Virus record (IMG/VR): IMGVR_UViG_3300045961_000373
Span: 1-30,773 of that record
Source of the DNA: a virus
Strand: one strand, 5' to 3'
Length of the DNA stretch: 30,773 nucleotides
The notes under the pieces are model-generated. The model was not told the DNA's origin and made no database searches. It was given only the letters and a program-made list of their open reading frames with translations. The translations under genes and the position numbers were made by a program. This document shows positions 1 through 30,773 of the stretch, piece after piece; positions within the stretch are counted from its first letter, which is position 1; the number at the start of each line of letters is the position of its first letter.

Positions 1-40
1 TATTACCAGGATTGTTTTGATGATTTAAGAATGCTGTATG

Positions 41-251
41 TGTCTTAAATTACCTTTTTTTAAATGAAAAAAAGCTTTTTTTAATAGTTATACCTTCAAT
101 AATGTCGTAATTAATACTAGCTATTAAGACAACTTATTAAGACAGCTCTAATAAACATGTCGTAATAAATTGTAAGTTGCTGTTGTTTAAGGAAATAAAA
201 TATAGAATGTAAATCTTGGTGGTTAAGGATTAAGTTGAAGCTATTAAGACA
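41..251. repeat. Cluster of six TTAMGACA motifs in a gene-free AT-rich stretch
   Basis: The first 260 bases hold no convincing gene. They contain TTAAGACA at 124-131, 137-144 and 244-251, its reverse complement at 41-48, and the variant TGTCGTAA at 103-110 and 158-165. The 13-mer AGCTATTAAGACA occurs exactly at 119-131 and 239-251. Sites 103-110/124-131 and 137-144/158-165 form two dyads with centres 21 bp apart, two helical turns. An A7-GC-T7 palindrome lies at 67-82. Such multi-copy, two-orientation sites resemble transposase-binding sites at a Mu-type end, or operators for an activator. The role is inferred; the phage terminus itself cannot be placed. Confidence 0.6.
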
Positions 252-260
252 TTGAACATG

Positions 261-809
261 TTAAAAGAGGCTTAATTGAGGGTTTCTTTTTTCTTCATAC
301 ATCTCTGATACGACTTTTCTGACCCATCGATCAGTAACACATAACTGAATTGCCAAGTCCATAGTATTGGAGCCATTAAACATTCTTTTGATATACTTCC
401 GTTTAAGAAAAGATAAATCGGTTGGAACTTGAATTCTTTCTGAAGGAAAAGCAAATAATAGTTTTGAAGCGAGCTCGTCTCCACACTCTGTAGCGACAAT
501 TCGTAGCTGAATACTAGAAAATGTTTCAGGAATAGGCTTGTTTCGCTTTGCAAGAGCCTTTACCTTACTGCTATTAATACCTAATTTAATAGCTATTGAA
601 AGGGCATTATTACCGTTATAATGATCGTTAATATACTGTTGAATCTGAATAGATTTACCTGATGCTGGTACATAAATCTCAAGTCCAGGTACCTTGTGCA
701 TAAGAATAAGAGCATCATCTACAGATAATTTTTCAGCCACAATGCGCATTTTACCAGGGAAGTCATCCGCAGTCAAATTGGGTGCTAGTTTAAGGAGTTC
801 ACTTAACAT
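261..809 (-). CDS. Mor-type transcription activator with two tandem Mor domains and a C-terminal QLSLF peptide
   Basis: Product of 182 aa, last gene of the leftward early operon. I start it at ATG 809, which has GAGGG just upstream and lies 7 nt after the preceding stop; a longer frame to 887 overlaps that gene without good reason. Two copies of a Mor-like unit are visible: MRIVAE (21-26), GLEIYVP (42-48), YINDHYNGNN (59-68) plus a helix-turn-helix, then LRIVAT (102-107), SERIQVP (123-129), YIKRMFNGSN (139-148) plus a second helix-turn-helix. Mu Mor acts as a dimer on middle/late promoters; here one chain holds both units. The last five residues are QLSLF, the canonical beta-clamp-binding peptide. 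Known: Mor fold and role. Inferred: single-chain dimer activating the late operons, tethered to the clamp. Confidence 0.8.
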   Translation of the reverse strand: MLSELLKLAPNLTADDFPGKMRIVAEKLSVDDALILMHKVPGLEIYVPASGKSIQIQQYINDHYNGNNALSIAIKLGINSSKVKALAKRNKPIPETFSSIQLRIVATECGDELASKLLFAFPSERIQVPTDLSFLKRKYIKRMFNGSNTMDLAIQLCVTDRWVRKVVSEMYEEKRNPQLSLF

Positions 810-816
810 TATACCC

Positions 817-1233
817 TCAGAACAAAGAAAGCTGCTCGCATAAGATAGATGATGGTTGTGGTACTGATTTTTGAGCGTTACCATCAATTAACGGCATTTT
901 TATTGGAACTGAAATAGGCTCTTCCTCTGCTGTGCAGCCAGGCTTCCACATGTCTTTTGCTTCTGCCAGCATTAGTTCTAAAGATTTGTAGCCATTATCG
1001 AGTCTATGCTTTTCTAAATGACAAATAAGTTCATCCCATTCATCGAGCATGAATTGTCGCTTTAAATAATAGAACTCTTTTAACCCAGTGTACCTGACTT
1101 TGGGATCTCCACTGTATAATTGATAGATTATCTTACCAAACATCTGATACGTGGTTTCATTCCAATGTAATGCTTCCGCTTTGGGAATACCTCCAAAGGT
1201 ATAATCGCCACTTTGAAAAAAATGAGTACTCAT
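817..1233 (-). CDS. Unknown early protein ending in the clamp-binding peptide QLSLF
   Basis: Product of 138 aa, directly upstream of the Mor-type gene. ATG 1233 is chosen because GAGAG sits 6 nt before it; the frame extends further up but without a ribosome site. I do not recognise the fold. The N-terminal ~90 residues look globular and helical, rich in W, Y and F. Residues ~95-130 are acidic then proline-rich and probably disordered. This flexible tail ends exactly in QLSLF at the last five residues, matching the beta sliding clamp consensus QL(S/D)LF. The same peptide ends the next gene, but all five codons differ. A clamp-recruited early factor is inferred; the partner and activity are unknown. 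Confidence 0.75.
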   Translation of the reverse strand: MSTHFFQSGDYTFGGIPKAEALHWNETTYQMFGKIIYQLYSGDPKVRYTGLKEFYYLKRQFMLDEWDELICHLEKHRLDNGYKSLELMLAEAKDMWKPGCTAEEEPISVPIKMPLIDGNAQKSVPQPSSILCEQLSLF

Positions 1234-1317
1234 TTTAATCTCTCGATCGAAGAATGAATTCAATAATTGCAGGCGAACCACCCACTATTAATAAAATAAA
1301 GAGAAACATTATTTTTA

Positions 1318-1764
1318 TTAACATATTGTAGCCTTCGCTGGTGACAGCTCTTCCAAAAGGCTTTCTGGACCGGTTACTACAACTGATTTATTATTCTTAA
1401 GAAGATGATTTTTTAAGCTGCCGAATGAAGTCCAGGTCGGATCGTAACAAACAACTGTTAAATTACGATTCATTTGATTGATGCGGCGCTTGCCGTAAAG
1501 TTTGACAAGGTTGGAAGTTTTACGCAGGAGTCTGAAACGGGGTCTTAAAAACCTAGTTTGAATTTCTGTAAATTCAGTTTTTTTAGGATCCATCCATATA
1601 CCTTTAAATTCACCATTCACATGAACCATTAAGGCCAATTTTAATTCAGATACCCGAACAGCATTAATGTGAACTTTGTAATCATCACATTGAAGAATCA
1701 CATGGCTATACATGGATGTTGCACACTTTTTAATGACTTCCCACTGCTCTTTTGTGTAATTCAT
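1318..1764 (-). CDS. Early-region protein of unknown function
   Basis: Product of 148 aa in the leftward early operon. ATG 1764 has GGGAGG 4 nt upstream, better than the ATG four codons earlier. No family is recognised. The first ~70 residues look like mixed alpha/beta (QWEVIKKCATSMYSHVILQC onward), followed by a very basic stretch around residues 70-98 (FLRPRFRLLRK, KLYGKRRINQMNR) that could bind nucleic acid. The last 50 residues contain a short beta/alpha pattern ending near SVVVTGPESLLEEL. Proteins in this position in Mu-like phages are usually dispensable accessory factors, so I give no function. Confidence 0.7.
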   Translation of the reverse strand: MNYTKEQWEVIKKCATSMYSHVILQCDDYKVHINAVRVSELKLALMVHVNGEFKGIWMDPKKTEFTEIQTRFLRPRFRLLRKTSNLVKLYGKRRINQMNRNLTVVCYDPTWTSFGSLKNHLLKNNKSVVVTGPESLLEELSPAKATIC

Positions 1765-1794
1765 AAACCCTCCCATTTTGTGGTTGCTCGTCAG

Positions 1795-1838
1795 ATACTA
1801 GTCACCACGCTAGTATGATCCCAGGAAAGTCCTGGGAT
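1795..1838 (-). other. Two adjacent hairpins between early genes
   Basis: Two perfect inverted repeats fill the gap between the genes at 1845 and 1764. ATCCCAGGA (1818-1826) and TCCTGGGAT (1830-1838) form a 9-bp stem with a 3-nt loop. ATACTAG (1795-1801) and CTAGTAT (1810-1816) form a 7-bp stem with an 8-nt loop. The first lies 6 nt after the upstream stop codon. No T-run follows in the leftward direction, so it is not an ordinary terminator. RNA processing, mRNA 3'-end protection or attenuation are possible. Confidence 0.55.
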
Positions 1839-1844
1839 TTCGCT

Positions 1845-2063
1845 TCAGTTTAAAGCTGTTACTCGATCGAGCGCATAGCAGCCAGTTATACCTTCCAACC
1901 ATATAACCGGAGTGTGTCCGCCTAGAAGTGTCGCTGGTGATCGTGTAACCGTTTCAACAGTGGATTTGTCGTCTTTACGAACAGATACCCTTTGACCCAC
2001 TCTGTAATTTTCATTCCAATCATAAACCATTTGTTTTTTTGAATCGCGCATCATTCTTACCAT
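1845..2063 (-). CDS. Small basic early protein, SH3/KOW-like barrel possible
   Basis: Product of 72 aa with a strong ribosome site (AGGAGG) before ATG 2063. The sequence after the basic N-terminus (residues ~1-15) has the pattern of a small beta barrel: YRVGQRVSVRKDDKSTVETV, then SPATLLGGHTPVIWLEG, then CYALDRVTAL. The glycine and valine spacing resembles KOW/SH3-like nucleic-acid or protein-binding barrels, but this is only a pattern match. It lies 9 nt downstream of the DUF3164-like gene, so it is part of the same transcript. Function unknown. Confidence 0.65.
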   Translation of the reverse strand: MVRMMRDSKKQMVYDWNENYRVGQRVSVRKDDKSTVETVTRSPATLLGGHTPVIWLEGITGCYALDRVTALN

Positions 2064-2071
2064 ATGTCCTC

Positions 2072-2683
2072 CTATAATGATGCTAGATCAAGGTTTATTT
2101 GCTTGTACTCGCCATTATCAGTACGCTGGTAAACTCTAATGTATGCCTTTGATCCTGCCACTGTAAGTGAATCGCTAATTGCCTCCATAGCTCTCTTCCA
2201 ACGTTCATCATTAATCTCAAGTTTACGCAAACTTAGGATGCGTTTAGTATTAACATTGCCCGTTTTATCTACGTCAAAAGTGCCATTAAGAACAGTCTTA
2301 AGCTCCACACGAGAATCTTCAGACCAATCACGAAGGCATTCATCTATCAATTCTTTAGCAGCTTGAAGACGCTCGTCAAATACCAGGGTATCAGCAATTG
2401 CAACGATTAGCCTGTATTCTCCATCATATGTCAAAAGTGATAAATTACCCTTCTGACCACCCATTTTTACGCCGTACTTCTCAGCAGATAATGACACAAA
2501 TGCATTAATGTCACTCATTGCCTGTGTCTTGAAATCAGCTAATTTTTTAGACAAATCATTCGCTTTAGAAATGATTTCACGAACGAGAGTATCTCTGAGT
2601 CTTTCAATATCTTTAACGCATTCCTCGGGGACTAATCGCCCCTGAGAATCCTGCATATACCCTTTTGGTACAGCCTTAACCAT
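2072..2683 (-). CDS. DUF3164-like protein of Mu-type early regions
   Basis: Product of 203 aa, start supported by GGAGG 7 nt upstream and an 8-nt overlap with the preceding gene. The N-terminus MVKAVPKGYMQDSQGRLVPE, a central coiled coil (residues ~25-65), and the C-terminal AYIRVYQRTDNGEYKQINLD are typical of the DUF3164 family, found beside GemA in Mu-like prophages. No catalytic residues are evident; a role in DNA transactions during transposition is only suggested by location. Near the C-terminus, QINLDL resembles the weaker hexapeptide clamp-binding pattern QLxLxL, but this could be chance. Confidence 0.8.
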   Translation of the reverse strand: MVKAVPKGYMQDSQGRLVPEECVKDIERLRDTLVREIISKANDLSKKLADFKTQAMSDINAFVSLSAEKYGVKMGGQKGNLSLLTYDGEYRLIVAIADTLVFDERLQAAKELIDECLRDWSEDSRVELKTVLNGTFDVDKTGNVNTKRILSLRKLEINDERWKRAMEAISDSLTVAGSKAYIRVYQRTDNGEYKQINLDLASL

Positions 2684-2936
2684 TTACAACCTCCGGAACA
2701 GGTGAATTAGTATCTTGTGAATCTTTTTTCCTAACAACTACGATGTCATCTGTTTTAGATGACAAAATTAACATCGCTCTTGTGAGCAGCGTGACTGCAT
2801 CATCCAATGAAGTATTGTCAAAATTAACTGACAATCGACCCTCAAACGGATTAAATACCACTGTAGCCAGTACAAGTTCTGGTTTATGTGGCATAACAGG
2901 AATTGGGCCTACATTTTTAGAAATTGTTACCGACAT
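2676..2936 (-). CDS. Small early protein of unknown function
   Basis: Product of 86 aa. ATG 2936 has AAGGAG upstream and overlaps the GemA stop by 8-10 nt, indicating translational coupling. The sequence has a central amphipathic segment (SLDDAVTLLTRAMLILSSK, residues ~43-61) flanked by beta-like stretches (LVLATVVFNPFEGRLSVNF) and a polar, proline-containing tail. No family is recognised. Position between GemA and the DUF3164-like gene places it in the transposition/accessory operon. Confidence 0.65.
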   Translation of the reverse strand: MSVTISKNVGPIPVMPHKPELVLATVVFNPFEGRLSVNFDNTSLDDAVTLLTRAMLILSSKTDDIVVVRKKDSQDTNSPVPEVVNG

Positions 2937-3337
2937 GATTTCTCCTTTTGCATAGCTATTAACGTATGACGAATTTTACTTACCATTTCTTTTGGTAACC
3001 AGCGCAGTGCACCCACTCCAAATCGATTTCTTATAAACGTATCAAATGCAGATAATTTTTTATCATCAGGCGCATTAGATACTTTTTTCCATAACCCAAT
3101 TAACATCGCCTGTTGCTTTTTTGTTGCCATGCCAGGAGGATCATTCGGTTGAATGATCCCCATCTGGTATGCTAGTGTAACCATGTTATCAATTGCTGAT
3201 TTTGCATTTTCATAAGAGAGATTTTTTGATGACGAAACACCATAGTTACTCTGTAAAAAGTGGCGATATAGATCATCACTCATTTTCACTTTGTTTTTCA
3301 AAGCATGTATAGCTTTGATTTGGCGTTGTGTTATCAT
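2927..3337 (-). CDS. gemA: GemA / Mu gp16 family regulatory protein
   Basis: Product of 136 aa, the usual size of the Mu gp16/GemA family (DUF1018). Recognisable parts are ITQRQIKAIHALKNK (2-16), DDLYRHFLQSNYGVSSSKNLS (21-41), the TKKQQAMLIGLWKKV segment (~72-86) and the C-terminal FIRNRFGVGALRWLPKEM block. Mu GemA is reported to influence host gene expression and DNA topology. Its ATG overlaps the stop of the preceding small membrane protein gene, consistent with one operon. Assignment to the family is confident; the molecular role here is inherited from Mu and not proven. Confidence 0.88.
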   Translation of the reverse strand: MITQRQIKAIHALKNKVKMSDDLYRHFLQSNYGVSSSKNLSYENAKSAIDNMVTLAYQMGIIQPNDPPGMATKKQQAMLIGLWKKVSNAPDDKKLSAFDTFIRNRFGVGALRWLPKEMVSKIRHTLIAMQKEKSCR

Positions 3338-3528
3338 TTTCTTACCCTCAAATCAATGCCTATTAACACTAGCAGTATTAGAATTGAAAACAACCAAGTA
3401 CAACTAAATGCAAACGTAGTAAACTTATTATCAAAAAAATTATTTGCTGCAACAGTTACTGAATAACACGTCCAGACTAAAACGATACAGAGCAAAAAAA
3501 TGCAGAAGTAGAATATTTTGTTAATCAT
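3334..3528 (-). CDS. Small two-helix membrane protein
   Basis: Product of 64 aa starting at ATG 3528 with GAGG 5 nt upstream, 7 nt after the MuB-type gene. Two hydrophobic helices are clear: residues ~4-24 (IFYFCIFLLCIVLVWTCYSV region) and ~39-60 (FAFSCTWLFSILILLVLIGI), separated by a short polar loop, ending in a basic tail DLRVRK. This is an inner-membrane protein. Its location between transposition genes suggests an early host-takeover or superinfection-exclusion role rather than lysis, but nothing in the sequence decides this. Confidence 0.7.
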   Translation of the reverse strand: MINKIFYFCIFLLCIVLVWTCYSVTVAANNFFDNKFTTFAFSCTWLFSILILLVLIGIDLRVRK

Positions 3529-3535
3529 ATCCACC

Positions 3536-4420
3536 TCAAATCGCCAGCATTCCTGCGCATTTTTCAATCAACGCAGGTGTTATTTCAACATTATTATCCT
3601 GTGAAACTCTAATGGTATTGTAAACCAACATATACAGAGTTCTTCCGTTCTTCTGACAGAACGAATAGTAGTTTTTACATATTCCATTTGCCTCTGGTAA
3701 GTGGGCTTTAATCATGAGCTCTGCATCGTGCTCAGTAATAGGCTTGAGTTGAGCATGACCACCGATACGGGTGTAAAGCTGAGCGAATTCACCACGCGAC
3801 CCGCGAATGTTTTCGACCAAAACAGGTGCCCCAGCCAACGCGATTCCTATTCCAGTTTTATCATGAAGCCTGCGAAGGAGTTCGAGTGAATCATATGTTA
3901 GTCGATCTGCTTCATCTATAATGATTACTCTATTTGAACCAGTTAGCGACAGGATAATTTCCTGAAACATGGAATGCTTTGTTCCATGTCCACCATAGCC
4001 TAATGTTTTATGTAAGTAAGAGATTAGAATTTTACTGGTAAATGTAGAATCTGTTTCGATTAGAATCGCACCAGAGTTTCTCCTTGCATACTCTTTGAGA
4101 GACTCTGTTTTTCCGTAACCAGATTCGCTGGTTATGAGTACTATTTTATGATCGATTTGCGCTCTTCTAAGCATCCCGAAAACTATTTTGGCATTTGTGA
4201 CCTGGCAAAATGGAATTTCAACAGATTTTAATGATGACTTTTCATTTTGGAGCGATAAATAAGATTTGACCGCATTGTCAATACCTTCTATATTTCCTTT
4301 ATACAGTCCTCTGAGCCACTGGCTGATAAGGGCTGATGAATACCCGATATCAGATGCGATTTTCGTGGCACTTATACCGGTTACCTGCATGTGTTTTTGT
4401 AACTGCTGTTGCAGTGTCAT
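3536..4420 (-). CDS. B: MuB-type AAA+ ATPase, transposition target selector
   Basis: Product of 294 aa. ATG 4420 has AAAGGAG upstream; the frame extends to 4516 only by overlapping the transposase gene. Domains: an N-terminal CI-like helix-turn-helix (residues ~12-40, TKIASDIGYSSALISQWLRG), then an AAA+ ATPase with Walker A SESGYGKT (98-105) and Walker B VIIIDEAD (165-172), then a small helical C-terminal domain. MuB binds DNA as ATP-dependent filaments, delivers target DNA to the transpososome and gives target immunity. It follows the transposase gene as in Mu. Confidence in the family is high. Confidence 0.92.
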   Translation of the reverse strand: MTLQQQLQKHMQVTGISATKIASDIGYSSALISQWLRGLYKGNIEGIDNAVKSYLSLQNEKSSLKSVEIPFCQVTNAKIVFGMLRRAQIDHKIVLITSESGYGKTESLKEYARRNSGAILIETDSTFTSKILISYLHKTLGYGGHGTKHSMFQEIILSLTGSNRVIIIDEADRLTYDSLELLRRLHDKTGIGIALAGAPVLVENIRGSRGEFAQLYTRIGGHAQLKPITEHDAELMIKAHLPEANGICKNYYSFCQKNGRTLYMLVYNTIRVSQDNNVEITPALIEKCAGMLAI

Positions 4421-4481
4421 GAGAGACTCCTTTAAAAGGGGTTGAGATGGGGAGTGAACTTCTACTTCACTCCCTTTTTTA

Positions 4482-6518
4482 TTAAAAACCAGCTGCTTTA
4501 ACTCCGTATAAGTCAAGATCGTCCAGAGGGTCTTTCTTCTCTGACATATCAGCTTCTAATGAATAATCGTAGTTGTTGGCAACTTTCCTCTTATGCTCTG
4601 TAATAATCTTGTCCATCGATGTAGCCATATAAATTTCTGTTGTTTTTGGATCAGCATCTGTAAAGCCGCGAGCATCATTAAGAGCTTTCACACCAGCAAT
4701 CCTGTTTTCGATGTAATCGGCATTATTTGTACCGGCCACAGTTTTTGCAATTTTCTTTACTGATCTTTCGACAAATCGTTTGCGGCGTATAGCTTCTTCA
4801 AGTTGCTCTCTTTGAACTGGCGTTCTTGCCATTGCAGATACGTTACCATCAAGTTCTGCAGTTCCAAGATAACTACCAGTATTATCTTCCCAGAACCAGG
4901 CGACACTGTAATCTTTTGGGTCTCTTCTCATTCGCACCACTTTGCCATTTGCTGAAACCATCCAAGGTGCATAATAGCGGATCTCAAGCTTCGAGTCTTC
5001 AACAACTGACTTTCTAATTTTTATAGGGACAGAAAGTGGTGAGCAGAACATTTTCAATGCTTCAGGACTAATTTGATAACAACGCTGTTCTTGGATTGCC
5101 TGCGGCCACTCTATATTGAATAGTTCGTCAGGACATTTACCACGCAGAACTTTTCCTGTAGATTGTTCTCTGTTGTATACTTCAGTGATATAACGATCAA
5201 AAACCTCTTCAAATTCATGAATTTTCCAAACTTTCCCTGCATTAATATCATCTTTTAAATTATCTGGCCTTTTTGTAATGTTTGGTCCACGATAACCAAT
5301 ATTGTGACGTGAAAACCCTGCGTTGACTTTACTGAATGTGCGTTCGCATATTTTAGACTCAGGATTATAGGGCCAAGCAAAATGAACAGTTATTTTAAGG
5401 TCTGTAAAAAGTGATATTGAAAGCTTTTCATCAACCTGCATCTTGTGCCAGGTGTTTATTACTCTTCCTCCAGAAAGAGCTTTTGAGCGATAATCTTTAC
5501 CATTATCAATAATCACATCGGATGGAATACCATATCTTTTGGCTGCTCTATAAAAAGCAGTGAAAATGTGGTCGGATTTTGGAGCCTCAATATGAACATC
5601 CCAACCTAACCATTTTTGACTTTTAACATCAATCCAGACTGTGATCCACATGAAATGAGTTCTACCATCAGCTGTTTCAACTGACACATCAGATTGAACA
5701 TGATCAGACACCCAAACTTCGCCGCATAAAATATCATCATAGTGCCTGCTAATATGGTAGCCGTATTTTGCCTTCCATTTTGCAAGGCCATTGCGCATGT
5801 AGAAAATAGAACTTTCTGAGAATTTACTTTTCAGTTTTCGCATGAATGACATATGTGATGGAAATTGTGAAATATCAAATGTGGGGTCTTCGCGTTTAAT
5901 TGCGCCTAGCACATTTTTCCAACAAGAATATGAACTTGGTTGGCGCTGATTTAGATATTCATTTTCAAAAAGTGTGCTCCACTCATCGTTAACAGTCGAT
6001 TCACGCTTGCCCCACTTAGGTCTAATGGCATTTACAGTAAATCCTGAATCTTCGTAGATTTTTTTTAGGCGCATGAATGATTTATACGAAGACCAGGTGC
6101 ACTCAGGGTTTTTCTGTGCATAATTATCGAGGAAAAATTCGAGTTGTGACTTGGTTTTTATTGTCTTGGTTACCTCATAAACAAATAAAAAATTTTTTAC
6201 GTACTGCCTTTCCCATTCTTTCATGGAACTTATAAGTAAGGCTTCTGTTTCAGGATCAGAGACGTCTGCATCAGTTTTGACTAGGTAGCTTTTTACTGTT
6301 GTTTCCTCAGGTTTAGCGGCCAATTGGGATACATACATTTTTTTACAGTCTTGTGGAAGAGAATCGAGCAGTATCTCATAAGTAAAACCTTTTTTACCAG
6401 GGCTTGGAACTTTTCTACAAACAAAAGTCCCATTTACACATTTTCGATTGAGAGTCCTGGTATGTATCCCCAGTTTTTCTACATCCTTTAATTTCAGCCA
6501 AATCTGTTCAGAAGTCAT
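4482..6518 (-). CDS. A: MuA-type DDE transposase
   Basis: Product of 678 aa, close to Mu A in length. N-terminal winged-helix DNA-binding domain (~1-65), end-binding helical domains (~95-255), then the RNase H-like core. The catalytic triad appears as D272 (WVSDHVQSD), D338 (DVIIDNGKD) and E392 (KICERTF), followed by the beta-barrel and a C-terminal region that in Mu contacts MuB. It joins phage ends to target DNA during integration and replicative transposition. ATG 6518 has AGG 9 nt upstream and overlaps a possible 45-codon leader frame. The C-terminus contains DDLDLYG, a weak look-alike of a clamp peptide. Confidence 0.95.
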   Translation of the reverse strand: MTSEQIWLKLKDVEKLGIHTRTLNRKCVNGTFVCRKVPSPGKKGFTYEILLDSLPQDCKKMYVSQLAAKPEETTVKSYLVKTDADVSDPETEALLISSMKEWERQYVKNFLFVYEVTKTIKTKSQLEFFLDNYAQKNPECTWSSYKSFMRLKKIYEDSGFTVNAIRPKWGKRESTVNDEWSTLFENEYLNQRQPSSYSCWKNVLGAIKREDPTFDISQFPSHMSFMRKLKSKFSESSIFYMRNGLAKWKAKYGYHISRHYDDILCGEVWVSDHVQSDVSVETADGRTHFMWITVWIDVKSQKWLGWDVHIEAPKSDHIFTAFYRAAKRYGIPSDVIIDNGKDYRSKALSGGRVINTWHKMQVDEKLSISLFTDLKITVHFAWPYNPESKICERTFSKVNAGFSRHNIGYRGPNITKRPDNLKDDINAGKVWKIHEFEEVFDRYITEVYNREQSTGKVLRGKCPDELFNIEWPQAIQEQRCYQISPEALKMFCSPLSVPIKIRKSVVEDSKLEIRYYAPWMVSANGKVVRMRRDPKDYSVAWFWEDNTGSYLGTAELDGNVSAMARTPVQREQLEEAIRRKRFVERSVKKIAKTVAGTNNADYIENRIAGVKALNDARGFTDADPKTTEIYMATSMDKIITEHKRKVANNYDYSLEADMSEKKDPLDDLDLYGVKAAGF

Positions 6519-6645
6519 ATTTATTTACCTGTGAAAAAGCAGAGATAGTGACAATACTGACCATGGTCACTTTTATATAGTATGGACCTGCCAAATACTT
6601 GCGGTATTCAGACGACTGTAGAGGACCATACTTGTTGATTTTCAT
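6508..6645 (-). CDS. Possible 45-aa leader peptide overlapping the transposase start
   Basis: An ATG at 6645 opens a 45-codon frame beginning MKINKYGPLQSSEYRKYLAG and ending KYDF, with its stop inside codons 3-4 of the transposase gene (+1 overlap). The middle (YYIKVTMVSIVTISAF) is hydrophobic. The frame covers the nested hairpin at 6579-6632 and the transposase ribosome site, so translation here could gate access to it. The ribosome site (GGGA, 8 nt upstream) is weak and there is no homology evidence. It may be a chance frame. Confidence 0.35.
   Translation of the reverse strand: MKINKYGPLQSSEYRKYLAGPYYIKVTMVSIVTISAFSQVNKYDF
6558..6632 (-). promoter_or_regulatory. Transposase leader: nested hairpin and a 12-bp palindrome
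   Basis: Upstream of the transposase gene, AGTATGGACCT (6579-6589) pairs with AGGACCATACT (6622-6632) with one central mismatch. Nested inside is AATAC-TTGCG-GTATT (6594-6608). Just downstream in the leftward direction is the perfect palindrome TGACCATGGTCA (6558-6569). These could be a leader RNA fold controlling transposase translation, or operator/enhancer sites. The surrounding 6646-6758 is very AT-rich and includes the palindrome TTTAAAAGCTTTTAAA (6680-6695). Function is inferred. Confidence 0.45.
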
Positions 6646-6728
6646 TTTTAATTCCCATTAGTTACTTTTTTTAAGGTATTTTAAAAGCTTTTAAATGCTA
6701 TTTAATTATTTTGAAATGTTTTAAAAAC

Positions 6729-6745
6729 ATAAGTGATATACTTAT
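6729..6745. promoter_or_regulatory. Operator O3, ATAAG-N7-CTTAT
   Basis: ATAAGTGATATACTTAT is a 17-bp dyad of the same form and length as the perfect operator at 7032-7048 (ATAAG, 7 nt, CTTAT). It lies 14 bp past the small HTH gene, between it and the transposase. AAACATAAGT occurs here and again at 7007-7016. A further ATAAGT half-site is at 6749-6754. A distal operator about 300 bp from O1/O2 would allow looping or act as a transposition enhancer, as the Mu operators do. Confidence 0.55.
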
Positions 6746-6758
6746 ATTATAAGTAGCA

Positions 6759-6977
6759 CTATGCAGCCAGTTCATACTGGCGCAACAGATCCTTAATGCA
6801 ATGCAAATTGTTGGCGATATATTCATCGACAACCTTACGAATTTTTTCATTCAATTTCACTTTCCCAGATAGATTGTCGCATAACCATGTGGGGGTACAA
6901 CCAATACTAACAGCAAACTGACGCATTGATACATCGTTAGCAGAAAGGCAAAGATAGAATAACTTTTTACGTAACAT
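6759..6977 (-). CDS. Small HTH regulator, Ner/Cro-like
   Basis: Product of 72 aa, first gene of the leftward early operon and divergent from the repressor. ATG 6977 has AAGGAG 7 nt upstream. Residues ~16-40 (SMRQFAVSIGCTPTWLCDNL) fit a lambda-type helix-turn-helix, followed by a helical tail that could dimerise. In Mu the equivalent position is held by Ner, which turns down the early and repressor promoters. I infer the same role, acting at the ATAAG-N7-CTTAT operators. Sequence identity to Ner is not evident, so the family name stays tentative. Confidence 0.75.
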   Translation of the reverse strand: MLRKKLFYLCLSANDVSMRQFAVSIGCTPTWLCDNLSGKVKLNEKIRKVVDEYIANNLHCIKDLLRQYELAA

Positions 6978-7010
6978 GACAGTCTCCTTTTAGAAGGTAA
7001 TTTATTAAAC

Positions 7011-7048
7011 ATAAGTATTAATAGTATAAATATAAGGCTATGCCTTAT
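7011..7048. promoter_or_regulatory. Operators O1 and O2 of the immunity region
   Basis: O1 is the perfect 17-bp palindrome ATAAGGCTATGCCTTAT at 7032-7048. O2 at 7011-7027 starts with the same ATAAG but has an imperfect second half (AGTAT). Their centres are 21 bp apart, two helical turns, which suits cooperative binding on one face. O1 lies exactly between the -35 and -10 of the leftward early promoter and O2 covers its likely start point. Binding by the repressor, the small HTH protein or both is inferred. Confidence 0.65.
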
Positions 7049-7057
7049 GAAAGTCAA
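7022..7057 (-). promoter_or_regulatory. Leftward early promoter of the transposition operon
   Basis: On the minus strand the -35 is TTGACT (7057-7052), the spacer is exactly 17 bp and the -10 is TATATT (7034-7029), giving a start near 7022, about 45 nt before the small HTH gene. This is the best sigma70-type promoter I found in the window. Operator O1 fills its spacer, so bound repressor would block it. A weaker rightward promoter for the repressor (TATAAA at 7025-7030) would overlap it. Confidence 0.7.
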
Positions 7058-7069
7058 TAGGAAATTTAT

Positions 7070-7441
7070 ATGGATATCTTTTTTCCTGATATTCTAAAAA
7101 GGATTCAGGCACAGTTTGGGCAAAAAAGCGATGCAGAAACAGCTAGATTCTTTGGTATTACGCCACAATCATTAAATGGCTGGAAAAAAACAAACTCTCC
7201 TGATTACAAACTTGTATTTGAAAAATCCAAGAACATAGATCTTCATTGGCTGCTTACCGGTGAACGCGCACCATCATCGAATAAATATTCTAATGAAGAA
7301 ATGCTGGAGCGAGCCGAAGCAAAACAGAGTATTACAGAACTAGCATTGAAAAAGACAATGGACATGGCTAATGGAGTCGGTAATACAGATGAATTGGTTG
7401 AAGAAATCAAAATATTACGCAAAACATTAAAGTATTTATAA
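7070..7441 (+). CDS. CI-type phage repressor, short form without protease domain
   Basis: Product of 123 aa; ATG 7070 has AGGA 7 nt upstream. The N-terminal ~65 residues match the phage CI repressor HTH family: DAETARFFGITPQSLNGWKK is the helix-turn-helix and IDLHWLLTGE is the family signature that closes the domain. The rest (residues ~75-123) is a charged coiled coil suited to oligomerisation. There is no S24/LexA-type autocleavage domain, so induction is unlikely to go through RecA-stimulated self-cleavage. It is divergent from the early operon and likely represses it from O1/O2. This is the lysogeny repressor by position and fold. Confidence 0.85.
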   Translation: MDIFFPDILKRIQAQFGQKSDAETARFFGITPQSLNGWKKTNSPDYKLVFEKSKNIDLHWLLTGERAPSSNKYSNEEMLERAEAKQSITELALKKTMDMANGVGNTDELVEEIKILRKTLKYL

Positions 7442-7455
7442 ACGGAGGATACTTT

Positions 7456-8019
7456 ATGAGAATTACTAGTATAATTATAATAACCATGCTGTTTTTATCG
7501 TGCACTTATTACCAAAACAGTTATCTAGGACCAAGTGCAAACACGAATGTAATATTGTCGTCGAATAAGTTTAAAGTGATTGGTTCTGTAGCTGGGTATG
7601 CTGATGCACAGTACGTATTCTTTATTACGAAGAATAACCAGAACTTATATACGATTGCTAGAGAAGAGCTGATGGCAAAGGCAAAAGTGTATGGTCAATC
7701 AAGGGCTATCATTAATTTTACCATCGACAAGGCTAGGAATGGCTTTTTCCCGTTCTATTACAAAGATAAAATTTACATGTCAGGTGAAATTGTCGAGTTC
7801 GTTGATACCATTGATTCTGACTCTAGGAAAATAATGGTTCCAGATGCTAGAACTTTCACAATAAAACCAGGAGCGCTTTGCCAAATTAGTACAACTAGTG
7901 GTATGCTGTACAACGGGATTATTGATCTCTCAAACGAAGTGTACACGATAATTATTGATGCAGAAGGAAAAAAACAGGTTATAAAAACAAAAGAAATAAC
8001 CAATTATTCAGAGAACTAG
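7456..8019 (+). CDS. Surface lipoprotein co-expressed with the repressor (moron candidate)
   Basis: Product of 187 aa starting 14 nt after the repressor, with GGAGGA before ATG 7456. The N-terminus is a lipoprotein signal: a hydrophobic run then LFLSC with the lipidated cysteine at residue 16. The mature part contains NVILSSNKFKVIGSVAGYAD and SRAIINFTID, which resemble DUF6567-type small lipoproteins; this family call is from memory. The C-terminal ~60 residues form a separate beta-rich segment. Being in the repressor transcript, it should be made in lysogens. Superinfection exclusion or altered host surface is the likely role, but this is inferred. Confidence 0.75.
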   Translation: MRITSIIIITMLFLSCTYYQNSYLGPSANTNVILSSNKFKVIGSVAGYADAQYVFFITKNNQNLYTIAREELMAKAKVYGQSRAIINFTIDKARNGFFPFYYKDKIYMSGEIVEFVDTIDSDSRKIMVPDARTFTIKPGALCQISTTSGMLYNGIIDLSNEVYTIIIDAEGKKQVIKTKEITNYSEN

Positions 8020-8042
8020 AGGAATGTCAAAGAACGTACTTC

Positions 8043-8348
8043 TCAGTATCCAAATAGGCGCATGACAATGTCTTCAATTAAGCCTCTGCGCTTGAGCCTT
8101 AACAGTGGCTTTTTATCCTTGTCTGTAAGTGTAACCGGAAGCCCTTTTTCAGCCAATGCGAGCGCGATCGCCTGACCGTTTCCATAGTCTCGTACATTAA
8201 CCATAGCAGGCCGTGCATGTGGTCGCAGCGCGTAATACTTTTTGGCGATTTCTCCGGCATGATGTTTAGCGGTTTTGTCGATTATTGGTACGACTGTCCA
8301 GACTAATTTTTGGTTCTTTTTACTAATTGTTAGCTCCCTAAAAATCAT
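8043..8348 (-). CDS. Last gene of the leftward late operon, unknown function
   Basis: Product of 101 aa, convergent with the lipoprotein gene 23 bp away. ATG 8348 is preceded by AGGAG. It contains a basic N-terminus (ISKKNQKLVW), then IIDKTAKHHAGEIAKKYYALRPHARP, then an alpha/beta-looking NVRDYGNGQAIALALAEKGLPVTL and a basic C-terminus ending in RLFGY. The family is not recognised. It follows the virion morphogenesis gene, from which it is separated by a structured element, so it may be a small structural or head-tail joining protein. Confidence 0.65.
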   Translation of the reverse strand: MIFRELTISKKNQKLVWTVVPIIDKTAKHHAGEIAKKYYALRPHARPAMVNVRDYGNGQAIALALAEKGLPVTLTDKDKKPLLRLKRRGLIEDIVMRLFGY

Positions 8349-8369
8349 AAATGGCTCCTGTATAGAATA

Positions 8370-8434
8370 AAGCGCTGGAGGTCTAAGACCGGAACTCCGG
8401 GGAGAACCCTTACGGGGATCTCACTCCAGCGCTT
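8370..8434 (-). ncRNA. Structured intergenic element, three-way-junction-like
   Basis: AAGCGCTGGAG (8370-8380) and CTCCAGCGCTT (8424-8434) form a perfect 11-bp stem. Read on the leftward transcript, the enclosed 43 nt fold into GAGATCCC-CGTAA-GGGTTCTC (one mismatch) and CCGG-AGTT-CCGG, with a possible GGTC-TTA-GACC. It starts 5 nt after the stop of the virion morphogenesis gene and ends 21 nt before the next gene. No T-run follows, so it is not an intrinsic terminator. It shares a GTGAG...CCCC core with the element at 10762-10860. I do not recognise a named RNA class. Confidence 0.6.
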
Positions 8435-8439
8435 GAATT

Positions 8440-8946
8440 TTATTGCATAATGTGCTTATCTAAAACATCCAGCATTTCCTCTGTGTCGCTATCTTGTACC
8501 ACCATAAAGGGCCGTGCAGGAAACCGCATGTGTCGAGTGTGAGCCCTGACTGTAGCGCTTTTCCCGGACTTGGTTTTCCTCTGGTGTTCTTTAACATTAA
8601 CAGAAGCATCTATGCCGAAATTATGGACCGCAGCATACTCTTTATTTGTCCCGATTTCAGCGTTATCATTTGCAACACGTTTTGTGATAGATGCGCGAAG
8701 TTGACCAGTATCAGAAAGTGTCATGCCATTGCGCCCTTTTGCTGCTCCGGATTTGCTCCAGCGGTTTGTTCCACCCCGCCAAGACCCAGCAGCAGAAAAC
8801 CTTCCCTCAGATTCAAAATTCTGTTCAATTGAGGAAACCACAATTTCTGCACATTCTTCGAGTGGCGCCGCCAGATTACCGCTTTGTTTTTTTATCAGCC
8901 GCAGACGATCTGAAAACGCAGCATCATCGAGCTTGTGTTTTATCAC
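8440..8946 (-). CDS. Phage virion morphogenesis / tail completion protein (Mu gpG, P2 gpS type)
   Basis: Product of 168 aa. Characteristic features are the N-terminal helical part, the RWSKSGAAKGRNGMTLSDTGQLRASI block (residues ~63-88), EIGTNKEYAAVHNFG (~97-111) and ARPFMVVQDSDTEEM near the C-terminus, the pattern of the phage virion morphogenesis family. In Mu gpG and P2 gpS it helps complete the tail or its junction to the head. The ATG overlaps the stop of the gene before it (ATGA), so translation is coupled. In Mu this gene follows F (gp30); here several small genes and a methylase lie between. Confidence 0.85.
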   Translation of the reverse strand: MIKHKLDDAAFSDRLRLIKKQSGNLAAPLEECAEIVVSSIEQNFESEGRFSAAGSWRGGTNRWSKSGAAKGRNGMTLSDTGQLRASITKRVANDNAEIGTNKEYAAVHNFGIDASVNVKEHQRKTKSGKSATVRAHTRHMRFPARPFMVVQDSDTEEMLDVLDKHIMQ

Positions 8947-9281
8947 TTTTCATCTCCTGCGGCAATAGCTGAAAAGATATCCTTAATCGACATCACCTGC
9001 GTTCTTGGGCTTCTTGTATAGAGTGAATTCCACCATGCTCGAATAGATTCCATTTTGCCGTTTTCACGCTCTTTACTCGGCAAGGTGATATATCTGATGC
9101 CTTTATCGTTCTGTATGAATCCACGCATGACATATTTGACAACACCGTTGTAGCCATTTGCATTTCTGGCCTTCCAGAATGCGTCCATGGTCTCATCCCA
9201 GTCACCACCAAACATGGAGCGTACTTTCATAATTGTCGCCCAGGTGATTTTCTGGTTGTTAATAGTTATGTAATTATTCAA
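8943..9281 (-). CDS. Late-operon protein of unknown function, TTG start
   Basis: Product of 112 aa. The start is TTG 9281, supported by AAAGGA with a 7-nt spacer; no ATG is as well placed. Sequence landmarks are KITWATIMKVRSMFGGDWDETMDAFWKARNANGYNGVVKYVM (residues ~12-53), then KGIRYITLPSKERENG and a W-rich RAWWNSLYTRSPR segment. No family is recognised. It is translationally coupled to the virion morphogenesis gene by an ATGA overlap, which suggests a morphogenesis or accessory role in the late operon. Confidence 0.7.
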   Translation of the reverse strand: MNNYITINNQKITWATIMKVRSMFGGDWDETMDAFWKARNANGYNGVVKYVMRGFIQNDKGIRYITLPSKERENGKMESIRAWWNSLYTRSPRTQVMSIKDIFSAIAAGDEK

Positions 9282-9284
9282 AGC

Positions 9285-9476
9285 TTAGTCCTTTGTTATA
9301 GTTACTGGATAGTTTTTACCATGCCCGATATGCCAGAAGCTGCAATGTTTACACCGGTAAGGGTGCAGTATATGTGCCCGTTTGGTCCTGCGCTTGATTG
9401 TTTTGCAGCGCAATTCAGCTTTTACGAACGAGACATATTTTGTTTTTTCTTTGCAGGCATAATGGATATCAGGCAT
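9285..9476 (-). CDS. Small basic zinc-binding protein
   Basis: Product of 63 aa between the methylase and the TTG-start gene. It has cysteines at residues ~8 and 24, and a C-x2-C-x4-H-x2-H pattern in YRCKHCSFWHIGHGKN (residues ~40-55), suggesting a zinc finger, plus a very basic middle (KTIKRRTKRAHI). This is similar in style to small zinc-finger proteins seen in many phages that may bind nucleic acid. Start ATG 9476 has only a weak ribosome site, so translation may be coupled to the methylase, which ends 3 nt upstream. Confidence 0.65.
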   Translation of the reverse strand: MPDIHYACKEKTKYVSFVKAELRCKTIKRRTKRAHILHPYRCKHCSFWHIGHGKNYPVTITKD

Positions 9477-9479
9477 TGC

Positions 9480-10253
9480 TCAATAAACCTTACTAAAGTT
9501 ACTTATTAAAAGTTCTTTTCCGATGGTCGACTTCTTACTGTTGACACTGTACGCTACAGCTACAGGCTTGATGTTAAAATCTGAAAAAACCTCTCGAATA
9601 TCAGCATGATCATTCAGGCTGAGAATGAATTTCCCATTAACCAGTTTTAAGGCATCGGATAATGCTTTAAAATCAGAGAGTGCAGTAAAATTATGGACGT
9701 AAACCGGGGATTTATAGTAAGGTGGATCCAGATAGAAAAAAGTTTCCGGTTTATCATATTTTTTAAGCAACTCGGAGTAATCAAGATTTTCAATTAAAAC
9801 ATTTACCAGGCGTAGATGAATGTCTGACATTTCTTCTTCCAGTCGCAGCAAATTAATCCTGGGAGGGCGCTCCGGGCTCACACCAAAGGTTCTGCCTCGT
9901 ACCCGACCACCAAAGCACATCCGCTGTAAATAGTAATAACGCGCAGCGCGTTGAATATCTGTTAAACCACCGGCCTCAGCCTGGCGCTTAAAATCATTCC
10001 AGATTTCTCTTGATGATAACAGCCACCTGAACTGGCGTAAAAACTCTTCTAAATGGTTCTGTACTACCCGATAAAACGTAATTAAATCGCCATCTTTATC
10101 ATTAATAACTTCATATTTTGAATACTCTTTTCTAAAAAACACCCAGGCTGCACCTGCGAACACTTCGCAATAGGTTTTGTGCGCAGGGATCAGGTCGCAA
10201 ATTATTTTAGAAAGCTTTGATTTTCCACCGACATAGCATAATGGGCTATTCAT
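9480..10253 (-). CDS. D12-class DNA adenine-N6 methyltransferase (Dam-like)
   Basis: Product of 257 aa. ATG 10253 overlaps the previous stop (ATGA) and has AGG upstream; the frame extends further but without support. Motifs: YVGGKSKL at 7-14 (motif X), EVFAGAAWVFF at ~30-40 (SAM-binding motif I, FxG) and YLDPPYY (catalytic motif IV, DPPY). The C-terminal half carries the rest of the fold. D12 enzymes methylate adenine, often in GATC. In Mu-like phages such enzymes protect DNA from host restriction, like Mom in function. The late-operon location fits modification of DNA before packaging. Confidence 0.9.
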   Translation of the reverse strand: MNSPLCYVGGKSKLSKIICDLIPAHKTYCEVFAGAAWVFFRKEYSKYEVINDKDGDLITFYRVVQNHLEEFLRQFRWLLSSREIWNDFKRQAEAGGLTDIQRAARYYYLQRMCFGGRVRGRTFGVSPERPPRINLLRLEEEMSDIHLRLVNVLIENLDYSELLKKYDKPETFFYLDPPYYKSPVYVHNFTALSDFKALSDALKLVNGKFILSLNDHADIREVFSDFNIKPVAVAYSVNSKKSTIGKELLISNFSKVY

Positions 10254-10408
10254 TGTTGTGTAACCTTGTTGTTGTGCTCGGATAGGCGAGCAGCAGTTTC
10301 TACTGTAATCCACTTGCGACGTGGGTTGACGGGGGTTGGCCGACCTCCGTTTGCTCGCTCTTTTTTTACATCTGTCTTCTCATAGTCCTCACCTCTTTTC
10401 CAAAACAT
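10250..10408 (-). CDS. Small basic protein coupled to the methylase
   Basis: Product of 52 aa if ATG 10408 is used. Its stop overlaps the methylase ATG as ATGA, which argues that it is translated. The sequence is strongly basic and polar (EKTDVKKERANGGRPTPVNP, then RKWITVETAARLSEHNNK) and may contain a short helix. The ribosome site for ATG 10408 is poor, and a much better one (GAGGTGAGG) precedes an out-of-frame ATG with only five codons, so the true start is uncertain. Function unknown. Confidence 0.5.
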   Translation of the reverse strand: MFWKRGEDYEKTDVKKERANGGRPTPVNPRRKWITVETAARLSEHNNKVTQQ

Positions 10409-10604
10409 ACTTGTGAAGCTTATTGTCCCAGATCCGTCCCTTTGATTGCCTTCCTGCCAGGGAAAAGGATACTCCAGCAGGTTCTTTATAGGGAGCAATA
10501 GTGTTACAAATGTTGCACAGATCACCCCTGCGATACATTGATCCACATGTTGGGCACGGATCACCAACCTGCCTGATATCCGGTTTTTCTTTCGAAGAAC
10601 TCAT
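10389..10604 (-). CDS. Small zinc-ribbon protein
   Basis: Product of 71 aa from ATG 10604. A zinc ribbon of the form CPTCG-x7-CNIC (residues ~17-32) is clear, followed by a basic tail with LAGRQSKGRIWDNKLHKYVL. The frame is open up to 10658, with other ATGs, but all overlap the acidic small gene at 10561-10701. Zinc ribbons of this size often bind nucleic acid or stabilise assembly factors. It overlaps both neighbours, a compact arrangement typical of phage late operons. Confidence 0.6.
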   Translation of the reverse strand: MSSSKEKPDIRQVGDPCPTCGSMYRRGDLCNICNTIAPYKEPAGVSFSLAGRQSKGRIWDNKLHKYVLEKR

Positions 10605-10701
10605 CTTTATCTTCTTCGGTGAATTGCGGGATGTAGACATTTTCATCATCAGCCTCATCGGGTGTGGTAACCGGTGTATGGAATGTTTTTTGATTTAGCA
10701 T
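10561..10701 (-). CDS. Small acidic protein (46 aa)
   Basis: ATG 10701 opens a 46-codon frame: MLNQKTFHTPVTTPDEADDE, then NVYIPQFTEEDKDEFFERK, ending GW. The composition is strongly acidic with a patterned C-terminal helix, unlike a random frame, and it fills the space between the structured element and the zinc-ribbon gene. Its ribosome site is weak. An acidic partner of the basic small proteins downstream, or an antitoxin-like partner for the MuF C-terminal domain encoded just upstream, are possible but unproven. Confidence 0.5.
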   Translation of the reverse strand: MLNQKTFHTPVTTPDEADDENVYIPQFTEEDKDEFFERKTGYQAGW

Positions 10702-10761
10702 AAAAACAGCTTTCGAACTATTGGTATTGATTTTTAACCAAAGATAACCGTATATTTACAG

Positions 10762-10860
10762 TAAGCTCCGGCGACACGGTGAATCCCCCGGCCGTAGGAC
10801 GATAGCGCCACGCTACCGGATCGCGATGTGAGGGAAATGGGGGTCCTCACCCGGAGCTTA
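10762..10860 (-). ncRNA. GC-rich structured element directly after the MuF gene
   Basis: TAAGCTCCGG (10762-10771) and CCGGAGCTTA (10851-10860) form a perfect 10-bp stem whose 5' arm contains the MuF stop codon. On the leftward transcript, further nested pairing is GTGA/TCAC, CCCCC/GGGGG and an inner hairpin GGTAGCG-TGG-CGCTATC. The inner hairpin has a G-U pair on the minus strand but an A-C mismatch on the plus strand, so a leftward RNA is favoured. The element is clearly more GC-rich than its surroundings. No T-run follows. 10702-10761 is unremarkable AT-rich sequence. No known class is recognised. Confidence 0.65.
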
Positions 10861-12111
10861 TTTACTTCCCCGTACAATTTTCCCTTTTTTCTTTGCTTCG
10901 CTAATTGCTTCTTCATTGGTTAGCCGCAGTGATGTTAAAAACAGTCCCTTTCCTGTTTTTGTAGCCTTGATTGCAGCATGATACACCTTACCTGAACGGC
11001 GTATGAAAACCATCGTCGTATCGCCATCCTGAATGATAATCTGGGCTTTTTCAATGATATTCTGCAGAAATTGGTAATCTTCTATACTAAGCTCAGGATG
11101 CTTCACCACGTTTTTTTTCAGGGTTTCTGCTGAAAGGCCGACAATATTTGTCGTTGCACCGATCGCATTTTTATAAGCATCAGGCAGAACTGCAACCGGA
11201 TACGTGCCGTGTATTGCACCTTTCGCTTTGAAAAATGCAGTAAAATCAGGGCCATTTATGGCTGTCTGGACATACCTTCTTGCGAGTGCCAGATCTTTTT
11301 TTGTCAGATCGGGCTGGTATGAAACTCGCCCGGGATTATAATCCCAACCAGGTTCGGTCCAGTAAACAACCGGATTTCCGTAGCTGTCAGTATGGCCAGT
11401 TTTATAGCCGGTAACCTTTACTTTCTTCCCGCCGGCATCCACCTCTTTTTCAACAATGCGTCCCTCAGAAGAATCTACTGTTAAGCCTCTTCTCTCTACT
11501 TCTGTCTGGGATAATGTTCTGGTCCGCAGCCTGCAATGGAAATGGTTTGGCGGGTAGATCCTATCGATAACGGGATCATCAATAGGTAAAACGACATGAT
11601 GCAGTGCGCGGCATTTATCACTGGTCCGGTCATCGATAACAGCTAAAAACTCCAGGTATGGCCTGTTTTTACGGTTCTTATACTGGCCATCCCACTGACC
11701 AACAGCATACTGAGTGCGCAGATTCGTATCGTAAATAGTTTTGAGACGCCGTGGTGAACCAAGCTGAATATCTGTCACTTCACCGGTGTCTTTATCGACT
11801 ATTTCCTGCTTACCCCACCATCCTTTTGCTTTTAACTGCGGTTCCAGTTGGCTTTTGAATTTACCGAACGACCAACCCTCATCAGTTGCTTTGTCGACCA
11901 TGTCACGAATATCCTGTAAGATATCCATGCGCATCACTTTTGCCACCGTAAACGAGCGCTGGTGCGCCTGCTGCCACATCTCATGCCAATCCCATGTAAT
12001 GGCATTACCTTTTTGACGCAGGTATTCAATAGCTGCAGCAGGTTTAAGGTGAAAGGCATCGGCTAAAATGCCCTCTTCACCCAATGAGAGTCGTGTTCCG
12101 GTGGCCCCCAT
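10858..12111 (-). CDS. MuF (Mu gp30/SPP1 gp7-type) minor head protein with C-terminal nuclease-toxin-like domain
   Basis: Product of 417 aa. Residues ~45-200 are the MuF domain: RRLKTIYDTNLRTQYAVGQW (121-140), IDDRTSDKCRALHHVVLPID (159-178) and the PPNHFHCRLRT signature (187-197). MuF proteins are injected or portal-associated head proteins. Residues ~306-410 form a separate domain beginning VAVLPDAYKN, with VGLSAETLKKNVVKHPELS, DGDTTMVFIRRSGKVYHAAI and a GLFLTSLR strand. This resembles the phage Barnase-EndoU-ColicinE5/D-RelE (PBECR) nuclease domains of MuF polymorphic toxins. The family call for the C-terminus is from pattern memory. A linked immunity gene is not obvious. Confidence 0.85.
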   Translation of the reverse strand: MGATGTRLSLGEEGILADAFHLKPAAAIEYLRQKGNAITWDWHEMWQQAHQRSFTVAKVMRMDILQDIRDMVDKATDEGWSFGKFKSQLEPQLKAKGWWGKQEIVDKDTGEVTDIQLGSPRRLKTIYDTNLRTQYAVGQWDGQYKNRKNRPYLEFLAVIDDRTSDKCRALHHVVLPIDDPVIDRIYPPNHFHCRLRTRTLSQTEVERRGLTVDSSEGRIVEKEVDAGGKKVKVTGYKTGHTDSYGNPVVYWTEPGWDYNPGRVSYQPDLTKKDLALARRYVQTAINGPDFTAFFKAKGAIHGTYPVAVLPDAYKNAIGATTNIVGLSAETLKKNVVKHPELSIEDYQFLQNIIEKAQIIIQDGDTTMVFIRRSGKVYHAAIKATKTGKGLFLTSLRLTNEEAISEAKKKGKIVRGSK

Positions 12112-12112
12112 T

Positions 12113-12457
12113 TTATAACCAGATCAGAAGGTTTGGTTCAGTGAAAAGTTCTGCGGTGGATCCGGTTTCCAGAATGTAGTCAAATAGATAGCCATCCTGA
12201 ACATTGGCATGAACTGGAATGGGACAGAACACCATCTGTTCGGGCAAAAGATCGTTGTCGCTAAAATCATCAACCAGATGCACCATAAGTGTGCCGTCAA
12301 TCTTTGATTGCAACCCCTTTGCGGTTTCCGGATTCCCAGCCTGGTCGACTACTCGCCAGAGTTTCGTCGTTGCATCAAATTCAATCTCCCAGCCTTTAAA
12401 ATGACCGGAAGCCTGTTGAATCGTATGGATGTTGCCTGCGGTAACGTGTCTTTTCAT
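12113..12457 (-). CDS. Late head-region protein of unknown function
   Basis: Product of 114 aa with AAGG 7 nt before ATG 12457, and 1 nt from the MuF gene. It looks like a small beta-rich domain: GWEIEFDATTKLWRVVDQAG (residues ~22-41), DGTLMVHLVDDFSDNDLLPE, then CPIPVHANVQDGYLFDYILE and a hydrophobic end NLLIWL. No family is recognised. Tight linkage upstream of the MuF-toxin gene makes it a candidate chaperone or immunity-type partner, or a co-folding subunit of the LamG protein encoded just before it. None of these is shown by sequence. Confidence 0.65.
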   Translation of the reverse strand: MKRHVTAGNIHTIQQASGHFKGWEIEFDATTKLWRVVDQAGNPETAKGLQSKIDGTLMVHLVDDFSDNDLLPEQMVFCPIPVHANVQDGYLFDYILETGSTAELFTEPNLLIWL

Positions 12458-12480
12458 GAGATAGCCTTATAGGTTAAAAG

Positions 12481-14688
12481 TTAAAATCCGTAACGAATTT
12501 GAGTGTTGGTAAATCGGTTCTGAGCACGGCGGCGAAAATACCTACTAATAAGGTATTTCTCCACGGACACAATCTCACTGTCAGTCAGAACTGTATTAAA
12601 AAACACTAACTCACTGATTTCGCAATCTGTATAGGTGAGTTTCCCTCTACCCATGTACAATGGGTTAGCCAAAACAGATTGATCGGCAACCCCTTGTAAC
12701 ACGGCAGCTTCACCAGTTGCAATATTTTTTATTGTCAATTTACCATAACCATGTGAGAACGCGTAAATAACTCGATCACCTAAATCAATTGGAGCGTTGA
12801 GGTATTTTGTTGCACTATCCCAACAATGTAAGCCAATTTTGGCATTCGATGCAACAGACATGTGAAAGTAACACCCCGATGCATGATCTGTGAGCAATGC
12901 TTCGATATTCCACGGCGATGCGGTATTTTCTGCAAGACGTGCCTGATTTACGGTAGCAACAAGGAATATGGTGTAGGCGTCTGCACTAATAAGCTCTGAT
13001 TCAAGTCCCACCGACAATAGACCGTCATTAACTCCGTCAAACTGAATAGATTTTTTAGCGTAATTGATTAGGGGCATTTGATCTGCAACCGTTTGTGAAA
13101 AAACAATTCCACGAGATCTGTTTGGCAACTGTGCAACCCGTGATGATGCCCCATCAAGTACAGCATCGCTCCAACGATACCAGCCAGTCGGGAGTGGAGA
13201 AACACTGACAAACTTGGCTGGTTCTTGCAAAGTCCCATCGGCCTTCATTCGTAAGTTATTTAGATCTGAACCAAGATTGTGCAGCAATTTAACCTCATCA
13301 AGTGTCAGGGCTTTATCAAATAGTAACAGCGTGCTTATTTGGCCATTTAATGGTATAGTGGTTCTAAAGATCCCGACACTGACACTATCAGCGTATGCGC
13401 CTGCCCAAATCGGCCCTCTAGGAGTGGTGTTTGTAACAACCAAAACTCCATTCAAGTATATTTTTGTCTCGTTAGACAAAGAAGAAAAAGTAACTGTCGC
13501 AGCGTATTTGGTGTTTATTGCCAAGTTGTTCACTGTTGCTACAGAGATTGGACTGCCTATGTTGCTATCCCGCGTAACCAAGCTTAACTTTCCACCAGAT
13601 AGGTACAGCCCAAAGCGAGAGTAGCCAGCAGTAGAAGTCGATTCGTAATAGATGGTTTGGTCAAGTATGCTTGCCAATGTAAAAACGACATGGATGCTCA
13701 CCTCTGACTTCCCAGATGTCACCCCACCAGACATTACAACGGAGTCATTGGTTCCATCAAAATTCAAATCACCATAGGTTGACCTATACCCGTAACCGCT
13801 CAGCATATTGGTTAATGTTGCAGTTAAAGGCCCTCCATTTGGTTGGTAAACCGGGATTTTTCCAGTGTTGAAGCCGTTAGGGTTATAGCCGTTTTTCATA
13901 CTGTATGGCAGTAAACCAAATATCACATTTGAACCATTAAAAACAAGAGAACTTTTTTCAACCAATTCTCCAGTAGAGGTTAAACGGAGGCCGCCTAGAT
14001 CTGGGCCAAGGGCGTAAAGGTTTGTAATATCGCTCGCAGTAAAGACATTATTAGAAAACAAGATGCTTTTTATATACCCATTAAAATATGATAATGAACT
14101 GGCTCCTATAAGTGCGTTATAACTACTAAGATCAGGTAGTATACTTGGTAAACCAGCTCCAGTAATGACTACACTTTTATTCTGTCCATTGATGTACCCA
14201 GTCATCATACCAGCATTGTACATTATCGCAATGTGGTTCCACTCATTAGCTATCAGCTCGTTAGCTGAGATATACGCTGAGTTTGTACCAGCGTTGATAT
14301 AAATATACAGGTTATTAGCAGTGTCAATACTAAGTTGGAGGCGGGTAGACGTGCCAGTCCCCTTATAAAACAAAGGGGTGGTACTATTGAGTGCAGCAGG
14401 GTTAATCCAAACACAAAAAGTAAATTTATTACTTGAAAGATTCCCAATGTTTGTTCCTAGATTGATATGGTCATTAACACCATCAAACCGTTCCGCTTGC
14501 ACATTTTTCTTGAACCCGTATCCAGTACCCATGTTTGTACGGGTCGCCACAATACCATCAGCCGGGTATTGTCCACCATTGTAAAGGTAGGATTTTCCTG
14601 TTGCTGCATCGCTGCTCTCAAGCGAACATGCGGGTAGTAAACCAAAAACAGTTTTACTCGCTAGATTATCTAAAAAATAGTTACCCAT
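12481..14688 (-). CDS. Large protein with three LamG/concanavalin-like domains
   Basis: Product of 735 aa made of three repeats of a LamG-type jelly roll. Unit 1 (~65-225) has RFDGVNDHINLG, FTFCVWINP and NEWNHIAIMYN. Unit 2 (~305-475) has LNFDGTNDSVVMS and INTKYAATVTFSS. Unit 3 (~545-715) has IQFDGVNDGLLSVG and ELVFFNTVLTDSEIVSVEKY. Each unit is preceded by a similar linker (FGLLPACSL, FGLLPYSMK). Such domains bind sugars or protein surfaces. It sits inside the head/packaging operon between portal and MuF genes rather than with tail fibres. A capsid-surface adhesin is therefore a reasonable inference. The C-terminal tail is basic. Confidence 0.8.
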   Translation of the reverse strand: MGNYFLDNLASKTVFGLLPACSLESSDAATGKSYLYNGGQYPADGIVATRTNMGTGYGFKKNVQAERFDGVNDHINLGTNIGNLSSNKFTFCVWINPAALNSTTPLFYKGTGTSTRLQLSIDTANNLYIYINAGTNSAYISANELIANEWNHIAIMYNAGMMTGYINGQNKSVVITGAGLPSILPDLSSYNALIGASSLSYFNGYIKSILFSNNVFTASDITNLYALGPDLGGLRLTSTGELVEKSSLVFNGSNVIFGLLPYSMKNGYNPNGFNTGKIPVYQPNGGPLTATLTNMLSGYGYRSTYGDLNFDGTNDSVVMSGGVTSGKSEVSIHVVFTLASILDQTIYYESTSTAGYSRFGLYLSGGKLSLVTRDSNIGSPISVATVNNLAINTKYAATVTFSSLSNETKIYLNGVLVVTNTTPRGPIWAGAYADSVSVGIFRTTIPLNGQISTLLLFDKALTLDEVKLLHNLGSDLNNLRMKADGTLQEPAKFVSVSPLPTGWYRWSDAVLDGASSRVAQLPNRSRGIVFSQTVADQMPLINYAKKSIQFDGVNDGLLSVGLESELISADAYTIFLVATVNQARLAENTASPWNIEALLTDHASGCYFHMSVASNAKIGLHCWDSATKYLNAPIDLGDRVIYAFSHGYGKLTIKNIATGEAAVLQGVADQSVLANPLYMGRGKLTYTDCEISELVFFNTVLTDSEIVSVEKYLISRYFRRRAQNRFTNTQIRYGF

Positions 14689-15052
14689 TTACACTACCCC
14701 CAAGAGCTGCAGCCTGCTCACGAGTGAGTATGTCAACACTGTTTTTTACGGTAGCACTCGCGCCACCCAGCCACTGTACTAGCTCTTCTCCGGCTTCCTC
14801 TGCAATACAACGATCGACCTCCAAAACTATTCCAACATTCGGAATAACCTGTATATACAAGTTGTTTTTAATTGTTTGTCTCAGTGTTCCGACTTCAGTG
14901 TCTAACCCGAGAATGAATCTTACGAATTTTCCTGCTTTGGGCCGAGTACTCAAAAAGCTTTCGACCCAGTTTTTTGCCTGTACCTTACTGTCAGTTTTTA
15001 GCAACAGGTACATACTGTCTGATCCATAAACGTAGCCGATTGGTATATTCAT
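14681..15052 (-). CDS. Late-operon protein of unknown function, next to the portal gene
   Basis: Product of 123 aa; ATG 15052 has AAGGGA 7 nt upstream and is preferred over the upstream frame that overlaps the portal gene. It starts MNIPIGYVYGSDSMYLLLKT, then a helical part (KVQAKNWVESFLSTRPKAGK), a strand-rich middle (NLYIQVIPNVGIVLEVDRCI) and a helical C-terminus with LTREQAAALGG. The gene overlaps the start of the LamG gene by 8 nt, so the two proteins may be made together; an attachment base for the LamG protein is possible. The family is not recognised. Confidence 0.65.
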   Translation of the reverse strand: MNIPIGYVYGSDSMYLLLKTDSKVQAKNWVESFLSTRPKAGKFVRFILGLDTEVGTLRQTIKNNLYIQVIPNVGIVLEVDRCIAEEAGEELVQWLGGASATVKNSVDILTREQAAALGGSVNG

Positions 15053-15063
15053 TTTGACATCCC

Positions 15064-16542
15064 TTATTCTATGCTGTTTAATCTTCCCCAAACTGCACTG
15101 AGCAGCCCGGAGTTTTCCATTATTTTTTCAACGCCCGATGTATCCATTTCTGGATACAATTCAAAAAGCCCTTCTCTGAATTCTTCAAAGGAAGAACAGG
15201 TGTCTCGCAGCTCAAATATTGGTTTGAGGATGTTCTCCATCTGTGTTTGTAATTCAGAATTCGGGACAGCACTGATAAGTGCCTCAAGAGCATTTCCAGC
15301 ACTGGCAATCGGATCTGGTTCAGAAAATTGCGCCTGTGCAGGGGTCGCTGTTTCATCAACAATGATGTCATCATCAGTGTAACCATACGCCCTGATGTAG
15401 TATTTTTTGGTAAATCGGACTTTCCCGTTGCGACCGATGATATCATCACGCTCTGCCAGTGTCGTATCGACGTTCTCTTTTTCATAGAGCACAAAGGTAG
15501 GCAGTTCTTTACCCAGTGTCGGGTTCAGCTCGTGGATCCACTTTATAAGCTCGTTAAAAGTCTCTGTAACCAGCGTGCAATCGCTGTCAACGAGGTCTTC
15601 ACGAACCGTTAACGAACTGTCTTCGCCGCCCAACCGCCCTGGTGTCGCATCGGCTGCAGCACTGTGTCCGAGTATTACTTTAGATATTTCCCCATCGTGA
15701 TATTTTGCATGCTTTTCATACAAATCACTGGAGGCACCCTTTGCCATAGATTCAACAAGTTCAACCGAGCTATCATCGGGGAAAACCGCACAAGCATCAC
15801 GGACCATACGATTTAAAGCAGACAGGAGTGTGCTGCGATCGGTATGGCTTGCTCCTCTGGGCAGCTTACCAATTGCATGGGGCATTCCGAACTTTTCGAG
15901 GAATACAGCCCAAAACTTTATGCCGCCTTTTTTAAAGGTGACAGGCCAGAAACACATTGAAAGCAACCCTTCACCGTAAGGGTTTTTGTAAGTGGCATTA
16001 TTACGAGTCAGTAAAAATTTACGGGGCTCCGTATTAACCCAGTTATCAAAACCAGCTTCGCGCCGTTGCAGGATATTCATGTAATCAAAGGCAAACCATT
16101 CATGCGGTTTTTCCTCAATTTTGACAGGTACAACATACCCGTCAATTACAGCCCAGACAACCTCCTGGACTTCATACCCGTAAAACACTGCATTCATAGT
16201 TTCACGCAGCAGTGAATGCATTTTAAATGATTTAAAAATGTCAGTTATAACCTCAACGGCCTTCTCAGAGGCATCATTCTGCTCAATGCGCCACTTAAGT
16301 TTTTGTACACCTGCCTGGCGTCCGGTGATACACGTAGACACTTGAGGATCACGCCGGATCTCATCGAAAGCAGCAATAGATTGCCCGGTCCGTCGCAAAA
16401 CGGGATCAGGATTTTCGATGGTTCCAAAGAATGATGCCCAGATTTCGCCGACCCGTTCGCGGGTTGAGATCTCAGTGGACAGGCTATCCAAAGGCTCGGA
16501 TAATTCGACAAACTTATTTTCAGACAACCACAGTTTTTTCAT
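15064..16542 (-). CDS. Portal protein, Mu gp29 / DUF935 type
   Basis: Product of 492 aa, normal size for Mu-type portals. ATG 16542 has GAGG 6 nt upstream; the longer frame to 16686 overlaps the terminase gene and lacks support. Landmarks: DPVLRRTGQSIAAFDEIRRD near the N-terminus, TCITGRQAGVQKLKWRIE, MNAVFYGYEVQEVVWAV (clip/stem approach), then LLTRNNATYKNPYGEGLLSM and PHAIGKLPRGASHTDRSTLL, all characteristic of the DUF935 family. The portal forms the dodecameric DNA gate at the capsid vertex and docks the terminase encoded just upstream. Confidence 0.93.
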   Translation of the reverse strand: MKKLWLSENKFVELSEPLDSLSTEISTRERVGEIWASFFGTIENPDPVLRRTGQSIAAFDEIRRDPQVSTCITGRQAGVQKLKWRIEQNDASEKAVEVITDIFKSFKMHSLLRETMNAVFYGYEVQEVVWAVIDGYVVPVKIEEKPHEWFAFDYMNILQRREAGFDNWVNTEPRKFLLTRNNATYKNPYGEGLLSMCFWPVTFKKGGIKFWAVFLEKFGMPHAIGKLPRGASHTDRSTLLSALNRMVRDACAVFPDDSSVELVESMAKGASSDLYEKHAKYHDGEISKVILGHSAAADATPGRLGGEDSSLTVREDLVDSDCTLVTETFNELIKWIHELNPTLGKELPTFVLYEKENVDTTLAERDDIIGRNGKVRFTKKYYIRAYGYTDDDIIVDETATPAQAQFSEPDPIASAGNALEALISAVPNSELQTQMENILKPIFELRDTCSSFEEFREGLFELYPEMDTSGVEKIMENSGLLSAVWGRLNSIE

Positions 16543-16550
16543 AATAATCC

Positions 16551-17963
16551 TCAGTATTTTGTGATCAGGCCCCGGTAGTTTTCGCCTGTAAAAGCTGACA
16601 ATCCTGTTGTATCCGCACCTAATGGCGCTGATGCAGCCCATGGAATTCCACCCTCGCCTTTGGCTGCATGTATCGCCAGTGCCCATGCCCAGAAATCGTC
16701 AGCATGGCCGGTTGCATCGGTGCGCTCAGCATCGTACCGGACATTACCAGCAGCAGTTGTTTCTTTCTGTATTGCATGAAAAGACTCACGGATGGTTTCA
16801 TCATCAGGGATAACCGCACGGAGATCTTCGATACAGTTTTTAGCATCTATGGCCAGTTGCTCTTTGCAGGAATTGGTCATAGTAACCCCTTCAACCCGGT
16901 AGGTGCCGTGCTTCTCCTGGGCTCGTTCAGTAAGCGGCAACCCCATACCGGTTTGATCAATACAGAGCCTGCGCAAGTTCGGCAACTTTAAAGCCGTGTC
17001 AAGAAATGTGTTTTGCACAGCAAATCTGGTATTTTCGAACCGTTTTATAAACCGGCTGATTCTGAGAGGGCCGATGCGCTGTATTATATGGAAGACGGAT
17101 AAATCTTTTTTACGGGCAACGTCCCAGCCTGCATACAAATCACCAGGGAGAAACTGCAATTGACCAAACGGTACCAATACATCTGGTTTTTCGACGGTTG
17201 CCAGTAGTTCATACGGTAAATAAGCAGTTGTTGAATCCTGCGGATTGCAACAGAAATCCTCCTGCCAGATCTCTTCGAGACGGCAGTTGCGCCGGGTTTC
17301 TTCCAGCCATGCCTGTCGTTCTTCTTCTGTAGTTGGCCTGCCATAGATCTTATCAACCAGGCCATCTGCAACGGCCACCTGGATAGGAATTTTGTGTAAA
17401 GACCATCCGGTTTTACCCCGTGCGGTATCCTGTACAAACTGGTAAAACAGGGTTTTCTTACCCTTATGAGTCGACAAGATACGTATTGGATAACCCCAAA
17501 GCGCAGCAGGTTGAGCCCCGGACCACATTGATTGCTGATTTTTGTGCAGAGCAGCTTCATCCCAGACAATCTTGCCACCCTTTGAGTTAAAAGCTGTAGG
17601 CGAAGAAGAGAGAGAAATAATTTTCTGGCCTTCTTTGAGCTTAATTACTTTTGCAGTTACTCCCTCTTTTTCGTCTAAAACCTCATCATACGGTTTTGAG
17701 GCTGCAGCATTGAAAACCTTGAGCCAGTATGAGCAATAATCGATGTATTCTTTACCGGCTTCCTCATCCTTGGATGCAAAGTACACTTTTTCAACAGGTC
17801 TGCTTGGAGTGTATTGGCGCTTGAGAACGACATCCTCAACATCCTCATAACTCTGCATGTAGGTGCCCCCGATACGCCGGGACTTCTCGACGATCTTGTA
17901 CCTGGCATGATCGTTCAGATATTTAATCTGGTAAGGGAGGAAATAACCGTCGTTTGAACTCAT
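16551..17963 (-). CDS. Terminase large subunit, Mu gp28 type
   Basis: Product of 470 aa. The ATPase half has a degenerate Walker A region VEKSRRIGGTYMQ (~25-37), a Walker B KIVWDEA (131-137) and the coupling-type LSTHKGKKTLF. The C-terminal nuclease half has GWDVARKKD (D281), CIDQTGMG (D336) and GHADDFWAWALA (D422/D423), the RNase H-like metal-binding acids of headful terminases. It packages DNA into the prohead by headful cutting; Mu packages host DNA flanks this way. The ATG overlaps the small-terminase stop (ATGA), and the portal follows as in Mu. Confidence 0.94.
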   Translation of the reverse strand: MSSNDGYFLPYQIKYLNDHARYKIVEKSRRIGGTYMQSYEDVEDVVLKRQYTPSRPVEKVYFASKDEEAGKEYIDYCSYWLKVFNAAASKPYDEVLDEKEGVTAKVIKLKEGQKIISLSSSPTAFNSKGGKIVWDEAALHKNQQSMWSGAQPAALWGYPIRILSTHKGKKTLFYQFVQDTARGKTGWSLHKIPIQVAVADGLVDKIYGRPTTEEERQAWLEETRRNCRLEEIWQEDFCCNPQDSTTAYLPYELLATVEKPDVLVPFGQLQFLPGDLYAGWDVARKKDLSVFHIIQRIGPLRISRFIKRFENTRFAVQNTFLDTALKLPNLRRLCIDQTGMGLPLTERAQEKHGTYRVEGVTMTNSCKEQLAIDAKNCIEDLRAVIPDDETIRESFHAIQKETTAAGNVRYDAERTDATGHADDFWAWALAIHAAKGEGGIPWAASAPLGADTTGLSAFTGENYRGLITKY

Positions 17964-18373
17964 CTGTTTAGTCCCAGCACTTCCCGCACGCGCTCTGCGA
18001 GTGCTTCCGGATCAGCTTTTTTAGTGGAATCATCCTCAGGTTTTGCAGCATTCGCTTCATACTTTTGCACTTTTTCAAGTTTTCCGATAAGGTTATTGAA
18101 CGCATACATGCGTCCAGGATCAACCTGACGGCCATTATTCCAGTCATCGAGAATTGTGTCCATAAGCTTATCAACAAAGGTACGAAGCTTTTCTTCAAGA
18201 GACTCGCGCTGTGACATAAAAGATTTTTTTCTATCGCGCCAATTTCCTTTATCAGCCCATAGTCGCACCGTTTTCTCTGATAAAGAAAATCGGGAGGCGA
18301 TCTCCTCAAAGGACATGTTTTCAGACACGTAGCAGCGCTCAGCATCTTCGTAGTGCTCCTGGATTTTACTCAT
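17960..18373 (-). CDS. Small terminase-like HTH protein (DUF1804/Mu gp27 position)
   Basis: Product of 137 aa. The N-terminal ~45 residues contain a helix-turn-helix (SFEEIASRFSLSEKTVRLWA, residues ~21-40) followed by GNWRDRKK, the pattern of DUF1804-type proteins beside Mu-like terminases. The rest is helical (SLEEKLRTFVDKLMDTILDD and MYAFNNLIGKLEKVQKYEAN), with a charged tail. By position and fold it is the DNA-recognition small terminase that starts packaging at the phage end. Both flanking genes overlap it by 4 nt, so expression with the large subunit is tightly coupled. Confidence 0.82.
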   Translation of the reverse strand: MSKIQEHYEDAERCYVSENMSFEEIASRFSLSEKTVRLWADKGNWRDRKKSFMSQRESLEEKLRTFVDKLMDTILDDWNNGRQVDPGRMYAFNNLIGKLEKVQKYEANAAKPEDDSTKKADPEALAERVREVLGLNR

Positions 18374-18615
18374 TCGCCTAAAGCCTCGCGGAGCTTGTTG
18401 ATTTGAGTGAGCAGTTCCCGCATGCGGTGGACATTCTTTTTAAGCCGTTCCATAGCTGCAAAAGCCTCATCGACCGGCAACTTTGTGCAGTCTTCCTCGT
18501 AGGGACTGATAAGCTGGCGTACTTGAATGACATCGCCACTTACCAAAATGTCAAGGTTGTCATATTCTTTTTGGGCGGTAGCGAGTCTGCCTCGCATTTG
18601 CAGGATCTCGGACAT
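18370..18615 (-). CDS. Small coiled-coil late protein (Mu gp26 position)
   Basis: Product of 81 aa from ATG 18615, with AAGGAG 8 nt upstream; the ATG overlaps the previous stop as TGATG. The protein is almost entirely helical, with coiled-coil character at both ends (EILQMRGRLATAQKEYDNLD and AMERLKKNVHRMRELLTQIN). It occupies the position of Mu gp26 just before the small terminase gene. No catalytic features are visible. A structural or packaging accessory role is likely from context alone. Confidence 0.7.
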   Translation of the reverse strand: MSEILQMRGRLATAQKEYDNLDILVSGDVIQVRQLISPYEEDCTKLPVDEAFAAMERLKKNVHRMRELLTQINKLREALGE

Positions 18616-19046
18616 CAGTGAAGCTCCTTCTGGTTGTGATTGATTGGACAATAGGACCGTTGGTCCATCTTTGCTGTGATCAGCTGTAGTAATGATGCGT
18701 GTAATTCATTTACTTGTGTCTGACGGTCTAATAACCTGTATGCACGATCGTTCTCTGCGGCATGGTGTTTTATGAGACGGTCGGTTTCATCGTGGTGTTG
18801 AACGAGCATTGAGCGCCACTTCTCCATATGTTCTACGGCCTGGCGTTCTCGTTCGTATTGATCTGCTTTTGATGCTTTTTCTCGTTCCGTACGATCTGCT
18901 TCTCTTTCCGTTTTTTCGTCCTCGCGCTGCTGCTTCCACTTCGCGTTTTCTGCCTTGTGGGTGAGGTACCATATTAGAAGTATTGAAGCCGCAGTCACCA
19001 GATTCAATGCAAACAGTTGTTTTACTCCCATTAAGCCCAGATCCAA
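18615..19046 (-). CDS. Membrane-anchored coiled-coil protein (Mu gp25/DUF2730 position)
   Basis: Product of ~143 aa, first gene of the leftward late operon. I prefer the TTG at 19046, which has AGGGAG 5 nt upstream. Other possible starts are ATG 19031, ATG 19073 and GTG 19115; the last would place the 17-bp dyad at 19081-19097 inside the gene. One transmembrane helix (LFALNLVTAASILLIWYLTH) is followed by a long charged coiled coil rich in E, R and K (residues ~38-115). This layout fits Mu gp25-type/DUF2730 proteins; a spanin-like or membrane-tethered assembly role is possible. Confidence 0.7.
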   Translation of the reverse strand: MDLGLMGVKQLFALNLVTAASILLIWYLTHKAENAKWKQQREDEKTEREADRTEREKASKADQYERERQAVEHMEKWRSMLVQHHDETDRLIKHHAAENDRAYRLLDRQTQVNELHASLLQLITAKMDQRSYCPINHNQKELH

Positions 19047-19231
19047 TGTTTCTCCCTGGTTGGTGTGTAACATTTGCCTGACTGCGCCATGCGCAGTATA
19101 CAGTAAAGCTACCACTTGCAGCGGCTAAAACTTTGCGGAACGGGGTCCAGATTTTTTTCAGTGTGTTGTGTGGTAGATTTTAAGTATCAAGGGTGAAGAG
19201 CTAAAAATAAGATAATGACAAAGGATTTTAA
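19047..19231. promoter_or_regulatory. Divergent late control region with a 17-bp dyad
   Basis: The two late operons diverge here. A perfect dyad ACTGCGC-CAT-GCGCAGT lies at 19081-19097. Leftward, TATACT (minus strand 19100-19095) is a good -10 with no matching -35, as expected for an activator-dependent promoter, and the dyad covers its start. Rightward, a weak GATAAT (19211-19216) lacks a -35; AGGA sits 6 nt before the protease ATG. The Mor-type protein is the obvious candidate activator, but its site is not identified. No gene is convincing in this stretch. Confidence 0.55.
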
Positions 19232-20338
19232 ATGGCCTGGTATGAATTAGCAAAAGTCGGAACATTCAAGGATAGAGCTGGTCAGGTAGTCAATCTTACA
19301 AAAGAGTTACTCCAAAAAGTAGCAAATAATTATAACGCACCAAACTACGCGGCACCGATCACTGTCGGACACCCACGATCAGCAAAAGAACCAGCTTGGG
19401 GTCGGGTGGATGGATTGAAGTTTGAAAACGATAAGCTCCTGTTCAAGCCAGGTACATTGGTAGCTGAATTTGCCGAGATGGTTAATAAAGGTATGTATAA
19501 TAATGTATCTGCCGGAATTAACCTGGTTAATAACACTCTTGATCACGTAGCGTTTCTGGGTGCACAGGCCCCTGCTATTAAGGGGCTCGAACGAATCACA
19601 GCGGTTGAGTTTTCTGCGGCGCCTGAAACTGTGCAGTCAGTAGATTGCACCGAATCTGCAAAAACGTGGCTTGGCATTGCAGAGTTTTCGTCACCGCGTG
19701 AAAACTGGCTGGTTCGTCGTATCGCAATGCTGGCCCGTATCATGCGCAGGATTCGTGAGGAAAAAATTGCAACCGATGGTATTGATGCTGCCAATCAGTT
19801 GATATCAGATTGGGAGATTGATGATCTGACACAGGACCCGCCACCCGAATCCAGTACAAATTTTATCACAGGTGAATTTTCAACAGAGGAGCCCGATATG
19901 GATCTTCAGAAGCAAATTGACGAACTCACTGCAAAGGTTGCTGAGTTTTCTCAAAAAGTAACTACACTCGAAACTGAAAACACAACCCTGAAAACAGAGT
20001 TGTCAAATGCGCTTGCTGCCACAAAGAAAAAAGCACTGGTTGAGTTTTGCGACAATCTGATTCGTGAAGGCCGGTTGGTTGCCGACGCAAAAGATCAAAC
20101 CGTCATGATTCTCGAATCGCTGGATGAAACAAAAATGGTGGAGTTTTCTGAGCCGACTGGAGTCGTCCAGGTGTCGGCACTTGAAGCATTCAAAAAACAG
20201 CTCGCAGCGCATCCGGTTATGGCAGAGTTTTCTGAGCTGATGACCCATGGCAGAATTACCCCTGAAGGACCATCAGACCAGTACGCAGCCCTGGGCAAGT
20301 CGATAGCGGAGAGCATTAACCCCAAACAAGGCCGTTAG
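19232..20338 (+). CDS. Prohead protease-scaffold polyprotein, Mu gpI type
   Basis: Product of 368 aa, first gene of the rightward late operon, AGGA 6 nt before ATG. The N-terminal ~200 residues match the Mu I-type phage protease family: VNLTKELLQKVANNYN, APITVGHPRSAKEPAWGRVD, NNVSAGINLVNNTLDHVAFL and QAPAIKGLERITAVEFSAAP. Residues ~220-368 are a coiled-coil scaffold with its own internal start at residue 223. A recurring E-F-S/A/C motif occurs about eight times, mostly in the linker and scaffold, and may mark self-cleavage sites. The protease matures the prohead after assembly. Confidence 0.9.
   Translation: MAWYELAKVGTFKDRAGQVVNLTKELLQKVANNYNAPNYAAPITVGHPRSAKEPAWGRVDGLKFENDKLLFKPGTLVAEFAEMVNKGMYNNVSAGINLVNNTLDHVAFLGAQAPAIKGLERITAVEFSAAPETVQSVDCTESAKTWLGIAEFSSPRENWLVRRIAMLARIMRRIREEKIATDGIDAANQLISDWEIDDLTQDPPPESSTNFITGEFSTEEPDMDLQKQIDELTAKVAEFSQKVTTLETENTTLKTELSNALAATKKKALVEFCDNLIREGRLVADAKDQTVMILESLDETKMVEFSEPTGVVQVSALEAFKKQLAAHPVMAEFSELMTHGRITPEGPSDQYAALGKSIAESINPKQGR
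19898..20338 (+). CDS. Nested in-frame scaffolding protein (Mu gpZ-like)
   Basis: Within the protease gene, AGAGGAG at 19885-19891 stands 6 nt before an in-frame ATG at 19898 (residue 223). Translation from it gives a 146-aa protein starting MDLQKQIDELTAKVAEFSQK, a coiled coil followed by a helical C-terminus. Mu I/Z and lambda C/Nu3 use exactly this arrangement to make free scaffold in excess over protease. The internal ribosome site is one of the strongest in the window. Inferred role: capsid assembly core, degraded by the protease. Confidence 0.72.
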   Translation: MDLQKQIDELTAKVAEFSQKVTTLETENTTLKTELSNALAATKKKALVEFCDNLIREGRLVADAKDQTVMILESLDETKMVEFSEPTGVVQVSALEAFKKQLAAHPVMAEFSELMTHGRITPEGPSDQYAALGKSIAESINPKQGR

Positions 20339-20514
20339 CAGCCTCTGTGGTTTTTTCAACGCATTGGACGCTGAAAAAGGTTTAAACGGTTTTAAACGGG
20401 GTTCTGCGAAAATTAAACGGGGTTTGAAGTGTTGTGTGGAGTGCAGGTGAAGTTGGGCGCAGGATATAGGTAAAAAGCGTGTTAGGTTCAATATAATATA
20501 ATGGAGGATTTTGT
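20339..20514 (+). other. Intergenic region with TTAAACGG repeats and a weak terminator-like hairpin
   Basis: Between protease/scaffold and decoration genes. ACAAGGC (just before the stop) can pair with GCCTCTGT, followed by a T6 run at about 20351-20356, a possible partial terminator. TTAAACGG is repeated at 20382-20389, 20392-20399 and 20413-20420, the last two followed by GG. Two overlapping TATAAT sequences (20492-20502) precede the GGAGG ribosome site of the next gene but have no -35. A role in setting the higher level of decoration and capsid mRNA is possible. No gene is seen. Confidence 0.4.
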
Positions 20515-21144
20515 ATGGCAGAGAACTATGGAATGACCGAGACATCCCTGGCGGCAGATAACCTGTTTGCTGGTGAGGCATCACGGCCAGAAATACCGGT
20601 TACTATACTGTCTGGCGAAGGCGCTCTTGTACGGGGTACCGTACTTGGGAAGATTCTCAAAGGAGCGATCGCGATTGCTGCAACAGCAGGGAATACGGGC
20701 AATGGAGCTGCAGGTGCAATAGCACTTGGTGCAAAAGCGAAAGTTGGCGCCTATACTCTCAAGTGTATCACTGCTGCAACTAATGGTGGCACATTCGCAG
20801 TATTTGATCCTGAGGGATATCGTTTGGATGATCTGAAAGTTGCTGTCGCATACGACAACGGACATTTCGGAGTTACGATCGCCGATGGGTCTGCCGATTT
20901 TATCGTAGGCGATTCTTTCACAGTAACTCTTGCTGCAGGAAGTGGAAAGTACAAGGCGTATGACAATACGGCTGTTGATGGTACCGGAGTGGCAGCAGCA
21001 ATTCTCGGACGTGCTGTAGACGCGACAAGTGCTGATGTTAAGGCGTTTGCATACGCTGGTGGAGAATTCAAGGAAGCTGCTCTGACAGGAATTGACGCAT
21101 CTGGCAAAGCTGATTTGGCAGATAAAGGAATTTTTGTAAAGTAG
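20515..21144 (+). CDS. Head decoration protein, lambda gpD-like with an inserted domain
   Basis: Product of 209 aa; GGAGG precedes ATG 20515. The N-terminal FAGEASRPEIPVTILSGEGA and the C-terminal VAAAILGRAVDATSADVKAF with an AYAGGEFKEAAL strand are the two halves of a gpD-type decoration fold. Between them (~residues 75-145) lies an inserted beta-rich segment (GAYTLKCITAATNGGTFAVF ... FGVTIADGSADFIVGDSFTV) found in many phage decoration proteins. It would bind the mature capsid lattice as trimers. It directly precedes the major capsid gene as in lambda D/E. Confidence 0.85.
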   Translation: MAENYGMTETSLAADNLFAGEASRPEIPVTILSGEGALVRGTVLGKILKGAIAIAATAGNTGNGAAGAIALGAKAKVGAYTLKCITAATNGGTFAVFDPEGYRLDDLKVAVAYDNGHFGVTIADGSADFIVGDSFTVTLAAGSGKYKAYDNTAVDGTGVAAAILGRAVDATSADVKAFAYAGGEFKEAALTGIDASGKADLADKGIFVK

Positions 21145-21181
21145 TGGTTTCGCGTCTGATATAAGTAGGGATGTAAAATAA

Positions 21182-21217
21182 AAGTACTCCGGGCATCGTC
21201 CCACCCGGCGAACACTT
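21182..21217 (+). other. Hairpin in the leader of the major capsid gene
   Basis: AAGT-act-CCGGG (21182-21193) can pair with CCCGG-cgaac-ACTT (21204-21217), enclosing a 10-nt loop. It lies in the 104-nt gap between decoration and capsid genes and is followed by the AAGGAG ribosome site. No T-run follows the stem directly. It could stabilise or process the capsid mRNA. The pairing is modest. Confidence 0.35.
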
Positions 21218-21248
21218 AAATTGAGGTCATTTTTTACAAGGAGCGTTT

Positions 21249-22247
21249 ATGGATTTACTCCACTGGAGGAGTTTGACCGAGGCAGTGAACAACATCGTTG
21301 TGCCCGGTCGCATGCTGTTGACTATGGTATTCACACGGGTCCGCAAACATACAACTCGTACAATCGATATTGATATTATTGAGGGCAATAAAAAGCTTGC
21401 CCCATTTGTATCGCCAGTCGAGGGTGGTGTTGTGGTTACCAAGCTGGGCCGCAAAATGTCTACAGTGACGGCGCCGCGTATCAGGCTTAAAACACCACTG
21501 TCAGCAAGTGATTTTAATGAACGTGCTGCTGGAGCTGCTGTGTATGTCACTGGCACCGACAAGGATCGTTTTAAAAAGGAAAAAATTGCACTTGAACAGC
21601 AGAACCTCAAAGATCAGGCGCTGAGAAGAATTCACTGGATGTGTGCCCAGGCACTGACCGGGAAAATTACCGTTACTCAGGACAACCTTTCTTTTGAGAT
21701 TGATTTCCTTTTTCCGACAACTCACAAACCAGTACTTGATGGTACAAACGTATGGACCGATGCAGGAAGTAATCCTGTAAAGGATATCCGCACTTGGAAA
21801 CGGCTGGGAGCAAACAAGGGCCATAATTTACGACTTGCATTCAGTACCCCTGCTGCTACCGATGCGCTTCTTAAAAATGAAGAAGCCCGAAAGATGCTGG
21901 ATAACAGGGCTATAAATGTGGGGCAGTTAGTTATTGATGGCACCGACTATATCGGGCGTATTAATGGGGTGGATATCTATGAATTCTCCGAAGAATACGT
22001 TGATGATGCCGGTACATCTCATCCGATGCTTCCTGATAGGACCTTTACAATGCTCGATCCTGATGCACGCTTTGACATGAACTATGCGGCTGTTGAAGAT
22101 CTCGAAGCTGGCGGCAACGTTGTTACCGAGTTCTTTTCTAAACAGTATGAGGAGAAGGACCCGTCTGCAATGTGGTTGCTGGTTGAAAGCGATCCGCTTC
22201 CAACGGTGAATCAGCCGGGAGCAGTAGTTCACGCAACGGTAGTGTAG
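21249..22247 (+). CDS. Major capsid protein, phage E family (lambda gpE-like)
   Basis: Product of 332 aa with AAGGAG 6 nt before ATG 21249. The family signature is visible along the length: LTEAVNNIVVPGRMLLTMVF, the TRTIDIDIIEGNKKLAPFVS block followed by PVEGG, PRIRLKTPLSASDFNERAAG, a central helix (KFKKEKIALEQQNLKDQALR region), then NAMLDNRAINVGQL-type and LPDRTFTMLDP segments. HK97-fold capsid of the lambda E type, paired with a gpD-type decoration protein, whereas Mu itself uses gpT. The head is thus mosaic: Mu-like packaging genes with a lambda-type shell. Confidence 0.9.
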   Translation: MDLLHWRSLTEAVNNIVVPGRMLLTMVFTRVRKHTTRTIDIDIIEGNKKLAPFVSPVEGGVVVTKLGRKMSTVTAPRIRLKTPLSASDFNERAAGAAVYVTGTDKDRFKKEKIALEQQNLKDQALRRIHWMCAQALTGKITVTQDNLSFEIDFLFPTTHKPVLDGTNVWTDAGSNPVKDIRTWKRLGANKGHNLRLAFSTPAATDALLKNEEARKMLDNRAINVGQLVIDGTDYIGRINGVDIYEFSEEYVDDAGTSHPMLPDRTFTMLDPDARFDMNYAAVEDLEAGGNVVTEFFSKQYEEKDPSAMWLLVESDPLPTVNQPGAVVHATVV

Positions 22248-22280
22248 TCGTTTAATACACATATAATAAAGATTAGTGCA

Positions 22281-22313
22281 GCTCCCTGGTAGACCGTGGT
22301 TAAGCCAGGGAGC
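22281..22313 (+). other. Strong hairpin after the major capsid gene
   Basis: GCTCCCTGG (22281-22289) and CCAGGGAGC (22305-22313) form a perfect 9-bp stem with a 15-nt loop that itself can pair (ACC-GT-GGT). It lies 34 nt after the capsid stop and just before the AAAAGGAG ribosome site of the next gene. No T-run follows, so read-through is expected. Likely an mRNA 3'-end stabiliser or partial attenuator that makes capsid mRNA more abundant than the downstream genes. Confidence 0.55.
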
Positions 22314-22334
22314 AAATTCAAAAAGGAGCATGGG

Positions 22335-22709
22335 GTGAAGGTTCAAATAATTGGTCATGTCGAAGCAGAAAACGGAGTTCTTTCTGGGATTGTTGAATTA
22401 CCTGATGTCCGGGCAAAACGGTTGATTAGTCTGGGTGCTGCTGTGGCGGCAGACATAGTCGCTGTTGACGCAATAGCAGGCAATACCGCAATTGATTATC
22501 ATGCTGCAGCCGATCATGCACAGAATGTGCTGAAAAATCAGTCTGAAACGATTGAGCAACAAGCAGAAAAAATCGGACTGCTGGAAGGGATAGTCCAACA
22601 GCTTAAAGATGCAAACGAACAGCTCGAAAGACAAATTGTTGAGATCCGGGGCAAAGTGCCTGCAGAGGATAAGCCGGTAACCGAAACAAAAAAATCTGGA
22701 AAGAAGTAA
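22335..22709 (+). CDS. Head-region protein with coiled coil, unknown function
   Basis: Product of 124 aa. I choose the GTG at 22335 because AAGGAG lies 6 nt upstream; a longer frame from 22296 would begin inside the hairpin. The N-terminal ~45 residues are a small domain (VQIIGHVEAENGVLSGIVEL, then PDVRAKRLISLGAA), followed by a linker and a clear coiled coil (residues ~68-105, SETIEQQAEKIGLLEGIVQQ). The lysine-rich end is probably disordered. Position between capsid and gp36 genes suggests a head completion or connector role. Confidence 0.65.
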   Translation: MKVQIIGHVEAENGVLSGIVELPDVRAKRLISLGAAVAADIVAVDAIAGNTAIDYHAAADHAQNVLKNQSETIEQQAEKIGLLEGIVQQLKDANEQLERQIVEIRGKVPAEDKPVTETKKSGKK

Positions 22710-22712
22710 AAA

Positions 22713-23156
22713 ATGTATTCTACCCTCGAAAACCTGAAAACTGCACTTCCTGAGCGGGTATTATTGCAACTTACCGACGATGAAAACAACGGGGAGTTTG
22801 TGCTGGATCCGCCTAATGCAGCATACACCAGGGTAATCGAGGCCGTTAAAAAAACTGATTCGCTTATTGATGGATACATTTCTGGCAGATACGAATTACC
22901 TTTTTCATCTGTACCGAATCTGATTAATACCATTTCGGTCAATTTGACAATTTGTGAGTTGTATGAGCGCAACCACGAAGCGGTTCTTCCGGAAGCGATT
23001 GCCGAAAGAAGAAAAGCCAATATTAAAACATTGGAAAAGCTGCAGAGTGGTGTGGTTGTTTTACCAGGGCAATCTAAAGTAGAGCCGGCATCGTTTGTTG
23101 TAAACAAGACTGATGATGACAGGCAGTTCCCGAATTCGCTTTTAAACATGTATTGA
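22713..23156 (+). CDS. Head completion/adaptor protein, Mu gp36 (DUF1320) family
   Basis: Product of 147 aa. Hallmarks are the opening MYSTLENLKTALPERVLLQL, the RVIEAVKKTDSLIDGYISGRYELPF segment (residues ~37-61) and VNLTICELYERNHEAVLPEA, typical of the Mu gp36 family, which folds like the HK97 gp6/SPP1 gp15 adaptors under the portal. It starts 3 nt after the preceding stop. The protein would extend the portal ring for head-tail joining. Confidence 0.85.
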   Translation: MYSTLENLKTALPERVLLQLTDDENNGEFVLDPPNAAYTRVIEAVKKTDSLIDGYISGRYELPFSSVPNLINTISVNLTICELYERNHEAVLPEAIAERRKANIKTLEKLQSGVVVLPGQSKVEPASFVVNKTDDDRQFPNSLLNMY

Positions 23157-23167
23157 GAGGCATTTCA

Positions 23168-23641
23168 ATGTTGTTTGAAAAGGCATTAAAAGCCGTATTG
23201 AATTGGGAAGGCGATTACACAAATGATCCTCGCGACCCGGGTGGTGAAACCAGGTACGGTATTAGTAAGCGGGCATATCCAGATCTGAATATCTGGTTGC
23301 TTACCGTGGAAGAGGCTGCAAATATTTACAGGGCTGATTATTGGGAAAAATGCCAATGTGATAAGTTTGCTGACCCGGTTGCTATTCTACTGTTTGATAC
23401 AGCGGTAAATATGGGTAATGATGCTGCAGCAAAGATGCTTCAATCGGTAGTCGGCGTAAAGGTTGACGGGATTATCGGACCTAAAACAATTCATGGTGTA
23501 AATATGGCCGACCCGGTCTGGGTTGTCAGGGAGTTGGCAGCAGCACGGATGCTTCGATATTCAAAAATGAAAAACTGGGATGTATATGGGACAGGCTGGA
23601 CACGCAGGCTGTTCGATGTTGCCCTTCACGCAATTAAATAA
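23168..23641 (+). CDS. Endolysin, glycoside hydrolase 108 family
   Basis: Product of 157 aa. ATG 23168 has AGAGG 7 nt upstream; the TTG at 23153 overlaps the previous stop and is unlikely. The GH108 catalytic signature EGDYTNDPRDPGGETRYGIS starts at residue 14 with the proposed catalytic glutamate. The C-terminal peptidoglycan-binding part has VVGVKVDGIIGPKTI and a conserved YSKMKNWDVYGTGWTRR. It cleaves the glycan backbone of murein. There is no signal peptide, so it needs the downstream holin. It is placed, unusually for Mu, between gp36 and gp37. Confidence 0.9.
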   Translation: MLFEKALKAVLNWEGDYTNDPRDPGGETRYGISKRAYPDLNIWLLTVEEAANIYRADYWEKCQCDKFADPVAILLFDTAVNMGNDAAAKMLQSVVGVKVDGIIGPKTIHGVNMADPVWVVRELAAARMLRYSKMKNWDVYGTGWTRRLFDVALHAIK

Positions 23642-23653
23642 GGAGCAGATAGT

Positions 23654-23944
23654 ATGGATAAGCTGTTAAAGTTAGCTAATGGGTACAAAACATTGATTGG
23701 TCTTATGATTTTAATACTGGTCTCAGTTATCTGCATGCTTACCGGTATTGACGTACCAAATTTTGAGGAACCGCAGTCATGGCCTGATCTTATTAAACTG
23801 ATAGCATTGTCAGTAGGCGGAATGATAGCAGGTACAGGCTGGGCAGACAAAATCGCAAAGGCCAGGACTGAAGAACTACGGAAATCTGTTATCGCAAAAA
23901 GTCCTGTACTGCAGGCTGGTGAAGAAATCTTTCCTAGAAAGTGA
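23654..23944 (+). CDS. Putative holin, two transmembrane helices
   Basis: Product of 96 aa, 12 nt after the endolysin, with AAGGAG upstream. Hydrophobic helices at residues ~12-31 (TLIGLMILILVSVICMLTGI) and ~47-63 (LIKLIALSVGGMIAGTG) are separated by an acidic/proline loop. The C-terminus is charged (KIAKARTEELRK). Size, topology and pairing with the endolysin fit a holin, though no specific family is recognised. With the endolysin it forms the lysis cassette. Confidence 0.72.
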   Translation: MDKLLKLANGYKTLIGLMILILVSVICMLTGIDVPNFEEPQSWPDLIKLIALSVGGMIAGTGWADKIAKARTEELRKSVIAKSPVLQAGEEIFPRK

Positions 23945-23946
23945 AC

Positions 23947-24090
23947 ATGGAGAATTTGGCAAGCCTGGCACAAGCACTCTTTGCAATCATTGAAGCAGCA
24001 GATGCCGGGCTAGTCCCTTTCGAGCGCGCTTTTGAAGTAGCTGCACAGTTAACTGATCAAATTGAGAAAGAAATGAATTATGGAGTTTAA
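23947..24090 (+). CDS. Small helical protein after the holin (47 aa)
   Basis: ATG 23947 lies 2 nt after the holin stop and the frame ends inside the next gene, overlapping its ATG (24080) by 11 nt. The 47-residue product, MENLASLAQALFAIIEAADA then GLVPFERAFEVAAQLTDQIE, is a helical, alanine-rich, acidic peptide with gene-like codon use. The ribosome site is weak (GAAAG), so translation is probably coupled to the holin. Possible lysis regulator or structural accessory; unknown. Confidence 0.6.
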   Translation: MENLASLAQALFAIIEAADAGLVPFERAFEVAAQLTDQIEKEMNYGV

Positions 24091-24640
24091 CCCAGTCAGC
24101 CTGTCATTAATAGAAGACACCATGTTGTCTTACCTGAAAAGCGTTCTAGATATGTATGGGTCTGGGTTATCCTCTATTTATGAATTTGACGCTCGAAAAG
24201 GTCTTGACACTATTAATCGGACCCCGGCGATTTGTGTAGCTACAGAATCGGTTGGCTTTCGCCAGGTCGACGAATGCACGGTTAAGTGGTCGCCAAAGGT
24301 CATGCTCTACATGGTGTTTAAAAATGTAAGCAACGAAGCGGCTCGCAGGCGAGGTGTATACCCAATACTTGAAGGGGTCACCAAGCTGCTACAATTGCAA
24401 ACGCTGGGCTTGGATATAGAACCATTAGTGCCTGGTCTCAGTGCTGATGAAATTATTCATGCTGCCTTTGAGCAGAGAGGATATATAGGATTTAAAATAC
24501 CGTTTACAACGTCATTTGATGTAGAAAAGTATGAAGAACCACAGGAAGCAATTAAACTGTTAATGTCAGGTATTAAGTATTTCATGCAGCCTGATGACGG
24601 TGAAAATGATTCCCAGGACATAGTAACATTTTGGGAGTAG
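24080..24640 (+). CDS. Mu gp37 (DUF1834) family tail completion protein
   Basis: Product of 186 aa. Family pattern: IEDTMLSYLKSVLDMYG at the N-terminus, TPAICVATESVGFRQ, WSPKVMLYMVFKNVSNEAAR and RRGVYPILEGVTKLLQLQ, matching Mu-like gp37/DUF1834 proteins of similar size. These are thought to act as tail terminator or head-tail joining proteins between gp36 and the sheath gene. Its start overlaps the preceding small gene, and the ribosome site GAAAG lies inside that gene. Confidence 0.83.
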   Translation: MEFNPVSLSLIEDTMLSYLKSVLDMYGSGLSSIYEFDARKGLDTINRTPAICVATESVGFRQVDECTVKWSPKVMLYMVFKNVSNEAARRRGVYPILEGVTKLLQLQTLGLDIEPLVPGLSADEIIHAAFEQRGYIGFKIPFTTSFDVEKYEEPQEAIKLLMSGIKYFMQPDDGENDSQDIVTFWE

Positions 24641-24646
24641 CGTAAT

Positions 24647-24847
24647 ATGCCATCTACAATTTCAGTCATAGCCAAATCTGGCTGCATTGTGCCGCGTGAG
24701 AACCCGGCAGAACCGGTAATCACCGACAACGAACCGGTACAGGTTGTAAAAACAATCTATTACCAGCGTCTGCTTGCTGACGGGTCAATAACTATACATG
24801 ATGAAAAACAACAAAAACAACCACAGAAAAAGGGTGGTAATAAATGA
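24647..24847 (+). CDS. Mu gp38 (DUF2635) family small protein
   Basis: Product of 66 aa directly upstream of the sheath gene, with which it overlaps by ATGA. The VIAKSGCIVPRENPAEPVIT start and the VQVVKTIYYQRLLADGSITI segment fit the DUF2635 family found at this place in Mu-like phages. The lysine/glutamine-rich end is disordered. Function unknown; conserved with the sheath. The ribosome site GGGAG lies 9 nt upstream, inside the gp37-type gene. Confidence 0.75.
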   Translation: MPSTISVIAKSGCIVPRENPAEPVITDNEPVQVVKTIYYQRLLADGSITIHDEKQQKQPQKKGGNK

Positions 24848-26304
24848 GTATTTCAACCTCGATAAGAAAGCCCGGTCCGTATACCGAAATTGACGCGAAT
24901 GGAGCAAACAATTCGTTGCCATCTACCAGGCAGGAAATCGTGATCATAGCTCAGCGGCTGACCTCCGGGTCTGTTGCGCAGAATATTCCTATACCTGTTG
25001 TGGGGCCTAATCAGGCTGCAACATATTTTGGTGCTGGATCAATTGCACACCGAATGGCTATCGCGTTATTCAAGGCATACCCGTATGCATCGCTTACCAT
25101 TTGTGGGTTAGATGATTCAGGGACAGGCGTTGCCGCCACAGCTACAATTACGATCGCAAATGCGGCGACCTCGAGCGGCGTTCTGGATGCTTACATTGGT
25201 AACGACAGAGTTTCTATTGCCATTTCATCCGGTGATGCAGCTGCTGCAATCGCAACGAAATTGAGCGCTGAGATAAACAAGTACGTTAACCTTCCGGTAA
25301 CGGCAACCGTAAATGCGGCAGTGGTCACACTGACAGCAAAAAACAAAGGTACTTGTGGAAATGTAATAGGGCGTTTTAACCCAACGTCATCAAAATACGA
25401 GCCTGAAATAATTATAACAGCTGGTGCGGTAACTGCATCCGTCGTAGGGTTCGCATCTGGCGCCAATGATCCGGCGATGGATACTGCATTTGCAGCTCTG
25501 GCATCGAGCCGGTATCACTTGTATGTTATACCATTCGCAACTTTGGCTGCTGCACAAGCCCTGGATACACACCTGGAATTTGTATCAAACGAAATTAACC
25601 AGCGTGGTGCACGGGGGTATATGTTCATATCTGCTGCCGTTGCTGATGCAACAACCATATCAGCAGTAAATGCAAAACGAATTTGTCTTGGGATGGTCCG
25701 TAAGTGTCGGCGTCCAGCGTTCGAAAATGCTGCAGCGTTTGCTGGTATTCAGGCTGCTCAAGAAACCCCTTGGCGAGCTGTAAATAATGCTGAGCTTGTT
25801 GGTTGTGATGCTCCAGGGATCGCGGATAGATTTACATTTACAGAAATCAACAATCTACTGTGGAGTGGTGTTACACCATTTGAAGTTGGTGTCGGTGAAA
25901 AGGTTCGCTGTGTTCGAGCTATTTCAACCTATACAGCCAACTCTGGAGGATCGCCTGATCCTACATGGCTCGATTCATTCAAAATTGCTACCGCTGATTA
26001 TGTCAGGGATGCAATTGTTGAAAGCCATAAAAACAATTTTGCAAACTCTGTACTCCGTGATAATCATGTAGATGGTGAACCGGAGTATGTGGTTACCCCT
26101 GCTGATATTAATTCAAATAATATCGCTGTTTGCAAACGCATCGAAAGAGCTGGTGGGCTGAACGATGTTGATGCATATAAGAATTTGTTTACAGCAGTGC
26201 GCAATCCAGATGTCGCGGGACGAGTTGATTCTGCGGTCCCCATCGACATCGTGGATGCTGCGCATATTTTCGCCAACACAATCAAAATTGTCTCGGCAAT
26301 CTAA
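24844..26304 (+). CDS. Contractile tail sheath protein, Mu gpL type
   Basis: Product of 486 aa, the size of Mu gpL. The N-terminus RKPGPYTEIDANGANNSLPS and QEIVIIAQRLTSGSVAQNIP are the sheath hallmark, followed by an inserted beta domain (~residues 90-195) and the core with YHLYVIPFATLAAAQALDTH, RGYMFISAAV and the C-terminal PIDIVDAAHIFANTIKIVSA. Sheath subunits stack around the tail tube and contract during injection, so the phage is a myovirus-type particle. Start coupled to the previous gene. Confidence 0.93.
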   Translation: MSISTSIRKPGPYTEIDANGANNSLPSTRQEIVIIAQRLTSGSVAQNIPIPVVGPNQAATYFGAGSIAHRMAIALFKAYPYASLTICGLDDSGTGVAATATITIANAATSSGVLDAYIGNDRVSIAISSGDAAAAIATKLSAEINKYVNLPVTATVNAAVVTLTAKNKGTCGNVIGRFNPTSSKYEPEIIITAGAVTASVVGFASGANDPAMDTAFAALASSRYHLYVIPFATLAAAQALDTHLEFVSNEINQRGARGYMFISAAVADATTISAVNAKRICLGMVRKCRRPAFENAAAFAGIQAAQETPWRAVNNAELVGCDAPGIADRFTFTEINNLLWSGVTPFEVGVGEKVRCVRAISTYTANSGGSPDPTWLDSFKIATADYVRDAIVESHKNNFANSVLRDNHVDGEPEYVVTPADINSNNIAVCKRIERAGGLNDVDAYKNLFTAVRNPDVAGRVDSAVPIDIVDAAHIFANTIKIVSAI

Positions 26305-26317
26305 GGAGTAAAGTACT

Positions 26318-26680
26318 ATGGCAACCAAATATGTATCACGCTGTCGAGTAACTCGCAATGGCCAAAAGATTCAGCACATGAAATCGTTCAAACACGATCC
26401 CATAGATTATCGTGCTGAGGTTGATACTATGGAGGGTTCGGGGACAGTTGAGCGAAATAAGAAGTACAAGTTTTCACTTGATTATGCTGTACCAAAAACA
26501 AACGCAAAGCTCAACTGGAGTGATGTGTCTAATGAAACCTGGACCATCGAGCTTGAGGGTGGAACTAGGGTAACCTACACTGGGGTTGACTCCCTGTCTC
26601 GCGGTGAAATTGCGATGGATGCACAGAAAGAAGCTGTAACTACCATATCATTCATTGCTGACACAGAGGTAATTGAATGA
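26318..26680 (+). CDS. Tail tube protein, Mu gpM type
   Basis: Product of 120 aa with AAGGAG before ATG 26318. Pattern of the Mu M-type tube: YVSRCRVTRNGQKIQHMKSF, EVDTMEGSGTVERNKKYKFS, the WSDVSNETWTIELEGG strand and VTYTGVDSLSRGEIAMDAQK. It forms the inner tube within the sheath. The stop overlaps the next ATG (ATGA). Order sheath then tube matches Mu L-M. Confidence 0.9.
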   Translation: MATKYVSRCRVTRNGQKIQHMKSFKHDPIDYRAEVDTMEGSGTVERNKKYKFSLDYAVPKTNAKLNWSDVSNETWTIELEGGTRVTYTGVDSLSRGEIAMDAQKEAVTTISFIADTEVIE

Positions 26681-27201
26681 GTAATCTTCTTTCAAAAATA
26701 AAAAATGGATCCAATAATTTTGTTGATGTCCTCTTTCCTGGGACATCAACACTTATCCGAATAAAACTACTTTCGAATCAGGACACGCTGGATGCCACAT
26801 TGGCAGCAGATAAGATATTCAAGGCGAGTGATGTACCGGTGACATTTCAAAATGTGAACACATATGAAAATGAAAAAACCGTACAACTGCTTTTTAGGTC
26901 CTGCCGGAATCCTGATAACGGAGAGCCAATTGCTGCAGATGTCACAGAGTTTAGGCGGCTACTATCAAATGAAGAGCGTTCTGCACTTATAGATGAGTAC
27001 AATGCGCTTGCTCAGGAGTGTAATCCTAGCCCAATGGAAATGGATCCAGCAGAATTTGATGCATTAATCGCTCAGGTAAAAAAAAACATACAGGAGACGA
27101 TTGGGAACATTTCAAATTTGCAAACGCTGAGAAAGCTTTCGCGCTATTTGGCAGAGGAGCTTTTGAGCTTACAGAAGGACAATGGACCTACATCCTCGTA
27201 A
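26677..27201 (+). CDS. Tail assembly chaperone (gpG-type, Mu gp41 position), unshifted product
   Basis: Product of 174 aa between the tube and tape-measure genes, the place of tail assembly chaperones (lambda G/GT). The sequence has a beta-rich start (VDVLFPGTSTLIRIKLLSNQ), a CRNPDNGEP turn, an acidic middle and a helical C-terminus. At 27078-27087 it contains GTA AAA AAA AAC, a strong -1 slippery run, and the -1 frame downstream stays open to 27299. The unshifted form ends at 27201 with TAATG. Confidence 0.82.
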   Translation: MSNLLSKIKNGSNNFVDVLFPGTSTLIRIKLLSNQDTLDATLAADKIFKASDVPVTFQNVNTYENEKTVQLLFRSCRNPDNGEPIAADVTEFRRLLSNEERSALIDEYNALAQECNPSPMEMDPAEFDALIAQVKKNIQETIGNISNLQTLRKLSRYLAEELLSLQKDNGPTSS

Positions 27202-27299
27202 TGAGGAATATTGAAGCAGAAAAAACACCTGTAGACGTTGACCAGGTATTAAAGGCCGTAGAAGACTTAGTGGAGATTGATGATGGCACAGAGGACTGA
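27087..27299 (+). CDS. -1 frameshift extension of the tail chaperone (GT-type product)
   Basis: A slip of -1 at A-AAA-AAC (27081-27087) joins the first 137 residues of the chaperone to a 70-residue extension, total ~207 aa. The extension reads like real protein: DDWEHFKFANAEKAFALFGR, then FELTEGQWTYILVMRNIEAE and DQVLKAVEDLVEIDDG. It is not interrupted by stops from the slippery site to 27299. An ATG at 27201 (TAATG) could also start a separate 32-aa product. In lambda the GT fusion binds the tape measure; I infer the same here. The stop lies 17 nt inside the tape-measure gene. Confidence 0.75.
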   Translation, partial: HTGDDWEHFKFANAEKAFALFGRGAFELTEGQWTYILVMRNIEAEKTPVDVDQVLKAVEDLVEIDDGTED

Positions 27300-28812
27300 G
27301 ACTCTAAAATTGATCATCTCCGGTGATGGGCGTTTGCTCGGCACGGAGATCGGAAATACCCAACGGAAAATTGAAACGTTCGGGAGTAGAGTCGGTCGCG
27401 TCTTCTCTAACCTTGATAGAAAAATCCTCAGTTCTGTTAAAAGTATCGCTACAAATCCTCTGACCCTTGTTGGTGGAACCGCAGGGTTATTATATGCTGG
27501 TAAACAAGTTATTGACTATCAAAACAAACTGCTTACATTAGGCATTAATGCGAAGAGAACCGATAGTGAAATAATGCAGTTAGAAAAGACTGTTACAGAT
27601 TTCGCCTATACAACAGGACAAGATAGAGACAAGCTGGTAGAGGTATTATCAGATATTATTGATAAAACAGGGGACTTCCAATATGCCACAACTGCATTAG
27701 GAAGCGTTGGTCAGGCGAGTACTGCTATGGCTGCCGACATTATGGATACAGGTAGAGTATTGTCGGCTCTTCGTCTTGGGCTTGGTGCAACTGCTGAAGA
27801 AGCTCAAGAATATTTTGATATTATGGCACGTATGGGTAACGAAGGATCTTTTACATTTGCCGAGCAAGCTTCACAAGCAGAACGTTTATTTTCAGCAGCC
27901 ACGCTGGCTGTTGGTATTCAAAAAGAAAATTTTGCTGAATACAATGCTTTTATGCAGACCGTGAAGCCAATGTTCGGTTCTCCCGATATGGCAGGAACTG
28001 CTATTGAATCAATAATGAATAAATTAAAAACAAGCGGAAAAAGTATTCAGGCTAAACTTGGCTTTCGGCTTTTTGATGAAAAGGGTGCAATTGTTGACTT
28101 TAAAAAAACCATTAAAGCAATAGCGAGGCTTTCTCCCGCTGAACGATCAAAAATGTTTGGCGAATATTCTAAAGCATTCACTGCCTTTGATACTGAAAAA
28201 GGAAAGGTGAATTTTGAGAAATATATTCAGCTTGGCAAAGTAGGTGGATTTGTAGCTGAGGCTTTTGAAAGAAGAGCTAAAGGTGCTACATACCAAGTTA
28301 ATACAATTGTAACGGCATTAAAAGAATTTGCTACAGTCGGCTTAACGCCAGTTATTGAAAAACTTACCGAGAAGCTGCGAGAATTGACATCAGACCCTGA
28401 GAAAATGGAAAATTTCAGGGTTAGTATTCAGAATTTAGCAGGTGGTATAGGTGATTTATCTGCAGCGCTTATCAGTGCAGCGCCAGCCTTTGAATTGCTT
28501 GGAGTAATCGCTGATTTTACTGGAATATCACAAAGATCCAAGCTAACAAAAGAAGCTGCTAAAGAGCTGAAAGCTCTTCCTAAGTCAGATCAGAAAAAAA
28601 TCCGCTCTCTTGTACGAGGCGATTCCTGGGATACAGGATTGTACATGGCATTGCAGAAATTTAAAAGAGAGCAAAATCAGAATGTGGTTGGCGTGCAGCA
28701 GCAAATTACTGTTGTTGCTCCTGAGGGGACCAAGGTATTAAGTACTACCGACTCAACCAATGCAGATGTTCAAAGCTCAATATCCACATCGAATCGGGGC
28801 TCGTTTAAATGA
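27283..28812 (+). CDS. Tail tape-measure protein
   Basis: Product of 509 aa from ATG 27283, with GGAG 7 nt upstream (ATG 27280 and TTG 27277 are poorer). Domains: N-terminal LKLIISGDGRLLGTEIGNTQ, a hydrophobic helix (ATNPLTLVGGTAGLLYAG, ~residues 58-76), then the TP901-type tape-measure core with DKLVEVLSDIIDKTGDFQY, ATTALGSVGQASTAMAADI and EEAQEYFDIMARMGNEGS. The C-terminal part is more polar. It sets tail length; at about 500 aa it is on the short side for tape measures, so a short contractile tail is predicted. Confidence 0.88.
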   Translation: MAQRTETLKLIISGDGRLLGTEIGNTQRKIETFGSRVGRVFSNLDRKILSSVKSIATNPLTLVGGTAGLLYAGKQVIDYQNKLLTLGINAKRTDSEIMQLEKTVTDFAYTTGQDRDKLVEVLSDIIDKTGDFQYATTALGSVGQASTAMAADIMDTGRVLSALRLGLGATAEEAQEYFDIMARMGNEGSFTFAEQASQAERLFSAATLAVGIQKENFAEYNAFMQTVKPMFGSPDMAGTAIESIMNKLKTSGKSIQAKLGFRLFDEKGAIVDFKKTIKAIARLSPAERSKMFGEYSKAFTAFDTEKGKVNFEKYIQLGKVGGFVAEAFERRAKGATYQVNTIVTALKEFATVGLTPVIEKLTEKLRELTSDPEKMENFRVSIQNLAGGIGDLSAALISAAPAFELLGVIADFTGISQRSKLTKEAAKELKALPKSDQKKIRSLVRGDSWDTGLYMALQKFKREQNQNVVGVQQQITVVAPEGTKVLSTTDSTNADVQSSISTSNRGSFK

Positions 28813-30101
28813 AAACATATAAGGCACAGCTCGATTCATTTGAGCTCACTATAAAAAGTGATGGTACTAGTGATGTGTGGGAAAAGAACCTTGTTGAGTA
28901 CGAAGTTCCTTTTGCTACCGGGCCGGAACTGGACAGCTTAGGCATTAAATCGCATCCTATTCGGTTTACTGCAGTTTTCATAAATGAAAAGTATGAAGAA
29001 CATGAATATTTTGTAAAACATGTTTTACAGGATATTACCAATACATTTATACATCCAGCCTACGGACCAATCTCGGGGTGTGTAAAAACGGTTACGGTTA
29101 GACATAATGATTTAAAAAAATATGCAGAGGTCGATGTTGATTTTCTCGAAAACAGTAATCCTGAAACTGCGCCACTCTACAATCCAGATGTAAAGTACAC
29201 CATTGAACAGGATATAATAAACACCCAGGCATTGCAAATGGAGCACTTTGCAACAGAGGTTAAATCTGTACTGGGACCTGCAGCATCAAAAGTATTAGCT
29301 GTTGCGCTTGACCCCAATCAAGGGATTCTCTCGCAGATCAGAGGCGTTTCAATGTCAGCTCGTTCTTACCTTGCAAAGATCGATACTGCCTGTAATGTGC
29401 TAGATGCTGTATTAATTAATATACCTAATCCAGCAGAGTCAATAATTGCAATGGTTGAGTACGGTACAACGCTCCCTGGGCGTGTTATCGGGTCAATAAC
29501 AAAGGCTGTAGAGCGATATGCTCTTGCTGCGACATTAATAACGGACAGTCCTGTATCATTCGTGCAATCATTCAGAATAGGGATAGCAGGGTTGCTACAG
29601 TCGGTTTCGTTTGTTAAACCTCATGTGCTGGCATCAATTGCTCAAGTTGAGTCAATGTTTGTTGCTGATTTGTATAAAAAAGACGAAGAAAAGCGTAATG
29701 CGCTAAGTCGAATTGAGGGCTCTAAAATATGGGGTGCAGATGGTACAATGAATTATGTACCAAATACACCGACAGTCCTTACAATAAATGATCTAGAAAG
29801 CTCGGTAGCGTATGCTAGGGAAGATATCCAGACTGCAATTGATGCACTACGAGTGCAGTTTGGATCTCCAGAAATGGTATCTGCATTAGGCGTATTCGCA
29901 GCCTCACTTTTGAAATATGTTGATACCATAAAGTTGAATCGTGAAAAAATCATAACCATAGAGCTTGATAATGAAATCCCGGTGCATCTGTTGTGCCTAC
30001 GCTATGGGTTACCATATATGGCTGCTGAGCGTTTATGCGCAATCAATTCATTTTGGAATCCATCATTTTGTTCAGGCATGGTGAGGATATATGTCAGATA
30101 A
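28809..30101 (+). CDS. Mu gpN-type DNA circularisation / baseplate hub protein
   Basis: Product of 430 aa; ATG overlaps the tape-measure stop. The N-terminal ~90 residues match the DNA_circ_N family (LIKSDGTSDVWEKNLVEYEV type, GPELDSLGIKSHPIRFTAVF, GYF-like YFVKHVLQDITNTFIHPAYG, VTVRHNDLKKYAEVDVDF). The rest is helical, with IPVHLLCLRYGLPYMAAERL near the C-terminus, a LysM-like tail seen in gpN. Mu N is a tail/baseplate component that follows the tape measure. It overlaps the next gene by 11 nt. Confidence 0.88.
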   Translation: MKTYKAQLDSFELTIKSDGTSDVWEKNLVEYEVPFATGPELDSLGIKSHPIRFTAVFINEKYEEHEYFVKHVLQDITNTFIHPAYGPISGCVKTVTVRHNDLKKYAEVDVDFLENSNPETAPLYNPDVKYTIEQDIINTQALQMEHFATEVKSVLGPAASKVLAVALDPNQGILSQIRGVSMSARSYLAKIDTACNVLDAVLINIPNPAESIIAMVEYGTTLPGRVIGSITKAVERYALAATLITDSPVSFVQSFRIGIAGLLQSVSFVKPHVLASIAQVESMFVADLYKKDEEKRNALSRIEGSKIWGADGTMNYVPNTPTVLTINDLESSVAYAREDIQTAIDALRVQFGSPEMVSALGVFAASLLKYVDTIKLNREKIITIELDNEIPVHLLCLRYGLPYMAAERLCAINSFWNPSFCSGMVRIYVR

Positions 30102-30773
30102 AATTGAATTGAAAGTTGCTGATTACATTTACAGTAAGTTTAAAAGTTATAGTGTTGATTCTGATATTTACCAAGCCGCAGATGCATTCCAGTTTGAATT
30201 GTATCCAAGTGGAGCATTTTTGCCAAAAGTAGGAATGAAAGCCGAATTACTCGTAAATGGCGAAACTGAATTTGTCGGTATTATTGATAAGGTAGCCAGA
30301 GGATATGATTCAAACGGTAGATATTTTACTTTATCAGGCCGTGACATGATGGGATTGATTGTTGATTCGTACTGCGAAAGGTTTGAAACTCTAAAAAATA
30401 CTAATCTCATTAAAGTAGCAGAGAAATTACTTAAAAATGTCCCTTTTAGTGGTTCTATTGAGTTTGATGAGGGGGCAGCTAAGCGTGATCAGGCAAAACC
30501 GTTTATTCAAATTGAACCAGGCCAAAAGGTTTTTGATGTTTTGAAGGACGTAGCCAATAGCAGAGGTTTGGTTTTTTATTCGAACGCAAGGGGGCGTCTA
30601 GTGTTTAGAAAACCACGTGGCCGAGGTCGCGTTCGGTTTTCAATAATAAGAAAAAGCGGTGAACCAAACCACTTGATTATTAAGGGGGAATCGGTTGATG
30701 ATATCAGCACACGTTATTCTAAATATACAGTTATAAGCCAGGAACAAGGTGGTAGCGAGGATGATCCTGCAGC
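30091..30773 (+). CDS. Mu gpP-type baseplate hub protein, partial (runs off the window)
   Basis: ATG 30091 opens a frame that stays open to the last base, 227 codons. GGTGAGG is upstream within the gpN-type gene. Landmarks are IYQAADAFQFELYPSGAFLP, VGMKAELLVNGETEFVGIID and YFTLSGRDMMGLIVDSYCER, followed by FIQIEPGQKVFDVLKDVANS, SRGLVFYSNARGRLVFRKP and HLIIKGESVDDISTRYSKYT. This is the gp44/gpP (late control D-like) hub that crowns the tail tube. The 3' end is missing. Confidence 0.88.
   Translation, partial: MSDKIELKVADYIYSKFKSYSVDSDIYQAADAFQFELYPSGAFLPKVGMKAELLVNGETEFVGIIDKVARGYDSNGRYFTLSGRDMMGLIVDSYCERFETLKNTNLIKVAEKLLKNVPFSGSIEFDEGAAKRDQAKPFIQIEPGQKVFDVLKDVANSRGLVFYSNARGRLVFRKPRGRGRVRFSIIRKSGEPNHLIIKGESVDDISTRYSKYTVISQEQGGSEDDPA

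Follow-up and report, generated by a model that had tools for sequence, protein, structure and literature searches.

In the stretch of viral DNA analysed here (30,773 nucleotides, IMG/VR record IMGVR_UViG_3300045961_000373; termed the window), two adjacent minus-strand genes, one for a Mor-type transcription activator and the other for an upstream orphan termed X, encode proteins that terminate in the same pentapeptide, QLSLF. Sequences of the QL(S/D)LF or QxxL(x)F type constitute the clamp-binding motif of Pol III, MutS, Hda, Y-family polymerases, TnsE and other transposition proteins (PMC5371812). The locus raises the question of why a phage transcription activator and its neighbour should both end in such a peptide.

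Locus and phage context

The features of the window that bear on this question are as follows.

261-809, minus strand: mor, a Mor/C-family transcription activator of 182 residues
264-278, minus strand: QLSLF at the C-terminus of Mor, identified from the sequence and from family conservation
814-818, minus strand: GAGGG, inferred Shine-Dalgarno-like site for mor, read from the sequence and overlapping the stop codon of X
817-1233, minus strand: gene X, an orphan open reading frame of 138 residues, with a helical domain and a long disordered tail in a single-sequence AlphaFold model
820-834, minus strand: QLSLF at the C-terminus of X, one of two QxxLF C-termini (last 15 residues) among 915 non-Mor ORF clusters
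835-942, minus strand: predicted disordered linker of X ahead of the clamp-type motif (AlphaFold pLDDT <50 from about residue 97)
2927-3337, minus strand: gemA, a marker gene of transposable phages that precedes X-mor within their array, on its upstream side (Pfam GemA E=8.5e-16)
3536-4516, minus strand: MuB-like AAA ATPase (phrog_296 E=1.2e-66)
4482-6518, minus strand: MuA-like transposase (phrog_310 E=1.2e-71; Pfam DDE_2 E=1.3e-8)

Profile searches place a phage repressor on the strand opposite to the array of transposase, MuB, GemA and X-mor, and the window also encodes a Mu-type portal, terminase, head protease, major head protein and contractile tail sheath (Pfam and PHROG). The presence of a MuA transposase, MuB, GemA, Mor and Mu-type head and tail genes identifies the source as a transposable, Mu-like phage. 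Transposable phages multiply by replicative transposition via the host DNA polymerase III machinery, as is known for Mu, and the host beta clamp is thus on their DNA. The order of genes at 8043-30773 is unlike that of Mu: past the repressor, the minus strand carries the minor head, portal and terminase genes, and the plus strand the protease, major head and tail genes; within the record, therefore, no late genes lie downstream of mor.

Mor ends in ...EEKRNPQLSLF, encoded by CAA TTA AGC CTC TTT and the stop TAA (the ATG is at 809-807), and X ends in ...SSILCEQLSLF, encoded by CAG CTT TCT TTG TTC and TGA. The earlier note on this DNA had reported that the peptide directly precedes the stop codon in both genes, with different codons at all five positions and no recent DNA duplication behind the pair. 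On re-reading the sequence the placement is exact and the codons differ at 5/5 positions, and duplication does not account for the shared peptide because X and Mor have no other similarity (best E 1.0). When every window ORF of 60 residues or more was scanned, a C-terminal clamp-type motif turned up in X and Mor only. With the composition of the window ORFs, QL[SD]LF is expected as the final five residues with a probability of ~2e-6 per protein, and any Qxx[LMI]F with ~3.4e-4, so two neighbouring QLSLF tails are not attributable to chance. The two genes are separated by 7 bp and the GAGGG element overlaps the stop codon of X, so that they appear to be translationally coupled. The DUF3164 protein (2072-2683), which ends in QINLDLASL, was considered as a carrier of a hexapeptide clamp motif and rejected, as the Q is not kept in its relatives, which have an I[SP]LDIA core.

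Mor resembles a single-chain dimer of the Mor/C family

The assignment of 261-809 as Mor-type in the earlier note proved correct, the protein matching Pfam Mor (E=1.5e-9) and phrog_836, annotated as late transcriptional activator (E=3.8e-15). Residues 90-175, corresponding to the dimerisation and HTH region, match PF08765 with 38.3 bits against a cut-off of 24.9. The alignment to phrog_836 reaches profile position 132 of 133, and the tail therefore belongs to the family profile. The window protein is by sequence a member of the family that includes Mu Mor (PDB codes 1rr7 and, in complex with RNA polymerase, 9l0y) and Mu C (RNA polymerase complexes 9l0x and 9vw8), and it has in common with both a clamp-type tail.

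In contrast with Mu Mor and C, the window Mor comprises two tandem Mor-like units in one chain, modelled by AlphaFold with 24 relatives at a mean pLDDT of 82; the first unit by itself gives a weak match to Pfam Mor (E=0.034). Having two such units, it looks like a tandem duplication in which one chain stands in for the Mor dimer and bears a single clamp-type tail. The tail is modelled at pLDDT 61, compared with 93-96 for the preceding HTH, and the clamp-type peptide is predicted to lie in a flexible, terminal segment in X as well as in Mor. Among the Mor and C chains listed for the PDB entries, most have 105-111 residues placed, with 129 of 140 placed in one C chain of 9l0x.

The clamp-type tail is conserved in Mor proteins of transposable phages

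Mor-family proteins were gathered from IMG/VR, bacterial genomes and phage records, and all tails were read; a second set of loci was picked solely by DUF3164, a different protein of transposable phages. Clustering at 50% identity of the core, with the tail excluded, yielded 56 GemA-linked Mor clusters and 34 without a GemA link, linkage being scored within the fetched stretch only. QxxLF was found just after the HTH in 35 of the 56 GemA-linked clusters versus none of the 34 others (Fisher 1.5e-10), and any clamp form (QxxLF, hexapeptide or QxxLL) in 44/56 versus 2/34 (Fisher 3.8e-12); GemA linkage was rejected as a phylogenetically independent test, the Mor tree being too poorly resolved to split function from shared ancestry. 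Within-tail shuffling gave a mean of 0.64 QxxLF and 3.2 of any form, with maxima of 5 and 11 in 2000. Of the 915 clusters formed by the other ORFs in these loci, two (0.2%), one of them X, have QxxLF in the last 15 residues, and 1.9% have any form there. The QxxL(x)F pattern, taken from PMC5371812, is present in 32 of the 56 Mor clusters; shuffling leaves 0.84 on average, and reversed tails have none.

Position 3 of the motif, which is free in the pattern, holds S or D in 22/35, compared with a background of 12.5% (p=4e-12), and the clamp consensus QL[SD]LF is thus recovered without being required. The linker from HTH to Q ranges from 4 to 18 residues. Only three columns of a 25-protein alignment (~20% identity) reach a conservation of 90% or more, the motif Q among them. 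The loci selected by DUF3164 present the same tail picture as the set gathered by Mor. Some GemA-linked clusters display weak forms (EPDLF, TGDLF) or no motif. In short Mor-like proteins from outside the loci of transposable phages, the tail is usually missing. Within this sample the clamp-type tail is restricted to Mor proteins of transposable phages.

Mu Mor has QPSLL in its tail, at residues 125-129, and Mu C has QPDLF at residues 130-134. Other Mor-family tails include QPELF and QPNLF in Vibrio, QPDLF and QRRLF in Shewanella, QFDMF and QRDLF in Pasteurella, QGKLF in E. coli PhiKM, QGDLF in Pseudomonas, QLALF in Bacillus BalMu-1, QFDLF in Rhizobium RR1-B and QMSLL in Faecalibacterium Mushu. 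The hexapeptide and QxxLL are other known shapes of the clamp motif, and in further Mor clusters these forms occupy the same place (QLSLDF, QLKLTF, QLNLPL, QLSFNF, QLSLL and QASLL). The peptide is kept across Mor and C proteins of transposable phages in both clamp-motif forms, which bears out for Mor the expectation that its homologues would conserve the final residues. The QLSLF of the window Mor is one instance of a family-wide feature and, judged on its sequence, very probably a genuine clamp-binding motif.

Gene X is an orphan

The single-sequence AlphaFold model of X consists of a helical domain extending approximately from residue 10 to 96 (pLDDT ~80), followed by a disordered tail of ~40 residues (pLDDT about 40) that ends in QLSLF. 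No homologue of X was found in phages, plasmids, IMG/VR, 342 loci or 398 genomes; the sole match in these searches, 34 residues with three stops, was rejected as spurious. Comparison of X with the Pfam and PHROG families gave no meaningful match. A fold search against the PDB and viral models returned nothing significant and says little, because the query was a model built from a single sequence. Mor-adjacent genes of the other phages examined have no clamp peptide, hence no counterpart of X, and a canonical C-terminal clamp motif occurs in no non-Mor protein of the related loci other than X. The description of X as a co-factor comes down to its tail, the predicted linker and the apparent coupling to mor. 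That X is a transcription cofactor is doubtful, and any role assigned to it is a guess.

A possible link between transcription and replication

The best overall explanation, to which we assign a probability of roughly 0.6, is that the tail of Mor and C docks on the host beta clamp and couples middle and late transcription to replication. The Mor/C proteins of transposable phages carry the motif on a short, flexible tail behind the DNA-binding HTH, from where this conserved linear peptide would enter the peptide-binding groove of the beta clamp (DnaN) of the host DNA polymerase III. Newly replicated phage DNA retains beta clamps, and through the tail the activator, and hence RNA polymerase, would be enriched or held more stably at the middle and late promoters of phage copies that are replicating or have just done so. 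Late gene activation would thereby be coupled to replicative transposition. X, with its helical domain, long disordered linker and QLSLF, may attach to this clamp as well, whether to partner Mor there or to occupy the clamp in the phage's favour. For a tail attached to a promoter-bound activator, favouring promoters on clamp-bearing DNA would be the most economical function, and we consider the chances that such coupling is the main role of the Mor tail to be even or slightly better.

According to the Mu literature, RNA polymerase alone suffices for Mor and C to activate transcription in vitro; the clamp is therefore not essential for activation as such, which in Mu the tail would serve to enhance or to time. 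In older work on Mu, full middle and late transcription reportedly depends on replication. Mu late genes are expressed once replication has begun (PMC4461284).

Two other functions have to be weighed for the Mor tail. The same motif evidence for clamp binding would hold if the tails served replication control or hijack instead of transcription, displacing host polymerases and repair factors or steering the clamp to the transposed copy, with X as a dedicated occupier and Mor as a second one. This proposal suits X better than Mor. X falls in no DNA-binding family and consists largely, in the model, of a small domain with a long tether, and a clamp blocker with such a motif is known in the SocB toxin of Caulobacter (PMC9690074). 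Against it, the motif is kept family-wide on a sequence-specific transcription activator and not on a separate inhibitor, the genes beside other mor genes are devoid of it, and Mu-type phages need active host forks; we regard hijack as unlikely. The serious alternative for the Mor tail is a contact with RNA polymerase (sigma region 4, alpha CTD or beta flap), its likeness to the clamp motif being convergent. Mor and C contact the polymerase directly and need the C-terminal regions of alpha and sigma70, as references given in PMC4287176 indicate, the PDB holds polymerase complexes of both activators (9l0y, 9l0x), and the extent of the longest C chain of 9l0x suggests that part of the tail may be ordered. 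Such a contact, however, leaves unexplained the preference for S or D at position 3, the alternation of pentapeptide and hexapeptide, the wide range of linker lengths, the absence of the motif from Mor relatives outside transposable-phage loci and the identical peptide on the unrelated X, and appears quite improbable.

Concerning X itself, its QLSLF could have arisen by chance, leaving the Mor tail alone as meaningful; X has no homologues in which its tail might be seen to be conserved. Yet the peptide is exact, stands at the extreme C-terminus after a disordered linker, lies beside the only other window protein that has it and is expected so rarely per protein that we hold coincidence to be very improbable. 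The interpretation put forward in the earlier note, in which the activator and a co-factor are both tethered to the host clamp, is partly supported: the motif is conserved in the Mor family, the step from there to late transcription coupled to replication is plausible, and the X half depends on the tail, the linker and the apparent coupling to mor, X having neither a homologue nor a counterpart in related loci.

Comparison with known clamp-dependent systems

The same note had drawn a parallel with bacteriophage T4, where gp33 and gp55 are clamp-bound transcription proteins acting with the sliding clamp gp45 (PMC2988020, PMC7892883). What is shared with T4 late transcription is the use of small phage transcription proteins whose flexible C-terminal tail bears a clamp-binding motif. 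In contrast, the T4 proteins are unrelated to those of the window, act with the phage's own trimeric clamp and a replacement sigma, and have other tail sequences (LDFL), whereas the window phage has an activator of the host sigma70 RNA polymerase and would presumably use the host DnaN dimer. The parallel is one of function and no more, for the parts have no kinship, Mor belonging to PF08765 and X to no Pfam or PHROG family, and the T4 clamp is its own gp45. Neither Mor nor X is a homologue of the gp55-type replacement sigma or the gp33 coactivator in Pfam and PHROG searches, and no gp45-type clamp was detected among the 19 window proteins scanned against the same collections, in a record that may be a fragment.

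Mor and X share their motif with bacterial clamp-binding proteins, and the Mor family displays both of its length forms. The difference lies in the carriers of the motif, known here from sequence, which are transcription activators instead of polymerases, repair enzymes or transposases. It is quite possible, though less likely than not, that in transposable phages as a group the tethering of Mor and C to the host beta clamp constitutes a replication-coupled switch independent of that of T4, to which the phage described here would have added X as a clamp-tethered coactivator.

The reviews surveyed describe no case of clamp-coupled transcription beyond the T4-type phages, which have a clamp of their own. 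No earlier statement of a link between Mor/C and the clamp was found in the open literature searched, which covered few phage Mu papers, and its novelty is provisional. Should the host beta clamp prove to be a partner of Mor and C, a second surface for binding will have gone unnoticed in a textbook family of activators, and the connection of replication with late expression in Mu will have a concrete, mutable cause. This would be a second, independently evolved role of a sliding clamp in transcription, one that uses the universal bacterial clamp.

Additional observations on Mor-like proteins and the mor-proximal region

Several Mor-like proteins depart from the common arrangement. Two adjacent Mor-family genes (L201:1042-1779 and L201:1820-2413) comprise one that ends in RQLSLF and another that is tailless; the motif can therefore reside on one of two paired Mor genes. 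Divergent Mor-like proteins at L292:8134-8568, L329:7320-7856 and L271:9018-9455 have a conserved GWCKLP tail instead. Those at L228:1889-2278 and L249:2158-2529, together with ~20 relatives from the phylum of genome G001, are tailless, occur several per genome and mostly have no GemA nearby. A chromosomal Mor-like gene of Salmonella located by lysC (L017:1354-1701) retains a decayed motif, QRRML, in which the F is lost, and the stretch read around it is without phage genes.

Many Mu-type Mor and C proteins also display an xDLF sequence within their first 15 residues, including MQHDLF in Mu C, MTEDLF in Mu Mor, QDDLF in Pmp9 and QSELF in HS6 (loci L004:8781-9170, L004:9963-10385, L019:1489-1917, L020:1462-1884 and L015:1483-1899). 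It was identified in only 9 of the 56 Mor clusters and, from its sequence, could be a second clamp-type motif.

Downstream of mor in the window, an AT-rich segment (41-251) contains six copies of WTTAAGACA, exact or with one mismatch and on both strands, at positions 41, 103, 123, 136, 158 and 243, compared with chance density in the rest of the window. These repeats are candidate Mor sites or transposase end sites.
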